A stretch of 61,593 nucleotides of DNA from Bacteroidales bacterium (GTDB lineage: Bacteria; Bacteroidota; Bacteroidia; Bacteroidales; P3): the NCBI GenBank assembly GCA_017962665.1, contig JAGCUU010000030.1, forward strand, positions 1-61,593. The letters run 5' to 3'. This document shows positions 1 to 61,593 of this stretch, piece by piece; the first letter of the stretch is position 1; every line of letters begins with the position of its first letter. A model generated the notes under the pieces. The model did not search any database. It saw nothing but the letters and a program-made list of their open reading frames with translations, and had not been told where the DNA came from. The position numbers and the translations under genes were made by a program.

Positions 1-513
1 GACGTGATGCAACGCAGCCTCCATGTGATGATAGGCCAGCGCAGCTATGGCGCTTTCGGCAACCTCTTCCTTCTGCGATGGGCCCGCAAGGTGCAGGTGC
101 AGTGCCACCGGCGCCATCCTGTCAGCCGCATTCCATACGAGAATACCGACGACTATGCGCGCCAACGCCTGGCGTGGGAAGCCGCCATTCTCGAAGGCCA
201 AACGGTCATTGTCACACCCGGCATCTCGCGGGGCGAGCTCTTGATGAAGAAAGAATGCTTGGAGAAGGGCTATCCCTTGATACATCTGCAGAAAGAACCC
301 ATCGGCCCCTATTGGAAACCCGAGCGCCAGCGTTTCGAGGCCTGTGCCCGAGGCAGCCTGCTAATATTGGCCCCGTGGAATCTCGACACCATGGGCGCCG
401 TCGCCGGTGTCCCCTCCGACAGCGACTACAGCCGCTTCCACAACCTCAACACCCTCGCCGCCGAGATCTGCTCCTTCTCCGGCGAGGCCAGGATAATAGA
501 GAATGGCCGATAG
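1..513 (+). CDS. C-terminal part of a DprA/LOG-like Rossmann protein (partial)
   Basis: The frame is open to the left edge of the window, so this is the 3' part of a longer gene; the internal GTG and ATG codons near base 4 need not be the start. The 169 visible residues include VIVTPGISRGE, then LIHLQKEPIG and a run ending LLILAPW. Alternating hydrophobic strands and glycine turns suggest a nucleotide-binding Rossmann fold of the DprA/LOG kind, where related Bacteroidales proteins of unknown role have the same 'TPGISRGE...KEPI...LLILAPW' pattern. That match is from memory and is weak. It has no close downstream partner on the same strand; the next gene faces it. Function is unassigned. Confidence 0.5.
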   Translation, partial: DVMQRSLHVMIGQRSYGAFGNLFLLRWARKVQVQCHRRHPVSRIPYENTDDYARQRLAWEAAILEGQTVIVTPGISRGELLMKKECLEKGYPLIHLQKEPIGPYWKPERQRFEACARGSLLILAPWNLDTMGAVAGVPSDSDYSRFHNLNTLAAEICSFSGEARIIENGR

Positions 514-559
514 CTCGCCGTAGTCTTTATTAGGGAGCCGATTTTGGTTCCCTTATTTG

Positions 560-940
560 TTATTTATGTTGCATTCTGGTGAAAGTCCGTTTCGGTTGGT
601 CCAAGAATTCAAATGTTATTTCGGATCCATCTTCGTTAATGTTGAATGAGGCATTTTCTGTATAGTGAGCAAAATAAACTGTCCCTGTCCCGTTTGCATA
701 GGAGAACAGCCCGTCGCAACTCATCCAAATACCTGCAATTTCATTTTCGGCTGTATAGTGGCACTCATTTTCTGGCACCAAATCCAGCCGGAAATGATTG
801 TTTCCCTCATCTGTTGTCCAGGAACCATAGATGTTGTTTAATTGAGGGAATTCTTTTTCGTCCTCGTTGCAGGACGCGAAGGTGAACATTGTGGCTGCCA
901 CAAAGAACAGCACGGTCAGTTTTTTGATTTGTTTTACCAT
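560..940 (-). CDS. small lipoprotein, function unknown
   Basis: A 126-residue protein beginning MVKQIKKLTVLFF. The N terminus is a lipoprotein signal peptide with lipobox FASC (Cys at about residue 23), followed by acidic NEDEKEF, as in Bacteroidota surface lipoproteins. The frame is open another 66 codons upstream, but that part has no signal peptide and overlaps a structured leader, so the start at 940 is preferred. The mature part contains NIYGSW, GIWMSCDG and repeated Asn/Glu-rich strands ending in FTRMQHK, suggesting a small beta-sandwich (lipocalin-like), which is inference. The gene is preceded by one of three related structured leaders in this window (982-1180) and a TATTTTTG promoter element. 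It faces the upstream gene and is divergent from ackA. Confidence 0.75.
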   Translation of the reverse strand: MVKQIKKLTVLFFVAATMFTFASCNEDEKEFPQLNNIYGSWTTDEGNNHFRLDLVPENECHYTAENEIAGIWMSCDGLFSYANGTGTVYFAHYTENASFNINEDGSEITFEFLDQPKRTFTRMQHK

Positions 941-981
941 TTTTGTTTGTTTATGAATTGAGTTAATTAACCGTTCCAACA

Positions 982-1180
982 TATAAAACAAGAAGCGTGG
1001 CGCCCATTTGCCACTTCCTGTTTGGAGGTCCTGAGAATTACCTTGAGATAAGAAGATGCAATAAGCCCACGCCTTAAAATGCGAAGAGCCATTACACTTA
1101 TTCTGTATCTCTGTGGAATTTCTCAGGTTCCCAAACACAGAACGCGCATAACGCTTCGACGATTTCCTTCTGAAATTGAC
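982..1180 (-). ncRNA. putative structured 5' leader RNA, copy 3
   Basis: On the minus strand, TATTTTTG (1183-1190) is followed by CAGTC, a small hairpin ATTTC-AGAAG-GAAAT, a second hairpin with GCG/CGC arms, a third stem TCTGTG/CACAGA, and a long-range pairing of GCGTGG with CCACGC. The RNA ends in CCACGCTTCTTG. The order and spacing of elements match the leaders at 36372-36612 and 45388-45632, though primary sequence is much diverged and this copy is about 45 nt shorter. It ends about 40 nt before the lipoprotein start. I found no match to a riboswitch class I know. Confidence 0.5.
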
Positions 1181-1182
1181 TG

Positions 1183-1190
1183 CAAAAATA
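1183..1190 (-). promoter_or_regulatory. Bacteroidota -7 promoter element for the lipoprotein leader
   Basis: CAAAAATA on the plus strand reads TATTTTTG on the minus strand, matching TAnnTTTG. A good -33 TTTG was not found at the usual spacing. Confidence 0.5.
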
Positions 1191-1218
1191 CGATTTTTAT
1201 TTGAATTTGCATGAATTA

Positions 1219-1250
1219 TTTGGTTGTGTCGGAGAAAGTGTGTATCTTTG
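1219..1250 (+). promoter_or_regulatory. promoter of ackA copy 1
   Basis: TTTG at 1219-1222 is followed after 20 nt by TATCTTTG at 1243-1250. This is the Bacteroidota sigma-ABfr consensus TTTG-N19/20-TAnnTTTG. The ATG is at 1276, giving a leader of about 20 nt. Confidence 0.75.
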
Positions 1251-1275
1251 CATCCAGAAAAAAAAGCACCGCCCT

Positions 1276-2484
1276 ATGAAAATATTAGTCCTCAATTGCG
1301 GCAGTTCCTCGTTAAAATATCAGTTGATAGATGTTGATACTCGTACAGTTCTTACAAAAGGTCTGCTGGAACGCATAGGCCTTGAAATGGGCATTTTCTC
1401 GTATACGAGTCGTGGCGAGAAACACACAACGGAATGCCCTATTCCAAACCACACCGAGGGTTTGCGTATGGTTATGGCTGCTTTGACTGATCCGAAAACA
1501 GGTGTCATATCCAGCATCAAAGAGGTATCTGCTGTTGGACATCGCTTTGCTCATGGCGGTGAGTATTTTTCAAAGAGCGTGGAGATTACACGCGACGTCA
1601 TCAACAAGGAGGAGTCGCTCATCGACCTGGCTCCGCTGCACATCCCAGGCAACATCATGGGCGCCGAGGCAATCAACAATGTCATGCCAGACGTGCCTCA
1701 GGTAGCCGTCTTCGACACTGCTTTCAACCTTACTATCGAACCGAAAGACTATCTCTATGGAATACCATACGAGTATTACGAGCAATATGGCATACGTCGC
1801 TATGGATTCCATGGCACGAGTCATCGCTTTGTAGCTAAAAAAGGTGCCAAGATGATTGGAAAGTATTGGAAGGATCTTAAGATAATCACCTGTCATCTGG
1901 GAAGTGGAGCCTCCATCTGTGCCATCGACCATGGCAAGAGCGTCAACAACAGCATGGGTATGACTTCGCTCGAGGGGCTTACAATGGGGTCGCGTTGTGG
2001 TGATATCGATGTGGGGGCGTTGCTTTACCTGATGGAAAAAGCAGATATCAGTCCTAAGGAAATCAATGATATTTTGTACAAGAAGAGTGGGCTGGTCGGC
2101 CTGACCGGTGCTTCGCCAGACATGCGTGATATATGGGCCGGTGTGCAGCGTGGCGAGAAGCGTAACACGTTGGCATTTCAGGTCTTTGCAGCTCGTTGCA
2201 AAAAGTACATAGGTGCATTCATGGCTCAGATGAACGGTTGCGACTTGCTGATATTCACTGGCGGAATCGGTGAGAACGCATGGTTCATGCGTCACGCTAT
2301 CCTGCAGGATATGGATTGGTTGGGAGTGGACATCGACTTTGAGTTAAACGACCGTACTTCCGGTGTCGATGCCATAATATCCAAGCCCGGTGCCCGTGTC
2401 ACCACGGCCGTTGTCCTCACTGACGAGGAATTGGCCATAGCGGTTGACACCTATAAGATTATTCAGAATGTAGATAAAATATAG
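1276..2484 (+). CDS. ackA: acetate kinase, copy 1 (divergent paralogue)
   Basis: A 402-residue acetate kinase that interconverts acetyl phosphate plus ADP with acetate plus ATP in the cytoplasm, the last step of the Pta-AckA route. The ATG at 1276 is chosen because MKILVLNCGSSS is the conserved N terminus of the family (N7, S10-S12); the frame is open 25 codons further upstream, inside the promoter. Conserved active-site segments are present: GHRFAHGG, LAPLHIPGN, FDTAF, GFHGTSH, TCHLGSGAS, MGSR (R240) and a C-terminal TDEE. The loop after R240 reads CGDIDV, where copy 2 (9186-10400) has PGDVDP, and FDTAFN replaces the usual FDTAFH. No pta lies beside it. It is convergent with nrdJ, leaving 6 bp between the stops. 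Confidence 0.95.
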   Translation: MKILVLNCGSSSLKYQLIDVDTRTVLTKGLLERIGLEMGIFSYTSRGEKHTTECPIPNHTEGLRMVMAALTDPKTGVISSIKEVSAVGHRFAHGGEYFSKSVEITRDVINKEESLIDLAPLHIPGNIMGAEAINNVMPDVPQVAVFDTAFNLTIEPKDYLYGIPYEYYEQYGIRRYGFHGTSHRFVAKKGAKMIGKYWKDLKIITCHLGSGASICAIDHGKSVNNSMGMTSLEGLTMGSRCGDIDVGALLYLMEKADISPKEINDILYKKSGLVGLTGASPDMRDIWAGVQRGEKRNTLAFQVFAARCKKYIGAFMAQMNGCDLLIFTGGIGENAWFMRHAILQDMDWLGVDIDFELNDRTSGVDAIISKPGARVTTAVVLTDEELAIAVDTYKIIQNVDKI

Positions 2485-2490
2485 CGGCTA

Positions 2491-5250
2491 TCAACTGCAT
2501 TTGCTCCAACCGCAGTTGGTACAGTGCTTGCATCCGCCACTGTACACGACGCTCTTCTGTCCGCAATCGGGGCATACTTCGTCGGTTGCTGTGCCGTCTT
2601 TGATGTAGCGGCGCAATGCGCGTGCAACACCGTTCTTCCATGTCGTAATGGTGTCTTCGTCAAAGTTGAGTTTGGCAATTAGATCAACAACATTTTGCAA
2701 AGGCATGCCATGACGTAAGATGCCGGAGATTAGTTTGGCATAGTTCCAATATTCCTGTTTGAAGGTGCGCGACAAGCCTTCGATAGTAACCTTATACCCA
2801 TCGGGGTCAAGGAATTGGAAATCGTATCGTGCATGCTCGTCACCCGGTTCTTTAACGCGTATCACCCAACCTTTCTCCACTGTTGCCGGAAGGAGGAAGT
2901 TCATGGCTCTTCCGGTGAAGATTTCGTATGGACGGCCTTCATACATGCCTACAACAGCAATCCAGTCCTCTTTGTTATTCTTAAAACGCAGGATTTCTGC
3001 ATCCAGTTTTTTCGGACGTTTCGGGGCTTTTGTTTCGCCGAACTGTGGAGCACTGCTTTCATTGTTGCTCACCAATACACCGTTTCGGCTTCCGTCGCGG
3101 TAAATGGTGCATCCTTTGCACCCTGAGCGCCATGCAGTCTCGTATATTTCGCGTACAGTCTCTTTGCTTGTCTCTTTGGGAATGTTTACGGTCACGCTTA
3201 TCGAGTGGTCTACCCATTTCTGTATCGCTCCCTGCATCTTGACCTTGGCAACCCAGTCGATGTCTGCCGACGTGGCTTTGTGATATGGCGATTTCTCGAT
3301 GATTTTCTGCAGGTCGGCGTCTTTCATCGTCATCACCTCGTCGGCGTTGTAGCCATTTATGCGAAGCCAGTCTATGAACTTGGGATGGAACACATTGTAT
3401 TCCTCGAAATAGTCACCGCTTTGATCCTGAATGATTTTCTGTTTGGAATTGTCTTTGTCGTTGGGGTTGATTTTTTTGCGGCGCTTGTACGAGACAAGAA
3501 ATACGGGTTCTATGCCGGACGTGGTTTGGGTGCAGATGCTTACGGTGCCGGTAGGGGCTATGGTTAGAAGTGCGATATTGCGTCTGCCATGAGTGAGCAT
3601 TTCGGTGTATAATTCAGGGTCGGCTTCGGCAAGACGCTGAATGAACGGGTTGAGTTTTTCGCGATTTGCGTCAAAAATTGGGAAGCATCCGCGCTCTTTA
3701 GCCATAGTCACTGACGATCTGTAAGCGCTGCATGCCAATGTACGCTGTACCTTAACGGCAAAGTCGGTGGCTTCGTCGGAGCCGTAACGGAGTCCCATTG
3801 CTGCCAGCATGTCGCCTTCGGCAGTGATTCCGAAACCTGTGCGACGACCTTCCAAACACTTCATTTTAATGTTGAGCCACAGGTTCTTTTCTACGGATTT
3901 GATTTCGTCGCTTTCAGGATCGGCCTCTATCTTTGCGATGATTTTCTCAACTTTCTCCAACTCCAGATCGATAAGGTCATCCATGAGCCGTTGTCCCATG
4001 GTGACATGTTTTTTGAAGAGTTCAAAGTCGAACTCAGCCTTCTTGGTGAATGGATTAACCACATAGCTGTACAGGTTGATAGCCTGCAGTCGGCAACTGT
4101 CGTAAGGACAAAGAGGTATCTCTCCGCAGGGATTGGTGCTCACAGTCTTGTAGCCATAGTCTGCATAGCAGTCGGGAATAGATTCCCTTATGATTGTATC
4201 CCAAAACAGTACTCCAGGTTCTGCGCTTGACCATGCATTGGCGATGATTTTGTTCCACAGGGCTCTTGCATCGATTTCTTTTCTCACTATCGGATTGTCG
4301 GAATCTATAGGGTACTGTTGTACAAATGGTTTGCCATCAATGACACACTGCATGAACTCGTCGGTGATTTTCACCGAAACGTTGGCTCCGGTTATTTTTC
4401 CCTGTTCAAGTTTTGCATCGATAAAGTTTTCGGCATCAGGATGCTTGATGCTTATCGACAACATAAGTGCACCGCGTCGGCCTCCTTGTGCCACCTCTCT
4501 TGTTGTGTTGGAGTAGCGCTCCATAAATGGAACGATTCCTGTCGAACTCAATGCCGAATTCTTCACAGGACTGCCGCCAGGACGAATATGACTCAGATCG
4601 TGTCCCACACCGCCGCGACGTTTCATAAGCTGCACCTGCTCCTGATCTATTTTCATGATTCCGCCATAAGAATCGCTGTTTCCGCTGTTCCCGATAACGA
4701 AACAGTTTGAGAGGGAGACGACCTGGAAATTGTTGCCTATTCCTGACATGGGACTGCCTTGAGGAATGATGTATTTGAAGTCTTTGAGCAGACCGTAAAT
4801 TTCATCTTCACTCAACGGGTTGGGGTATTTCTGCTCGATTCGGGCAAATTCCGATGCCAGTCTTCGGTGCATCATGTCGGGGTTAAGCTCGAAAATACAA
4901 TTGCCGTCACGTAGAGCATATTTGTTCATCCATACGTTTGCGGCAAGTTCGTCACCGTGGAAATATTCCACAGACGATTTCATGATTTCTTCGGGTTGGT
5001 ACTGGGTGTCGGGTGTTTTTAATTTGTTGTTCATGGCAGGTGTGCTGACTGTCTTCGCGGTTTCTTGTTTTCGTGATGATGTATTTTTGGCAGGATTGGC
5101 AGCGATGTTGTTCTGAATAGTGTCGGAATTGTGCAACGTGCTGTCCGCTTGTGCTTTGGCGGACTTTTTAGAACGTGATTTTTTTATGCCTTTCTGAGGT
5201 TTGGGCTCAGGAATGTCGCCGAAATCTAAAAATAGCTCGTTGCTGTTCAT
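2491..5250 (-). CDS. nrdJ: adenosylcobalamin-dependent ribonucleotide reductase (class II)
   Basis: A 919-residue class II ribonucleotide reductase that makes deoxyribonucleotides using an adenosylcobalamin-derived thiyl radical, independent of oxygen. Residues 1-95 are a low-complexity Lys/Ser/Asn-rich extension outside the core. The core shows NCFVIGNS, MKRRGGVGHDLS, STNPCGEIPL with the radical-site cysteine, and IAPTGTVS. Near the C terminus CKGCTIYRDGSRNG leads into the TSCPD domain typical of the vitamin B12-dependent class. The last 25 residues carry four cysteines as CPDCG...CKHCTNCGWSKC, a zinc-ribbon-like redox tail. No cobalamin riboswitch was seen in the 234 bp upstream. The family assignment is secure; the role of the N-terminal extension is unknown. 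Confidence 0.96.
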   Translation of the reverse strand: MNSNELFLDFGDIPEPKPQKGIKKSRSKKSAKAQADSTLHNSDTIQNNIAANPAKNTSSRKQETAKTVSTPAMNNKLKTPDTQYQPEEIMKSSVEYFHGDELAANVWMNKYALRDGNCIFELNPDMMHRRLASEFARIEQKYPNPLSEDEIYGLLKDFKYIIPQGSPMSGIGNNFQVVSLSNCFVIGNSGNSDSYGGIMKIDQEQVQLMKRRGGVGHDLSHIRPGGSPVKNSALSSTGIVPFMERYSNTTREVAQGGRRGALMLSISIKHPDAENFIDAKLEQGKITGANVSVKITDEFMQCVIDGKPFVQQYPIDSDNPIVRKEIDARALWNKIIANAWSSAEPGVLFWDTIIRESIPDCYADYGYKTVSTNPCGEIPLCPYDSCRLQAINLYSYVVNPFTKKAEFDFELFKKHVTMGQRLMDDLIDLELEKVEKIIAKIEADPESDEIKSVEKNLWLNIKMKCLEGRRTGFGITAEGDMLAAMGLRYGSDEATDFAVKVQRTLACSAYRSSVTMAKERGCFPIFDANREKLNPFIQRLAEADPELYTEMLTHGRRNIALLTIAPTGTVSICTQTTSGIEPVFLVSYKRRKKINPNDKDNSKQKIIQDQSGDYFEEYNVFHPKFIDWLRINGYNADEVMTMKDADLQKIIEKSPYHKATSADIDWVAKVKMQGAIQKWVDHSISVTVNIPKETSKETVREIYETAWRSGCKGCTIYRDGSRNGVLVSNNESSAPQFGETKAPKRPKKLDAEILRFKNNKEDWIAVVGMYEGRPYEIFTGRAMNFLLPATVEKGWVIRVKEPGDEHARYDFQFLDPDGYKVTIEGLSRTFKQEYWNYAKLISGILRHGMPLQNVVDLIAKLNFDEDTITTWKNGVARALRRYIKDGTATDEVCPDCGQKSVVYSGGCKHCTNCGWSKCS

Positions 5251-5416
5251 GTTAATTTTTTTTTTGTCACACTATAACAAAATGTTATCTACTGCCTTTC
5301 GAAGTGCGTTTGAAATGCTAAAATACAGATAAGATTCTTTAATCCAACTTTGTTGACTTTTGATTTATTAACAAAAATTTTAACATGGCGATAATGTTTT
5401 GTACATCAAGTCAGAA

Positions 5417-5456
5417 CAAAAAAATGGGATACTGTATAATAACTACAGCACCCCAT
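5417..5456 (-). terminator. rho-independent terminator after the T9SS protein gene
   Basis: On the minus strand, TGGGGTGCTGTA and TACAGTATCCCA pair around a short A/T loop and are followed by TTTTTTTG. It lies 28 bp past the stop of the gene ending at 5485 and before nrdJ. Confidence 0.75.
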
Positions 5457-5484
5457 GTTTTGGCGATTATAATTATATATGAAA

Positions 5485-6186
5485 TTATCTTATGACCAGT
5501 TTTTTGACGTTAGTCAGGCCTTGGCTGTTGTGAATGCCATACATATAAATGCCACTAGGTAAATCGCTAATGCTGAGAGCTATACGTCCGCTATTGCCGC
5601 TGACGGACACCTCTTTTATTCCCTTTCCGCTCATGTTATACAGAACCAATGTTCCGCTGTTCTCATCCATACTGTATTCGACAACTATCTTGTCTTTTGC
5701 AGGATTTGGATAGGCGTTCAGGGCAATAGTATTCTGAGTTGTTGCTATGTTGACACTGTTCTTGTTTTTTACGATAAGGTAGAAATAGGCCTCGGTAGAC
5801 CTGTCGGCGGTGTCGTAGATGCTTATTTTGAACAATCCGTCGGCGGCATCTTCGGGAACGCTGAAGTCGATATAGCTCTGTTCATAGCTTGAATTGCCAT
5901 TGATAATGAATGGCGATGAAAGGTATCCGGCCCTGCATACCCCGGCACAGATAGATGTTATTTCGGTTGTCGTGTTATTCAGTTTCTCACCGGCAATCTG
6001 TGCCACGATGTTTAATGGTTCGTTGTTGTATAAAACAGGACGGAAGATCAGGTCGTCGCTGGTGGCTTTAACAGTCAATGTGTCACCGTTGTTTACGGCT
6101 TCATCATTGTAGGCGACTGTCAGAATCTGGCTTTGGGCAAATGACAGGCAACTGACTAATAATGCGAAAAATAATGTTTTTTTCAT
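5485..6186 (-). CDS. secreted protein with T9SS type A sorting domain
   Basis: A 233-residue exported protein. MKKTLFFALLVSCLSFAQSQ is a Sec signal peptide. Residues about 20-145 look like a beta-rich domain with no family I can name. The last 75 residues form a type A T9SS C-terminal domain: ALNAYPNPAKDKIVVEYS, then strand pairs VLYNMSGKGIKEV and LPSGIYMYGI, ending NVKKLVIR. Such domains send proteins across the outer membrane, where they are cleaved and often attached to anionic LPS. It is a single gene between a terminator and the sirtuin gene. Confidence 0.88.
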   Translation of the reverse strand: MKKTLFFALLVSCLSFAQSQILTVAYNDEAVNNGDTLTVKATSDDLIFRPVLYNNEPLNIVAQIAGEKLNNTTTEITSICAGVCRAGYLSSPFIINGNSSYEQSYIDFSVPEDAADGLFKISIYDTADRSTEAYFYLIVKNKNSVNIATTQNTIALNAYPNPAKDKIVVEYSMDENSGTLVLYNMSGKGIKEVSVSGNSGRIALSISDLPSGIYMYGIHNSQGLTNVKKLVIR

Positions 6187-6277
6187 GGGTGTTGTTTCTT
6201 ATTGTTTTCAAGTGCAAAAATACACGTTTTTTTTGGATTGAAATTGTTGTGCGGAAAAATAGAGCTGTTTACCGTTT

Positions 6278-6961
6278 TTATGCCAGCTCCATCAGTTCGT
6301 CGACCACCTTCTTCACGCCAGTTCCTGCTTTCTCCTGGTATATTTTTATGTTTCTGGATATTGGTACGGCTTTGGGGTCTACCAGCCAACAGGGACTCTC
6401 TCTCGGAACATAGTGTATGAGTCCTGCAGCAGGGTATACGTTCATTGAGGTGCCTATGACAACAAAGTAATCGCACTCTTCGCATAATTGGGCGGCGGGC
6501 TCTATATTGGGTACGGCTTCGCCAAACCATACAATGTGCGGTCTCAGTTGTGCGCCGTCTGGAGCTTTGTCACCAAGGTGGATGTCGTTGTATCCGATAT
6601 CGACAATAAGGTTGCTGTTGCGTTCGCTGCGAGCCTTGGTGAGCTCGCCGTGTAGATGCAGAACATTGGACGAACCAGCCTGTTCGTGTAGGTTGTCAAC
6701 ATTCTGGGTGACAATCCGTACATCGTATTTTTCTTCCAGCCTGACCAGTTGTCTGTGACCTTCGTTGGGATGTACGGTTTCCAGTTGGCGGCGTCTCTGG
6801 TTATAGAAATCCAGTACCATCGCTTTGTCTTTCTCGTAGCCTTCAGGAGTCGCCACGTCTTCCACTCGGTATTGTTCCCATAGTCCGTCACTGTCGCGGA
6901 AAGTGCATATTCCGCTCTCGGCGCTGATTCCTGCGCCAGTAAGAACAACTATCTTTTTCAT
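6278..6961 (-). CDS. cobB: class III sirtuin, NAD-dependent protein deacylase
   Basis: A 227-residue Sir2-family protein that removes acyl groups from lysines using NAD+. Visible motifs are GAGISAESGICTFRD (NAD binding), TQNVDNLHEQAG, LHLHGEL with catalytic His104, and late GTSMNVYPAAGL. FYNQRRRQ gives the Tyr53-x-x-Arg56 pair that marks class III enzymes and binds succinyl or malonyl groups. The segment between His104 and RPHIVWFGE, which normally carries the four zinc-binding cysteines, has none (LTKARSERNSNLIV...). From memory, other Bacteroidales homologues also lack the tetrad, so this is probably a clade trait rather than damage. The ATG gives the canonical MKKIVVLTGAGIS start. Confidence 0.93.
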   Translation of the reverse strand: MKKIVVLTGAGISAESGICTFRDSDGLWEQYRVEDVATPEGYEKDKAMVLDFYNQRRRQLETVHPNEGHRQLVRLEEKYDVRIVTQNVDNLHEQAGSSNVLHLHGELTKARSERNSNLIVDIGYNDIHLGDKAPDGAQLRPHIVWFGEAVPNIEPAAQLCEECDYFVVIGTSMNVYPAAGLIHYVPRESPCWLVDPKAVPISRNIKIYQEKAGTGVKKVVDELMELA

Positions 6962-7109
6962 TATTGTCGGGTTTTTGGTTATTTTTATTAATTTAAGGAA
7001 CGATTAAAAAAAAACAGGCTCACCAAGCTCGAAAACAGTAATAATACAAGAGATTATTTTATTGATTATGAGTTCTGAAAAATCTTTAAACTATAAACTT
7101 TAACCTTTA

Positions 7110-9095
7110 CTAAAGTACTTTTATTTCTGTTCTGCGGTTTTCTCCTCTGCCTTCCTCTGTGTCATTGGTGGCTATGGGTTGAGTCTCTCCATACCCTTTG
7201 TATGTCAGACGGTCGGAGGCTATGCCTTTGCGTATGATGTATTCATATACTGCTTTTGCTCGCTGTTCTGATAGCCGCTGGTTGGCGTCGGCTTGGCCAA
7301 TATTGTCAGTATGGCCGCCCAGTTCAATGCGTAGTCTGGGATTCTGTTTCAGTATTTCAACAATTTTATTCAGTTCATATTCTGATTCTGCAAGTATTTC
7401 CCAGTGCCCTGTCTCAAAAAACACATTGCGTAGGGCTATCTTTTCGCCTGCCTCTATTGGATGCAGTGCAATGTCCATTGTTATCGGTTTCCATTTGTCG
7501 TATCCGTCGTCCTCGCGTTCCCATACCTCGCTTTGCGAGTGTAGCAGGTAACCGTCGGCACTGACGTGGAAAGCGTATACTCCGTCGGCAGGCAGGCTCA
7601 CAATGTATCTGCCATTCTGTGCGTCGGACGAAGTGTTGGCAACGACGGTGTTCCTTTGTATGTCAACCACTTTTATGTCTGCAGCGACCTTCTGGCCTGT
7701 TTTGGCATTTGTGACTGTGCCGGTAAAGCAGATGGCTACTGTAGGACGCACTTGTTCTGGCAGTTCAAAACTGTACAAATCCATTTTGCCATAGCCGCCA
7801 TCACGGTCTGACGCGAAGATTGCAGTCATTCCGTCGGCACTAACTATCAGATTGTTGTCGTCGCCTTCGGTGTTGATGGGATAGCCAAGGTTTTCAGGCT
7901 TCATCCAGGGGCCTCCGTCATGACTCCGGTTTGACACAAACAGGTCGAGTCCGCCCATACCTTCCGGACGGTTGCTGGCAAAATATAGTGTACGGTCGTC
8001 GAAATGTATGAACGGCGACATCTCATCCCATTCTGTATTTATTTCTGGTCCCAGATTGACAGGCTCTGTCCATTGTCCATTTTCAAATATTGTCTTCCAG
8101 ATGTCCATACCTCCGTAGCCGCCTTTGCGGTTGCTGACGAAATATAATGTCTTGCCGTCGATGGAGAATGTCGGTTGTCCCTCCCAAGCGCCGCTGTTTA
8201 CGGTTGGTCCAAGGTTGCGAGGCTTGTTCCATGTACCGCTTTTGTTGACGCACATGTATAGGTCGCAGCGTCCGCCGCCATCGATGCGGTTGCATGCCGT
8301 GAAGAACATTATGCGTCCGTCTTGTGAGATGCATTGAGCACCTTCGTTGTCGTTGCTGTTCACTGGTTCTGGCATACGCACAGCACTGTTCCATTTGCCT
8401 TCTTTCAACAGGCTAATATAAAGGTCTTCTTCTTCTTTGGTGTTGGCCGTTGTGGTTGCTTTGCGCGGGAAACGGCGTGTGAAGACCAGTGTCTGTCCAT
8501 CGGCGGTAAGCGACGGCAGGTATTCGTCGTCGGGGCTGTTGACGGAAGCCCCCAGATTTTTGGGATTAAATGGTACTGGGTTGGCAAGTTCCTTTTTGCG
8601 GAAACGAGCTGTCTCCAATCCGCGTTGTGCATCCAGCCTGCTTTCACCCTTTTTCTCGTTCAATTCCAAATAGGTCTCGAAATATTTTATGGCCTCATCA
8701 TAATTGGCGTCAGATAGTTCAAGTTTACCCAGGTTTACCCAGGCTGGCGGAAAGAAATCCCTGTTTGTTTCGACTACAGCCTTGAGGTGCCGTTTGGCCT
8801 CATCGCGGTAATGCCGTGTAGATGAGATCTGTGTGCTCTCTGCATCTTCCATGGCGACACCGGCGATATCAGTCATTATGTCAGCCAGCATCAGGTGTGC
8901 CTCCAAAAAACCGTCATCCTCCACTAGCGCCTGTTCAAAACAGTTCATTGCGGCATCGTTCTTGCCCTGATATAGGACTTCCATACCTCTCTCGTACAGT
9001 TTGATAGCTTTCTTGTTCGAGGTTGAGTAGTTCTGTCCTTGCGCAACGGACAGGAATACAAGAAACAGTATGAATATGTATCTTTGGGGTCTCAT
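7110..9095 (-). CDS. PorE-like envelope protein: TPR, beta-propeller, CRD and OmpA domains
   Basis: A 661-residue exported protein with signal peptide MRPQRYIFILFLVFLSVAQGQ. Domain order: TPR helices (about 28-165), PD40/WD40 propeller blades (about 190-430, repeated 'DGxTLxFxSxR' and 'MPEPVNS/PVNLGPEIN' turns), a carboxypeptidase-regulatory Ig-like domain (about 455-545), and an OmpA peptidoglycan-binding domain (about 550-661, GHTDNIG, LSEQRAKAV and GENRRTEIKV). This order and length match PorE, which tethers the T9SS to peptidoglycan; P. gingivalis PorE is about 670 residues. Unlike that lipoprotein, no lipobox is visible. It follows ackA copy 2, separated by a terminator. Paralogues with this architecture exist, so the exact role is uncertain. 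Confidence 0.8.
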   Translation of the reverse strand: MRPQRYIFILFLVFLSVAQGQNYSTSNKKAIKLYERGMEVLYQGKNDAAMNCFEQALVEDDGFLEAHLMLADIMTDIAGVAMEDAESTQISSTRHYRDEAKRHLKAVVETNRDFFPPAWVNLGKLELSDANYDEAIKYFETYLELNEKKGESRLDAQRGLETARFRKKELANPVPFNPKNLGASVNSPDDEYLPSLTADGQTLVFTRRFPRKATTTANTKEEEDLYISLLKEGKWNSAVRMPEPVNSNDNEGAQCISQDGRIMFFTACNRIDGGGRCDLYMCVNKSGTWNKPRNLGPTVNSGAWEGQPTFSIDGKTLYFVSNRKGGYGGMDIWKTIFENGQWTEPVNLGPEINTEWDEMSPFIHFDDRTLYFASNRPEGMGGLDLFVSNRSHDGGPWMKPENLGYPINTEGDDNNLIVSADGMTAIFASDRDGGYGKMDLYSFELPEQVRPTVAICFTGTVTNAKTGQKVAADIKVVDIQRNTVVANTSSDAQNGRYIVSLPADGVYAFHVSADGYLLHSQSEVWEREDDGYDKWKPITMDIALHPIEAGEKIALRNVFFETGHWEILAESEYELNKIVEILKQNPRLRIELGGHTDNIGQADANQRLSEQRAKAVYEYIIRKGIASDRLTYKGYGETQPIATNDTEEGRGENRRTEIKVL

Positions 9096-9130
9096 ACTTG
9101 GATAACTGAAAAAGTCTTGTTTTATTGTGT

Positions 9131-9158
9131 AAAAAAAGCCGCGAAGAATCGCGGCTTT
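9131..9158 (-). terminator. rho-independent terminator after ackA copy 2
   Basis: Perfect 9-bp stem AAAGCCGCG/CGCGGCTTT around AAGAAT, followed on the minus strand by a T run. It lies between the ackA stop (9186) and the PorE-like start (9095). Confidence 0.85.
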
Positions 9159-9185
9159 AGTTGTGTGCGTGAAGCTGTTGTGTTA

Positions 9186-10400
9186 TCACTTACCGGTTAC
9201 TAAACGGTAGGTGTCGCTGGCGATGACATATTCTTCGTCTGTGGTGACCACCACTGTAGCGACCTTCGAGTCGGGGGTTGAAAGTACTATGTCTTCACCC
9301 ATCACGTTGTCGTTCTTCGAGAAATCGATCTTGATGCCGAGGCACTCCATGTTCTCAAGAATAGGCCTTCTCATGAACCAGGCGTTTTCGCCGATGCCAC
9401 CGGTGAAGAGCAGCAGGTCGCATCCGCCCATTTCAGCCATGTATCCACCGATGTAGCGTTTCACACGCTGAGCAAACATGTCGAAAGCATAGGTTGCACG
9501 TTCGTCGCCTGCGTCACGTCCTGCACGGATATCGCGCATGTCTTGTTTTCCGCCGCTGATGCCCACCAGTCCGCTCTGTTTGTTGAGAATTTTGGTGATG
9601 TCTTTCCAGTCTTTGCCGTTCTCAACAATTTCTTTCTTGATGATGAACTCTATCACGCCGGGATCCACATCTCCTGGACGTGAACCCATCAGAAGTCCCT
9701 CAAGAGGGGTCATGCCCATTGTGGTGTCCACGCTTTTGCCGTGGTCGATAGCGCATATCGAGGCTCCGCTGCCAAGATGGCAACTGACGATCTTCAGTGT
9801 CGTCCAGTCTTTACCAATCATCTTTGCAGCCTTTTCGGCGACGAATCTGTGGCTTGTGCCGTGGAATCCGTAGCGTCTTACACCATATTTTTCGTAGTAT
9901 TCATAAGGTAATCCGTACAGATAGCTTTTAGGAGGAAGGGTGCTGTGGAAAGCAGTATCGAATACAACAGCCTGCGGTACGTTAGGCAGTACCTCACGCA
10001 TTGCGTAAATACCGGCAAGGTTACCGGGGGTGTGTAATGGAGCCAGCGGGGTCAACGCTTTGATTTTTTCTATCACTTCGTCGGTTACCAGCACACTGTG
10101 GTCGAATGATTCGCCACCGTGGGCCACGCGGTTTCCTACGGCTCCCACCTCATTGATGTCTTTTATCACTCCCATTTCGGGATCGACCAGTGCGTTCAGC
10201 ACTATCTTGATGCCGGCCGTATGATCCGGGATGGGCAACTGCTCGTAGTGTTTCTGTCCACGGTACTTGTGTGTGAATTCGCCCATCTCAAGACCGATGC
10301 GCTCCAGCAATCCTTTTGCCATGACTTCGGCATTGTTTGCCATGTCAACCAACTGGTATTTTATTGACGAACTGCCGCAATTAAGAACTAAAATTTTCAT
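9186..10400 (-). CDS. ackA: acetate kinase, copy 2 (canonical)
   Basis: A 404-residue acetate kinase with all family landmarks: MKILVLNCGSSS, GNRVAHGG, LAPLHTPGN, FDTAFHSTLP, GFHGTSH, SCHLGSGAS and MGSRPGDVDPG, with TDEE near the end. It keeps the usual proline-rich GDVDP loop and FDTAFH histidine that copy 1 (1276-2484) has changed, so it is likely the housekeeping enzyme. It is transcribed alone: a terminator follows it and a 235-bp A/T-rich promoter region separates it from the divergent EF-hand protein gene. No phosphotransacetylase gene is in the window. Confidence 0.96.
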   Translation of the reverse strand: MKILVLNCGSSSIKYQLVDMANNAEVMAKGLLERIGLEMGEFTHKYRGQKHYEQLPIPDHTAGIKIVLNALVDPEMGVIKDINEVGAVGNRVAHGGESFDHSVLVTDEVIEKIKALTPLAPLHTPGNLAGIYAMREVLPNVPQAVVFDTAFHSTLPPKSYLYGLPYEYYEKYGVRRYGFHGTSHRFVAEKAAKMIGKDWTTLKIVSCHLGSGASICAIDHGKSVDTTMGMTPLEGLLMGSRPGDVDPGVIEFIIKKEIVENGKDWKDITKILNKQSGLVGISGGKQDMRDIRAGRDAGDERATYAFDMFAQRVKRYIGGYMAEMGGCDLLLFTGGIGENAWFMRRPILENMECLGIKIDFSKNDNVMGEDIVLSTPDSKVATVVVTTDEEYVIASDTYRLVTGK

Positions 10401-10577
10401 GGTTGTTATCTTTCGTTGTTGATTATATAGTTAAAAATCTTTTGTTTATAGTCTAATGCGAATATTTGCTTCAATCTTCAAAAGTACAAAACATTTTCAG
10501 TTTTTGAACTCTTTGTCTCCATTTTTAACAAAAAACTTTTTTTTACGCCTTTTTTCTTAACTTTTCAAAAAAAATCT

Positions 10578-10585
10578 TATTTTTG
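10578..10585 (+). promoter_or_regulatory. -7 promoter element of the EF-hand/GltS/Omp85/SPFH run
   Basis: TATTTTTG followed by CAC, 50 nt before the ATG at 10636, matches TAnnTTTG. The 10401-10577 stretch between the divergent genes is A/T-rich and holds no further gene. Confidence 0.6.
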
Positions 10586-10635
10586 CACATTATCATCATC
10601 ACGCTATTTACTTAAGAAAAATAATATAATATATT

Positions 10636-12702
10636 ATGGCTAAGAAGAATATCATTCCAAATCTTTCCAATTCCTATAATTGGACTTTCGCCTCTGTCGG
10701 AGGTGTAACCCGTGTGACAATCAATAGCGGTGAAGACATTGCCCATCTTGACGAACTGGACCAGAAGTTTTGGACGGTTCTGAGCTGTCCGGTAAAAGGT
10801 CTTGAGTTTGACGCACAGACACTCACTCTCTTGGATTCGGACGGCGACGGAAAAATTCGTGTCCCCGAGGTTGTCGCTGCTTCCAAATGGCTTACAGGCG
10901 CGATAAAAAACAGGGATAAAATCCTTGCGGGAGAGGATGCCATAGCGCTTGCCGAACTGAACGAAGCTGACGAGAACGGAGCGGCAATACTTGCTTCGGC
11001 ACGTCGTCTGCTTGCTGCCAAAGGTGATAATAAGGAAGGTATTTCTCTTGCCGATATTGCAACAGTAAAGGCGTCTTTCGAAGAAAAAGTAAAAGCAAAA
11101 GACGATGCCACTGCTGCCTCATCTGATGGACGTCCATACGGTGACAATACCGACGACGCAATAGCAGCAGTCAATGCCTTGCGTGAAAAAGTGGCGGACT
11201 TTTTTATGCGTTGCAAACTTATTGCTTTCGACAATGACTGTACAGATGCTGTATATGTCTCTGTTGAAAAAATTCAGGCTATCAGTGAACTTAATCTCGC
11301 AGCATGTGCAGACCAAATTGCAGCTTATCCATTGGCCCGACCAAACAAGGAACAGCGTTTGTCACTCGTCTCGGGCATCAACCCAGCTTGGCAGTCAACC
11401 TTTGACAAGGTCAAGGCAGCAGCTCTTTCTGTGGAATACCCGGGTACTGAAACTATCAACGAGGCTCAGTGGAATGCTGTTGTCGCTAAACTCGATGCCT
11501 ATGTCAGTGGCCTTGCCGACGACAAGACTGCCAAGGTGGAGAATTTCGACAAAGAGATGGCCGAGGAGGATGCAGATATCAAGCTTGTCACCAAATTTCT
11601 CCTTTTCTACCGCGATTTCTACAAGCTGCTTAAAAACTATGTCGTTTTCTCAGACTTCTATACCCGCGACAAATCCAAACTGGCCGTCTTCCAATGCGGA
11701 CAGCTCTTTATCGATCAGCGTTGCTGCGACTTGTGCATACGTGTGAGCGATATGTCAAAACATGCCGACATGGCGGGTCTCAGCGGCATGTTCCTTATCT
11801 ACTGCCATTGCACTTCCAAAGTGAAAGGGACAGAGATGGATATTGTGGCTGCTCTTACCGACGGCGATGTCGACGACCTCCGCGTTGGCAAGAATGCCCT
11901 CTTCTATGATCGTTCTGGTCAGGACTGGGATGCAACAATTACCAAAATTGTTGACAATCCTATCTCGGTCCGTCAGGCTTTTCTGTCACCATATAAGAAA
12001 CTTGGCAAATTTATTTCTGACAAAATCACAAAGAACGCCGCCGACAAAGAGGCCAAGCAGATGGAAGACCTTACTGCCAAGGCCGACGTGGCTACAGACA
12101 AGATAGCTGCAAAGCCAGCAGATGGAGCTCCTGCTGAACCTGCCGCCGCTGAGAAGAAGATGCCGTTCGATATCGCCAAGTTTGCCGGTATATTCGCTGC
12201 AATAGGTTTGGCTTTGGGTGCTTTGGGTGCCGCACTCGGCATGTTGGGCGGTTTCCTTTTTGCCAAATGGTATAATGCTGTTCTACTGATAGCTCTTATT
12301 GTTATCGTTATTTCAGGTCCTTCGATGTTTCTGGCATGGCTCAAACTGCGCAAACGCAACTTGGGCCCGGTGCTGAATGCCAATGGTTGGGCAATAAACG
12401 CACAGGTCCGTGTTAATACCAGATTTGGTGCCACTCTCACCAGTCTTGCCAAATATCCAATGGTAACCATGCCCGATCCTTATGCCGACAAGAAGATTCC
12501 TGCATGGAAAAAATGGCTTGTCGCCATAGTTGTACTTGGCGGCATTTTCTGCGCACTCTACTTTACCAATACTCTGAAATATGTCGGCCTCCCCTTCAAG
12601 AAAGAACAACCAGCCGTTGTCGAACAAAATGACAGCTCTGCTCTTGTCCAGACCGACACCACTGTCGCTCCGAACCAGGAAACCATTGAACAAGAAAACT
12701 GA
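10636..12702 (+). CDS. EF-hand-containing membrane protein, function unknown
   Basis: A 688-residue protein with no signal peptide. A textbook 12-residue EF-hand loop, DSDGDGKIRVPE (residues 67-78), suggests Ca2+ binding. A long, mainly helical soluble region follows to about residue 490, then a Pro/Ala-rich linker (PADGAPAEPAAA). Two or three transmembrane helices come next: an Ala/Gly-rich helix near 515-540 (FAGIFAAIGLALGALGAALG), a second near 545-565 (AVLLIALIVIVISG) and a third near 620-640 (WLVAIVVLGGIFCALYF). The tail is rich in Gln and Thr. I do not recognise a named family. It starts a four-gene run (gaps 29, 22 and 12 bp), so it probably works with the GltS-type symporter, outer-membrane barrel and SPFH protein that follow. 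Confidence 0.8.
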   Translation: MAKKNIIPNLSNSYNWTFASVGGVTRVTINSGEDIAHLDELDQKFWTVLSCPVKGLEFDAQTLTLLDSDGDGKIRVPEVVAASKWLTGAIKNRDKILAGEDAIALAELNEADENGAAILASARRLLAAKGDNKEGISLADIATVKASFEEKVKAKDDATAASSDGRPYGDNTDDAIAAVNALREKVADFFMRCKLIAFDNDCTDAVYVSVEKIQAISELNLAACADQIAAYPLARPNKEQRLSLVSGINPAWQSTFDKVKAAALSVEYPGTETINEAQWNAVVAKLDAYVSGLADDKTAKVENFDKEMAEEDADIKLVTKFLLFYRDFYKLLKNYVVFSDFYTRDKSKLAVFQCGQLFIDQRCCDLCIRVSDMSKHADMAGLSGMFLIYCHCTSKVKGTEMDIVAALTDGDVDDLRVGKNALFYDRSGQDWDATITKIVDNPISVRQAFLSPYKKLGKFISDKITKNAADKEAKQMEDLTAKADVATDKIAAKPADGAPAEPAAAEKKMPFDIAKFAGIFAAIGLALGALGAALGMLGGFLFAKWYNAVLLIALIVIVISGPSMFLAWLKLRKRNLGPVLNANGWAINAQVRVNTRFGATLTSLAKYPMVTMPDPYADKKIPAWKKWLVAIVVLGGIFCALYFTNTLKYVGLPFKKEQPAVVEQNDSSALVQTDTTVAPNQETIEQEN

Positions 12703-12731
12703 AAAATAGGATTTCTAAAAAATAATCTATT

Positions 12732-14120
12732 ATGTCCTCATTTGCCGATATTTCTTCATGGTCTTGGCTTATCCAGCTCTTCATCATCGTTGTTGCATTG
12801 CTTGTCGCCAACCTTATCCGTTGCAATGTGCCTTTGTTTCGCCGCAGCCTTCTGCCGTCGGCGTTGCTTGCAGGCCTTTTGATTCTATGTCTTAAGCCAT
12901 TGGATATCTTCAACACTTTGGTCGATCGCCATGTGATGGAGATTATCACTTACCACACCCTTGGTTTAGGCTTTGTTGCTATGGCTTTGAAAAACAAGAA
13001 AATCAAGAGCCTCACGACAACAATGAAGGTCGTCGAGACGGGTGCGGTGACAGCAAGTACCTATATTCTTCAGGGACTCGCAGGTCTGCTCATAACGGTT
13101 CCAATGTTCCTATGGTTAAAAAACTCAGGTATTTTCTATGCCGGTGGACTCCTGCTTCCTATGGGTTATGGGCAAGGCCCGGGACAGGCGCTCAATTTCG
13201 GCGTCACTTTCAGTGGCTGGGCCGAAGACCAGGGTATTGCATTCTTTGGGAAGGATTTCGGCCTCAGCATTGCGGCTACAGGTTTTATAGTCGGCAGTAT
13301 TGTCGGCGTGGTATACATGAATATTCTTCGTCGCAAGGGCAAACTGAAAGTGTCCGATGCCTCTTATGTGGAACGCTACACGTTGGAAGACTATGAATCA
13401 GAAGGCGAGATACCTCATTCGGAATCGATAGATAAGCTTACTGTCCAGATTTGTCTGGTGCTGTTGGTTTATGCCTTCGTGTTCTTGCTGATGTACGGCG
13501 TTCAGCAACTTGATTTGGGTAACTTTGGCGTTAAAACGCTCAAACCACTTGTGTGGGGTTTCAATTTCCTCTGGGGCACCTTGTTGGGTGTACTTGTAAA
13601 GTGGATTATCGGTCGCCTCCGCAAGAGCAACCTTATGCAGCGCGAGTATATCAACAATTACACTCTTGACCGCATTGCCGGCACTTGCTTTGATTTGATG
13701 ATCGTCGCAGGTACTGCCGCCATCGACTTCAATAACCTCCGTGGCATCTGGCTCCCTCTACTGCTTGTCTGCACTCTTGGAGCCCTGGTTACTTTCTGGT
13801 ATGTCCTCCGTTGCTGCCGCAAGCTCTATCCCGACTATACATACGAGGCTTTCTTTTCAATGTTCGGTATGCTCACAGGTACAGCCTCTAACGGCATGAT
13901 TCTTCTTCGTGAGATAGACCCCCGCTTCGAGACTCCTGCCGCCAACAACCTTGTCCTGCAAACCATACCGGCTTTGGCTTTCGGCTTCCCAGTTCTCCTT
14001 TTGATGGGCTTCGCTCCTCAAAGCTTGACCAATACTCTCATTTCTGTCGGCCTGATGGTCGTCGCGCTGGCTCTGTTCGCACTCTTCATCTTCCGCAAAC
14101 CACGAAAAAAAACAACTTGA
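12732..14120 (+). CDS. GltS-family sodium/glutamate symporter-like protein
   Basis: A 462-residue inner-membrane protein with about ten hydrophobic helices. GYGQGPGQALNFG and the C-terminal counterpart GMLTGTASNGMILLREIDP are the paired re-entrant-loop motifs of the ESS/GltS family, which couples glutamate uptake to Na+. The usual E. coli GltS is about 400 residues; this one has a longer central cytoplasmic segment near 195-235 (RRKGKLKVSDASYVERY). The substrate is inferred from the family only. It sits 29 bp after the EF-hand membrane protein and 22 bp before an Omp85-type barrel, implying co-transcription. Confidence 0.85.
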   Translation: MSSFADISSWSWLIQLFIIVVALLVANLIRCNVPLFRRSLLPSALLAGLLILCLKPLDIFNTLVDRHVMEIITYHTLGLGFVAMALKNKKIKSLTTTMKVVETGAVTASTYILQGLAGLLITVPMFLWLKNSGIFYAGGLLLPMGYGQGPGQALNFGVTFSGWAEDQGIAFFGKDFGLSIAATGFIVGSIVGVVYMNILRRKGKLKVSDASYVERYTLEDYESEGEIPHSESIDKLTVQICLVLLVYAFVFLLMYGVQQLDLGNFGVKTLKPLVWGFNFLWGTLLGVLVKWIIGRLRKSNLMQREYINNYTLDRIAGTCFDLMIVAGTAAIDFNNLRGIWLPLLLVCTLGALVTFWYVLRCCRKLYPDYTYEAFFSMFGMLTGTASNGMILLREIDPRFETPAANNLVLQTIPALAFGFPVLLLMGFAPQSLTNTLISVGLMVVALALFALFIFRKPRKKTT

Positions 14121-14142
14121 TATCCATAACCTACATAACACC

Positions 14143-15489
14143 ATGAAAAAAATTATCTTTTTCTCGGCAGCTCTTGTCATCTTTTTCGGAGCCTCGGCTC
14201 AGGATTCATCCCGTCATGTCCGCACAGGATGGAACTTCGGTGTGCTGCCAAGCGTGGCCTTCGATGCCGACTTGGGCTTCCAGTATGGCGCCCTCACCAA
14301 TATCTATTATTATGGTGACGGCTCTACATACCCGGAGTATCTGCACTCTATCTATGCTGAGGCTGCTTATACCACCAAGCACTTTGGTATTTTCAGGACA
14401 TCATACGACTCGAAGTATCTCATTCCAAATCACCGTTTGAGTGTCGACCTCACCTATCTGCCCGACCAGATGTGCGACTTCTATGGTTACAATGGCTACC
14501 AGTCGGAATACAACAATTCATATTCCAACCAAGACGATGCGGCATACATCACTCGCGCCTACTACAAGTACCGCCGCGACCTGTTCCGCTTCAGTGCCGA
14601 CCTGCAGGGCGAAATCAAGAGACCATGGTATTGGAACGTCGGATTGGGTCTGCTCCATTTCGACGTGGGCTCTGTTGATGTCGACCGACTGAACAAGTTT
14701 ACCAAAGATGAAGAGAAGATGCTGCCCGACACCGTCACACTCTTCGACTACTATGTAAACTACGGCTACATTCGTCCTAGTGAGGCCAACGGCGGCACCC
14801 ATCCCTACCTGCACGGCGGCATCACCTACGACACACGCGACCGTCTGCAGAACCCCACGCGCGGCATCCACGCCGACGCATTCCTTACTTACTATGTGGG
14901 CTTGGGTTCTATGAGCGACTATAATAACCTTAAATTCAACGCCAGCTGGCGTCAGTATATACCCCTTGTACCCAAACGCCTGACCTTCGCCTACCGCGTC
15001 GGCACACAGCTCAACCTGGCCGGTGATTGCCCATTCTATCTGAACACCTACCTTAACCAGCTATATATGCAGCGTGTGGTGTATGAGGGACTGGGCGGCG
15101 CCAACTCGGTACGTGGAATAATGCGCAACCGCATCCTCGCTCCTGGCGTGGCCTTCGCCAACGTCGAGCTACGCACACAACTGTTCAGTTTCAAGGTGGG
15201 CAAGAATATGTTTTATGTAGGACTCAATCCCTTTGTCGATGCGGGTATGGTTGTGCAGCCCTATAGAACCGTGTCGCACAACCCGCACATAGGTGCACCC
15301 GTGACCGATGACGAGACTAATATCGACTTTGTCAATAGTCTCTACAATCCTCACCTCTCGGGCGGCTGCGGCCTCAAACTGGCTATGAACGACAACTTCG
15401 TCCTAAGCGTCGATTGGGCAACTGCCTTCGACAAGCAGGACAACGGCAAATTCAGCAACCTCTACATCAAAATGGGGTATATGTTTTAA
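14143..15489 (+). CDS. Omp85/BamA-superfamily outer-membrane beta-barrel
   Basis: A 448-residue protein with signal peptide MKKIIFFSAALVIFFGASAQ and many alternating aromatic strands ending in YIKMGYMF, with the terminal Phe typical of barrels. GGANSVRGIMRNRI carries the VRG(F/I) signature of the Omp85 L6 loop, and GGITYDTRDRLQNPTRG is the conserved 'DTRD...P.RG' strand of the surface-antigen (D15) barrel. No POTRA repeats are present, so this is a barrel-only member, common in Bacteroidota as patatin-free or hydrolase-linked barrels. The gene lies 22 bp after the symporter and 12 bp before the SPFH gene. The cargo or function is unknown. Confidence 0.85.
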   Translation: MKKIIFFSAALVIFFGASAQDSSRHVRTGWNFGVLPSVAFDADLGFQYGALTNIYYYGDGSTYPEYLHSIYAEAAYTTKHFGIFRTSYDSKYLIPNHRLSVDLTYLPDQMCDFYGYNGYQSEYNNSYSNQDDAAYITRAYYKYRRDLFRFSADLQGEIKRPWYWNVGLGLLHFDVGSVDVDRLNKFTKDEEKMLPDTVTLFDYYVNYGYIRPSEANGGTHPYLHGGITYDTRDRLQNPTRGIHADAFLTYYVGLGSMSDYNNLKFNASWRQYIPLVPKRLTFAYRVGTQLNLAGDCPFYLNTYLNQLYMQRVVYEGLGGANSVRGIMRNRILAPGVAFANVELRTQLFSFKVGKNMFYVGLNPFVDAGMVVQPYRTVSHNPHIGAPVTDDETNIDFVNSLYNPHLSGGCGLKLAMNDNFVLSVDWATAFDKQDNGKFSNLYIKMGYMF

Positions 15490-15501
15490 CATTTTATTAT
15501 C

Positions 15502-16302
15502 ATGAGCAATAACGACAACGACAGTAAAATAAAAAGTTTAATAAAATGGGGAATAATCGCACTGGTTGCGGTTATAATCATATCTTCTTCATTCTATACC
15601 ATTCGCTCTTCCGAACGAGGCGTTCTCTCTACCTTTGGCAAAATGAGCGATGATGTTATTACTGATGGTCTTCATGTGAAAATACCTTTCATCCAGACTA
15701 TTAAACGTGTGAATGTTCAACAGAAGAAGTTCGATGGCAAGGAGAATAGCTATACTCGCGATGTCCAGACTTCAGAGGTTGAGTATACTATTAACTACGA
15801 ATTGGTTAGGGAAAATGTCTCTAAGCTGATGAAAAATGTCGGTGATGATTACCACAACCGTATCGTCGTTCCATTCATCAGATCTGCCATGAAGGAGTCC
15901 TTTGGCAATTTTGCAGCTACCGAGATTGTCGAAAACCGCGACGCCGTGCGTCGTGAAATTGAACAACAGCTGCGCAAAACCTTGGATAGTAACTACTTTG
16001 TTAATATCCAGTTCCAGTTGGTGGATATAGACTTTGACGATGATTTTGAAAATGCCATCAAAGAAAAACAGGTTGCGGAACAAAACGCGTTAAAAGCCAA
16101 AAACGTGACAATCCAGGTGGAAGAACAGGCAAAACAAACAAAAATCAAGGCCGAGGCTGATGCTGAGGCTATGCGTATCAAGGCAAACGCTCTTGAGCGT
16201 AATCCCAAACTGGTAAATTACGAGGCTGTTCAAAAATGGGACGGAAAACTCCCTCAGTATATGTTGGGCAACTCCGTACCTTTCATTGACCTGAAACAAT
16301 GA
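15502..16302 (+). CDS. SPFH (prohibitin/HflC-like) membrane protein
   Basis: A 266-residue protein with one N-terminal transmembrane helix (about 13-32, WGIIALVAVIIISSSFYTI) followed by the SPFH/PHB domain (SSERGVLSTFGK, GLHVKIPF, RVNVQQKKF, RRDIEQQ-like REIEQQLRK). The C-terminal third is a charged coiled coil (EKQVAEQNALKAKNV, KIKAEADAEAMRIKANAL) that assembles SPFH rings, then PQYMLGNSVPFIDL. Prohibitin-like proteins form membrane scaffolds that organise proteases or transporters. It is last in the run that starts with the EF-hand protein, suggesting it scaffolds that system (inference). Confidence 0.92.
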   Translation: MSNNDNDSKIKSLIKWGIIALVAVIIISSSFYTIRSSERGVLSTFGKMSDDVITDGLHVKIPFIQTIKRVNVQQKKFDGKENSYTRDVQTSEVEYTINYELVRENVSKLMKNVGDDYHNRIVVPFIRSAMKESFGNFAATEIVENRDAVRREIEQQLRKTLDSNYFVNIQFQLVDIDFDDDFENAIKEKQVAEQNALKAKNVTIQVEEQAKQTKIKAEADAEAMRIKANALERNPKLVNYEAVQKWDGKLPQYMLGNSVPFIDLKQ

Positions 16303-16362
16303 TACGATTTATTGAACAAGTCATTGTTTAATAAATCTACATGGGGATTAACGAAATCTTCT

Positions 16363-16370
16363 TAAATTTG
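16363..16370 (+). promoter_or_regulatory. -7 promoter element of aspS
   Basis: TAAATTTG followed by CAAG, 35 nt before the aspS ATG, matches TAnnTTTG in the 103-bp gap after the SPFH gene. Confidence 0.6.
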
Positions 16371-16405
16371 CAAGCTGATAGAAATAATAATAGTAATTAT
16401 TAATT

Positions 16406-18160
16406 ATGTATAGAACACATACTTGTGGTGAATTGAATATCTCCAATATTGGACAAAACGTCACACTTGCAGGATGGGTGCAACGTTCTCGAGACCTTGG
16501 AGGTATGACTTTTATTGACCTTCGTGACCGTTATGGAATAACCCAACTTGCCTTCAGCATGGAAACCAATGCAGAATTATGTGAGAAGGCTCGCAAATTA
16601 GGACGTGAATATGTACTGCAGGTTAAGGGGGTTGTTATTGAGCGTACCAGCAAAAATAAAAAGATACCTACTGGAGAAATCGAAATCGACGTTCAGGAAC
16701 TTAATATCCTCAACGTCTCCAAGACACCTCCATTTACCATCGAGGACCAGAGCGACGGCGGCGACGACCTCCGCATGCGCTACCGCTACCTCGACATCCG
16801 TCGCAATCCTGTGCGCAACAACCTTATCATGCGTCACCGTATGGCTATGCTGGTACGCAACTACCTCTCCGACCGCGATTTCTTGGAGATAGAGACCCCC
16901 ATGCTTATCAAATCCACTCCCGAGGGTGCCCGCGACTTTGTCGTTCCCAGCCGTATGAACCCCGGCGAGTTCTACGCCCTGCCACAGAGTCCGCAGCAGT
17001 ACAAGCAACTGCTCATGGTGGCCGGCATGGACCGCTATTTCCAGATTGTGCGTTGCTTTCGCGACGAGGACCTGCGTGCCGACCGTCAGCCGGAGTTCAC
17101 TCAGATCGACTGCGAGATGAGCTTCGTGCATCAAGAGGACGTACTCAACATGTTCGAAGGCCTCGCCAAGCACCTCTTCAAGGAGATGAAGGGTATTGAA
17201 TTTGAAAAATTCCCTCGCATGACCTGGCATGACGCTATGCGTCTCTATGGTAGTGACAAGCCGGACCTTCGCTTCGGCATGACCTTCAAGGAGGTGACCG
17301 ACGTGGTGAAAGGCCATGGCTTCGGCCTCTTCGACAACAGCGAGTTGGTGGTGGGTATCGTGGCAGAAGGATGCGCCGAATACACACGTAAGCAGCTTGA
17401 CGCACTGACCGACTTCGTCAAACGTCCGCAGGTGGGCGCCGGCGGAATGGTCTATATCAAATACAATGCTGACGGAACATTCAAGAGCAGTGTTGACAAG
17501 TTCTACGATGCAGAAGCCCTTAAAGCTATCGCCGACAAGATGGAAGCTAAGCCCGGCGACCTGATGCTGTTGCTCTGCGGCCCTGCCATGAAGACACGCG
17601 TGCAACTCTGCGCCCTGCGCCTCGAGATGGGCAACCAGCTTGGTCTGCGTGACCCACAGAAGTTCGCTCCCCTATGGGTTATTGACTTTCCGCTGTTGGA
17701 GTGGGACGACGAGACACAGCGCTACTACGCCATGCACCATCCATTCACCGCTCCCAAGCCCGAGGATGAACCTCTGCTCGACGACCCCAGCCGCTGGGGC
17801 GACATACGCGCCAACGCATACGACATTGTTATGAACGGCACCGAGGTGGGTGGCGGCAGCATCCGTATCCACGACCGCGTGCTGCAGAACAAGATGTTCC
17901 ATACTCTCGGCTTCACCGACGAGAGCGCTGCCGCACAGTTCGGATTCCTGATGGATGCCTTCACCTACGGCGCACCGCCACATGCCGGTCTTGCCTTTGG
18001 CTTCGACCGTCTGTGCTCCATATTCGCCGGTGCCGACAGTATCCGCGACTTCATCGCATTCCCGAAGAACAACTCGGGTCGCGACGTGATGAGCCAGTCG
18101 CCCGCACCGATTGCTCCCGAACAGTTGGAAGAGCTTCAAATCAGCCTCAATCCTAGATAA
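16406..18160 (+). CDS. aspS: aspartate-tRNA ligase
   Basis: A 584-residue class II aminoacyl-tRNA synthetase, the usual bacterial length. The N-terminal OB-fold anticodon-binding domain is seen in [19 protein letters not shown]. Motif 2 is [23 protein letters not shown], and motif 3 lies near GLAFGFDRL. The bacterial-type GAD insertion sits near residues 300-410. Start [10 protein letters not shown] is canonical. It is the first gene of aspS-menA-ubiE-nitroreductase; the spacer to menA contains TCTAGA-type short repeats (18151-18194). Confidence 0.97.
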
Positions 18161-18194
18161 TCTAGATATTCTACAATTTCTAGATGAACTAGGA
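18151..18194 (+). repeat. TCTAGA-type degenerate short repeat in the aspS-menA spacer
   Basis: CCTAGATAA, TCTAGATATTCT, TTTCTAGATG and ACTAGGA repeat a CTAGA core. The first unit includes the aspS stop codon. A similar array is at 50614-50670 between hydrogenase genes. Confidence 0.55.
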
Positions 18195-18195
18195 A

Positions 18196-19119
18196 ATGAA
18201 AGCACTGATTAAATCCATGCGTCTCCGCACATTGCCCCTGTCGTTGGCAGGAGTGGTGTGCGGAGGCATTATGGGCTATGCACAACCGGATTGCCATCCA
18301 GGAACGCATATCTTCCTTGTCCTCACTGCAGTCTCATTGCAGATACTCTCCAATCTTTGCAACGAACTGGGCGATCACCTCAGTGGCGTGGACGGAGAGG
18401 GTAGGGAAGGCCCAAACTATAGCATGACCGACGGTGGCCTCACCGTCAAACAGATGTGGCGTGCCATCAATGGCACCGTGGTGACCTGCTGCGTGAGTGG
18501 CCTGCTGATGCTGCTCTTCTCGTTTCAGTTCTCAATTTTCAATTATCAATTTGCCGGCCTGCTGGCATTGGGTGCCGCTGCCATCTGGGCTGCCACGCAT
18601 TATACACTTGGAAAGAAACCATACGGGTATATTGGGTTGGGAGACCTCTTTGTTTTTATCTTTTTCGGTCTAGCGAGTGTATTGGGCAGCCACTACGTTA
18701 TCGCCCATTCATTCTTGTCTCCATATACCAATGGTTTAATTCCCGTCCTGGCTCCCGCTATCGGTGTAGGACTTTTGAGTGTGGCTGTGCTTAACGTGAA
18801 CAATATCCGTGACATGCAGACTGACGAGGGTTTCCGCAAGACCATCCCTTTGTGTATAGGTGAACGCAGCGCAAAGATATACCAAACTCTGTTGGTGGTG
18901 CTGGGAGTGGCCTGTTTTGCATGGAACAAAGAAAGCTTTTGTATGTGCGTGATTCCAGCCATTCCAATCTTCTTATGGCACATCATCGGGGTATGGAGAC
19001 GCAAAGGGAAACGTTTGGATCCTATGCTGCCGCTGCTTGTCATCAGTACTTTCGCTCTCGCCTGGTGGTATGCTGAAATATACTATGTGGAGATTACTTG
19101 TCCCTGGCCCATTTGGTAG
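18196..19119 (+). CDS. menA: 1,4-dihydroxy-2-naphthoate polyprenyltransferase
   Basis: A 307-residue UbiA-superfamily membrane prenyltransferase that attaches the isoprenoid side chain to 1,4-dihydroxy-2-naphthoate in menaquinone synthesis. SMRLRTLPLSLAGVVCGG is the family N terminus; SNLCNELGDHLSGVD is the first Asp-rich prenyl-diphosphate motif, and NNIRDMQTDEGFRK is the second. About eight hydrophobic helices are visible. Residues near 112-120 (SFQFSIFNYQF) are encoded by a TTCTCAATTTTCAATTATCAA-like short repeat that elsewhere lies between genes. ubiE follows after 3 bp, giving the last two steps of menaquinone synthesis in one operon. Confidence 0.93.
   Translation: MKALIKSMRLRTLPLSLAGVVCGGIMGYAQPDCHPGTHIFLVLTAVSLQILSNLCNELGDHLSGVDGEGREGPNYSMTDGGLTVKQMWRAINGTVVTCCVSGLLMLLFSFQFSIFNYQFAGLLALGAAAIWAATHYTLGKKPYGYIGLGDLFVFIFFGLASVLGSHYVIAHSFLSPYTNGLIPVLAPAIGVGLLSVAVLNVNNIRDMQTDEGFRKTIPLCIGERSAKIYQTLLVVLGVACFAWNKESFCMCVIPAIPIFLWHIIGVWRRKGKRLDPMLPLLVISTFALAWWYAEIYYVEITCPWPIW
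18526..18553 (+). repeat. TCAATT-type short repeat inside menA
   Basis: CAGTTCTCAATTTTCAATTATCAATTTGC, units of about 9 nt with a TCAATT core, lies in frame within menA and encodes FSIFNYQF. Related arrays are at 19361-19395 and 20529-20560. Confidence 0.55.
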
Positions 19120-19122
19120 TCT

Positions 19123-19782
19123 ATGGCATATGATTTCGACACTATAGCACGCACCTACGACCGTCTCAACCGTGTGATGACTTTCGGCCTCGACCGTCGC
19201 TGGCGGAAACATGCGGTGCGTAGGCTGCACGGCAATGTGTTGGATGTTGCCTGCGGCACAGGCGATATGGTTATGGAGTTGGCCAAGCAAGGTTGTCATG
19301 TGACTGGTGTTGATATCAGTGAGCAGATGCTGGAAATTGCCAAGCAAAAGACCGCGTCAGCCAACTATCAACTGTCAACTGTCAACTATCAACTTTGCAA
19401 CGCCGAAGCGTTGCCCTTCGCCGACGGCGAATTCGACGCCGTCACCTGCGCATTCGGGGTACGCAACTTTGTGCATCTGGAGCTGGGACTCTATGAGATG
19501 CTGCGGGTGATGAAGCCCGGAGGGACGATGGTGATACTCGAACTGGCCACTCCCGACAGTGTTATCATACGCCCCTTTTACAATCTCTATACCAAGCACA
19601 TCATCCCTTGGCTCGGTAACCGCATCGCCGGCAATCGTGATGCTTACACCTATCTCCCAGAAAGCATTGCCCACTTTCCCAAAGGCAAGGAGATGCTACG
19701 GATACTCGAAAATGTTGGCTTCAAAGCAAAACAAAAAAAAATCTTCTTCGGCGTCTGTCGCATGTATCTGTCAATTAAGTAA
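19123..19782 (+). CDS. ubiE: demethylmenaquinone methyltransferase
   Basis: A 219-residue class I SAM-dependent methyltransferase for the final C-methylation of menaquinone. FDTIARTYDRLNRVMTFGLD is the UbiE/MenG signature, VACGTGDM the SAM loop, and DISEQML the acidic strand; ALPFADGEFDAVTCAFGVRN and RVMKPGG follow. Residues 80-92 (ANYQLSTVNYQLC) are encoded by a TCAACT short-repeat array in place of the usual variable segment before the 'DAE.LPF' strand. The gene begins 3 bp after menA and is followed by a nitroreductase. Confidence 0.95.
   Translation: MAYDFDTIARTYDRLNRVMTFGLDRRWRKHAVRRLHGNVLDVACGTGDMVMELAKQGCHVTGVDISEQMLEIAKQKTASANYQLSTVNYQLCNAEALPFADGEFDAVTCAFGVRNFVHLELGLYEMLRVMKPGGTMVILELATPDSVIIRPFYNLYTKHIIPWLGNRIAGNRDAYTYLPESIAHFPKGKEMLRILENVGFKAKQKKIFFGVCRMYLSIK
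19361..19395 (+). repeat. TCAACT-type short repeat inside ubiE
   Basis: Four to five units of (A/G)TCAACT(A/G)-like sequence, about 9-10 nt each, lie in frame within ubiE and encode NYQLSTVNYQL. The same core occurs downstream at 20529-20560 outside genes. Confidence 0.65.
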
Positions 19783-19830
19783 AGGTTTTTTCTAATAGAA
19801 CAAATCCATCATCCATCTTACATCATCCAC

Positions 19831-20463
19831 ATGGCCGATAATTACCTTGAAAACCGCTACAACGAAGTCTTTGGAACTAAAAAAGTTACAAAGCGCATAG
19901 GACACACCCTCGACGAACTGCTCCTGAAAAACCGCTCTACACGTGGTTATCACAAGCCTTATGTCGTCACCTCCGACCAGCTTACACAGATTGTTGCCGT
20001 CAACACCCGCATCGGGTCTGGCTGCAACCGTCAAGTGCTGCGGTTCAAGCTTGTAACCAAAGACACTGGTTCAGAGAAAGTCTTGGCAAATATCAAGATG
20101 GGTGCCGCCCTGCCGGAACTACACCTGCCTTTCGAAGGTACAGAACCTGAAGCATTCATCATTGTTTGCTCCACTGTTGGAGACGACAAACTTGCCCTCA
20201 TCGACCTCGGCATGTCTTTGGAGGCTATGTCGCTTCGTGCCGTCGAGATGGGGCTCAACACCCTTATCGTCGGTGCCTTCAACAAAGCCAACATCAAAGA
20301 TGCCTTCAGTCTTGCTTACGACCCTCTTGCGGTGCTCTGTGTCGGCAAGGGAGCCGAGAAGTTCCAGCTCGTTCCTATACATGAAAAAGAGAGCCACGCT
20401 TACTATCGTAAAGATGGCTCCCATTTCGTTCCCAAAGTTGTCCTTGAGGATTTGGTTATTTAA
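19831..20463 (+). CDS. nitroreductase-family protein
   Basis: A 210-residue FMN-dependent nitroreductase-like oxidoreductase. LLLKNRSTRGYHKPYVVTSDQL is the N-terminal 'RRSxRxF' flavin-binding region, and SLEAMSLRAVEMGLNTLIVGAF with later PLAVLCVGKG are the helix and strand typical of the fold. The segment ASNTRIGSGCNRQVLRF-like (VNTRIGSGCNRQVLR) replaces the usual 'APSxxNxQPW' loop. Native substrates are unknown. It lies 48 bp after ubiE on the same strand and is convergent with hisS. Confidence 0.88.
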   Translation: MADNYLENRYNEVFGTKKVTKRIGHTLDELLLKNRSTRGYHKPYVVTSDQLTQIVAVNTRIGSGCNRQVLRFKLVTKDTGSEKVLANIKMGAALPELHLPFEGTEPEAFIIVCSTVGDDKLALIDLGMSLEAMSLRAVEMGLNTLIVGAFNKANIKDAFSLAYDPLAVLCVGKGAEKFQLVPIHEKESHAYYRKDGSHFVPKVVLEDLVI

Positions 20464-20528
20464 AGGAATTTTTTAACAATTCGTTAGATTTGTTGGATTC
20501 GTGTTCGAGAAAGAACTTCTCGTGAAAA

Positions 20529-20560
20529 AAACTGTCAACTGTCAATTATCAATTTTCACG
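20529..20560 (+). repeat. TCAACT/TCAATT-type short repeat at the hisS 3' end
   Basis: AACTGTCAACTGTCAATTATCAATTTTCACG. The array spans the hisS stop: on the minus strand it encodes the final VKIDN and the TGA codon. Confidence 0.65.
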
Positions 20561-21798
20561 ATTCTCGTATATCCATACTCTTCAAGTTTTTCAATCTGTG
20601 CTTTGATGTTCTTGGCACGTGGGCTGATAAGTACCCGCTTGCCTTCGTCGCGAAGTTTGTTCACCTCCACGATTACTTCACGCACCCTTTCTGTGTTCAG
20701 GCCGGGTTTTAGCAAATAGGCGATGGATTCTCCTCCGCGCTCTATTTTGAAACCTCTGTCTTTGAGGATTGTCACGATACGCTCAAAACCTATGGAAAAA
20801 CCGCAGGCAGGAGCTGCTATTTTCCCGTCGCTGAACTTGCCTATCATTTCATCGTATCGTCCGCCTCCGGCAATGGAGAAAGAATAGTTCTTTTTGTCAA
20901 TCAACTCAATTTCAAAAATAGGACCTGTATAGTAACCCATTCCACGAACCAATGATGGATCGAAAACCACTTCTCCGCGACCTTCAACTATGGCTCTTAC
21001 ACAGGAAAGTATAGTGTCCATGTTATCAGCTATGGCACTGTCGATGCTGTCTTTTACATGTTTGCCTACAAAACCACCGCACATGTCGTATTCTGTGCCG
21101 TCGGCAAGCATTTTGCAGTATTTCGAGATACCATCTTTGTTGAGCTCCATCTTTCTTAAAAGCTCCTCAACGCCATCGACACCGATCTTGTCCATCTTGT
21201 CAAGCACAATGCAGATATCGTCGTATTTCCCGGAATCAAATCCACAAGCTGCAACCATTGCTTTCAATATGCGTCGGTCGTTTACACGGATTTTGAAATT
21301 GCCCATTCCAAGACGGTGTAGCATCTCTGCGGTGGCGGAAATGAGCTCTATCTCTGCAAGGTTGCTGCCGTCACCGATTATGTCGATGTCGCACTGTGTG
21401 AACTGGCGGAAACGTCCCTTCTGCGGCTTGTCGGCTCTGAATGAACTACCGATTTGCAAAGCCTTGAAAGGGTAGGGGAGTATGTTCATGTTGTTTACGT
21501 AGAAACGGCTGAGAGGCACGGTAAGGTCGTAGCGTAAACCGCTGTCACACAGTTCTTCCCCATTATCAGCTTCTTTGAGTTTCTCACCACGTTTCAATAT
21601 TTTGAAAATCAATGATTCATTCTCTCCTCCCTGCTTGTTGGTGAGATTTTCGATATGCTCAATAACGGGTGTCTCTATCAGCGAAAAGCCGAAGTTGCCG
21701 TAGGTCTCCTTTATTAGTCGTAACGCATATTCCCTTATTTCCATGTCTGAGGGAAGCTGCTCAGGCATTCCTTTTACAGGGGTCTTAATCATTGCCAT
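20542..21798 (-). CDS. hisS: histidine-tRNA ligase
   Basis: A 418-residue class II synthetase that charges tRNA-His. Motif 2 is SSFRADKPQKGRFRQFTQCDID, preceded by LRYDLTVPLSRF. The HisA motif is LVRGMGYYTGPIFE and the HisB motif is GGGRYDEMIGKF. The RGMGYYTG form, where RGLDYYTG is usual, and the short length compared with about 450 residues in typical Bacteroidota HisRS, suggest a distinct lineage, perhaps exchanged with Firmicutes (inference). The C-terminal anticodon-binding domain ends in VKIDN, supplied by a short tandem repeat. MAMIKTPVKGMPEQLP is a plausible start. It is convergent with the nitroreductase gene. Confidence 0.94.
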   Translation of the reverse strand: MAMIKTPVKGMPEQLPSDMEIREYALRLIKETYGNFGFSLIETPVIEHIENLTNKQGGENESLIFKILKRGEKLKEADNGEELCDSGLRYDLTVPLSRFYVNNMNILPYPFKALQIGSSFRADKPQKGRFRQFTQCDIDIIGDGSNLAEIELISATAEMLHRLGMGNFKIRVNDRRILKAMVAACGFDSGKYDDICIVLDKMDKIGVDGVEELLRKMELNKDGISKYCKMLADGTEYDMCGGFVGKHVKDSIDSAIADNMDTILSCVRAIVEGRGEVVFDPSLVRGMGYYTGPIFEIELIDKKNYSFSIAGGGRYDEMIGKFSDGKIAAPACGFSIGFERIVTILKDRGFKIERGGESIAYLLKPGLNTERVREVIVEVNKLRDEGKRVLISPRAKNIKAQIEKLEEYGYTRIVKIDN

Positions 21799-21826
21799 AT
21801 TGTCTAGTTTTTCTATTGTTTTAATG

Positions 21827-22204
21827 TCAGTATTTTTTCATTTCCATTTGGGCTTTCTCCATGGCTTCATGTGCCCATTTCATTCTCGTCATAGCCTTGT
21901 CACGTGCATCGTCAGCCCATCTCATTTGGGTTTTAGCTTTGTCAAAAGAGTTCTCTGCCCATGATGTGTACATCTTTGCTTTGTCGCTGTTGTTGTGCTT
22001 CATGTAGTACTCTGCCTCACGCAGATAGCTTTGCCCTTGCTTGGTGTAATACTCTGCCTCGCGCTGGTAGCTGTCAGCCCTTTTGTTGTAGTACTCTGCA
22101 TCACGCATATACTCTTTGGCTTTGTTCATATAATAACTGTCCTGCCCCAAGACGATGGCGCCGGGTAACAACAACATCAGTATAACAGCAAGTTTCTTTA
22201 ACAT
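21827..22204 (-). CDS. small exported repeat protein, helical
   Basis: A 125-residue protein with signal peptide MLKKLAVILMLLLPGAIVLGQ. The mature part is built from imperfect 14- to 21-residue repeats with an AEYYxK core: YMRDAEYYNKRADSYQ, REAEYYTKQGQSYL and REAEYYMKHNN, then a second series of WA-containing units (SWAENSFDKAKTQM, RWADDARDKAMTRM, KWAHEAMEKAQMEM). It has no Pro or Gly after residue 45, so a long amphipathic helix or coiled coil in the periplasm is likely. I know no family. It lies 28 bp upstream of hisS on the same strand. Confidence 0.7.
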   Translation of the reverse strand: MLKKLAVILMLLLPGAIVLGQDSYYMNKAKEYMRDAEYYNKRADSYQREAEYYTKQGQSYLREAEYYMKHNNSDKAKMYTSWAENSFDKAKTQMRWADDARDKAMTRMKWAHEAMEKAQMEMKKY

Positions 22205-22379
22205 ATCACTGGCGATTTCTTATTTCATGAGAACATATATAGGTTTATAAATAACGCAGCAAAGGGAAAAATAATCTGTAAGGGCGACTTTTTTTTTGTT
22301 ACAATATCAATCTTTTTGTTTTATAGTTCTGTAATAGAGTTATGTATGATGAGTTGCTTGTCGTTTTGAAAAAAAAGAG

Positions 22380-22387
22380 TACTTTTG
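22380..22387 (+). promoter_or_regulatory. -7 promoter element of the exported protein at 22480
   Basis: TACTTTTG followed by CAAAAC, matching TAnnTTTG, about 93 nt before the ATG. The leader contains a GTTTTTTTTTC tract. No gene was seen in 22205-22379. Confidence 0.5.
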
Positions 22388-22479
22388 CAAAACGGTTTTA
22401 GACAGAATATTGTAACGTTTTTTTTTCTTCTGCGAAACCTTGAAATAGTTTGATATTATATAATTATTTTATAATCAAT

Positions 22480-23208
22480 ATGAAAAAAACAATTCTCATT
22501 TTGGCAACGATTTGCCTGTTCTCGATTAATGCAAAGGCTCAAAGTTCATTTTCTTTCAACACTCGCGCATGGTCGACAAACTATTGGACTACTTTGATAT
22601 ATGATGCAGTACGCGGTACGACGATATACCTCATCTCCGATGGCGAAGACGATAGGATTACCATCAGCCGATTCGTTCCCGATGCAGATTTGGTGTTTCC
22701 TGTTGGAATAGAGAAGGCTGGCTTTGCGAATAACGACATCAAAGGGCCGTACCATCATGCTTTTAGCAATCCGTTTGGTAAAATAGGTGACTTCGGTTTG
22801 GGAGCGGATGTTTCCTGGCATCGCGCTCTTCTCGGTGTCTACGCCGGTGTCTATTTTAAAAGTCAGGAAATCTGCTTTGTCAACGATGGTCCAAACATTC
22901 GCAGCTATTACGTGCAACCACGTGCAGGTTTGATTGTCGGACGTAAATATTCGGTAGAGGCTGGTGTCTTCTACGATAAGGTGATAGGTTCAAGCGGTAG
23001 CTATACAGGAGTGAACAAGGATATGTTTGAAGATGGTTTGGGATTGGATTTCTCGTTGTCTTACGAAGCTACAGACCAGATTAATTACCTTGTCTCGTTT
23101 ATGATGCCGTTACATAATTTTTTCAATGAAAACTATGCCGGAGGTGACTTTGTGGGGATGAACCGCCGTGTTGGTTATATTATGTTGACACAGCGTATAC
23201 GTTTCTAA
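22480..23208 (+). CDS. exported protein, probable small outer-membrane barrel
   Basis: A 242-residue protein. The start at 22480 gives signal peptide MKKTILILATICLFSINAKAQ; the frame is open 10 codons further. The mature part alternates short aromatic strands with glycine turns (GDFGLGADVSWHRALLGVYAGVYF, AGLIVGRKYSVEAGVFYDKV, LGLDFSLSYEATDQINYLVSF) and ends in GYIMLTQRIRF, with the terminal Phe expected of an outer-membrane barrel. No family recognised. It is alone between promoter elements. Confidence 0.75.
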   Translation: MKKTILILATICLFSINAKAQSSFSFNTRAWSTNYWTTLIYDAVRGTTIYLISDGEDDRITISRFVPDADLVFPVGIEKAGFANNDIKGPYHHAFSNPFGKIGDFGLGADVSWHRALLGVYAGVYFKSQEICFVNDGPNIRSYYVQPRAGLIVGRKYSVEAGVFYDKVIGSSGSYTGVNKDMFEDGLGLDFSLSYEATDQINYLVSFMMPLHNFFNENYAGGDFVGMNRRVGYIMLTQRIRF

Positions 23209-23298
23209 AAAAGTTCCGGAATCTTTTCCGTTCTTGACGACTTGTACATCTCTCTATTTAAAGAATATATTTTTTTGCTATAGTATTCAATTATTTTG

Positions 23299-23306
23299 TA
23301 TTTTTG
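23299..23306 (+). promoter_or_regulatory. -7 promoter element of thrS-infC-rpmI-rplT
   Basis: TATTTTTG followed by CATTTTG, 121 nt before the thrS ATG. The leader carries an in-frame, stop-free hydrophobic stretch from an ATG at 23335. Confidence 0.6.
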
Positions 23307-23427
23307 CATTTTGCAATTACGTGCAAAAGAGGAGATGGTATTGCTGTATCTTCTTTTGTATGTGATTGTTACGGGTGCGTGTGGTGTGTGTGTAAACTAT
23401 GTTATTAATGCGAAAAAACAACAAGAA

Positions 23428-25359
23428 ATGATAAATATAACCTTTCCTGACGGTTCAGTCCGCCAATACGAAGCCGGTGTAACTCCTCTTGATGTGGCCA
23501 AAAGTATCAGCGAGGGGCTTGCACGCAACGTGCTTTCTGCTAAAGTAAACGGTAATGTTATTGAGCTATATCGCCCCATCAATGAAGATGCCACAGTGCA
23601 GCTCCTGACATGGAATGACGAAGAAGGAAAGCACACTTTCTGGCATACATCCGCTCACCTTTTGGCTACCGCCCTTCAGGAACTATATCCCGGCATCAAA
23701 TTTGGTATCGGACCTGCTATCGAGAACGGCTTCTACTATGATATTGACTTCGGCAAATATGAGGTCAGCAGCGAGGACTTTCCTAAGATCGAGAAAAAGA
23801 TGATGGAATTGGTCCAAGCCAAGACTCCAATCACACGCCGCGAGGTTTCAAAAGCCGAGGCACTCAAAGTCTTTGGCGATCGCGAAGAGGTATATAAAGT
23901 TGAACTTATCCAGGATCTTGAGGATGGAACCATCAGCTTTTACGACAGCGGCTGTTTCACCGATCTCTGCCGTGGCCCTCACCTGGTGGATTTTAGCCCC
24001 ATCAAGGCTATCAAACTTATCAATCTTGCTGGAGCTTATTGGCGTGGCGACGAACATCGTCCACAGTTGACCCGCGTTTACGCTATAACTTTCCCCAAGA
24101 AGAAAGAACTTGACGAGTATCTTGCTATGCTTGAGGAGGCAAAGAAACGTGACCACCGTAAACTTGGTAAGGAACTTGGCCTCTTTATGTTCAGTGACAC
24201 CGTAGGAAAGGGTCTTCCCATCTGGTTGCCCAAAGGAACGGAACTGCGTCTCCGTCTTCAGGCGTTCCTCTCAAAAATACAGAAACGCTATGGTTACAAG
24301 CAGGTGATGACTCCTCATATCGGTGGTAAGCAATTATATGTTACATCAGGCCACTGGGACCACTATGGTGCCGACAGCTTCCGTCCAATCACAACTCCGG
24401 AAGAGGGCGAGGAGTATCTGCTCAAGCCAATGAATTGCCCGCACCACTGTATGATTTTCAAGAACGAGCCACACTCATATAAGGATCTTCCTCTTCGTAT
24501 TGCCGAATTTGGTACAGTGTACCGTTACGAACAGAGCGGAGAGCTCCACGGTCTTACCCGAGTCCGCTCCTTTACGCAGGACGACGCCCATATCTTCTGC
24601 CGCCCTGACCAGGTGAAAGAGGAATTTATCAAGGTGATGGAAATCATTGAGATTATCTTCAAGGCTCTCAGTTTTGAGAATTTTGAAGCTCAGATTTCTC
24701 TTCGCGACCCCAATGACCATACCAAGTATGTTGGCAGTGATGAAAACTGGGCAAAGGCAGAGGCTTCCATCGTCGAGGCCTGCAAGGAGAAAAATCTCCC
24801 TGCCAAGGTTGAATATGGCGAGGCTGCATTCTATGGCCCCAAACTCGATTTTATGGTGAAGGACGCCATCGGACGTCGTTGGCAGCTGGGTACTATTCAG
24901 GTGGATTACAACTTGCCGGAGCGCTTTGAACTTGAATATATTGGAAGCGACAACCAGAAGCATCGTCCGGTGATGATACACCGCGCCCCGTTCGGTTCTA
25001 TGGAACGTTTCTGTGCTGTGCTTATTGAGCACACCGGCGGAAAATTCCCGCTATGGCTCACTCCGGAACAGTTTATCATCCTGCCGGTTAGCGAAAAGTA
25101 TGTCGACGATGCTCGCAAGATGCTTGCAACCCTTGAGGATATGGACCTTCGCGGTATCATTGACGAACGCAGTGAGAAAATCGGTCGCAAAATACGCGAT
25201 GCTGAACTGGGTAAGTATCCCTTCATGCTCATCCTTGGCGAGAAAGAGGTGGGCGAGGGTACCATCTCGGTACGCCGTCAGGGTGCCGGCGACCTTGGAA
25301 GTATGACTCCCGAGGCTTTTGCGGCACTTATCAATGAAGAAATATCTAAAGTACTCTGA
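23428..25359 (+). CDS. thrS: threonine-tRNA ligase
   Basis: A 643-residue class II synthetase from the ATG at 23428. The order is TGS domain ([23 protein letters not shown]), editing domain ([22 protein letters not shown]) and catalytic core ([42 protein letters not shown]), then the anticodon-binding domain. Zn ligands are the Cys of MNCPHH, a His in the middle and the His of MIHRAPFGS. The frame is open upstream to 23296 and would add a hydrophobic segment ([14 protein letters not shown]); MINITFPDG is the family N terminus, so the shorter form is preferred. It heads the conserved thrS-infC-rpmI-rplT cluster. Confidence 0.96.
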
Positions 25360-25393
25360 TAATTAAAAATAGTATTAATTTAAATCTAATTTT

Positions 25394-25960
25394 TTGGCAG
25401 CACCATTAAACAACCAGCCTAACAGGGGTCAGAACAATCGCGGCCCCGCCAGGAAAGAACCTGACCATCGTATTAACGACCGCATCATGGCTCCCGTAGT
25501 ACGTGTCGTTGGCGAGGGCATGGAACCAACTATCATGGACATTCGCGACGCATTGCGACTTGCCTACGATCAGGGTCTTGACCTTGTCGAGATTTCTCCA
25601 AACGCACAGCCACCTGTGTGCAAAATCATCGACTATCAGAAGTTCAACTACGAACTTAAGAAGAAACAGAAGGAGATGAAGTCAAAGTCAAGTAAGGTGG
25701 TTATCAAGGAGATCCGTCTTAGCCCACAGACTGACGACCATGACTTTGAATTTAAGCTTAACCATGCAATACGTTTCTTGAAAGAGGGTAACAAGGTCAA
25801 AGTTGACATCTTCTTCAAAGGCCGATCCATCCTCTATAAAGAACAAGGCGAAGCCCAATTGTTGAAGTTCGCTGAAGCTCTTCTTGAGTATGGCAAGCCG
25901 GAGCAGATGCCGAAACTTGAGGGCAAACGTATGCTTATGCTTATAGCACCCAAAAAGTAA
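25394..25960 (+). CDS. infC: translation initiation factor IF-3
   Basis: A 188-residue IF-3, which binds the 30S subunit and enforces correct start codon and initiator tRNA choice. The N-terminal domain shows [44 protein letters not shown]; the linker is Lys-rich, and the C-terminal domain has [23 protein letters not shown] and [13 protein letters not shown]. The best start is TTG at 25394, with no in-frame ATG before MAPVVRVVG. Rare start codons in infC allow autoregulation in other bacteria. It is 34 bp after thrS. Confidence 0.95.
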
Positions 25961-26008
25961 ACACTTTTATCTATCATACTTTTAAACCAATAAAAAAACA
26001 GTAAAGTA

Positions 26009-26212
26009 ATGCCTACATTAAAGACAAAATCAAGTGCCAAAAAGCGTTTTGCTTTCACCGGCACTGGTAAAATCAAAAGGAAGCATGCCTATCATAGTCA
26101 TATTCTGACTAAGAAGGAAACAACGCAGAAACGCAACCTCGACCACACCACTATTGTTAGCCGTGACGACGAGAAGCGTGTAAAACGTATGCTTTTAAAC
26201 AGCGGAATGTAA
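26009..26212 (+). CDS. rpmI: 50S ribosomal protein L35
   Basis: A 67-residue basic protein, [23 protein letters not shown], matching bL35 (usually 64-66 residues), then [14 protein letters not shown] and the C-terminal KRVKRML. It is in the canonical infC-rpmI-rplT order, 48 bp after infC. Confidence 0.97.
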
Positions 26213-26317
26213 TTTTTCCGCCAAGGAGTAATTAACCATTATTTACAGCACAAAAGAGCGGAAAAACATCATTCAAACTTGCTTTTCCGACGCTGAAATG
26301 AAAAAAAATTAAGATTT

Positions 26318-26662
26318 ATGCCAAGATCAGTAAACGCTGTTGCTTCAAGAGCACGCAGAAAAAAAATCCTCAACCGTACCAAGGGCTATTGGGGTAGAGG
26401 TAAAAACGTTTGGACAGTAGCCAAAAACAAATGGGAAAAAGGTCAGACATACGCCTATCGTGACCGTAAAAACAAGAAGAGAGAGTTCCGCGCATTGTGG
26501 ATTAACCGTATCAATGCCGGTTGCCGTATCAACGGTATCTCCTATTCTGTTTTCATGGGTCAGCTTCATAAGAACAACATCGAACTCAACCGCAAGGTTT
26601 TGGCCGACCTGGCTATGAATAACCCTGAGGCTTTCGCCGCTGTTGTTAATATGGTAAAGTAG
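26318..26662 (+). CDS. rplT: 50S ribosomal protein L20
   Basis: A 114-residue bL20, [31 protein letters not shown] onward split as [18 protein letters not shown] and [14 protein letters not shown], ending FAAVVNMVK. bL20 binds 23S rRNA early in 50S assembly. The 105-bp gap after rpmI is longer than others in the cluster and contains complementary TTTTCCG/CGGAAAA segments (26214-26220 and 26260-26266), which may be a leader for bL20 feedback control (inference). Confidence 0.97.
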
Positions 26663-26695
26663 TGAACCTGTATAACCTGTAAAAAATATTTAGTC

Positions 26696-27049
26696 ATGGG
26701 AAAAACAGAAATAATGCAATATGTAGAGAATTTGGCAGAACGCAAAGCGTTCCCCGAATTCAAGGCCGGAGACACCATCACTGTCCATTATAAAATCAAA
26801 GAAGGAAACAAAGAGCGTATCCAGAATTTCCAGGGTGTCGTTCTTCAGCGTTCCGGAAGTGGATCTACTGAAACCTTTACTGTACGTAAGGTTACCAACG
26901 GCGTCGGTGTGGAAAGAATTTTCCCCTTCGCTTCACCTTTTATCGAGCAAATCGATGTCAATAAGCGTGGAGCCGTCCGTAGAGCTAGAATTTTCTATCT
27001 CCGCGACCTTACCGGTAAGAAAGCTCGTATTAAAGAGAAAAGACACTAG
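26696..27049 (+). CDS. rplS: 50S ribosomal protein L19
   Basis: A 117-residue bL19 at the 30S-50S interface. Visible family features are [56 protein letters not shown] and [20 protein letters not shown]. It follows rplT by 33 bp and may be co-transcribed with it. A shared hairpin separates it from the convergent PurL-like gene. Confidence 0.97.
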
Positions 27050-27073
27050 TCCGATCTTTGATAGATATAAGTG

Positions 27074-27113
27074 TAAAAAAAGCGACAACCTTCATGGTCT
27101 GCCGCTTTTTTTG
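27074..27113. terminator. bidirectional terminator between rplS and the PurL-like gene
   Basis: AAAAAAAGCG...CGCTTTTTTT arms flank an imperfect inner stem around TTCATGG. The T tract faces rplS read-through and the A tract serves the opposite strand; it overlaps the last codons of the PurL-like gene. Confidence 0.6.
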
Positions 27114-27916
27114 TAGCGTTCGAAACTTCCGAAGTCCATGTCGTCAACGAGTATACGCCCTTTAGTGACACGGCCTAAAAAACAACAGTTCACACGAGCC
27201 TCGGTAAGCTTGAGCAGGAAGTAGTCCTCCTTTGGCTCATCCATTGTCACCAGAAAACGCACACCTTCCTCTCCGAAAAGGAATGCGTCAAGCCGCACCT
27301 CGCGACAGGTCAGTATGTCGAAACCCAGTTTTGATGCTGCTGCACATCTCACCAGCGTCCCAAAGAGTCCTCCCCGTCCTACACGGCATAGGCTGAAGAT
27401 TGATTCATTGTCAATCAATGCACCCAAAATAAGTTCCAGATATTCACAGGCCTCTGTGTCGTCCATGGGCCGCACAGCATCCTTTACTAAATGCAGGTAC
27501 TGTCTGCCATATTCTGAATTGACAAATAGCCCCGACACGTCACCGACCATGTATATTGCATCGCCGCGATGCTTGAAGACCTCTCTGTCGCCAATGTCAA
27601 TGCTGACGTTCATCTCTGTGTCGTGCAGATACTTTGCTATGGCTATGCAGTCCTTGACTCTCGGTTCGCGCACATCTTTGCCCAGCGGCTCGGCGTCGCT
27701 GTCAATATAGTCATGTCGCTCAGCGCTGTGTGGCTGCCCTCGGAGCCACGAGAGCAATCCCTGTTGCGTACCTTGTGAATGCCACATGGCGAGTAGCGTA
27801 CCAAGTTCGTCCACCGTAGGAAATCTGCCTACAATGGTCTGAATCTCCTCGTATGCGGGACGGCTTATTCCCATAGCCTCAAGGATTTCTTCGGTCACTA
27901 TCTCGCTATTGTTCAT
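27092..27916 (-). CDS. PurL-like (FGAM synthase-related) protein, probably non-catalytic
   Basis: A 274-residue protein that appears to be a reduced paralogue of phosphoribosylformylglycinamidine synthase. The N terminus (MGISRPAYEEIQTIVGRFPT then VDELGTLLAMW) aligns by eye with the PurL start 'GLT..EYE.I...LGR.PT..ELG.FS.MW', but the catalytic SEHCSYK that follows is replaced by HSQGTQQG. The centre (VGRGGLFGTLVRCAAASKLGFDI) resembles the 'SDGGL...A..A....G.DI' helix of AIR synthase C-terminal domains, and LFGEEGVRFLVTMDEPKED with FLGRVTKGRILVDD resembles its strand pattern. The large ATP-binding part is missing. PurL itself is normally 740-1300 residues. Function unknown; it may bind a nucleotide or be regulatory (inference). 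Confidence 0.6.
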   Translation of the reverse strand: MNNSEIVTEEILEAMGISRPAYEEIQTIVGRFPTVDELGTLLAMWHSQGTQQGLLSWLRGQPHSAERHDYIDSDAEPLGKDVREPRVKDCIAIAKYLHDTEMNVSIDIGDREVFKHRGDAIYMVGDVSGLFVNSEYGRQYLHLVKDAVRPMDDTEACEYLELILGALIDNESIFSLCRVGRGGLFGTLVRCAAASKLGFDILTCREVRLDAFLFGEEGVRFLVTMDEPKEDYFLLKLTEARVNCCFLGRVTKGRILVDDMDFGSFERYKKSGRP

Positions 27917-28087
27917 GTGGTTCTGATAAAAATAGAATTACATTATTAAATGCAAAGTTAATGATTGTTTTTGATTGAAGCAATAGATAATAATGCAATA
28001 TTTTACAAAAACTAAACATCTATTACAATAAACAAAATAATAAGTCGTTAATAGTTTTTATAATGAAATACACCGCTATATAACAGA

Positions 28088-28927
28088 ATGATTCTTTTTT
28101 TGCTGGGCATATTGGGAGGCGTCGCTTTATCGCTGTTCTTCAGCTTTGGACCTGCTTTTTTTTCTCAAATTCAAGCAAGTGTCCATTATGGGTTCCGCAA
28201 TGCTGTCCATTTTGCGTACGGAGTCAGTTCCAGTGATATTCTGGTAGTCTCTATTTTGCTTCTTATCTCCCACAGCATCCCTATAGATGACATGGTCCAT
28301 ATTTTGGGCAGTAAGTGGATTGTATATGGTGGAGCTGTAGTTATTGCAGGATTTGGACTCTATTCCATGTTTTTCCGTGCCCGTCGTGCCTCAGAGTGTA
28401 ACGACAATGATAGATTAAGTTTTAGAAATGTTTATGTGCCGTCGCATATCAACATATATTTCCGGGGACTGTTTCTTAATTTTTTCAATCCTGGTATTTG
28501 GATTTATTGGGCGACGCTTGTGGCTATAGTTATTTGCGGCGATAGCGAAATATCCCTTGGAGGACGTTATCTCTTTTTTGGCGGAGTCCTCTCGTCGACA
28601 CTGGGAATGGATATTCTCAAATGTAAGTTGGCCTCATTGCTTCAGCGTGTAATCACTTTCCGTTTCCTTAACATTATCAATAAGTGTATCGGTGTGATTC
28701 TTATCTGTTTTGCAGTGTTTATGGTTGTCTCTACAATTCCGCGTTTTGAGCGCGAAAACAATCAGAAATCTATTGAAATGATGCAGGGAATCATGAACAC
28801 CAAGCCGAGTCTGAAAGGCATTGGAGGTAGTCATCGCAAGGCTCAGATTACCTTCCCAATAAGGTCGTGCTCCAGTGCCTCCTCTATTTCCACATTGATA
28901 AAGTGTCCTTCTCGCAGTGAAGGATGA
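28088..28927 (+). CDS. LysE/RhtB-family exporter-like membrane protein
   Basis: A 279-residue inner-membrane protein with six hydrophobic helices. GGVALSLFFSFGPAFFSQIQASVHYGFRNAV matches the LysE start 'PGP....I....GFR.G', with GPAFF in place of GPxxL; later FLNFFNPGIWIYWATLVAIV is the second conserved 'NP....W' helix. These proteins export amino acids. The stop lies 85 bp inside the convergent rimO, and the last 28 residues (SSASSISTLIKCPSRSEG end) are read from the rimO antisense strand, so the original stop seems lost. The start at 28088 gives MILFLLGILGGV. Confidence 0.85.
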   Translation: MILFLLGILGGVALSLFFSFGPAFFSQIQASVHYGFRNAVHFAYGVSSSDILVVSILLLISHSIPIDDMVHILGSKWIVYGGAVVIAGFGLYSMFFRARRASECNDNDRLSFRNVYVPSHINIYFRGLFLNFFNPGIWIYWATLVAIVICGDSEISLGGRYLFFGGVLSSTLGMDILKCKLASLLQRVITFRFLNIINKCIGVILICFAVFMVVSTIPRFERENNQKSIEMMQGIMNTKPSLKGIGGSHRKAQITFPIRSCSSASSISTLIKCPSRSEG

Positions 28928-30159
28928 TTTTTTATTAAAACTTCGTCGTCCACCTCTGGTGAGTCGTATTCTGTTCGCCCTACCCAATAGTCACCTTCTC
29001 TGCGATCGATAAGTACTTTGTACTTTCTCCCGATTTTGCTTTCGTTGTTTTCCAGTGAAATCTTTTCTTGGATTTCCATTAATTCTTCCACACGGCGTTG
29101 TTTTTCTTCATCGTCAACAGGGTCTCCTAATTTGTATGCGGCAGTACCTTCCTCAGGCGAGTAGGCGAATACTCCCAGTCGATTGAACTTGACAGTCTTG
29201 ACAAATTCTTTGAGTTCTTCGAAATCCTCCTCTGATTCACCGGGGTATCCTACTATCAGTGTGGTCCTTAAAGCTACGTTCGGGATGCTTCTGCGAAATT
29301 TTTCAATCAGCCGCAGTGTTTCCTCTTTGTCTACTCCTCTTTGCATTGATTTGAGAAGTTGACTGTTGATGTGTTGCAGAGGGATGTCTATATATTTGCA
29401 AATATTGTCGTGCTGTGCTATTGCATTTATTGCATCATCTGGAAACGAGGCGGGATAGGTATAGTGTATCCTTATCCATTCTGCTCCGCTTTCTGTGGAT
29501 AGACGTTCCAGCAGAGTGCCTAATCTACGCTCCCCATACAGGTCGAGTCCGTAATAAGTGGTGTCTTGGGCTATTAATATCAATTCTTTGACTCCGTCAG
29601 AGACCATTTTTTTTGCTTCGTCAACAATGTCGTCTATTGGTCTCGAAACATGCTTGCCTCTGATAAGTGGAATCGCGCAGTACGAACATTGGCGGTTGCA
29701 GCCTTCGCTTATCTTTAGATAGGCATAATGTTTCGGAGTGGATTGCATCCTTTCTGATTCGAGACTTTCCCTGTATTCGCTTTCGAGACTATTTATCAGT
29801 TCTCCCCATTGGTGGACTCCATAAAATGCATCTATTTCAGGTAGCTCCGATGCCAGCTCGTTGCGGTAACGTTCTATGAGACATCCAATAGCAATGATTT
29901 TCCTCTGTCGGCGGCCTCTTTTTTTTACATCGATCTGCTCCAGAAGCGCGTTTATTGACTCTTCCTTGGCATCGCCGATGAATCCGCAGGTATTGACAAT
30001 TACTGTGTCGCAGTCGTTCCTGTCACGGTCGAAATAGACTTGGAAACCGGATTTTCTCAAATGTCCGGCTACATGTTCCGAATCGGCAATATTTTTTGAA
30101 CAGCCAAGTGTGATAATGTTTATCTTGTTGTTTGGCTTTCTGTTGGTTGTCGCTTTCAA
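28843..30159 (-). CDS. rimO: ribosomal protein S12 methylthiotransferase
   Basis: A 438-residue radical SAM enzyme that adds a methylthio group to the conserved Asp of ribosomal protein uS12. The N-terminal UPF0004 domain has three cluster cysteines (TLGCSKNIADSE, NTCGFIGDAKEES, AIGCLIERY); the radical SAM triad is GCNRQCSYCAIP; a TRAM domain (about 370-438) closes the protein. YSPEEGTAAYKLGD is a RimO feature that separates it from MiaB. It precedes the rest of an ftsY-rimO unit, 25 bp downstream of ftsY, as in other Bacteroidota. Confidence 0.96.
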   Translation of the reverse strand: MKATTNRKPNNKINIITLGCSKNIADSEHVAGHLRKSGFQVYFDRDRNDCDTVIVNTCGFIGDAKEESINALLEQIDVKKRGRRQRKIIAIGCLIERYRNELASELPEIDAFYGVHQWGELINSLESEYRESLESERMQSTPKHYAYLKISEGCNRQCSYCAIPLIRGKHVSRPIDDIVDEAKKMVSDGVKELILIAQDTTYYGLDLYGERRLGTLLERLSTESGAEWIRIHYTYPASFPDDAINAIAQHDNICKYIDIPLQHINSQLLKSMQRGVDKEETLRLIEKFRRSIPNVALRTTLIVGYPGESEEDFEELKEFVKTVKFNRLGVFAYSPEEGTAAYKLGDPVDDEEKQRRVEELMEIQEKISLENNESKIGRKYKVLIDRREGDYWVGRTEYDSPEVDDEVLIKNHPSLREGHFINVEIEEALEHDLIGKVI

Positions 30160-30184
30160 CGGTTGATATTCTTTCGTAAATGTA

Positions 30185-31138
30185 TTATTCTTCGAAAAGT
30201 GAATCTACAAATTCTTCGGCATTAAATACTTGCAGGTCGGTCATCTGTTCGCCAAGGCCTATATAGCGGACCGGTATTTTGAATTGGTCGCTGATGCCGA
30301 TTATTACCCCACCTTTTGCTGTGCCGTCTAGTTTGGTTAGTGCCAGCGCGTTTACTTCTGTGGCGGCAGTGAACTGTCGTGCCTGTTCTATTGCGTTTTG
30401 TCCTGTCGAAGCGTCAAGTACAAGCAAAACTTCGTGAGGGGCGTCGGGGATCAGTTTCTGCATTACCTTCTTTATCTTTGTCAATTCGTTCATGAGTCCG
30501 ACTTTGTTGTGTAGTCGGCCGGCGGTGTCAATAAGTACCACGTCGGTGTTTTTTGATAATGCAGATTGCAGTGTGTCGAACGCTACCGAGGCGGGGTCTG
30601 CGTTCATACCTTGTGAAACTATTGGCACGCCTACGCGTTCAGACCAAATTGTAAGCTGGTCTACAGCTGCTGCGCGGAATGTGTCGCTGGCGCCCAGCAT
30701 AACGCTTTTCCCTGCATGCTTGAATTGGTATGCAAGTTTGCCTATGGTGGTGGTCTTTCCTACGCCGTTCACGCCAACGACAAGGATTACGTATGGCTTT
30801 TTGGGTAGAGTGGATGTGAAATCCTCAAATTCGTCGTCGTGATGTTGGTTTAACAGCTCTGCGATTTCTGCTTTAAGAATGCCGTTAAGCTCTGAAATAC
30901 CAATATATTTGTCTCGTTTTACTCGATCTTGGATATTCTCGATTATCTTCAGCGTTGTCTCTACTCCGACGTCTGATGAAATGAGCGTCTCCTCCAAATT
31001 GTCGAGGACATCATCATCGATTGTGGATTTTCCAAGTATTGATTTGGAGAGCTTTGTGAAAAAATTTGTCTTTGTTTTCTCAAGTCCCTTGTTTAAGGTC
31101 TCTTTTTTCTCCTTGCTGAAAAATGAGAATAGTCCCAT
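30185..31138 (-). CDS. ftsY: signal recognition particle receptor FtsY
   Basis: A 317-residue SRP-GTPase that docks ribosome-SRP complexes at the membrane. The short charged N terminus (FSFFSKEKKETLNKG) is the reduced A region; the NG domain shows GVNGVGKTTTIGKLA (G1), DTFRAAAVDQL (G2), DTAGR (G3), TKLDGTAKGG (G4) and GLGEQMTDLQVF near the end. It lies after DUF4295 and rpmG on the same strand, separated by a terminator, and before rimO. Confidence 0.97.
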   Translation of the reverse strand: MGLFSFFSKEKKETLNKGLEKTKTNFFTKLSKSILGKSTIDDDVLDNLEETLISSDVGVETTLKIIENIQDRVKRDKYIGISELNGILKAEIAELLNQHHDDEFEDFTSTLPKKPYVILVVGVNGVGKTTTIGKLAYQFKHAGKSVMLGASDTFRAAAVDQLTIWSERVGVPIVSQGMNADPASVAFDTLQSALSKNTDVVLIDTAGRLHNKVGLMNELTKIKKVMQKLIPDAPHEVLLVLDASTGQNAIEQARQFTAATEVNALALTKLDGTAKGGVIIGISDQFKIPVRYIGLGEQMTDLQVFNAEEFVDSLFEE

Positions 31139-31204
31139 GTCGTATAGCTATTAGTTGATTTGCTGAAAAATATTTTGCAAATGTACTAACTTTTTTTGAA
31201 ATAA

Positions 31205-31230
31205 CAAAAAACCTCACCGGATAGGTGAGG
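31205..31230 (-). terminator. terminator between the DUF4295 gene and ftsY
   Basis: CCTCACC/GGTGAGG (31212-31218 and 31224-31230) with a 5-nt loop; on the minus strand the stem is followed by TTTTTTG. It ends the rpmG-DUF4295 transcript or attenuates read-through to ftsY. Confidence 0.8.
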
Positions 31231-31260
31231 CTATAATATATTCAGTAAGAAAATCCAGGT

Positions 31261-31416
31261 TTATTTTTTCTTCAGATATTCCTGTACTTCGTCAGAAGGA
31301 ACAATTTCCTCTTTGAAAACGTATGCATTGGTTTTGGGTGAGCGCACCATGCGAATAACCTTTGCAAAACTCTTACCGGTGCTGGTTTTCAGTGTAGCAA
31401 CAACTTTCTTTGCCAT
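31261..31416 (-). CDS. DUF4295 small protein
   Basis: A 51-residue basic protein, MAKKVVATLKTSTGKSFAKV with RSPKTNAYVFKEEIVP and a final KKK. This small family is largely confined to Bacteroidota and sits between rpmG and ftsY, probably as a ribosome-associated protein (context inference). The start is 23 bp after the rpmG stop. It is too short for standard ORF cut-offs and was read directly. Confidence 0.9.
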   Translation of the reverse strand: MAKKVVATLKTSTGKSFAKVIRMVRSPKTNAYVFKEEIVPSDEVQEYLKKK

Positions 31417-31439
31417 ATTCTATTCCCTCCTTGGTTTTA

Positions 31440-31628
31440 CTATTTGATTTCTTTGTGTACAGTTACTTTCTTCAGGAACGGATTGTATTTCTTCAGTTCC
31501 AAACGCTCCGGGGTGTTCTTCTTGTTCTTGGTCGTGACATAACGCGACATACCCGATACTCCACTGGTCTTCTGCTCGGTGCATTCCAGTATAACCTGAA
31601 CTCTTGCGTCTTTATTTTTCTTTGCCAT
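31440..31628 (-). CDS. rpmG: 50S ribosomal protein L33 (zinc-free type)
   Basis: A 62-residue bL33: [42 protein letters not shown] and [12 protein letters not shown]. Only one cysteine is present, so it is the C-minus form that does not bind zinc. The frame is open 17 codons upstream, inside the promoter, so the start at 31628 is chosen. In most Bacteroidota rpmB lies just upstream; here that position (31680-32150) has no L28 gene. Confidence 0.96.
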
Positions 31629-31649
31629 TTTCTTTTGTTTTTGAGTTTG

Positions 31650-31679
31650 CAAAAGTACGAACATTTTTTGATTTGGCAA
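31650..31679 (-). promoter_or_regulatory. promoter of rpmG-DUF4295
   Basis: On the minus strand, TTG (31677-31679) and TACTTTTG (31650-31657) are spaced by 19 nt. The rpmG ATG is about 21 nt downstream, so the leader is very short. Confidence 0.7.
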
Positions 31680-32157
31680 CTTTTTTTGAAAATATTTTTT
31701 GTTGCTCTGATGTTAAGTATTGAAATATATATAGTTATATTGATAGAATAATTATTTGCCAGTGTTTGCCATTATTTCTTTTTTTGTTTTTCATTGGGTC
31801 TTTTTTGTGTTTTTGCTGTTAGTATTGTCTGTAATGTTTTGCTTTTTCTTTTTGGAATTGATTCTTATCGTTTTATGTTTTATTGTTCAGGACTCATCGA
31901 TACGCATTGTTCTCTCGTTTTGGGCTGTTTTTCTTGGATAAGGGTGATATGTGTTTATTATGATACTGTAATATAGTAAAATATTTATAATTATGACAAA
32001 ATGACATTCAAAAAATGACTAATTGTGTTTAATTTCGGAAATTTTGACAGTTGTTTATGTGTGGCATTTTTTTTGTTCATACTTAGGGTGAATCGCGATT
32101 GAAAAAGCGATTGACAAAATGAAATGTTTAACAATTAAATTATAGGAGATTAAAACC
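31680..32157. other. A/T-rich intergenic gap without a recognisable gene
   Basis: About 480 bp of very T-rich plus strand. Frames open here translate to runs of Phe, Leu and Val with no ribosome site and no homology I recognise, and are judged spurious. The right end holds the hsp20 leader, with AGGAG at 32144-32148. Confidence 0.6.
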
Positions 32158-32601
32158 ATGTTAGTAGCAAGAAGAAACAATGATTTGATGAGCACCATGT
32201 TCAACGAGCTTTTGGACTGGAATCGCTGGAACAACCTTTGCAGCACTGAGGATCGCAACATGACTCCGAAAATGAATGTCAGTGAGTCTGACAAAGATTA
32301 TCGCCTCGAACTTTGTATTCCGGGCATGAAGAAAGAGGATCTGACCCTCAGCATCGATGCTGACAACAACCTTGTCATCGAAATGCAGCAGAAAGAGGAG
32401 AAAAAGGAAAACGACGAAAAGCGTCACTACTTGCGCCGCGAGTTCAGTGCCACCCAGTTCAAGCAGATGCTTACGCTGCCTGAGAATGTCAAGAAAGATC
32501 AGATTGGCGCCAAGGTCGAGAATGGTATCCTCACGGTGACACTGCCCAAGTACACACCTGAAGAACAGAAACAGTTGGCTCAGACAATCACTATTGAATA
32601 A
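32158..32601 (+). CDS. Hsp20/alpha-crystallin small heat-shock protein
   Basis: A 147-residue ATP-independent chaperone that holds unfolding proteins. The N-terminal arm is short (MLVARRNNDLMSTMFNELLDW); the alpha-crystallin domain runs from about residue 38 (KMNVSESDKDYRLELCIPGMKKEDLTLSIDADN) through LRREFSATQFKQMLTLPENV to VENGILTVTLPK, and an Ile-x-Ile-like tail closes it (TITIE). AGGAG 9 nt upstream of the ATG is unusually strong for this genome. A terminator follows at 32681. Confidence 0.95.
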   Translation: MLVARRNNDLMSTMFNELLDWNRWNNLCSTEDRNMTPKMNVSESDKDYRLELCIPGMKKEDLTLSIDADNNLVIEMQQKEEKKENDEKRHYLRREFSATQFKQMLTLPENVKKDQIGAKVENGILTVTLPKYTPEEQKQLAQTITIE

Positions 32602-32680
32602 GTTTTTGAGAAAACCGTCTGTTTTTTCGGAAAACAGAAAGTGGAATTGTTTTGAACTTGTTTTTTGAAAATCAGTTCAT

Positions 32681-32723
32681 GAAAATGAAACCGGAGCCTC
32701 AAAGGCTCCGGTTTCATTTTTTT
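32681..32723 (+). terminator. rho-independent terminator after hsp20
   Basis: GAAACCGGAGCCT/AGGCTCCGGTTTC is a perfect 13-bp stem with a CAA-type loop, followed by a T run (TTTTTTT). Confidence 0.92.
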
Positions 32724-32910
32724 AGTATAGTCGCCCACGGTATATAACGGCATTAAAAAAAGAAGCAGTTATAAAATTATAACTACTTCTTCTGTTTTTT
32801 GACTGCTTTTATTCTTGCGCTATAATAGACCTTCAGTCAGTTTATTACATGATTTTCGCACGGTGTCTGAATTGGGAAAACTAATTAATCTGTAACATCA
32901 AAATAGTATC

Positions 32911-32993
32911 TGGCATCCTCCCCCTGTGTCGTCACAGGGTTGTTTGGTGGTCACAGCGGCCGTGCAGCCCACTCTGGGGGTACCACTTGCCGT
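32911..32993 (+). other. GC-rich structured element in the hsp20-LRR gap
   Basis: In an otherwise A/T-rich gap of 502 bp without a gene, this segment contains hairpin CCCTGTG-TCGT-CACAGGG (32922-32939), an outer pairing GGCA/TGCC (32912-32915 with 32988-32991), an arm GTGGT/ACCAC (32947-32951 with 32982-32986) and CCCCC/GGGGG complementarity (32920-32924 with 32976-32980) that could form a pseudoknot. A T-rich run (TTTCTTTTTT) follows on the plus strand. It may be a small RNA; no known family was recognised. Confidence 0.35.
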
Positions 32994-33103
32994 TTCTTTT
33001 TTGCTATCTTGCTTTGTAATACATAATGTTTGGTTTTTGGTTAAAAATGGTGTGATTAAAAAAATGCACTCTTTTTGATGAAAATATACTCTTTTTTTTC
33101 AGC

Positions 33104-36100
33104 CTATCTTATCACTACCACTTTTCGGGTAGGATGGTTGCCGATTTTGACGATGTAAACGCCTGTAGCGGATACAGGGATTGCAACGTGTTCTGTGGCT
33201 TTTGGCAAGGATGCAATTGTTCTGCCCTCGATGGTATAGACGGCAACCTCTTCGCCAAAAGCTTCGTCAATGTAGATATGACAATCTTTTGCATACATGA
33301 TAATTCCAGAATCATCAATTTCTTCAATGCCTTCCGTCGTGGAGGCGAAGTAAGCCGTCAGTGTCAGGCTTCCCATAGTTGTGTAGGTATATGGGTTTGA
33401 TGTGCTACCATCGCTCCAGTGATCAAATCGGTAACCATTGCGTGGCGTGGCTTCGACGATGGCTACCGGATTGTCACAGGACGGTTCCTGCAGCATGGCT
33501 ACCGTCCCCATCGTCAAGTCTGCTGATGCCACATTGAACCAGAATGGAATCTCGTTGAAGTTGTGGAAATACGACCAGCGTCCAGCATAAAGGTTGGTGG
33601 TACCACAGGGAATGTTGACAGTGATTGAAGTATCCACCCCATCGAAAGCATCCGTTCCCAAAGTCGGAGCCACCCTGCCAAGACAAGATATTTCCGTGAT
33701 GCCAAAACAATCCTTGAATCCGTTGTTTCCAATAGAGATTACACCTTGCGGAATCACAAGTTCTCCAATTATGCCACAGTTCTGGAAAGCACTATTCCCG
33801 ATTGTCTCAATACCTTCGCCCAGACTGACATTAGTGAGACGGGTACACTGAGCGAAGACGCTGTTTCCTATACTTGATACACCATTGCCTATTGTCGCAG
33901 AGGTCAAGTTCGAACATTCTCTAAAAGCACCGTCAGCAATTTCTGTAACAGCATCAGGAATATTCAACGAAACCAATCCAGTACACCCTCTAAACATACA
34001 TGGAGGAATATATTGAACATTAGTGCCTATATTCAATGTTGTAAGGATTGCAAGGTTTTGGAATGTGCCATTGGCTTGGCAGTTCACGGCGTTGTAGTTC
34101 ACGGTGGCAATATTGCTGCAGCCGATGAATGCTCCACTGCCAATATTTGTCATCCCATCGGGGATGGTTACTGATGTAAAGCCCGTGCAGCCGCTGAAAG
34201 CATTGCTGCCTATCTCCGTCACCGAGGTCGGTATGGTCAGCGATGTCAGCCCAGTGCAACCGCTGAACATATTGTTTGGGATATATTGAACGCCGTTTCC
34301 GATATTCAGAGTTGTAAGATTAGTGAGGTTTTGGAATGTGCCATTGGCTTGGCAGTTCACGGCGTTGTAATTCACTGTGGTGATATTGCTGCAGCCACTG
34401 AATGCGCCACTGCCAATGGACATCATTCCAGTAGGAATAGTGATGGAAGTGAACCCAGTGCAGCCGTTGAAGGCACCACTGCCTATTTCTGTTGCCGAGT
34501 TAGGTATTGTTAGTGACGCGAGTCCCGTACAACCGCTAAACATATTGTTTGGGATAATTTGAACGCTGCTTCCAATATTCAGAGTTGTAAGGTCTGTGAG
34601 GTTTTGGAATGTGCCGTTGGCTTGGCAGTTCACGGCATTGTAGTTTACGGTAGCGATATTGCTGCAGCCGTCGAATGCACCACTGCCAATATTTGTTACC
34701 CCATTGGGGATAGTTATTGATGTAAAGCCCGTGCAGCCGCTGAATGCGCCACTGCCAATGGAGGTGACTGAGTTAGGAATTGTCAAGGAAGTTAATCCCG
34801 TGCAGCCGCTGAACATATTGTTTGGGATATACTGGACGCTGTTTCCTATATTCAGAGTTGTAAGGTTTGTGAGGTTTTGGAATGTACCGTTGGTTTGGCA
34901 GTTCACGGCATCATAGTTCACGGTGGCAATATTGCTGCAGCCGCTGAATGCGCTACTGCTAATAGAGCTGACCGAGTTAGGAATTGTCAATGAAGTTAAT
35001 CCCGTGCAGCCGCTGAACATATTAATGGGGATATTCTGGACACTGTTTCCAATATTCAGCGTAGTAAGATTTGTAAGGCCTTGGAATGTACCGTTGGTTT
35101 GGCAGTTCACGGCATTATAGTTCACGGTGGCAATATTGCTGCAGCCGCTAAATGCGCCACTGCCAATAGAGGTTACAGAATTGGGGATGGTTACCGATGA
35201 TAAGACTATACAATTTTCAAAGGCATTCTCTCTAATCGTAACTACCGTGTTTGGCAAAATCGCATTTGATGAAGAACCAATGTATTTTACTAACACTGTG
35301 TTTGCAGAATCTTCAAAAAGGTAATCACCATTGATGTAATAATGATTAAGTGCACCCCATGGACTACCTGTGGCAATGCCACTATATGCGATGCTATCAA
35401 CCATATAAAAAGCCCGAAAGCCAATAGTGGTCACGGAATTTGGTATTAGTACTAATGAAAGATTAGAACATAGTAAGAAAGCACCTGTGTCAATAGTTGT
35501 AATGCTGCTGGGAATGGTAATTCTAGATAATCCTGACATTTCTTGAAATGCAGATTTACCAATAATTGCAACTGTATTTGGAATAATTGTAGTATTGGAG
35601 CCAGAGATCAATTTATTGCTTTGGGTTTCAATAATTGCATTACAATTATTTCTACTGTCATACACTGTATTATCATTAGCTACTATTATTGTTGACAATC
35701 CATCACAGCCAATAAAAGGATTATCGCCGATTTCTGCTACCGTATTTGGGATGATTACTGAAGTTAGTCCAGAACAACCAGAAAAAGCATACTCGCATAT
35801 AGTATTAATTCCTGAAGGTATAGTATAACTTCCATTAAAACAAGTCGGCATATACACAAAAATACTATTATTATGTATGGGAGAATTCAGAGACAAACAT
35901 CCTGCAAAGGCAGATGCTACTATATCAGTTACTGTATTGGGAATAGAAACTGATGATAATCCTGTGCAATTTAAAAAACATTGATGACCAATTCTAGTAA
36001 TACCAGATGAAATAATTACCGAATCAAGTCCATCACATTGACCAAAACACCAATTACATATCTCTTTTACTGCATATTTATAATTGTAATAAACAATAGT

Positions 36101-36334
36101 GTCTGGAATAGTCATATTTCCTACAGGTCTTGTATATCCATACCAAAAGCCGTAGGTTATAGAATAAGTATTTAATAAGCTAGTGTCTTGTGGTGGCACT
36201 ACTCGAACGCCACCAGTACAATATTCGAAATACAAAGTCTGACCACTTGGAACTACTGCTGAAAAGTCATAGGCTTTTGCAGTGAAAACCATAGCCATCA
36301 TTACAACAAAGAATAGAAGTTTCTTCATATTCAT
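33104..36334 (-). CDS. BspA-like leucine-rich-repeat surface protein with T9SS sorting domain
   Basis: A 1076-residue exported protein. MNMKKLLFFVVMMAMVFTAKA is the signal peptide. From about residue 95 to 930 it consists of LRR_5 (BspA-type) repeats of roughly 23 residues, 'L.S(V/I)TIPNSVT.IG..AFSGC'. Residues 400-810 hold five composite repeats starting SN-I-A-T-V-N-Y, with DNA periods of 204 and then 273 bp. Residues about 955-1005 form an InlB-B-like 'VEATPRNGYRFDHWSDG' module. The last 75 residues are a T9SS type A sorting domain ending TRKVVVIR. BspA-like proteins bind host matrix or other cells; here surface adhesion is likely. A structured RNA leader precedes the gene. Confidence 0.92.
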   Translation of the reverse strand: MNMKKLLFFVVMMAMVFTAKAYDFSAVVPSGQTLYFEYCTGGVRVVPPQDTSLLNTYSITYGFWYGYTRPVGNMTIPDTIVYYNYKYAVKEICNWCFGQCDGLDSVIISSGITRIGHQCFLNCTGLSSVSIPNTVTDIVASAFAGCLSLNSPIHNNSIFVYMPTCFNGSYTIPSGINTICEYAFSGCSGLTSVIIPNTVAEIGDNPFIGCDGLSTIIVANDNTVYDSRNNCNAIIETQSNKLISGSNTTIIPNTVAIIGKSAFQEMSGLSRITIPSSITTIDTGAFLLCSNLSLVLIPNSVTTIGFRAFYMVDSIAYSGIATGSPWGALNHYYINGDYLFEDSANTVLVKYIGSSSNAILPNTVVTIRENAFENCIVLSSVTIPNSVTSIGSGAFSGCSNIATVNYNAVNCQTNGTFQGLTNLTTLNIGNSVQNIPINMFSGCTGLTSLTIPNSVSSISSSAFSGCSNIATVNYDAVNCQTNGTFQNLTNLTTLNIGNSVQYIPNNMFSGCTGLTSLTIPNSVTSIGSGAFSGCTGFTSITIPNGVTNIGSGAFDGCSNIATVNYNAVNCQANGTFQNLTDLTTLNIGSSVQIIPNNMFSGCTGLASLTIPNSATEIGSGAFNGCTGFTSITIPTGMMSIGSGAFSGCSNITTVNYNAVNCQANGTFQNLTNLTTLNIGNGVQYIPNNMFSGCTGLTSLTIPTSVTEIGSNAFSGCTGFTSVTIPDGMTNIGSGAFIGCSNIATVNYNAVNCQANGTFQNLAILTTLNIGTNVQYIPPCMFRGCTGLVSLNIPDAVTEIADGAFRECSNLTSATIGNGVSSIGNSVFAQCTRLTNVSLGEGIETIGNSAFQNCGIIGELVIPQGVISIGNNGFKDCFGITEISCLGRVAPTLGTDAFDGVDTSITVNIPCGTTNLYAGRWSYFHNFNEIPFWFNVASADLTMGTVAMLQEPSCDNPVAIVEATPRNGYRFDHWSDGSTSNPYTYTTMGSLTLTAYFASTTEGIEEIDDSGIIMYAKDCHIYIDEAFGEEVAVYTIEGRTIASLPKATEHVAIPVSATGVYIVKIGNHPTRKVVVIR
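33910..35140 (-). repeat. long in-frame tandem repeats within the LRR gene
   Basis: Composite units begin at about 35137, 34933, 34660, 34387 and 34114 (minus strand). Spacing is 204 bp once and then 273 bp three times (68 and 91 codons). Each carries a copy of the TVNYNAVNCQ block and very similar DNA, giving a substrate for recombination that changes repeat number. Confidence 0.8.
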
Positions 36335-36371
36335 CTTTTTTCTGCACTGGCACGGTGCGGATTAATAATAC

Positions 36372-36612
36372 GAAGAAAGTGGAGCCAATCCATTTTGTCT
36401 CTATCTTCTTGTGTGAGGGCCTAGACTTCCCTGTAATGTGAACATAAAGGTACTCTGAACTGCTCCACATGGACATAACAATCCAGTAGAAGCATCTCGT
36501 AACTCCGTTATTCCAAACATTACAGTAATGTGTAAATTGTCTAGGTTCACACAATCGGAATAAGGCGAAAATGCGCTTTCTTTCGGCAAACGGATTTCTC
36601 CCCGTTTGCGAC
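36372..36612 (-). ncRNA. putative structured 5' leader RNA, copy 2
   Basis: Minus-strand leader of the LRR gene. P1 hairpin GCAAACGG/CCGTTTGC (plus positions 36602-36609 and 36586-36593), P2 hairpin with GCG/CGC arms, P3 stem TTATTCC/GGAATAA, and a long-range pairing of GTGGAGC (36462-36468) with GCTCCAC (36379-36385). The 3' end is GGCTCCACTTTCTT. The same elements in the same order occur at 45388-45632, where P1 is GCAAACC/GGTTTGC and P3 is CTCTATTCC/GGGATAGAG, so pairings are kept while bases differ. Confidence 0.65.
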
Positions 36613-36614
36613 TG

Positions 36615-36645
36615 CAAAAGTACAAATAATTTTTGAATTGGCAAA
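36615..36645 (-). promoter_or_regulatory. promoter of the LRR gene and its leader
   Basis: On the minus strand TTTG (36642-36645), 19 nt, then TACTTTTG (36615-36622). The transcript would start near 36610, at the first base-paired element of the leader. Confidence 0.75.
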
Positions 36646-36708
36646 AGTTTTTTTTCATCCGCCACCCAGCAACAAAAAGAAAGCGGCCCCCGCAGGAGCC
36701 GCAAAATG

Positions 36709-37014
36709 TTATTCTGTGATGTTCTTCGACGCTAATATTCGGTCGACTATAACATAATCGCCATAGAGATGGAATACAATTGTCCAGCGGTGCATCACCG
36801 CCATTGTGCGGGCATCGGGATGGATGCGCCGTGCGGTTAGATAACGGCTTGGCGGGAATGTGCCCGCGGCAAAGGAAAGTTCGGAGATGTAGGAATAAAG
36901 GCGGGTGACATAACGCCGTCCCGATTCGGGACGGTAGATTTCCGATACATAGGCTTCGACCTGCTGCATGTCGCGGTCGGCCTCGGCGGTGAGGACTACT
37001 TTCCGTTCACGCAT
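36709..37014 (-). CDS. RelE/ParE-family toxin
   Basis: A 101-residue protein of the RelE/ParE fold: KVVLTAEADRDMQQVEAYVSE (helix 1), RYVTRLYSYISELS, FPPSRYLTARRIHPDARTMAVMHRWTIVFHLYGDYVIVDRI with the terminal 'YxVxxDxVxVxRI' strand seen in ParE/RelE as IVFHLYGDYVIVDRIL. RelE-like members cut mRNA at the ribosome; ParE-like ones poison gyrase; sequence alone does not separate them. Its start overlaps the 3' end of the upstream gene by 8 bp, as is usual for type II toxin-antitoxin pairs. Gene order is antitoxin then toxin. Confidence 0.82.
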   Translation of the reverse strand: MRERKVVLTAEADRDMQQVEAYVSEIYRPESGRRYVTRLYSYISELSFAAGTFPPSRYLTARRIHPDARTMAVMHRWTIVFHLYGDYVIVDRILASKNITE

Positions 37015-37258
37015 AGAGTTCTTTCAGGCGGCTGACCGAATTGCGATACGACGTTTCAAGGCTTATGCAACCTTCGGGCAGGCTCTCTTCGCCTGTGAGT
37101 TCGCGCTGTCGTGCAAAGAAATCTTCCAGTCGGGACTCCACCCGTGCGTTGAGTTCGTCGTTATCAAGGTCGAGGTCGTCGTGTACTGGCCTTGTCTTCC
37201 TTGTCCTCGGCATGCGGACTGAGGGCGAACTGTTTGTGTATGCTACTGCTGTGTCCAT
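37007..37258 (-). CDS. probable cognate antitoxin
   Basis: An 83-residue acidic protein (MDTAVAYTNSSPSVRMPRTR...), with ELNARVESRLEDFFARQREL predicted helical and a C-terminal part (SLETSYRNSVSRLKELYA) likely to wrap the toxin. I do not recognise its DNA-binding family; an alternative start is the Met at residue 16. Assignment rests on the 8-bp overlap with the toxin, small size and net charge. A full promoter lies just upstream. Confidence 0.65.
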   Translation of the reverse strand: MDTAVAYTNSSPSVRMPRTRKTRPVHDDLDLDNDELNARVESRLEDFFARQRELTGEESLPEGCISLETSYRNSVSRLKELYA

Positions 37259-37278
37259 TTCTCAAATGATTTCGGCTG

Positions 37279-37309
37279 CAAAAATACAACTATTTTTTCA
37301 TTTGGCAAA
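37279..37309 (-). promoter_or_regulatory. promoter of the toxin-antitoxin operon
   Basis: Minus strand TTTG (37306-37309), 19 nt, TATTTTTG (37279-37286). The antitoxin start at 37258 is about 20 nt below the -7 element. Confidence 0.75.
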
Positions 37310-37860
37310 AAATATTTTCACAGAGGCATCATCGAAGGGTCGCCGTGGTATGCCGTCGGCTCGGCCGACAACCATCACCGAAGGCTCGAGCTTACATCAT
37401 AGGTGGCACACGGGATGAAGGGCATCGACACCACCGTTAGAGGTTTCCGTGCATTTCAAGTTCTACCTTGCGTTGCATCACTTCATTAAACATTCTCTGA
37501 ATGGTAATGTTTAGTTGTTGGGCGTTGGGATAGGTCGGCTTGATAGTCGAGGTCTTTTCCGCCTATGCACTCTTTGGGATGACGATGCCAGTCCGTCTTT
37601 ATGCCCATCCTTTCCATTGGACTCGGATAACGATGGGATATTATCCCTGTTTGTTGGGCTGCTCCAGCATCATAATTCTTAATGTGGCCGTGTTAGTTTT
37701 CATATCGGATAATACCTTTATTTAATCTTACACTTATATATAAAGGAAAAATGCTTTTATTTAAGGCATTATCGCATTAAAAATGACTTTCTTAAAGAGA
37801 TAAAAACGGTATTAACGAATTGATTTTAACGAGGTTTTCTCATCTTTTTATAATTGTGTC
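37310..37860. other. gap of about 550 bp, possibly holding a decayed gene
   Basis: Minus-strand reading gives three adjoining stop-limited pieces in different frames: MKTNTATLRIMMLEQPNKQG near 37700, MERMGIKTDWHRHPKECIGG near 37610, and a piece ending MQRKVELEMHGNL with stop at 37437-37439. Coding-like base composition and frame changes suggest a small gene broken by frameshifts, but I cannot name the family. The rest holds a GTCGGCTCGGCCGAC palindrome and A/T-rich DNA before glsA. Confidence 0.3.
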
Positions 37861-37872
37861 AAATATTTTATG

Positions 37873-37880
37873 TATTTTTG
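37873..37880 (+). promoter_or_regulatory. -7 element immediately before the glsA-like start
   Basis: TATTTTTG ends 7 nt before the ATG at 37888. Given the usual offset of the start site from TAnnTTTG, transcription would begin at or next to the ATG, giving a leaderless mRNA. Confidence 0.6.
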
Positions 37881-37887
37881 CAAACTA

Positions 37888-38718
37888 ATGGAAGAAACAC
37901 AGAAAATACCTGAGAAGCTGATTCAACTTGACAAAGTGCTTGCAGCCAAAGGAATAAAGGCTCCAAAATGGGTTGTGAGACTGCTTGGACGTCTTCTGCA
38001 TGTCGATGAGATTAACAAGGGCGTCTATCTGCATCGAGACAAGCAGGGTGTTGAGTTTGCCAAGGCTATCCTTGAATATCTTGATATTAAGGTGCAGTTA
38101 TTCAATCCGGAGCTGATTCCCAGTACGGGAAGCCCTATTGTTGTCGCTAATCATCCTCTCGGCGGACCTGACGGGATGGCGCTTATTGCTGCTGTCGGCT
38201 CTCTGCGCAACGATATCCTTTTCCCTGTCAACGACTTCCTTATGTACCTTTCGCCCTTGAGCAGCGTGTTTGTCCCTGTCGACAAAGTGCATGGAAACAG
38301 AGGTACTGCCGCTGGGCTCAATGCTGCCTTTGCAGGCGAGAATGCCTTGCTGTATTTCCCTGCAGGGCTCTGCTCCAGACGTGTCAAGGGTAAAATCCGC
38401 GATTTGGAATGGAAGTCAACGGTGGTGAAAAAAGCATTGCAACATCATCGTGACATTGTACCGGTATTTATTGATGCACGCAATCGCCGCCGTTTTTATA
38501 CTATAGCAAACCTCCGTAAACGGCTGGGAATAAAATTTAACTTTGAGATGGCTCTGCTCCCTGGCGAGATGTTCGCCCAGCGAGGGAAAACATTTCGTAT
38601 GACTGTGGGTGAACCAATCCCATGGCAACGGTTGGATGACGGACGTCCGGCATCTGAATGGGCACAGCTACTCAAAGAAGAGGTATATAAACTGTCTGAA
38701 AAATCGAATAAAAAGTAA
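37888..38718 (+). CDS. glsA: PlsC-like O-acyltransferase, probable glycine-lipid GlsA
   Basis: A 276-residue acyltransferase beginning MEETQKIPEKL. The acyltransferase block is VVANHPLGGPDGMALI, where the usual NHxSxxD motif has one extra residue (H-x5-D), followed by FPAGLCSRRVKGKIRDLEWKS (block III, 'FPEG..SR') and IVPVFIDARN. In Bacteroides thetaiotaomicron a protein of this type (GlsA) adds the O-linked chain of glycine lipids with its neighbour GlsB. The next gene, 7 bp away, is GlsB-like, supporting that role. Start chosen at the first Met after the promoter; no other Met lies near. Confidence 0.72.
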   Translation: MEETQKIPEKLIQLDKVLAAKGIKAPKWVVRLLGRLLHVDEINKGVYLHRDKQGVEFAKAILEYLDIKVQLFNPELIPSTGSPIVVANHPLGGPDGMALIAAVGSLRNDILFPVNDFLMYLSPLSSVFVPVDKVHGNRGTAAGLNAAFAGENALLYFPAGLCSRRVKGKIRDLEWKSTVVKKALQHHRDIVPVFIDARNRRRFYTIANLRKRLGIKFNFEMALLPGEMFAQRGKTFRMTVGEPIPWQRLDDGRPASEWAQLLKEEVYKLSEKSNKK

Positions 38719-38725
38719 TTGTCCA

Positions 38726-39886
38726 ATGTCAAAAGATCTAAGCTATATCATTCCTCCTGTGAGTCGCGACCTGATAAAGTCGGAGCTCTCCCACAAGAAT
38801 TTCCTTCGTAAAACCAACTACGGAGGTAAGGAGATATATGTCACTACAGCACATCTCTCGCCTAATATCATGCGTGAGATAGGACGTCTGCGTGAAATTT
38901 CCTTTGCCTGTGAGGGTGGGGGAACAGGAAAGGAGGTCGATATTGATGAATTTGATACTTTGCCGGAACCCTATTGCTTCAAGCAGCTTTTTGTGTGGGA
39001 CCCTGAAAACGAGTCTATTGTCGGCGGATACCGCTTTATTCACGGAAGCAATATGTTCCGTTCTGTAGATGGGGCAATCTATACGCCCACTGCAGAACTG
39101 TTCAACTACTCTGATGATTTTATTGAAAACTATCTGCCCTATACACTTGAGCTTGGCCGTTCGTTCGTCCAGCCTGAATACCAGCCGGGGAATAACCTTC
39201 ACAAGGGTATGTATTCGCTAGACAATCTGTGGGATGGCTTGGCAACTATCGCGGTCGAGATACCAGAGACACGATACTATTTTGGCAAGATAACCATGTA
39301 TCCTCATATGAATCGTCGGGCAAAGGATATGATTCTCTATTTCTACCAGAAACATTTTCCGGACAAGGACGGTTTGGTGTGGCCCATAGCCCCAATGGAA
39401 ATAGAGACTGATTTCAATGAATTGCACAGTCTTTTTAATGGTCGAAACTATAAAGAAGATTACCAGATACTTGTCAGGTCGGTTCGCGCTCTTGATTCGT
39501 ATGTCCCGCCGTTGGTCAACGCCTATATGAACCTCTCTTCGACTATGCGTTCCTTTGGCACTGCCTATAACCATGCCTTCGGCGAGACTGACGAGACTGG
39601 AATTCTTGTTCAGGTGCGTGATATTTTCCCCGAGAAAAAAGCTCGCCACTTCGAGTCTTATGATATTCGCAACCATAGGTTTGAACGTCGCAAATTGTTC
39701 AGGATAAATATCCGTCGTCTCCCATGGTGGCGTAACTCTGGTAACGAATTTGGCGAGGAGCTCCAGGCGCTCAAAGAACACAAGATTGCTCGCGACCGCT
39801 CGTCGTCGAATGATACTGGCATGACACCGGCTCAGCGTCGTCAGCAACGCCGTCAACAGCGTCGCGAACGCCGTAACAAAAACTAA
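38726..39886 (+). CDS. glsB: GNAT-type N-acyltransferase, probable glycine-lipid GlsB
   Basis: A 386-residue protein from MSKDLSYIIPPVSRDL (the frame is open 39 codons upstream inside glsA). It belongs to the OlsB/hemolysin-like acyltransferase group: EIGRLREISFACEGGGTGKEVDIDEFD, QLFVWDPENESIVGGYRFIHG and LELGRSFVQPEYQ are the conserved GNAT strands that bind acyl-ACP. In Bacteroides GlsB N-acylates glycine with a 3-hydroxy fatty acid; products are major membrane lipids. The C terminus is very basic (RRQQRRQQRRERRNKN). engB follows after 4 bp. Confidence 0.75.
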   Translation: MSKDLSYIIPPVSRDLIKSELSHKNFLRKTNYGGKEIYVTTAHLSPNIMREIGRLREISFACEGGGTGKEVDIDEFDTLPEPYCFKQLFVWDPENESIVGGYRFIHGSNMFRSVDGAIYTPTAELFNYSDDFIENYLPYTLELGRSFVQPEYQPGNNLHKGMYSLDNLWDGLATIAVEIPETRYYFGKITMYPHMNRRAKDMILYFYQKHFPDKDGLVWPIAPMEIETDFNELHSLFNGRNYKEDYQILVRSVRALDSYVPPLVNAYMNLSSTMRSFGTAYNHAFGETDETGILVQVRDIFPEKKARHFESYDIRNHRFERRKLFRINIRRLPWWRNSGNEFGEELQALKEHKIARDRSSSNDTGMTPAQRRQQRRQQRRERRNKN

Positions 39887-39890
39887 ACGT

Positions 39891-40493
39891 ATGGAAATTA
39901 CAAGCGCCTCTTTTGTTGTCAGCAATACTGACTATACTAAATGTCCCGACACGGGCCTCAATGAGTATGCCTTTATTGGCCGGTCGAATGTTGGCAAGTC
40001 GTCGTTAATCAACATGCTGACGGGCGTTAAAGGTCTTGCCAAAACAAGTGTACGTCCTGGCAAGACGCAGCTGATTAACCACTTCCTTATAAACAAGGAG
40101 TGGTATATTGTCGACCTGCCAGGTTATGGTTACGCACGTGTATCCAAGGAGTCGCGCGGATCATGGCAGAAAATGACTGCCGATTATTTCCTTAACCGTA
40201 CGTCGCTGGCCAATACATTTGTACTTGTCGATTCACGCATCCCTCCGCAACGTATCGACTTGGAGTTTATCTCTTTCCTTGGCAATCACGGAATCCCGCT
40301 ATCTGTGGTTTTTACCAAGGTCGATAAACAGAAACAGAGTGAGACCGCAAAAAATATCAATGTTTTCAAACAGGAACTCCTCACTCGGTGGGATGAGTTG
40401 CCGCCTTTTTTTCAAACTTCCGCAGTGTCCCGTTCCGGTCGTAGTAAAATACTCGACTATATCGAAGAAATAAATAATAACCTGAAATCCTGA
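39891..40493 (+). CDS. engB: ribosome-biogenesis GTPase EngB (YsxC/YihA)
   Basis: A 200-residue small GTPase needed for 50S maturation. G1 is GRSNVGKSSL (30-39), switch region TSVRPGKTQ, G3 DLPGYGYARV, G4 TKVD, then the C-terminal FQTSAVSRSGRSKIL (G5). Length is typical. It lies 4 bp after the GlsB-like gene. Confidence 0.96.
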   Translation: MEITSASFVVSNTDYTKCPDTGLNEYAFIGRSNVGKSSLINMLTGVKGLAKTSVRPGKTQLINHFLINKEWYIVDLPGYGYARVSKESRGSWQKMTADYFLNRTSLANTFVLVDSRIPPQRIDLEFISFLGNHGIPLSVVFTKVDKQKQSETAKNINVFKQELLTRWDELPPFFQTSAVSRSGRSKILDYIEEINNNLKS

Positions 40494-40516
40494 ACCTGTA
40501 ATAATCAAACCGATAT

Positions 40517-41986
40517 ATGATGAAATTTTTTTCAAAGCTTTCCCTCTTTCTCCTTTTTCAGTTTTCGTTGGTCTCTTTTGTTGTCGCACAGAACACATCT
40601 GCACTTGGCAAGGCTGTCTCGGACCTTTCTAAAGAGGAGGTTATGAAGCATGCCACCTTGTCGGTATGTGTGTATAATCTCGATAAAAAAACGCTTGTTT
40701 ATTCATATAATTCGCAGCGCTCTGTTGTGCCTGCCTCGCTTACCAAGATGTTTACCACCGCTTTGGGCTTTGAGAAGCTGGGGCGCGATTTCCGCTTCCG
40801 TACAACGTTGGCTTATGATGGAGAAATCGACAGGGGAGGTACTCTGCGAGGAAACCTGTACATAATTGGTGGAGGAGATCCTCTGCTGGGCTCCTACCGA
40901 TACCGCCAAACGGTGCCGGACTCGCTTTTTGCTGCATGGCATAAGGCTGTTGTTTCCGCCGGAATCAAGGCCGTTGACGGACGAGTCTACTATGATGCTT
41001 CGATTTTCGATAATCATCCTATACATGACAATTGGCAGTGGGGGGATATTGGCAACTACTACGGTGCAGGGGTTTGTGGTCTCAACTTCCACGAAAACAT
41101 GTTTTTCATTCATTTCAATCCGGGCTCAAAAGTGGGTTACCCTGCCACTGTTTCGCGTATTGAACCTAAGGGGACGACGCTTCATCTGGTCAATGAGGTG
41201 ACAACAGGAGCCGCAAAATCGGGAGACCAGGTTGTTGTATATGGCGATCCGGGTTCCACTATACGCGTATGCAGCGGCACTATGCCTATAGATGCCAGGA
41301 ATTTTAGTGTCAGAGCCTCGCTGCCGAAGCCTCCGCAGGCTTGTGCAGACTTGTTTACTGCCTATTTGCGTCAGCACAAGCTGCCTGTGTCTGGAGCGGC
41401 TACCGAATCGCTGAAACGTCCTTCGAAACTTGTGACACTTCTCGATTATACCTCCCCGACCTATTATGTGATTGCACAGTATGCAAATATAACGTCAAAT
41501 AACATATATGCAGAGGCTATTCATCGTTACCTCGGATACAACGCCCACGGTCTTGGCAGCAGCGCCAATGGCGCAAAAGCCGTTTCTGACTATTTTCGTC
41601 GTCTGCGGCTTGAGACTTCGGGGGTTAATTTGGAGGATGGCAGTGGCCTTTCTGTCAGAAACCGCATTACCACAGACTTTGTATGCCGATTCCTGTCCGA
41701 GCTGAGCAAAACCTCCTATTTCGATGATTTTGCCAGATCTTTGGCTTTGGCAGGCGAAAATGGTACGGTAAAGAATATGCTTACAGGTCTGCCGTCGAAT
41801 GTTAAGGTGCGCATGAAGACCGGCTCCATGACTGGCGTGCGGTCATACGCCGGATTGGTGGCCAATTCTAAAGGTGAACGTCTTTGCTTCGCTGTTGTCG
41901 CCAACGATTTTGACTGTACCGGTAGTCAGATGCGCACCAAACTTGAAAAAATAATCATCAAGATTGTCGCCCTCACGACCGAATAG
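40517..41986 (+). CDS. dacB: D-alanyl-D-alanine carboxypeptidase/endopeptidase (PBP4, S13)
   Basis: A 489-residue periplasmic penicillin-binding protein of class C. After a signal peptide (cut near VVA-QN, residue 25) come SLTK (S74, K77), the nucleophile motif; SNN in NITSNNIYAEAI; and KTGSMTG near the end. The long insert between SxxK and SxN is typical of S13 enzymes, which trim peptidoglycan cross-links. It is 23 bp after engB; a 42-nt A/T-rich stretch and a new promoter follow. Confidence 0.94.
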   Translation: MMKFFSKLSLFLLFQFSLVSFVVAQNTSALGKAVSDLSKEEVMKHATLSVCVYNLDKKTLVYSYNSQRSVVPASLTKMFTTALGFEKLGRDFRFRTTLAYDGEIDRGGTLRGNLYIIGGGDPLLGSYRYRQTVPDSLFAAWHKAVVSAGIKAVDGRVYYDASIFDNHPIHDNWQWGDIGNYYGAGVCGLNFHENMFFIHFNPGSKVGYPATVSRIEPKGTTLHLVNEVTTGAAKSGDQVVVYGDPGSTIRVCSGTMPIDARNFSVRASLPKPPQACADLFTAYLRQHKLPVSGAATESLKRPSKLVTLLDYTSPTYYVIAQYANITSNNIYAEAIHRYLGYNAHGLGSSANGAKAVSDYFRRLRLETSGVNLEDGSGLSVRNRITTDFVCRFLSELSKTSYFDDFARSLALAGENGTVKNMLTGLPSNVKVRMKTGSMTGVRSYAGLVANSKGERLCFAVVANDFDCTGSQMRTKLEKIIIKIVALTTE

Positions 41987-42018
41987 GTAAATAAAAAAAA
42001 TCGGTTTTTTTATTTTTT

Positions 42019-42050
42019 TTTGTGGAGAATCAAAAAAGTTTGTATCTTTG
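42019..42050 (+). promoter_or_regulatory. promoter of the DUF177-rpmF pair
   Basis: TTTG (42019-42022), 20 nt, TATCTTTG (42043-42050), matching the Bacteroidota consensus, 22 nt before the ATG. Confidence 0.78.
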
Positions 42051-42072
42051 CAAACTCATTTGGAGTGTATAA

Positions 42073-42600
42073 ATGAAACATGACGTTGATACTGAAATTC
42101 ATTTCAGCGGTTTAAAATCAGGTGTTTATGACTATGATTACGTGCTGGATGATAATTTCTTTTCAGAGTATAAAAATGAAAAAATACTTGGAGGAAATGT
42201 GTGTTTCAAGGTGCGGTTGGATAAAAAAGAGCGTTTGTTGATGTTTTATTTTAACTTCTCCGGTGAGGTGCGGACTTTGTGTGACAGATGCCTTGGTGAG
42301 CTGGTATGGCCGATGAGTGGGGAGCAGACGCTCTGTGTTAAATTTAGCGATACAGAGCATAGTGATGATGAGGACGTGGTTATTCTTCCCGAAAAGGCCT
42401 ATAAAATCAATCTGGCTTCGTGGATGTACGAATATGTAGCTGTTGAGATGCCTATCCAGTGCTTCCATCAGGATGATGAAAACGGAATCCCGACATGCGA
42501 TCCAGAGATGATGAAATATCTCACGAAAGAGCAGCATGTGGAAGAAGACAAAGAGGAGATTGACCCACGCTGGGCCGCCTTGACTAAATTGAAAAAATAA
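42073..42600 (+). CDS. DUF177 (YceD-like) protein
   Basis: A 175-residue acidic protein with CDRCLGEL near its centre, the conserved 'C..CL' motif of DUF177/YceD, and Glu/Asp-rich stretches (EHSDDEDVVILPE, VEEDKEEIDPRWAAL). DUF177 genes sit directly before rpmF in most bacteria; the family is linked to 23S rRNA accumulation. rpmF starts 20 bp downstream. Confidence 0.9.
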   Translation: MKHDVDTEIHFSGLKSGVYDYDYVLDDNFFSEYKNEKILGGNVCFKVRLDKKERLLMFYFNFSGEVRTLCDRCLGELVWPMSGEQTLCVKFSDTEHSDDEDVVILPEKAYKINLASWMYEYVAVEMPIQCFHQDDENGIPTCDPEMMKYLTKEQHVEEDKEEIDPRWAALTKLKK

Positions 42601-42620
42601 ACAAATAAAAAATATTAATT

Positions 42621-42806
42621 ATGCCACATCCAAAACACAGGTTCTCTCAAACGAGAACAAGAAAGAGAAGAACGCATGACAGCCTTGAGACTCCTCAGCT
42701 GACTACATGCAGCAACTGTGGTGCTCAGATTATGATGCATCATGTATGTCCCGAATGCGGATACTACAGAGGTAAACTCGCTATCGAAAAGAACGTAGAG
42801 GCATAA
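42621..42806 (+). CDS. rpmF: 50S ribosomal protein L32
   Basis: A 61-residue bL32 starting MPHPKHRFSQTRTRKRRTH. Four cysteines (C30, C33, C43, C46) form the zinc ribbon CSNCG...CPECGYYRGK. In many bacteria plsX or fabH follows; here a terminator follows and the next genes are on the other strand. Confidence 0.97.
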   Translation: MPHPKHRFSQTRTRKRRTHDSLETPQLTTCSNCGAQIMMHHVCPECGYYRGKLAIEKNVEA

Positions 42807-42824
42807 CCTTACAGGTTGCACAAA

Positions 42825-42865
42825 AGAAAGAGAGCCTTCCATGAAAATGGTAGGCTCTCTTTCTA
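42825..42865. terminator. terminator between rpmF and the RiPP operon
   Basis: AGAAAGAGAGCC and GGCTCTCTTTCT form a 12-bp perfect stem with inner pairing around ATGAAAAT. It can serve rpmF; it is also 15 bp past the last gene of the convergent operon. Confidence 0.88.
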
Positions 42866-42879
42866 TTAAGGAACGTTGT

Positions 42880-43356
42880 CTATTTCCTTATGTAATAATA
42901 GTATTTATCGTTGTCTTTGAGTGGACCCATACAAGTTAACCCAAGATATGTCAAAAAAGTCTGGGCGGGTTTGTTTTGACGAAGTACTGTTGATGAAATA
43001 ATCTTTTTTGGAAACAGTTCTGTAATGGCCTGAATAAAAATCCGTCCCAATTCAAAATAGGCTCTGATGGCGAAACTGCAGTCTTTGTTATAACTCCCAT
43101 GTAATTGTATCTCGCCGTAAAAATACAAGTCTATCACCCTGAAAAAACCAACAAATTCATTGTTCTTCGTTAACGTGAAAAAGTGGTCCAGCTCCGTTAA
43201 GGATGGCTCGCCATCGGGAGGAAAACTTTTCATTAAAACGTCATGAGACAAAAGAGGTATGAACTCATAAGGGTTGTCACAATAAGTTAAAGAGATGTCT
43301 CTGTGACAAAGCTTGATGCTTTTAATCTTCGGATTAACGCTTTTTTCGTCTTTCAT
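42880..43356 (-). CDS. GNAT-like acetyltransferase of the graspetide-type cluster
   Basis: A 158-residue protein with GNAT shape: a beta strand FFTLTKNNEFVGFFRVIDLY, a helix region FAIRAYFELGRIFIQAITEL (acyl-CoA pyrophosphate loop position), and the C-terminal 'N..A..FL..LG' pattern NKPAQTFLTYLGLTCMG. Exact CoA-loop residues are not obvious. It overlaps the ATP-grasp gene by 23 bp, so the two are co-translated. Microviridin clusters pair an ATP-grasp ligase with a GNAT N-acetyltransferase, and this gene is likely to acetylate the matured peptide (inference). Confidence 0.65.
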   Translation of the reverse strand: MKDEKSVNPKIKSIKLCHRDISLTYCDNPYEFIPLLSHDVLMKSFPPDGEPSLTELDHFFTLTKNNEFVGFFRVIDLYFYGEIQLHGSYNKDCSFAIRAYFELGRIFIQAITELFPKKIISSTVLRQNKPAQTFLTYLGLTCMGPLKDNDKYYYYIRK

Positions 43357-44338
43357 ATTCCTCCTTTAGTACATCTGCAAATTTCTGGGAGATCGGCAGA
43401 CGGGCCTCTTCCTCCAGCCATACCCATTGCCCATTAGTATTGCATTCCAAAAAGATGTATTCCCCTTCTTTGTTCACAATGAAATCGAAACAACCGAAAT
43501 TTAAATCAAAATAGTGAAGGTATTCTTTGCATTTCTGAGCTATTGATTCTGGAATTGTCGTTGGAGAAAACTTGATGCCATAGTCATATCCTTGTCTCCA
43601 ATCGACAGCACCTTCCTCTTCTTTCTGTACTTGGCTGTCGATTTTTGCTGCGAAGCATTCGTCTTTTATCAGCGTGACCCGCAATTCGTATAATTTATCC
43701 GTGTACTCTTCAATGAAATTGATATTGTTTTCAAATGAAGATTTCCCCAAATCTATAATTTGCTGTGCGGAAACCCTTCTTGTGTAAAAGACCAAATCGC
43801 CGGAATCATCGTAGGGTATATGGTCTGATGATATCGGTTTGATTGCCAGGTCGCTGTAGTCTAAATTGGTAATGGTGGAATATTCGTTTGTGAAGATCGT
43901 TTTAGGAATGTTGAAGCCGAGTCGTCGGGCTATGATTTTTTGCAGGATTTTGCTTTGTGCACGTCGTTCATTGATTGGGTGACCTATCCAGAAAAGATCC
44001 ATTCCTGTGAGTGCATATCTGAAAAAACGCATGAAACCGTCAGCTTCATCCAATAGCACCTTTTCAACATCTTTATTGTCGAAAGGGGTTAATGTGTACA
44101 ACGGTTCCATAGGTCGCCTTTCCCAAACACAGGTTATCTCGTCGCTTGAAATGGAGTGGGTGCCGTTTTTGTATTTGAGTGAAAAAGAGATATTGTCATT
44201 TTTCAAGGTGTAGGTGATGTCATAATCCGTTAACAGACAGTCTGTGTTTAAACGGAACAGGGGTACACCTAAAGCGTTTAGTTTTTCAATAACAAGGTTT
44301 GGATGAGAATCCAATTGATTTGTTATCAATAATATCAT
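43334..44338 (-). CDS. ATP-grasp RiPP ligase, MvdD/graspetide type
   Basis: A 334-residue enzyme from MILLITNQLDSHPNLVI, the family start; the frame is open 14 codons upstream through a hairpin and is not used. Family marks: RLNTD (29-33), CVWERRP (70-76, the 'VWxRRP' motif of peptide-cyclising ATP-grasps), KPIS (167-170, ATP lysine), FDFIVN and the metal-binding FLECNTNGQWVWLEEE (E298, N300, Q304). These enzymes activate Asp/Glu side chains with ATP and join them to Thr, Ser or Lys as esters or amides. A 78-residue peptide gene lies 62 bp upstream and a GNAT gene overlaps the 3' end. No SPASM protein is present. Confidence 0.85.
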   Translation of the reverse strand: MILLITNQLDSHPNLVIEKLNALGVPLFRLNTDCLLTDYDITYTLKNDNISFSLKYKNGTHSISSDEITCVWERRPMEPLYTLTPFDNKDVEKVLLDEADGFMRFFRYALTGMDLFWIGHPINERRAQSKILQKIIARRLGFNIPKTIFTNEYSTITNLDYSDLAIKPISSDHIPYDDSGDLVFYTRRVSAQQIIDLGKSSFENNINFIEEYTDKLYELRVTLIKDECFAAKIDSQVQKEEEGAVDWRQGYDYGIKFSPTTIPESIAQKCKEYLHYFDLNFGCFDFIVNKEGEYIFLECNTNGQWVWLEEEARLPISQKFADVLKEEYERRKKR

Positions 44339-44342
44339 GGGA

Positions 44343-44386
44343 GATGTATAAATAAAAATAGGTGGAGGGTTATTCTCCACCTATTT
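44343..44386 (-). terminator. terminator/attenuator hairpin between precursor and ATP-grasp genes
   Basis: Perfect 12-bp stem: 44356-44367 pairs with 44375-44386 around a 7-nt loop (AAATAGGTGGAG with CTCCACCTATTT), followed on the minus strand by TTTTTATTTAT. It ends 5 bp before the ATP-grasp start. Partial termination here would make the precursor in excess of its enzyme. Confidence 0.82.
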
Positions 44387-44400
44387 AGAAAATCACTGGT

Positions 44401-44637
44401 TTATTTTTCCTTTGCGTCGTCATTAACGTTCTTATAGGTGGGGAAAAGGAGACCTTCTCTCTTTGCAGATCTGGTAACCTTTTGGTCGCTACCCATGAAC
44501 ATCGGCAGATTGATAATCTGTGATTCGTAATCATAGCTGTGTGTTCCTGCGTATTTTACCTCTTCTTTTGGCTCGAATTTGCCGAAAGCAATGAAAGCAG
44601 GAATACTGTTTGATTGATTATAAGTATATGTATTCAT
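44401..44637 (-). CDS. candidate RiPP precursor peptide (78 aa)
   Basis: A 78-residue peptide beginning MNTYTYNQSNSIPAFIAFGK. Residues 12-22 (IPAFIAFGKFE) resemble the helical 'PFFARFLE' leader motif that graspetide ligases recognise. The C-terminal third (residues 53-78) is rich in Thr, Ser, Lys, Asp and Glu: TRSAKRE, then PTYKNVNDDAKEK, so T67 with D73 or D74 are possible ring partners. No cysteine occurs, which excludes thioether or lasso-type logic with Cys. It sits between a TerB-like gene (14 bp upstream) and the ATP-grasp gene. I know of no close relative; the precursor role is inferred from size, composition and context. Confidence 0.6.
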   Translation of the reverse strand: MNTYTYNQSNSIPAFIAFGKFEPKEEVKYAGTHSYDYESQIINLPMFMGSDQKVTRSAKREGLLFPTYKNVNDDAKEK

Positions 44638-44651
44638 ATTATATAATGTTT

Positions 44652-45059
44652 TTATAGATTTAAAACCGACTTAATTTCGTTAATCATTTTCTGCTCAGTC
44701 TCAGAAATGCCGTCTGAACTTTCAGCAGTTGAAACCATAAGGTCAACAATGATTTCCTGTAAATTTTTGCGTTCTGCAATTTCCTCTTTTATGCATGAGA
44801 AGATCATCTCTTTGGTTTCGTTGTTGGCGCCGATTAATTGGGATAATTCGGCATACATTTCAAAGGCAATTAAATCATCTTCACCTGCAGCTTCTTTTAC
44901 TGCACTCACTAAATTCCTTTTCTCAAGTTCGTCATAGTCGCCATCGGCTGTTGCAACCAAAACTGCCGGGTACATTAACATCATTGATGAAAACTGATCA
45001 ATGGTAAGGCATGTATGCCTCTGCTGTTGATACTTAGTAAATAACTCTTTTACTTTCAT
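44652..45059 (-). CDS. TerB-like helical protein, first gene of the RiPP operon
   Basis: A 135-residue all-helical protein. VATADGDYDELEKRNLV (36-52) matches the TerB metal-binding repeat 'A.ADG..D..E', and STAESSDGISETEQKMI (108-124) is the second repeat. TerB domains bind divalent metals and occur in stress and membrane-associated systems. As the promoter-proximal gene before the precursor peptide, it may act in immunity, sensing or peptide delivery; that is inference. MKVKELFTKY is the natural start, about 120 nt below the promoter. Confidence 0.75.
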   Translation of the reverse strand: MKVKELFTKYQQQRHTCLTIDQFSSMMLMYPAVLVATADGDYDELEKRNLVSAVKEAAGEDDLIAFEMYAELSQLIGANNETKEMIFSCIKEEIAERKNLQEIIVDLMVSTAESSDGISETEQKMINEIKSVLNL

Positions 45060-45184
45060 GATTAAAAGGTTTTAGTTAAAAATGTTATTTCATTTTTTTT
45101 TGTTTGTCAAATTGTTGGTTGTCTATTGATTGTCAGTGGATTATATTGGGTGTATTAAAATGCATCCCATTCCAATTAACAATG

Positions 45185-45215
45185 CAAATTTACTGATAAA
45201 ACTTATATGTGCAAA
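45185..45215 (-). promoter_or_regulatory. promoter of the TerB-precursor-ATP-grasp-GNAT operon
   Basis: On the minus strand TTTG (45212-45215), 19 nt, TAAATTTG (45185-45192): consensus Bacteroidota promoter. The leader to the TerB start is about 120 nt. Confidence 0.78.
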
Positions 45216-45377
45216 TAATCACCATGGGAATTTTATCTTTATATGAAAGATTTGAATAAGTTATTGAAAAGACTATCAATACTTATATGATATGTTTGTT
45301 TTGTTTATAAATGGTGCTGATAAAAGCAATTGTTGCAAAAAAAACAGTGTTTTTCCCCTTTTTTAAAAAAAAGTACG

Positions 45378-45385
45378 TAACTTTG
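45378..45385 (+). promoter_or_regulatory. -7 promoter element of the leader RNA at 45388
   Basis: TAACTTTG directly followed by CAGTCGCAAACC, the same junction as upstream of the LRR gene (TACTTTTG-CAGTCGCAAACG). The -33 region is poor. Confidence 0.6.
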
Positions 45386-45387
45386 CA

Positions 45388-45632
45388 GTCGCAAACCGCT
45401 AGAAAAGGTTTGCTGTAAGAATGCGCATTTGCGCTCTATTCCAGCAATGTGAAAATGGACACTTCATTTTGTGGTTACAGGGATAGAGTTTGGTGAATGC
45501 TCCTAAGGTGCGTATCCGTATTGTTACGATACTAGCCCAGTGGAGCAAATCGTTAAGACTTTATTTTGTACCACAGGGAGTCCAGCCCTCACATTGAAAA
45601 TAGGGTGTTGATGGATGGCTCCACTTTCTTGT
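45388..45632 (+). ncRNA. putative structured 5' leader RNA, copy 1
   Basis: P1 hairpin GCAAACC (45391-45397)/GGTTTGC (45407-45413); P2 hairpin GCG-CATTTG-CGC (45423-45434); P3 stem CTCTATTCC (45434-45442)/GGGATAGAG (45480-45488); a hairpin with conserved ATTGTTA loop near 45519; long-range pairing GTGGAGC (45540-45546) with GCTCCAC (45618-45624). It ends CCACTTTCTTGTTTTTG. Shared with 36372-36612 and, in reduced form, 982-1180. The downstream gene starts 70 nt after the 3' end. Confidence 0.65.
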
Positions 45633-45701
45633 TTTTGTTTTTTTTCTCTCATCGAGCCGTGGGCATAATTATACGTTGCGCCCGACACTTAGGGCTTTGT
45701 T

Positions 45702-46463
45702 ATGAGAAAAATATTGTTTTTATTTGCAGCTGTTGTTATTTTAGCGCCTGCCTTGAATGCTCAGGATGTTATTACTTTGAAGAATGGTGAAGAAATACAA
45801 GTGAAAGTCACAAAAGTTGGTGAAAGTGAAATTGAGTACAAGAAATGGAGCAACCAGAATGGACCGACATACACGAAGCCCGTTTCGGAAATATTCATGA
45901 TCAAATATGAGAATGGTGATAAGGATGTGTTCAATCAAACCAATAATAACCAAAATAACCAACAACAGTATCAAGGTTCTCGTATAAACAAAGCACAAGG
46001 AGATGTATACCAAGAAAGGATTGGTAGTGACCGTATGCGTAGAGATAGGAGAGATCTAAAAATTGGTTCCCGTGAATTGTCTGAAAATGATATTCGTCAA
46101 ATATTTTATGAAGATGGTCTTTCTACATATAACAAAGGTCGTCGAAACTTTGCTACTGGTAATGTATTATGGCCGATAGGATTTGCAATGGGGATCGTAG
46201 GTGACATTGTTTATATTGCGTTATCGTTAGATGATGATCCAGGATTGGGTGTCGCTATTGGACTCCCGCTTTCTAGTGTGGGCACGGGTTTGTTTATTAC
46301 TGGTTTGATTTTGAAAGGTGTTGGCAAGGGTCGACTTAATAGTCTTGTCGAAGATTATAACAGCGGGCGTGGAAACACTTTGAGTCTATCGGTCCAACCA
46401 ACGCTCATGCGCACTTACGACAAGTCTTACGCTCCAGGCGTTGGAATCGCCTTGAGATTCTGA
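45702..46463 (+). CDS. exported protein of unknown function
   Basis: A 253-residue protein with signal peptide MRKILFLFAAVVILAPALNAQ. Residues 22-70 (DVITLKNGEEIQVKVTKVG, KPVSEIFMIKYENGDKDVF) form a small beta domain common at the N terminus of Bacteroidales exported proteins. An Asn/Gln linker follows (NQTNNNQNNQQQYQ), then a helical part with two hydrophobic segments near 150-200 (VLWPIGFAMGIVGDIVYIALSL and GTGLFITGLILKGVGKG), and a terminal GVGIALRF. It is expressed behind a structured leader. Location could be the inner or outer membrane. Confidence 0.8.
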   Translation: MRKILFLFAAVVILAPALNAQDVITLKNGEEIQVKVTKVGESEIEYKKWSNQNGPTYTKPVSEIFMIKYENGDKDVFNQTNNNQNNQQQYQGSRINKAQGDVYQERIGSDRMRRDRRDLKIGSRELSENDIRQIFYEDGLSTYNKGRRNFATGNVLWPIGFAMGIVGDIVYIALSLDDDPGLGVAIGLPLSSVGTGLFITGLILKGVGKGRLNSLVEDYNSGRGNTLSLSVQPTLMRTYDKSYAPGVGIALRF

Positions 46464-46627
46464 GTCGATATTTCAGTGAAATGATTATTTGGGATGGTTC
46501 GAATGTCGCTGGACTGTGTTTGGGGAGTATAGGCCGCTGGCCTGTATCTTCACGGGCGAGCCGCCCGTGTTCCTCCGGTCTTCTTCTGCTTTGATGTCTG
46601 TCACTCTTCGGGCGAGGAATATTGAGG

Positions 46628-47620
46628 CTATACGAAAAACAGGCAGACTCCGGTGACGCTGATTATGGCGCCGATGACTTCACGGAGGGTGACTTTCTGG
46701 TGGAAGAGCAGGGCGGCGGGAGCGATGATGAGTACTGGGGTCAGCGAGAAGAGTGTCTGTGCTATGCCTGTAGAGGTGTATAGTGTTGCCATCAGCGATA
46801 GGCTGACGCCGAGGAATGGTCCGAAGAGCATCGATGCAAGGGCGCACCAGAATGCTTTCCGGTCTCCTATGGCTTTGCGGAGCTTCGAGGCTCCGTTCTT
46901 TGAAAGCATGAGCAGCAGCATGAATCCGGCAAAGCCCATAATTCCGCGTATCATTGTGGAGGCGAATGGTATGGTTAGGTTTAGAGGTATGGGAAGTAAT
47001 GCGCCTTTTGTGGCAGATGATACGTCTATGTTGTGTATTGATAAAGCTGCGTCATAGTGTTCCAATCCAATCTTGCTTAGCACCAGTCCTGCACCTTGGC
47101 ATATTCCTGCCATTGCTGCATACATCACACCTCTGATAGGAAGTTTGAGGTGTAAGTTAGAGTGGGTGTTGCTTTTGGGATTGTCCGAATCTTGTTTTGA
47201 GAGGACGGATATTGCTATTCCGCTTAGTGTGATAACCATGCCTGCTATTGCCAGTCCGCCCATCTTTTCGCCGATGAAGAGGCGACCGAGTATGGCTGCA
47301 GTGGGAGCGGAGAGGGTCATGAAAAGTTGTCCGAAGCGAGAGCCGATGACTATGTATCCTTGCATAAGGCAGTAATCACCAATGACATAACCGACAACAC
47401 CCGACAACAGCAGCCACAACCAAGTGCTTGTGTCGGCATAGCGTGGCCATGGAGTTCCTAATGTTAACCATAGAGTTAGGGCTAAAAAACAGAGTGACAG
47501 TGCCATGCGTATCGCGTTGAATGGCAGTGACCCCATGCGTTTAGAACCTACCTCGGCAAAAAGAGCCGTTGCAGTCCACGACAATGCTACAATAATGGAT
47601 AAAAACTCTCCGAAGAACAT
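46628..47620 (-). CDS. EamA/DMT-superfamily transporter
   Basis: A 330-residue inner-membrane protein of ten helices in two EamA repeats: FFGEFLSIIVALSWTATALFAE to about residue 150, and AAMAGICQGAGLVLSKIGLEHY onward, with GVVGYVIGDYCLMQGYIVIG and MLFGPFLGVSLSLMATLYTST as the conserved re-entrant motifs. EamA members export metabolites or take up amino acids; the substrate cannot be told. Between the two repeats lies a longer loop (SKQDSDNPKSNTHSNL). Monocistronic, with the gap to 46463 holding a CACGGGC/GCCCGTG hairpin near 46552. Confidence 0.87.
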   Translation of the reverse strand: MFFGEFLSIIVALSWTATALFAEVGSKRMGSLPFNAIRMALSLCFLALTLWLTLGTPWPRYADTSTWLWLLLSGVVGYVIGDYCLMQGYIVIGSRFGQLFMTLSAPTAAILGRLFIGEKMGGLAIAGMVITLSGIAISVLSKQDSDNPKSNTHSNLHLKLPIRGVMYAAMAGICQGAGLVLSKIGLEHYDAALSIHNIDVSSATKGALLPIPLNLTIPFASTMIRGIMGFAGFMLLLMLSKNGASKLRKAIGDRKAFWCALASMLFGPFLGVSLSLMATLYTSTGIAQTLFSLTPVLIIAPAALLFHQKVTLREVIGAIISVTGVCLFFV

Positions 47621-47677
47621 TGACAGGTTTTAAGATTCAGGATTCACGTTTCTCGCGCGAGAGGGAAGCCCGTACCA

Positions 47678-48025
47678 TTATTTATTCCTGGAGGCAACGA
47701 TTCTGTTCCGGAGTTCGGCCATGGTCTCTTTGATAGATGCCAATTGGGCTTCGGCCTTCGTCTTGTATTTTTGGTCTTCTTTCATGCCATACTCTATGCC
47801 GTCAATCCTGTACCAATATCCGAAATACTCCACTTCGTCAGTGTTGTCCCTGTATATGGGTGTCGTAACCCTGTCCATATTATAGTTTGGGAGTATCGCG
47901 TCGTATGAGTTGACCCAATCTTGGTACCCTATTTTTTTCAGTTCTTCAACAATCTCGGGGCAGTCGTGTAGGATTTCCAGCAACTCCTCATTCTTGCAGT
48001 TGTGCCATATAGTGCTGTTTTGCAT
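47678..48025 (-). CDS. small cytoplasmic protein, unknown
   Basis: A 115-residue hydrophilic protein, MQNSTIWHNCKNEELLEILH onward, with aromatic-rich middle YFGYWYRIDGIEYG and a helical Lys/Glu tail (YKTKAEAQLASIKETMAELRNRI). No signal peptide or recognised family. It sits behind a TATCTTTG element only 15 nt upstream, so the mRNA is nearly leaderless. Confidence 0.65.
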   Translation of the reverse strand: MQNSTIWHNCKNEELLEILHDCPEIVEELKKIGYQDWVNSYDAILPNYNMDRVTTPIYRDNTDEVEYFGYWYRIDGIEYGMKEDQKYKTKAEAQLASIKETMAELRNRIVASRNK

Positions 48026-48040
48026 TGCTTATTTTTTTTG

Positions 48041-48048
48041 CAAAGATA
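48041..48048 (-). promoter_or_regulatory. -7 element of the unknown gene ending at 47678
   Basis: CAAAGATA on the plus strand is TATCTTTG on the minus strand, 15 nt before the ATG at 48025. Confidence 0.6.
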
Positions 48049-48216
48049 CACTTTTTCGTTGGATTGAAGAAAAATACTTTGCTATAATGAAGATTTTGTG
48101 TGTCTTTGCAATGTGAAATAGAATATAACCTGAGGGTGTTTATCGGCAATGCCAGTAGAGCCCTTAATTGTCAACGCCAAATAATTTTTTTAATGAGGAC
48201 ACATAGAAAGAAAAAA

Positions 48217-48248
48217 AATAGCGGGGCGGCCATGGCCGCCCCGCTATT
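48217..48248 (-). terminator. terminator of the hydrogenase operon
   Basis: A perfect 32-nt palindrome, AAATAGCGGGGCGGCC and its complement with CATG at the centre, followed on the minus strand by TTTTTC. It lies 19 bp past the NuoE-like stop. Confidence 0.9.
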
Positions 48249-48267
48249 TGAATGTAAGTTTTTTGAC

Positions 48268-48744
48268 TTACTTGTACTCGGCGATGATGCCGGGAATCTG
48301 GTCGGGGGTAAGACGTCCGTAGACCTTGTCGCCAATCATAGCGACAGGGGCGAGACCGCAAGCACCGACGCAACGGAGAGTGTTCAGTGAGAACTTGCCG
48401 TCGGCAGTGCATTTGCCAATCTGAACGTTCAGTTCGCGAGCGAAAGCGTCGAGAACTTTCTCTGCACCACGCACGTAGCATGCTGTACCTAGACATACAT
48501 CGATAGGATGTTCGCCTTTGGGTTCCATGGTGAAGAAGCTGTAGAAAGAAACGATGCCATACACGCGTGACACGGGAATATTCAATTCGTGGGCTACGAC
48601 TTCCTGCACCTCGGCGGGCAGATAGCCGAATTTACCCTGCACCTGGTGGAGGACATTGATAACCTCACCGGGCTTGTTGCCAAAGGATTTAGCAATCTCT
48701 TTGATAACATTGATTTTATCTTCGGATAACTTGATATTTGCCAT
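48268..48744 (-). CDS. hydC: NuoE-like [2Fe-2S] subunit of the NAD-linked hydrogenase
   Basis: A 158-residue thioredoxin-fold ferredoxin protein. GKFGYLPAEVQEVVAHELNIPVSRVYGIVSFYSFF is the NuoE/HydC helix region; cluster ligands are CLGTACYVRGAEKVL (two Cys) and CVGACGLAPVAM (two Cys). In trimeric [FeFe] hydrogenases this subunit passes electrons between the NADH module and the catalytic subunit. Last gene of the operon, 95 bp after hydA, with a GTGATTA-type repeat in the spacer. Confidence 0.93.
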   Translation of the reverse strand: MANIKLSEDKINVIKEIAKSFGNKPGEVINVLHQVQGKFGYLPAEVQEVVAHELNIPVSRVYGIVSFYSFFTMEPKGEHPIDVCLGTACYVRGAEKVLDAFARELNVQIGKCTADGKFSLNTLRCVGACGLAPVAMIGDKVYGRLTPDQIPGIIAEYK

Positions 48745-48754
48745 TGTTGTATTT

Positions 48755-48835
48755 TTTGGGTGATTGGTGATTAGTGATTAGTGATTGGATATTACTATTA
48801 ATCGATTCACGATTCACTAACCACACCTCACTGAT
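48755..48835. repeat. GTGATTA/TTCACTA short-repeat array in the hydA-hydC spacer
   Basis: Units GTGATTGGTGATTAGTGATTAGTGATT (plus strand) are followed by complementary CGATTCACGATTCACTAACC units, so the spacer is an imperfect inverted array. A sister array occupies 52505-52592. Confidence 0.65.
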
Positions 48836-48839
48836 TAAT

Positions 48840-50606
48840 TTATTTTGTTGCCTCGACTTTATCGCTACGGTCGAAATAGTGGGTGTGCAGCTGCTCGTGG
48901 CTGAGGTGGCCGCAAGGTTCACCATAGTATTCCTTGTAGATGGCGATGATTTCGGGGTTCTCGTGGCTCTTACGGATGGGTTTGCCGGCATCTTCACGAT
49001 AGGTGGCTTCCATTCGTTTGCGGATAATGTCGCTATTGCCGTGGTGGTAGGGTTGACCTGCACCGCCGATGCAGCCACCAGGACATGCCATCACCTCGAT
49101 GAAGTGGTAGCCGTTGGGGTTGCCTTCACGAACCTGTTCCATAAGCTTACGGGCGTTGCCAAGGCTGTAGGCCACAGCAATCTTCAGTGGGAAGCCGTCG
49201 AAATCGATGGTAGCTTCCTTGATGCCCTGGAATCCACGGGTCTCTTCGAAGTCGATGCGAGGCAGTTTCTTGCCGGTGTGGACTTCGTAGGCGGTACGGA
49301 GAGCGGCCTCCATAACACCACCGGTAGCACCGAAGATGACAGCGGCACCGGTAGACTGGCCGAGAGGACTGTCGAAATCCTCTTCGGGCATGTCGTTGAG
49401 GTCGAGGTTGCACTGACGGATCATGTGTGCCAGCTCGCGGGTGCTGAGGGTGAAGTTGACATCGGCATCACCGTTGACGCTGAGTTCTTCACGTGCACGC
49501 TCGCTCTTCTTGGCGAGGAAAGGCATGATGGAGACGACAACGAGGTCTTCGCGTTTCACACCAAGCTTGGGAGCCAAATAGTTCTTGGCGACGGCGCCGA
49601 ACATACCCTGTGGTGATTTGGCTGTCGAAGGATATTCGAGCAGGTCGGGGAAATTCTTCTCGTAGAAGGCTACCCAAGCGGGGCAGCAGCTGGTGAACAT
49701 AGGCAGTTTCACCTCTTCGCCGGCGAGGGCTTTCTTGAGACGGCCGAGAAGTTCGGTGCCTTCCTCCATGATGGTGAGGTCGGCACTCCAGTCGGTGTCG
49801 TATACCTGGTCGAAACCAAGACGACGCAGAGCGGCGGCCATCTTGCCGGTGACGATTTCGCCCGGTTTCATACCGAACTCTTCACCAAGGGCAACGCGGA
49901 CGGCGGGAGCGGTCTGGACGACGACCTTCTTGGTCGGGTCGGCGATGGCTGCCATAACGTCAGCGATATTGTCAACAAGGGTAAGGGCTCCGACGGGGCA
50001 AACCTGGACGCACTGGCCGCAGTTGATGCAGCTGCTGTCGCCGAGGTTCTGCTCGAAAGCGGGAGCTACTACGGCCTGGAAACCACGGTTCACTCCGCTG
50101 AGTGCGCCGACGGTCTGGAATTTGTTGCACATTGTCTCGCAGCGACGGCACATGACGCATTTGTCCATGTCGCGATAGACGCTGAGGGTGCTGTCCTTGC
50201 GATAGGTTGATGTTTCGCCCTTGAATGGGATTTCCTTGATGCCGAGGCGTTTGGTGAGGCTCTGCAGTTCGCAGTCGCCATTCTTCTCGCACTGGAGGCA
50301 GTCGTTCGGGTGGTCGCTGAGGATGAGCTCGACGACAGTTTTGCGGGCATTGATGACGCGGGCGCTATGGGTCAGCACTTCCATGCCTTCCATTACGTCG
50401 GTGGCGCAGGCAGGTGCCAGGTTGCGGCGGCCTTTTACTTCGACCACGCAAACGCGGCATCCGCCGGGTTTGTTTTCAAAATTCATTCCGTCCAGCTCAA
50501 AATGGCAGAGGGTAGGAATATCGATACCGTTCATACGGGCAGCCTTGAGGATGGTGGTGCCTTCAGGAACTTGAATCGGTTTGTTATCTATTGTTAGATT
50601 AATCAT
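48840..50606 (-). CDS. hydA: [FeFe] hydrogenase catalytic subunit with altered L2 motif
   Basis: A 588-residue group A [FeFe] hydrogenase. Cluster sites in order: [2Fe-2S] C34, C50, C53, C67; His-ligated [4Fe-4S] H99, C103, C106, C112; two [4Fe-4S] C150/153/156/160 and C193/196/199/203. In the H-cluster domain L1 is FTSCCPAW (C307, C308) and L3 is VMACPGGCIGGAGQP (C508, C512). The L2 motif, normally MPCxxKxxE, reads MPFLAKKSE: Phe363 replaces the cysteine that ligates the [4Fe-4S] part of the H-cluster; Lys and Glu are kept. One base (49519) separates TTC from TGC. So either activity is altered or lost, or the base is an error. It lies 73 bp after the NuoF-like gene. Confidence 0.93.
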   Translation of the reverse strand: MINLTIDNKPIQVPEGTTILKAARMNGIDIPTLCHFELDGMNFENKPGGCRVCVVEVKGRRNLAPACATDVMEGMEVLTHSARVINARKTVVELILSDHPNDCLQCEKNGDCELQSLTKRLGIKEIPFKGETSTYRKDSTLSVYRDMDKCVMCRRCETMCNKFQTVGALSGVNRGFQAVVAPAFEQNLGDSSCINCGQCVQVCPVGALTLVDNIADVMAAIADPTKKVVVQTAPAVRVALGEEFGMKPGEIVTGKMAAALRRLGFDQVYDTDWSADLTIMEEGTELLGRLKKALAGEEVKLPMFTSCCPAWVAFYEKNFPDLLEYPSTAKSPQGMFGAVAKNYLAPKLGVKREDLVVVSIMPFLAKKSERAREELSVNGDADVNFTLSTRELAHMIRQCNLDLNDMPEEDFDSPLGQSTGAAVIFGATGGVMEAALRTAYEVHTGKKLPRIDFEETRGFQGIKEATIDFDGFPLKIAVAYSLGNARKLMEQVREGNPNGYHFIEVMACPGGCIGGAGQPYHHGNSDIIRKRMEATYREDAGKPIRKSHENPEIIAIYKEYYGEPCGHLSHEQLHTHYFDRSDKVEATK

Positions 50607-50613
50607 TGTGTTT

Positions 50614-50670
50614 CTAAATTATTTTTTCTAGATTATCTGAGATTTTCAAGATGCTCTAGATTTTCTAGTT
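50614..50670. repeat. CTAGA-type short repeat in the hydB-hydA spacer
   Basis: TTCTAGATTATCTGAGATTTTC then GCTCTAGATTTTCTAG shows units of about 9-10 nt with a CTAGA core, related to 18151-18194. Confidence 0.55.
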
Positions 50671-50679
50671 TACAATTTT

Positions 50680-52494
50680 TTATTTAATCGAAATTGCACC
50701 GAATTTACAGTTGTTGATGCAGGCACCGCACTTGATGCACTTGGTGCTGTCGATGACCATCGAAGCCAGCTTGTTGCCAGGAGCGGTGTAGTCGGTACGA
50801 GAGATAGCCTCAACGGGGCATCCCTTGGCGCACTTGCCGCAACCGATACATTTATCGCGATCGATTACATAGGACATGAGCTTCTTGCAAACACCGGCAC
50901 GGCACTTCTTGTCAACCACGTGCTCAACGTACTCATCCCAGAAGTTGTCGAGGGTCGAAAGTACGGGGTTCGGTGAGGTCTGACCAAGGCCGCAGAGAGC
51001 GGTATCTTTGATGACGGCGGCCAGATTGCGGAGCTCCTGGAGGTCATCCATGGTACCGCGGCCGTCGGTAATCTTTTCAAGTATTTCGCAGAGACGTTTG
51101 TTGCCGATACGGCAGGGTGAGCACTTGCCGCAGCTCTCCTCGCAGGTGAACTCGAGGTAGAACTTGGCGATGGCGGGCATACAGCTGGTCTCGTCCATGA
51201 CGACCATACCGCCGGAACCCATCATTGAACCTGCAGCGACCAGTGAATCGTAGTCGATAGCGGTGTCGAGGTGCTTGGCAGTCAAGCATCCGCCGGAAGG
51301 ACCACCGGTCTGGACAGCCTTGAATTGACGTCCGTTCTTGATACCACCACCGATTTCGTAGATGATTTCACGCAGGGTGATGCCCATAGGAACCTCGATA
51401 AGACCGACGTTGTTGATCTGGCCGGCGAGGGCGAAGACCTTGGTGCCTTTGGATTTCTCTGTTCCAATGCTGCTGAACCATTCAGCACCTTTGGTGATGA
51501 TGACTGGAACGTTGGCGAAGGTCTCGACATTGTTGACGTTGGAGGGCTTGCCCATGTAGCCGCTGACAGCGGGGAATGGAGGTTTCAGAGTGGGTTCGCC
51601 ACGCTGGCCTTCCATCGAGTGGATAAGGGCGGTCTCTTCACCGCAGACGAATGCGCCGGCACCATAGCGAAGCTCGATGTCGAAATTGAAGCCGCTTCCC
51701 AGGATGTCTTCACCGAGGAGGCCGTATTCGCGAGCCTGACGGATAGCGATTTTAAGACGTTCGATAGCGAGGGGATATTCAGCACGGATATAGACCAAGC
51801 CTTTGGTGGCACCTATTGCGTATCCGCAGATGGCCATAGCCTCGACGATGCTGTTGGGGTCGCCCTCGAGGATGGAACGGTCCATGAATGCACCGGGGTC
51901 GCCTTCGTCAGCGTTGCAGATGACGTATTTCTGGTCGGCATGGTTCTTTGCGCAGAGTTCCCATTTCAAACCGGTGGGGAAGCCAGCGCCGCCACGACCG
52001 CGGAGGCCTGAGGCTTTAACCTCGGCGATGACTTGTTCAGGAGTCATTTCGGTGAGGCATTTTCCAAGGGCTTCGTAACCGCCACGAGAGATGCATTCTT
52101 CGATATTCTCAGGATCTACAAAACCGCAGTTGCGGAGAGCAATACGGATCTGTTTTTTGTAGAAGTCCATGTGCTTCGAATCGCTAACATGCTCTTTGTT
52201 CTCGGGGTTGGTGTAAAGCAGGTCGGGTACTTTACGACCTTTGATGATGTGCTCGTTGACGATACGTTCGACATCTTCAGGCTTTACCTGGGTGTAGAAG
52301 GTGTTGTCAGGCATGATCTTGACGATGGGACCGCGCTCGCAGAATCCGAAGCAACCCGTCTTGATGACCTGCACATCGTTGCTGAGACCCTTTTCGGCAA
52401 GGGCTTTTTGGAAGTTTTCGATGATCTGGAGGCTGTTGGAACTTTTGCAACCGGTACCGCCGCAGATCAGGATATGCATTTTATATTTTGCCAT
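50680..52494 (-). CDS. hydB: NuoF-like NADH/FMN subunit of the hydrogenase
   Basis: A 604-residue diaphorase subunit that oxidises NADH (or reduces NAD+). Domain order: thioredoxin-like [2Fe-2S] domain (C11, C16, GCFGFC near 48-52), NADH/FMN domain with GLRGRGGAGFPTGLKW, NADEGDPGAFMDR and YIRAEYPLA, SLBB region, [4Fe-4S] ESCGKCSPCRIG near 455, and a C-terminal 2x[4Fe-4S] ferredoxin (CIGCGKCAKGCPVEAI, CIKCGACINNCKFGAI). This is the HydB/HndC architecture of electron-bifurcating hydrogenases, so coupled NADH and ferredoxin oxidation to H2 is possible. Confidence 0.95.
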   Translation of the reverse strand: MAKYKMHILICGGTGCKSSNSLQIIENFQKALAEKGLSNDVQVIKTGCFGFCERGPIVKIMPDNTFYTQVKPEDVERIVNEHIIKGRKVPDLLYTNPENKEHVSDSKHMDFYKKQIRIALRNCGFVDPENIEECISRGGYEALGKCLTEMTPEQVIAEVKASGLRGRGGAGFPTGLKWELCAKNHADQKYVICNADEGDPGAFMDRSILEGDPNSIVEAMAICGYAIGATKGLVYIRAEYPLAIERLKIAIRQAREYGLLGEDILGSGFNFDIELRYGAGAFVCGEETALIHSMEGQRGEPTLKPPFPAVSGYMGKPSNVNNVETFANVPVIITKGAEWFSSIGTEKSKGTKVFALAGQINNVGLIEVPMGITLREIIYEIGGGIKNGRQFKAVQTGGPSGGCLTAKHLDTAIDYDSLVAAGSMMGSGGMVVMDETSCMPAIAKFYLEFTCEESCGKCSPCRIGNKRLCEILEKITDGRGTMDDLQELRNLAAVIKDTALCGLGQTSPNPVLSTLDNFWDEYVEHVVDKKCRAGVCKKLMSYVIDRDKCIGCGKCAKGCPVEAISRTDYTAPGNKLASMVIDSTKCIKCGACINNCKFGAISIK

Positions 52495-52504
52495 TTCTTG
52501 ATGT

Positions 52505-52592
52505 TTTGGGTGATTAGTGATATGTGATTAGTGATTTGACAAATGAACTGATGCTTCAGTTCTGTTCACTATTCACCATTCACCATTCACTA
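52505..52592. repeat. GTGATTA/TTCACTA short-repeat array before hydB
   Basis: GTGATTAGTGATATGTGATTAGTGATTTG on one side and TTCACTATTCACCATTCACCATTCACTAA on the other, in inverted orientation with a 20-nt centre containing ACTGATGCTTCAGT. It fills the 100-bp spacer between two hydrogenase genes. Confidence 0.7.
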
Positions 52593-52594
52593 AT

Positions 52595-52990
52595 TTACTT
52601 GTCAATTGTTTCGTAGTTAACGGGAATGATGCCTTCCACCAATTCGCCATTTTGGACGTACTTGGTAAGAATCTCGTCAGCACGGTTGTTGTCAACATAG
52701 CCGAAGACGATAGGGTCTTTGCCAGGGACGCGCACCTCGAGGGTGGGCTCGGCGTGGCAATAGCCCATGCATCCTGTTTGTGTGAACACAGCGGCGATGC
52801 CAAGCTCGTCGGCTTTCTGCATCATGTGCTCCATTACTTGCTTTGCGCCAGCGGCGATACCGCATGTGGCCATAGCAACCTTGATTTGCACAAGCGACTC
52901 GGGATTCTCCGCTTTTTCACGGATATCCAGATTCGACTGAAGCTTTTCTCTCATGGCCTTGAGGTCGGCCAGCGATTTAACTTTTGTCAT
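52595..52990 (-). CDS. thioredoxin-like [2Fe-2S] ferredoxin of the hydrogenase operon
   Basis: A 131-residue protein with MATCGIAAGAKQVM and QTGCMGYCHAEP supplying the four cluster cysteines of the thioredoxin-like ferredoxin fold; DPIVFGYVDNNRADEIL is the domain end. It matches HndB-type subunits, found first in such operons, which tie to the NuoF-like subunit. The first 30 residues (MTKVKSLADLKAMREKLQ) are a conserved helix. Start codon ATG at 52990. Confidence 0.9.
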   Translation of the reverse strand: MTKVKSLADLKAMREKLQSNLDIREKAENPESLVQIKVAMATCGIAAGAKQVMEHMMQKADELGIAAVFTQTGCMGYCHAEPTLEVRVPGKDPIVFGYVDNNRADEILTKYVQNGELVEGIIPVNYETIDK

Positions 52991-53080
52991 GTGTAAACTC
53001 CTTTAGTTTTTTGTGGATTAATATTATAATGAATTGTTGTATAATACGTTAAAATGAAACACTTTCAGCGTTTCATGGTG

Positions 53081-53110
53081 CAAAGATACACTTTTTTTAT
53101 ATATGTGCAA
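53081..53110 (-). promoter_or_regulatory. promoter of the hydrogenase operon
   Basis: Minus strand TTG (53108-53110), 19 nt, TATCTTTG (53081-53088). Leader of about 85 nt. Another promoter (53165-53172) drives the divergent gene. Confidence 0.72.
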
Positions 53111-53164
53111 GGGTTTTTCAGGAAAAAATAAAAAAGCCAATCAACGCCGTATTCTTGAAAAAAT

Positions 53165-53172
53165 GTATTTTT
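53165..53172 (+). promoter_or_regulatory. -7 element of the FISUMP-like gene
   Basis: TATTTTTG-CAAAT, matching TAnnTTTG, 61 nt before the ATG at 53234. Confidence 0.6.
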
Positions 53173-53233
53173 GCAAATCCGATTATTTGAGTTAATAATT
53201 TCCAATTGAATAAACGATAATTAATTACCTGTT

Positions 53234-54574
53234 ATGGCAATGGATCCGAGTGTTGGTGCGACACATATACAGTCGATTGTAAAAGCTTTAAATTCTATAA
53301 GTAAGGACTTCAGCGCGGTGCAAAGGGAGGATTTGCCTGCGTTCGCAACTTTGCTTAATGTCCAGTCCAACCCTCTCGACAGTGAGGGAACCAAAAAGAT
53401 TGCGTCGGAATGGAAACAGGTGAGTCATCAGAAGTATTCTACTGTTCACAAGGAACTCTGTGAGGCTATCGGCACCTTTGCGGGCAAAATCACGATCATG
53501 ACCAAGGATGCCGACCATTTCGCATATTACAAAGAGCAATGCCGGAGCAATCCTCAGTTGCGTAACGCCATTTCGCAGTTCAGCGGTATGGGTAATCCTG
53601 GCCCTGTAAGACCTCGTCCCCAGGCTCCAGCCACTCCTGCCACTCCTGCTTACGCTCCCAGAGCGACCGAGCCTGCCGCTACCCAGCAACCCGCTTCATC
53701 GTCGAAGACTGGCTTGGTCATTGCTATTGTGGCGTTGGCTGTTGTGGCACTCGTTATTTTCTTTTCGTTGGGTTCGAACGACAAGGGGGCGACACGAAAT
53801 GAAGATTGGTCTGTTGAGCAAAATGAATCCAAAGTGTACGAAGAACAAGACAATGTTGTTGAAACAGAAGAAGCCGTTGCTGAAAGGATTGGCTATTTCT
53901 CTGTCAGCGACTATACACGGGTTCGTATTGCTTCCGGCAATCTTCAATATAACCCATCCTCTGGTATGTGGCGTTTTGCTCCGCACCAATACGACATAGT
54001 GGGTAATGCCAACAGAAACATTTCGAATAGTTACAGCGGTTGGATAGACCTCTTTGCTTGGGGCACTGGCGACAATCCGACAAATGCGTCGAAGGATGCA
54101 GGAGATTTCTACTATTTCAACGACTGGGGATCGTATATTGGAATGAGCGGATGGCGTACACCTACAATATCGGAATGGAACTATCTGTTCAACTACCGTT
54201 CCGGCGCAAGCAGCAAACGCGGTTCGGCAATCATCAATGGAGTCGCCGGCATCATCCTTCTTCCTGACAATTGGGAGCAACCTTCTGGAATCAGTTTCAA
54301 CACGTCTGTGTGGACAAAAGACTATAGCACCAACGTCTATTCCTTGTCCCAATGGAACCGCATGGAGGCGGCTGGGGCTGTTTTCCTCCCTGCAGCCGGA
54401 CGACGCGACGGCAGGGACATGTTCCATGTGGGCACCGACGGCGACTATTGGAGCTCGACACCTGAAAGGGAAGGCAGGGCTTATAACATCGATTTTGTGG
54501 ATGCTGCAGTGAATGCATATGACAACAGCAAGACAAAGCAGGCTTTCGCTGTGCGACTGATTAGAGAACAATAA
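53234..54574 (+). CDS. single-pass membrane protein with FISUMP-like outer domain
   Basis: A 446-residue protein. Residues 1-115 form a cytoplasmic helical domain without known family; 118-155 are a Pro/Ala/Thr-rich linker (PRPQAPATPATPAYAPRA); one transmembrane helix spans about 160-180 (GLVIAIVALAVVALVIFFS). The outer part (about 225-446) is an Asn/Gly/Trp-rich domain with RIASGNLQYNPSSGMWRFAP, SGWIDLFAWGTGDNPT, MEAAGAVFLPAAGRRDG and a terminal FAVRLIREQ, the pattern of Bacteroidales and Fibrobacter 'major paralogous' domains. Its role is not known. An L,D-transpeptidase gene follows after 19 bp, so a link to the cell wall is possible. Confidence 0.82.
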   Translation: MAMDPSVGATHIQSIVKALNSISKDFSAVQREDLPAFATLLNVQSNPLDSEGTKKIASEWKQVSHQKYSTVHKELCEAIGTFAGKITIMTKDADHFAYYKEQCRSNPQLRNAISQFSGMGNPGPVRPRPQAPATPATPAYAPRATEPAATQQPASSSKTGLVIAIVALAVVALVIFFSLGSNDKGATRNEDWSVEQNESKVYEEQDNVVETEEAVAERIGYFSVSDYTRVRIASGNLQYNPSSGMWRFAPHQYDIVGNANRNISNSYSGWIDLFAWGTGDNPTNASKDAGDFYYFNDWGSYIGMSGWRTPTISEWNYLFNYRSGASSKRGSAIINGVAGIILLPDNWEQPSGISFNTSVWTKDYSTNVYSLSQWNRMEAAGAVFLPAAGRRDGRDMFHVGTDGDYWSSTPEREGRAYNIDFVDAAVNAYDNSKTKQAFAVRLIREQ

Positions 54575-54593
54575 AAAAATTAGGAGAATAGTC

Positions 54594-55418
54594 ATGAAAT
54601 CAAGGAAAGAGTACGACAGAAATGCACCGAACAAAAACCTTGTCTGGTTGCTTCCGCTGTTTATCATATTACTGTATTTGCCCATTATTTTTTCTTCATC
54701 GATGAAAGTTGCTGAACAAAAGTCTGATACGGCAATCAATGTGGATAGTGCTTCTGCTGTCAAACCTGAGCAAATGACTCTTGCTGACACGATTGCGGAA
54801 CTTTATTCCTCTCAACTTGATTCGTGCCGCCAAATGATTGTGGTTACTAACGCTGACAAAAAAAACGTGAAGGCTCGCCTGACGGCGTATGAACTTGTCA
54901 ATGGTTCGTGGAGGCCTGTCGTGGGACTGGACTTTCCTGCAAATCTTGGTGGTGCGGGTTTCGCTGACGTTGGGACTAAGCGGGAGGGGGATCGCAAGAC
55001 GCCTTCTGGAATCTTTTCCATAACCCATTTTTTCAGCAAATTCGCCGATTTTAATGCCAAATTGGAGAAAATACCGGTTACACAGAACACTGTATGGGTC
55101 GACGACGTAAAGGACTCTCTCTACAACAGACCTTTCGAATGTACTGAAAACGAGACCCGGAAAGGAGAGAACTTGCTGAGACCCAAGGACGCTTTGTATG
55201 ACTACGTTATGGTTATCAACTACAATGTGGAATGTGCCAAAGGCAAGGGAAGTGCTATTTTCCTCCACTGTTGGTCGGGACAGGGACGTCCTACGCTTGG
55301 ATGTGTGGCTGTTGAGAAGTCCTATATCTTGAAATTGTTTGACTGGATTGATTGTTCTGAACATCCCGTGATTGTCATGGGTACGCGCGAAGACGATGGG
55401 ATACTCAAATTGAAGTAA
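54594..55418 (+). CDS. L,D-transpeptidase-family (YkuD) protein
   Basis: A 274-residue membrane-anchored protein with an N-terminal helix (LVWLLPLFIILLYLPIIF). The catalytic region is SAIFLHCWSGQGRPTLGCVAV, giving the His-x-x-x-Gly...(S/T)-x-G-C nucleophile motif (YkuD: HG...SHGC). GVGTKREGDRKTPSGIF-like VGTKREGDRKTPSGIF is the preceding conserved loop. Such enzymes cross-link peptidoglycan or, in YafK-like cases, process it. It lies in the same run as the FISUMP-like gene and tcdA, with a 2-bp gap to the latter. Confidence 0.88.
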   Translation: MKSRKEYDRNAPNKNLVWLLPLFIILLYLPIIFSSSMKVAEQKSDTAINVDSASAVKPEQMTLADTIAELYSSQLDSCRQMIVVTNADKKNVKARLTAYELVNGSWRPVVGLDFPANLGGAGFADVGTKREGDRKTPSGIFSITHFFSKFADFNAKLEKIPVTQNTVWVDDVKDSLYNRPFECTENETRKGENLLRPKDALYDYVMVINYNVECAKGKGSAIFLHCWSGQGRPTLGCVAVEKSYILKLFDWIDCSEHPVIVMGTREDDGILKLK

Positions 55419-55420
55419 AT

Positions 55421-56146
55421 ATGGACACTCGGGTAGAGGATATATTCAGCCGCACTGTGCGTCTTGTGGGCGACGAGGCCATGTCTCGCATCGGTTCATC
55501 CAGAGTCATTATTTTTGGTGTCGGCGGTGTGGGCAGCTGGTGCGCTGAAGGTCTTGTAAGAAGTGGAATAGGTCATCTCACCATAGTCGACGGGGACTTG
55601 GTGTGTGCCAGCAATGTCAACCGCCAGGCTATGGCCACGACGGAAACCATTGGCCGTGTAAAAGTTGATGCCATGCGTGAACGCTTACTCTCCATCAATC
55701 CCAATGCCGATATTGTCGCTCGTCAGGAGCTATACACCGCCGAGAGCGCAGAATCGTTTCGTCTTGAGGAATATGATTTTGTCATTGATGCTATAGACAG
55801 TCTTGCAGACAAACTCGAGCTTATACTGCACGCCACAGCTGTTGCACGCGGAGGGAAATGTCGTTTTTACAGCTCAATGGGGGCTGCCCGCAAAATGGAT
55901 ATTTCTTCGTTGCGTGTCACTGAATTTTGGGATGTCGACGGATGCCCGCTAGCACGGGCTCTGCGTAAGCGCATGAGACGTCAGCAGCGTTATCCTTCGT
56001 CCAAATTCAAGTGCGTCTGGTCTCCTGAAGTTAAGCAAAATCTATGTGGCGACTCCGATTACAATGGCACTATGGTGCATGTCACTGCGGCGTTCGGTTT
56101 CACTCTTTCTGGCCTTGTACTTCATGAAATTGTGTCTTGTACATAA
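55421..56146 (+). CDS. tcdA: tRNA threonylcarbamoyladenosine dehydratase
   Basis: A 241-residue E1-like enzyme that cyclises N6-threonylcarbamoyladenosine at tRNA position 37 to ct6A. GVGGVGSWCAEGLVRSGIG is the nucleotide loop, IVDGDLVCASNVNRQ holds the conserved D-x-D and N-R residues, and YDFVIDAIDSLADKLEL follows. The C-terminal GTMVHVTAAFGF is the family end, close to normal length (about 240-270). Start MDTRVEDIFSRT, 2 bp after the L,D-transpeptidase stop. Confidence 0.93.
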   Translation: MDTRVEDIFSRTVRLVGDEAMSRIGSSRVIIFGVGGVGSWCAEGLVRSGIGHLTIVDGDLVCASNVNRQAMATTETIGRVKVDAMRERLLSINPNADIVARQELYTAESAESFRLEEYDFVIDAIDSLADKLELILHATAVARGGKCRFYSSMGAARKMDISSLRVTEFWDVDGCPLARALRKRMRRQQRYPSSKFKCVWSPEVKQNLCGDSDYNGTMVHVTAAFGFTLSGLVLHEIVSCT

Positions 56147-56272
56147 TCTCTTTTTCAATTGTTTTTCCTTTAGTGATAAAAAAGTTAAAACGATGTGATG
56201 AGTTATTTTATTGATTATAAATAATAAATATCGCCAATCGTTAACCGTTAACCTTTAACCTTTACTGCGTTA

Positions 56273-56303
56273 TTGTTCTGCTACCAGTATTTTAGTACTT
56301 TTG
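56273..56303 (+). promoter_or_regulatory. promoter of the YitT-family gene
   Basis: TTG (56273-56275), 20 nt, TACTTTTG (56296-56303), 52 nt before the ATG. The remaining 56147-56272 is A/T-rich with no gene. Confidence 0.7.
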
Positions 56304-56355
56304 CAAAAAAAAGTAAAGCGAGATATTTTTAAAAAAATCTAAACTATAGTAAATT

Positions 56356-57303
56356 ATGAACAAAATATTGAATATTCTGGCTACGAAAAAGTTCTGGATA
56401 GAACTTGTGATTATGACGGTGGGCATGTTTATCACTGCCTGCGCAGTCTATTACTTCCTTGTTCCAAGCAAGTTGATTATTGGTACAATAAGTGGTTTGA
56501 GTATTGTGCTTACCAATATATTCGCCCAGATAGGAATAAATATCAGCCTCTCGGTATGTATTATGGTAATCAACGCCATATTGCTGATACTTGCCTGGTT
56601 GCTTATAGGACATGAGTTTGGCGCCAAGACTATATACACTGCAATGATTTTAGGTCCAATGACCGATGTATGCAAATGGCTGCTGCCTTGGGAGAAGATA
56701 GCCAACACCAATATTGTCACCGGTTCGCCATCGGTAATGGGCGACCCGTGGCTCGACCTTTGTTGCTTTGTTCTGCTGCTCAGTGCGGCACAGGCCTTGA
56801 TGTTCAGTATAAATGCCTCTACCGGCGGTCTTGACATCCTTGCCAAGATAGTCAACAAGTACCTGCATTTCGACATTGGCACCTCGGTTAGTATCGCTGG
56901 TGCGGTAATATGCTGTACGGCCTTTTTTATTAATGATTTCCGCATGGTTGTCATTGGCCTTATCGGCACATGGATCAACGGTCTTGTTGTTGATTATTTC
57001 ACCGCTTCGCTCAACAACAAGAAGCGTGTCTGTATTGTCTCAAAGGATTATGACCGCTTGCGTCGTTTCATTATCGACGAGCTGCAGCGTGGATGTACCA
57101 TGTACGAGGTTATCGGCGGCTATACAAACGAGAAGTCCATAGAGTTGGAGACTCTCCTTAACAAAGACGAGTTTTCCAAGTTGATGGATTATATCAACAA
57201 AAACGAAATCAACGCATTCACCACCGCGGGCAACGTCAGTGAGGTTTATGGCTTCTGGAACAAGCACAAAAAGAAATCAAAGCTTCACGCAGAACAGCGA
57301 TAG
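56356..57303 (+). CDS. YitT-family membrane protein with DUF2179 domain
   Basis: A 315-residue inner-membrane protein with five or six helices (IELVIMTVGMFITACAVYYFLVP, GTISGLSIVL, ILLILAWLLIGHEFG) and NASTGGLDILAKIVNKY, the conserved 'G.D....I' loop. Residues about 225-305 form the cytoplasmic DUF2179 domain (KRVCIVSKDYDRLRRFIIDEL, RGCTMYEVIGGYTNEKS). YitT proteins are widespread and of unclear transport function. It stands alone between two promoters. Confidence 0.92.
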   Translation: MNKILNILATKKFWIELVIMTVGMFITACAVYYFLVPSKLIIGTISGLSIVLTNIFAQIGINISLSVCIMVINAILLILAWLLIGHEFGAKTIYTAMILGPMTDVCKWLLPWEKIANTNIVTGSPSVMGDPWLDLCCFVLLLSAAQALMFSINASTGGLDILAKIVNKYLHFDIGTSVSIAGAVICCTAFFINDFRMVVIGLIGTWINGLVVDYFTASLNNKKRVCIVSKDYDRLRRFIIDELQRGCTMYEVIGGYTNEKSIELETLLNKDEFSKLMDYINKNEINAFTTAGNVSEVYGFWNKHKKKSKLHAEQR

Positions 57304-57358
57304 CTGTTTCGCTACTTGAAATAAACATATTAAAAAACTGTTAAGTAAATAAGGGTTT

Positions 57359-58825
57359 ATGAAAAAAACGATCTATCTGGCATTATTGTTGTCAATTTTT
57401 AACATGGTTTCAGGTCAAGACTGGGATATGAAACTGGGAGCCAGCTCTGCTGCATTGAAATTCAATAAATCGAATGTTGTACAGAAATCAATGTTTATCG
57501 GTGCTTCGGAGGGTGGAGTTGTATTGTTGCGTTATCAGGATAGCAAGACCGAAGAGCCCTATCTTGTTAGCTATAACATTGATTTGGTAGAACAAAATGT
57601 GGAAATGCTTCCGTTTGACAAAAAGCAGACATATCATGTTGGCTATTTGAATGGCGATGAGATTGATTTGGTCCAGACGTATGTTGAGAATGGTAACTTC
57701 GTGGTGAACCATCTGATATATGATGCCAACACGCTCAAATTAAAGCAAACGGAACAGTTGGCTGCACACGAATACAACGCACAGTGTAGTTTCTTTGTCA
57801 AGGAATCCCAGACTAAAAAGTCGGTAGCGACAGTGTTTCTCTATGTCACAAACTCCGGGGCACAGTGTATGGTCGCTTCATATAACAGAATGATTGAGGA
57901 AAACTGGAACATCGATTACTATACTGATTTGTTTGACGACTTCGTTGTGACCGACGACGGCAAGGTGGCGATTTTGGGAAGTGGTACTATAAAAGGTGCT
58001 TCCAAAACACATCTGAAGTTTAGTCTACTTTCCAACGGAAAAGAGGAGATATATGAGGCTGATAAATCGATAGGCGATGTTTTCCGCCTCAGACTTTTAG
58101 GCTATGGCGATGGAATGTTCTACTGCACAGGATTGATCAAGAGTGAACATTGGGCGGAAAACAGTCATTATGATTTTGCATCAGGATACTTCACTTTGGC
58201 ATACGATAGTAACAGCAAGAGCATTAGTGCCTATAATGTCCACAATATGACTAAGGACGAGCTCTGCTCTATTGCGAATATCCCGACAAATAAGTTTGGT
58301 AACGAAGATATTCAGCTCAGTAAACTGTTTGTGGTATCGTCGTGTGTGGATGAAGATGGAGCAATCTTCGTCTTGCAGTGTACATACGACTTATACTACT
58401 ACGCTTCGTTTGACCGTACAATATATGATGGATTTTATCTGGTCAGGTTAGCCAAGGATGGAAATCTTGAATGGAGTAAAGTTATCAGACACAGTAGCGC
58501 CGCTGTCGGTAATAAATTGAGAGCGGCCACCAAGTTCAGACTGGTTAAGACTGGTGATACTTATAATCTGTTTTATCTCGAAAAACAGAAAAATTTAACT
58601 CTTCCGGGAACAAGGATGTATGATCAATTGTATATGGGAAGAGGCCAGTTTGATATGCAGGTTCTTACAATAGACCGCAATGGAAACTATACACGCAAAT
58701 TCTTCCCTTTGGTGAAAAACAGCATCATCTTGGGCTCTCCTTATTTGATGGAAAATGGAAAGTGTCTTATGCTGTTGTCCCAGTCGAACGGGAGCAATAC
58801 AGCAATACTTGATCCGAAAAAGTAA
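57359..58825 (+). CDS. exported protein, possible beta-propeller
   Basis: A 488-residue protein with signal peptide MKKTIYLALLLSIFNMVSGQ. Repeating hydrophobic strands with acid turns (SEGGVVLLRYQDSK, TDDGKVAILGSG-like VVTDDGKVAILGSG, DEDGAIFVLQC, YLVRLAKDGNLEWSKVI) are spaced by 50-70 residues and look like propeller blades. No enzyme motif or sorting domain is visible. It ends 11 bp before the C69 peptidase, so both are probably exported together; it may be a peptidase partner (inference). Confidence 0.78.
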   Translation: MKKTIYLALLLSIFNMVSGQDWDMKLGASSAALKFNKSNVVQKSMFIGASEGGVVLLRYQDSKTEEPYLVSYNIDLVEQNVEMLPFDKKQTYHVGYLNGDEIDLVQTYVENGNFVVNHLIYDANTLKLKQTEQLAAHEYNAQCSFFVKESQTKKSVATVFLYVTNSGAQCMVASYNRMIEENWNIDYYTDLFDDFVVTDDGKVAILGSGTIKGASKTHLKFSLLSNGKEEIYEADKSIGDVFRLRLLGYGDGMFYCTGLIKSEHWAENSHYDFASGYFTLAYDSNSKSISAYNVHNMTKDELCSIANIPTNKFGNEDIQLSKLFVVSSCVDEDGAIFVLQCTYDLYYYASFDRTIYDGFYLVRLAKDGNLEWSKVIRHSSAAVGNKLRAATKFRLVKTGDTYNLFYLEKQKNLTLPGTRMYDQLYMGRGQFDMQVLTIDRNGNYTRKFFPLVKNSIILGSPYLMENGKCLMLLSQSNGSNTAILDPKK

Positions 58826-58836
58826 ATAATAAAAAA

Positions 58837-60573
58837 ATGAAGAACTTAGTTGTGGCTGTCTTGCTCTTTGGGTTTGCATCTGGGGCGATGGCGTGTACCA
58901 ATTTGATTGTCGGCAAGAAAGCTTCCAAAGACGGTAGTGTGATGTGTAGCTATAACTGTGACGGCTTTGGTTTTGCGGGGTCGTTATTCTATAGTCCTGC
59001 CGGTCGCCATGAAAAAGGCGAGAAAATTGCCATACATGGCTGGGGACCACAGCATGAAGGCCGATATGTGGATCAGGTGGAGTACACTTACAACGTTGTA
59101 GGCCTGATGAACGAAAAGCAATTGACCATCGTTGAAACAACCTTTGATGGCCGGTTGGATTTACAGAACCGAGAGGGACTTCTGGATTATTTCAGTTTGA
59201 TGCATCTCACTCTGCAACGTTCCTCCAATGCCCGTGAAGCTATTAAATGTATGGCTGAGTTGGTGGAGCGATACGGATATAATAGTACAGGCGAGAGTAT
59301 CACTATCTGTGACCCCAACGAAGCATGGATCATGGAGATTGTCGGCAAAGGGTCTGGCCGCAATGGCGCCGTGTGGGTTGCGTTGCGTATCCCCGACGAC
59401 TGCATCAGTGCCCACGCCAACCTCAGTCGCATCTGCTTTTTCCCAAAGGAGGGCGAATGCTGGGACAACGGTTTTATCGTCAATCAGAAAAGCAAGAAGT
59501 TGAAAGAACTCAAGAGCATCAGCAGCAAGCATCTGCAGTACATCAACCAGCCGCAGGTGGAATGTGTCTACGCCTGGGATGTCATTGACTTTGCTCGCGA
59601 GAAGGGGTATTACAAAGGCAGTGATAGGAATTTCTCGTTTCGTGACGCCTATTGTCCCATCGATTTCGAGAATGTGCGCTATGCCGATGCCCGTGTGTGG
59701 AGCTTCTTCCGCCACCATTGCTCGGGTATGGACGAGTACCTCCCCTACATTGAGGGCTATTTCGACATCTGCGACGGGTTGCCTCTGTGGGTGAGACCCG
59801 ATGAGCCTCTCTCGCTGCGAGATGTACAACGCGATATGCGTGACCACTTCGAGGGTACTCCGCTCGATATGACCGCCGATATGACTGCCGGTCCTTGGCG
59901 TATGCCTATACGCCCGTTGCCGATGCATTTCCGCTCGTCCGACAGTATCGACTTCTTCCGCGAGCGTCCTATCGCTACGCAGCAGAGCGGTTTTACCATG
60001 ACATGCCAGATGCGTTCATGGTTGCCTGACGACGTGGGCGGTGTCACATGGTTCAACTGCGACGATGCCGACATGGTGGCTTACGTGCCGCTCTACTGCT
60101 GCATTACACAGGTGCCTGACCCCTTCAGGCCGGAGAACAATCCCCGCACCGAGTTCAGTTTCGAGTCGGCCTTCTGGATGAACAACTGGGTCGCCAATAT
60201 GGTCTATCCGCGTTATTCGATGATGGTTGGCGACCTTCGTGAGGCTCAACGTGAATTGGAAGATTATTATTATTCTGATCAGGACAGCGTGCTTTTGGCT
60301 ATCCAAAATATGACTCCTGCTGATCGGAGCGACTATCTTAATAGAAAGAGTATATCCTATGCGGAACGTATGATGAAACGCTGGGACAAGTTGGCGAAAT
60401 ACTTGATTGTGAAATATAACGACCAGGTGGTGCGACGGACGGATGAAAATGGAAACTTTTTACGTTGGGGTTACGATGCACCAGGTTATAGCCAGCCTTT
60501 CATCGATGCCATAGTTCCTGCCACAGGGGACCGCTATCGTCTGAAGAAAGTTATCGAGAGACGCGAAAGGTAG
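58837..60573 (+). CDS. C69-family (U34) dipeptidase, exported
   Basis: A 578-residue Ntn-type peptidase. The signal peptide (MKNLVVAVLLFGFASGAMA) is cut before Cys20, which becomes the N-terminal nucleophile in CTNLIVGKKASKDGSVM. Downstream marks include YTYNVVGLMNEKQLTIVETTF, ITICDPNEAWIMEIVGKGS and DCISAHANLSRI. C69 enzymes cleave dipeptides and are typical of proteolytic Bacteroidales. The C-terminal half (Trp-rich, PMEFRSS-like) is family-normal. No sorting domain. It is the second gene of a pair with the propeller-like protein. Confidence 0.92.
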   Translation: MKNLVVAVLLFGFASGAMACTNLIVGKKASKDGSVMCSYNCDGFGFAGSLFYSPAGRHEKGEKIAIHGWGPQHEGRYVDQVEYTYNVVGLMNEKQLTIVETTFDGRLDLQNREGLLDYFSLMHLTLQRSSNAREAIKCMAELVERYGYNSTGESITICDPNEAWIMEIVGKGSGRNGAVWVALRIPDDCISAHANLSRICFFPKEGECWDNGFIVNQKSKKLKELKSISSKHLQYINQPQVECVYAWDVIDFAREKGYYKGSDRNFSFRDAYCPIDFENVRYADARVWSFFRHHCSGMDEYLPYIEGYFDICDGLPLWVRPDEPLSLRDVQRDMRDHFEGTPLDMTADMTAGPWRMPIRPLPMHFRSSDSIDFFRERPIATQQSGFTMTCQMRSWLPDDVGGVTWFNCDDADMVAYVPLYCCITQVPDPFRPENNPRTEFSFESAFWMNNWVANMVYPRYSMMVGDLREAQRELEDYYYSDQDSVLLAIQNMTPADRSDYLNRKSISYAERMMKRWDKLAKYLIVKYNDQVVRRTDENGNFLRWGYDAPGYSQPFIDAIVPATGDRYRLKKVIERRER

Positions 60574-60728
60574 ACTTACACTGAATAATAGTTGTACTGT
60601 TGCATCGTCAATTGTTATTTTTTTCCCTTTGACCACGAATTTCACTAATCTACACGAATCGGTTCGCGGCATCCGGTAGATTTGGGTTCCAATGTTACAG
60701 CCTGTTCTGCCTTATTGTTTTTGCTGTT

Positions 60729-61593
60729 TTATCGGATTACGGCCACTTTGCGGGCGGGGTGGTTGCCGACTTTTACCATATAAATGCCGGTGGGCAGTGC
60801 CTCATTGTGGATGGTGCGGCCCATCATGTCGAAGATATGCACCTCCTCGCCGTCGGCACCATCGACTAAGATGCGGCCGCCGAGGGAATAGACCTTGATG
60901 CCGTCAGACTCAACGTCCTCAATGCCTACGGCACGGATGATGCAGTCGTCCTCGGGGAAGCCTTGCACGGACTGATGATAGACCAACTCGCCGTCCTTAT
61001 GGCAGCAGACGAGAGGCCCTCCGAGGCTAAAACCCGTTTGGAGACAATCAATGTGGGTACAACCAATACCCTCTACAAACTTGACGAGTTCACCAGTGTA
61101 GCCTTGAAGGTTAAACACTATCGTACGCCTTGAATCAACCGTAAGGGTGTCCTGTACGGTGTACAGGATAGAATCGTATCCGTATGCGTCGCGCATATAG
61201 AATGTGTCGCCGATGCAGAGCGTCATGTCGGCGATGAGGAAGTCCTCCTCTTCGTCCAAATAACGTCCCCACAAACGTCCCGTGGAGCGCTCTTCGCGCA
61301 GCAGGAAGTCATATTCCGGCACCCTGGCTTCCTCATATCCGCCACGCCAATATATGTGCGAGTACTCCGCCTTCTTGTAGTGCTGCTGATCCACGACCGT
61401 GTCCCCAGCTATGCGAAACATATAGTTCTCCCACGGGCAGTCGTAGTAGGTCCCCACGGCATTCCATACTGTTATTTCTTGCGCAAAATAGGATTGAAAG
61501 GTTCCGTCGCAGTCAGAAATTATCTCGGCGAAATCCTGCCAGCCGTAAGCATTACCATAGGCTTGCTCAGTGCCGCAGGGAACGACGAGGACA
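60729..61593 (-). CDS. T9SS type A sorting-domain protein, 5' truncated
   Basis: The frame is open to the right edge, so the true start lies outside; an internal GTG at 61455-61457 is not a start. The 287 visible residues include a beta-rich part (YDCPWENYMFRIAGDT, RTIVFNLQGYTGELVKF, LVCCHKDGELVYHQSV) and a C-terminal sorting domain of about 65 residues: GIKVYSLGGRILVDGADGEE, FDMMGRTIHNEALPTGIYMVKV and the end ARKVAVIR, nearly the same as that of the LRR protein (33104-36334). It is thus secreted by the T9SS. Function of the visible domain is unknown. Confidence 0.85.
   Translation of the reverse strand, partial: VLVVPCGTEQAYGNAYGWQDFAEIISDCDGTFQSYFAQEITVWNAVGTYYDCPWENYMFRIAGDTVVDQQHYKKAEYSHIYWRGGYEEARVPEYDFLLREERSTGRLWGRYLDEEEDFLIADMTLCIGDTFYMRDAYGYDSILYTVQDTLTVDSRRTIVFNLQGYTGELVKFVEGIGCTHIDCLQTGFSLGGPLVCCHKDGELVYHQSVQGFPEDDCIIRAVGIEDVESDGIKVYSLGGRILVDGADGEEVHIFDMMGRTIHNEALPTGIYMVKVGNHPARKVAVIR

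Follow-up and report, generated by a model that had tools for sequence, protein, structure and literature searches.

What does a bacterium make with a gene for a 78-residue peptide set ahead of one for an ATP-grasp ligase and behind one for a TerB-like protein? The question is raised by four genes in the window, by which I mean the whole stretch of DNA analyzed, 61,593 nucleotides of contig JAGCUU010000030.1 from a Bacteroidales bacterium. I propose that the genes are an operon for a graspetide (an omega-ester/amide peptide) of a family centered on the Bacteroidota, and I would put the chance that this explanation holds at about three in four. The original prediction, made from the DNA letters, had four frames in a certain order, and they are real: all lie on the minus strand, where a promoter is followed by the TerB-like gene, the 78-aa frame, the ATP-grasp gene, and a gene encoding 158 aa. 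The parts are these:

45185..45215, minus strand: promoter TTTG-N19-TAnnTTTG, an exact match
44652..45059, minus strand: TerB-domain protein, 135 aa, first gene of the operon (PF05099, phrog_632)
44401..44637, minus strand: predicted graspetide precursor, 78 aa (24-row family A1; held-out profile)
44572..44604, minus strand: leader motif IPAFIAFGKFE, precursor residues 12-22 (Pro13 in 24 of 24)
44461..44475, minus strand: putative donor motif TRSAK, precursor residues 55-59 (Thr55 invariant)
44416..44421, minus strand: putative acceptor pair Asp73-Asp74 (both in 24 of 24)
44356..44386, minus strand: stem-loop of 12 pairs between precursor and ligase genes (fold test)
43334..44338, minus strand: ATP-grasp ligase, graspetide-synthetase relative, 334 aa (maturase models, PDB, conserved residues)
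42880..43356, minus strand: 158-aa protein, no family assigned (no Pfam, NCBIfam or credible PDB match)

The promoter lies exactly where it had been predicted. Its pattern, which I take to be of the Bacteroidota type, is matched nine times in the window against an expectation of 1.32, and none of 100 shuffled sequences reached nine. Neither sigma-70 promoters (8 in the window scan, 8.3 in shuffles) nor intrinsic terminators (2 and 2.5, chance level) are in excess, and Rfam has no match over 42600-45700. The operon is flanked on one side by yceD and rpmF and on the other by genes for an unknown protein, an EamA transporter, and a thioredoxin-like ferredoxin subunit. A Pfam scan of ten neighboring window proteins found no SPASM, C39 peptidase or ABC-transporter domain; the SPASM protein that had been declared missing is thus absent from the operon and from these ten neighbors alike. 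A nearby 253-aa protein (45702-46463) has no Pfam match and has relatives in six of 20 other genomes searched. The yceD-rpmF pair is present in eight relatives, in which no other tested window gene has kept its position beside it, save for a plsC-like match at the edge of L078 (loci of relatives carry L numbers here), so an insertion at this place is not demonstrable.

The best start of the ligase gene is the ATG at 44338, where the alignment of its relatives begins, rather than the upstream GTG at 44380. Four peptide-maturase models match the protein with 108 to 193 bits, every curated cut-off being missed: TIGR04187 (E 7.1e-57, 193 bits, cut-off 350), TIGR04185 for MvdC (E 2.7e-49), TIGR04184 for MvdD (E 4.1e-43) and TIGR04192 for grasp-with-spasm (E 5.7e-31, 108 bits, cut-off 230). 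The RimK model gives only 17 bits, and PF21068, the MvdD pre-ATP-grasp domain, reaches 36.8 bits, over its cut-off of 27. These scores, from the profile search that had been suggested, bear out a ligase of graspetide type and do not put it in a non-RiPP clade, an outcome that the original prediction had named as fatal to itself. The sequence marks on which that prediction leaned are there as well, VWxRRP as VWERRP and ECNTNGQW as written. The nearest solved structures in the PDB are 5ig8, 5ig9, 7mgv, 7m4s, and 9bou, microviridin-type ligases, which are macrocyclases. As judged by sequence, then, the ATP-grasp is a graspetide-synthetase relative.

Comparison of the 24 ligases of the family (delimited below) adds detail. 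Residues kept in all 24 and common to annotated MvdC, MvdD and TgmB include R74, R75, K130, K167, R220, D246, R248, D285, E298, and N300, and those invariant in this family specifically include H12-P13, C270, and C299. Residue 218, in an acid-x-R motif, is Glu in all 24, and I equate this Glu-x-Arg (residues 218-220) with the 'DFR' motif described as critical in PMC13097080. In a tree of 51 proteins, lacking rows for L014, L021, L026, L027, L046, and L051, a branch with support 100/99 puts the 24 family rows and two outliers of great length (L029 and L030) on one side and, on the other, 25 rows that include MvdC, MvdD, TgmB, and grasp-with-spasm types; inside the family the branching has weak support. 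L012 is of genuine grasp-with-spasm type (TIGR04192, 259.5 bits). L010 (197-2475) and L011 each have two adjacent ATP-grasps, arranged alike, which the tree places with MvdC and MvdD. Some ATP-grasp match is found in 30 of 393 genomes of the order, and one such ligase was found in the source genome, whose contig set is 76.6% complete.

An enzyme of this kind calls for a substrate, and the 78-aa frame appears to be it. At 24 loci a homologue of 77 to 92 aa lies directly upstream of the same enzyme (alignment A1). The aligned frames were picked by position and by eye, so the adjacency of precursor and ligase is partly built into the set, which leaves out L048 and L051 (partial ligase, no visible precursor) and L062/L006 (a different precursor). 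A profile made without the window's row ranks the 78-aa frame first among 1377 frames (E 5.1e-11); with the nearest relative removed too it is still first (E 1.8e-5, the next at 1.9), the rows having first been aligned together with the window. The alignment of neighbors that had been called for thus finds the frame conserved in homologous neighborhoods, where its absence was to have counted against the original prediction, and on this conservation I take it to be a genuine precursor.

The family is narrow. It occurs in five of 393 genomes of the order, at one place each, beside the ligase, all five being rows of A1. A wider search of 395 genomes of the phylum returned the window itself and one other match, in G480 (E 5.1e-4), which was dismissed as it carries three stops. 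Plasmids searched with the peptide of L034 gave no precursor relative. No member has a credible match in Pfam or NCBIfam; the few matches concern single members, at E 0.004 to 0.1, and unrelated families. Judged by title or order, and for the window by its relatives, all loci but one fall in the Bacteroidota (23 of 24), and the exception, L037, titled Clostridiales, has a ligase that groups in the tree with that of L038, from Bacteroidetes; it is likely a misassigned contig or a recent transfer. One metagenome-assembled genome, RUG13189, has two separate family loci (L049 and L050). The precursor set aside above, that of L006/L062, is 115 aa long, lies directly upstream of its ATP-grasp, and has a repeated TETFT..EPSDSD-like core unlike A1.

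The columns of A1, counted over 24 rows and numbered as in the window, suggest how such a precursor would work. The leader block that had been proposed, IPAFIAFGKFE, covers the conserved part of the N-terminus: besides Pro13, Leu or Phe at 15 and a hydrophobic residue at 16 are found in all 24, and IPAFIAF fits the graspetide leader signature Phhx(1,2)h (PMC8939145). A middle block follows, with Tyr35 in 24 rows and Gln40 in 23. The core had been placed at residues 53-78, a stretch that takes in the invariant Thr55 and the Asp73-Asp74 pair. On the donor side, residue 57 is Ser (19) or Cys (5) and residue 59 Lys (17) or Arg (7); on the acceptor side, the two invariant Asp are accompanied by Asn70 (23 rows), Lys76 (23), and Lys69 (21). 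As for the ring partners put forward, Asp73 and Asp74 stood the comparison and Thr67 did not: residue 67 is Asp in 20 of 24 rows and Lys in L031, the nearest relative, leaving Thr55 as the candidate donor. From Thr55 to the Asp pair there are 18 to 32 residues across the family, and from the pair to the C-terminus 0 to 9, with 4 or 5 in 22 of 24. I read Thr55...Asp73-Asp74 as a stapled loop.

Two features of the loop vary within the family. Residue 71 is Glu in 18 of 24 rows and Val in the window, and a second Thr, eight residues after Thr55, occurs in 16 rows and is absent from the window and L031. Lacking Glu71 and the second Thr, the window peptide could form fewer rings than its relatives, and the same may hold for L031. 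On faster change of the loop the evidence is mixed. Compared with the part before the donor motif, the part after it shows lower similarity in L035/L036 (54.5 vs 76.4%) and L037/L038 (70.4 vs 89.1%), and higher similarity in L044/L045 (46.9 vs 35.1%) and window/L031 (70.0 vs 48.2%). Faster change is not uniform: two of four pairs show it and two the reverse.

I propose the following course of events. The ATP-grasp would bind the N-terminal Pro-hydrophobic helix of the precursor and use ATP to phosphorylate the side chains of Asp73, Asp74, or both. The hydroxyl of Thr55 (possibly that of Ser57, or Lys59 to give an amide) would attack the activated Asp, closing one or two rings with the loss of 18 Da each and stapling a loop that is variable in length and sequence. 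The TerB protein would most likely assist the modification, as a partner or as a chaperone. Removal of the leader, and a function for the product, are presumed.

The stem-loop in the gap between the precursor and ligase genes folds with -18.2 kcal/mol (z -4.86, none of 200 shuffles as good), and in L031, the closest relative, a hairpin of unrelated sequence sits in the same gap (-27.9, z -7.04). It is possibly a partial terminator or a processing site, one that comes from a fold test of its own while the terminator scan stands at chance level; most likely it would keep the level of precursor above that of enzyme. The device would not be general. The distance from precursor stop to ligase start is -4 to +9 nt at 21 of the 24 loci (303 nt in L047; 62 in the window, counted from the ATG, or 20 from the upstream GTG), which leaves no room for a stem-loop in 21 of the 22 loci besides the window and L031.

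The TerB-like label given to the first gene is sustained by PF05099, at 22.5 bits under the cut-off of 24.4, and by phrog_632, 'tellurite resistance' (E 1.2e-6). A TerB-like gene lies directly upstream, on the same strand, at seven of the 24 loci: L031 and L060 have homologues of the window's protein in the same place, and L037, L038, L059, and L061 have other TerB proteins. With the protein of L038 counted as a homologue of that of L037, six score 53.0, 35.5, 27.8, 24.6, 22.5 (window), and 20.8 (L060) in Pfam, the last two below the cut-off. Clustering divides the TerB proteins into three sequence groups, so TerB and graspetide genes probably came together on more than one occasion. At the remaining 17 loci the gene directly upstream is not a TerB gene; L049 has a short remnant in that position.

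Is seven of 24 more than chance would give? The background is 37 TerB matches in 21 genomes, about one per 1,300 genes (gene number estimated). A binomial calculation (n=23, not 24, and an estimated total of 48,000 genes) gives 8e-7 for at least three TerB loci, a figure that is indicative only, as related loci are not independent. Even with relatedness allowed for, this is a strong excess over background. The proposal that TerB acts as partner of the ligase is borrowed from the two systems in PMC13097080 whose graspetide ligases need a partner protein. A TerB partner of graspetides is not described in the literature searchable by text.

Another view is that the product is a stapled small protein that keeps its leader and stays inside the cell, acting with or on TerB or in conflict between host and phage. 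Among gene clusters shared by at least two loci, some of them scanned with Pfam, no recurring C39 transporter or peptidase, ABC transporter, protease, or SPASM gene was recognized, as one would expect of a peptide that is never exported; and the conserved middle block with Tyr35 and Gln40 goes beyond a simple leader. Moreover, PADLOC matched four of nine submitted proteins, all from the flanks of relatives: PDC-S26 (L044 and L043), a GmrSD/Orf5-like protein (L037), and a methyl-directed restriction enzyme (L039). The match in L044 is its PDDEXK_4 protein; in L032, L044, and L045 a gene for such a protein lies within about 12 nt of the ligase gene or overlaps it, and these loci have the PDDEXK_4 protein and a small membrane protein downstream of the ligase. 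Some copies of the family may thus sit among defense genes. The window operon gives no such sign, however, its TerB and ATP-grasp having been submitted to PADLOC without a match. Moreover, proteases that remove graspetide leaders are often encoded elsewhere (PMC8939145), and two recurring types of neighbor, a small membrane protein and an SH3-domain membrane protein (four loci each), could serve for export. On balance I think an intracellular product unlikely. I would give still less credence to the more elaborate idea of a mini-protein tied to stress or phage conflict, with fixed staple, diversifying loop, and TerB partner, acting inside the cell.

I return to the graspetide reading and to how the operon compares with known systems. 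Graspetides, which include plesiocin, thuringinin, and rosaritide (PMC8939145, PMC13097080), have in common an ATP-grasp with a small precursor, a Phhx(1,2)h leader, and a C-terminal core of Thr/Ser/Lys and Asp/Glu. The operon has a ligase of the right superfamily (MvdC/MvdD/TgmB), an adjacent conserved precursor, the leader motif, and core donors and acceptors, but neither Pfam nor NCBIfam has a model that matches its core, T-x-[SC]-x-[KR]...DD-x-K, or its middle block, Y-[DN]-x3-Q. Microviridin and chryseoviridin (group 1) have a related ligase and a comparable Pro-hydrophobic leader motif, PFFARFL. In contrast, there is here one ligase and not an MvdC/MvdD pair, the enzyme lies outside the MvdC/MvdD rows of the tree, and the TxKxPSD core, rightly said to be lacking, is found neither in the window peptide nor in the consensus of the family. 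The grasp-with-spasm systems (branch 5 of PMC8939145, group 14 of PMC13097080) share Bacteroidota hosts and a related ATP-grasp, whereas no SPASM gene is seen here and the TIGR04192 score is far below cut-off; the TgmB/SAV_5884 type is likewise set apart by the shortfall against TIGR04187. The closest parallel for TerB is in rosaritide (MirB/MirC) and corallotide (CorB/CorC), where a co-occurring protein that is not a ligase is needed by the ligase (PMC13097080), but MirC is chaperone-like and CorC an oxygenase, neither of them TerB, and TerB in this family is not strictly conserved. PMC8939145 has 174 families of graspetide precursor and PMC13097080 has 24 plus 19 groups; the present family may already be among them, set apart here by Pfam, NCBIfam, and text only. 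It appears to be a new offshoot of an established natural-product class.

A ligase of this superfamily might instead be a RimK-like tailing enzyme that adds residues to the end of the peptide and makes no rings, and the nearness of the conserved Asp pair to the C-terminus would suit such an activity. I find this very improbable: RimK's 17 bits compare poorly with the 193 of TIGR04187, a conserved Thr paired with conserved Asp is what cyclization through side chains requires, and the solved relatives are macrocyclases. That the 78-aa frame is incidental, its ligase acting on a substrate encoded elsewhere as in some graspetide groups (PMC8939145), is scarcely credible given conservation at 24 loci, tight coupling of the precursor gene to the ligase gene, and detection by the held-out profile, which nearly excludes it.

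If the graspetide reading is right, a class of multi-ring peptides that draws interest for protease inhibition and as scaffolds gains a precursor family for which Pfam and NCBIfam apparently have no model. With its donor and acceptor motifs fixed and the 18 to 32 residues between them differing from locus to locus, such a peptide would be a natural scaffold for the display of loops. The association with TerB makes it possible to test the dependence of graspetide synthesis on a partner, reported so far for only two systems (PMC13097080), and could give a TerB-domain protein a biochemical role.

The last gene has been left aside. It shares 23 bases with the ligase gene and plausibly belongs to the operon. 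Its product had been called GNAT-like, by likeness to microviridin clusters, but it matches no acetyltransferase model, and the label found no support in Pfam, NCBIfam, PHROGs, PDB sequences, plasmids, phages, viral contigs, or genomes. The only PHROGs match is phrog_651 (E 0.17), and viral contigs hold no relative of this protein or of the ATP-grasp. A search of 374 genomes from the order gave two weak partial matches, 47 and 64 residues long at E about 0.001; one of them contains a stop, and neither was taken for a relative. Among 61 relatives there are seven matches besides its own, at E 0.013 or worse, and the frame downstream in L060, interrupted by a run of N, gives a non-significant BLASTP E of 0.17; a relative is demonstrated at no other family locus.

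Upstream in L031 and L040 are small proteins of about 103-118 aa that the two loci have in common, two copies in L040, and the one scanned from L040 has no significant Pfam family. On the Pedobacter plasmid pA27BH1 (L068, 2168-5954), a RimK-like ATP-grasp is found beside proteins annotated as lasso peptide B2 and as related to asparagine synthase, possibly a mixed graspetide/lasso locus.
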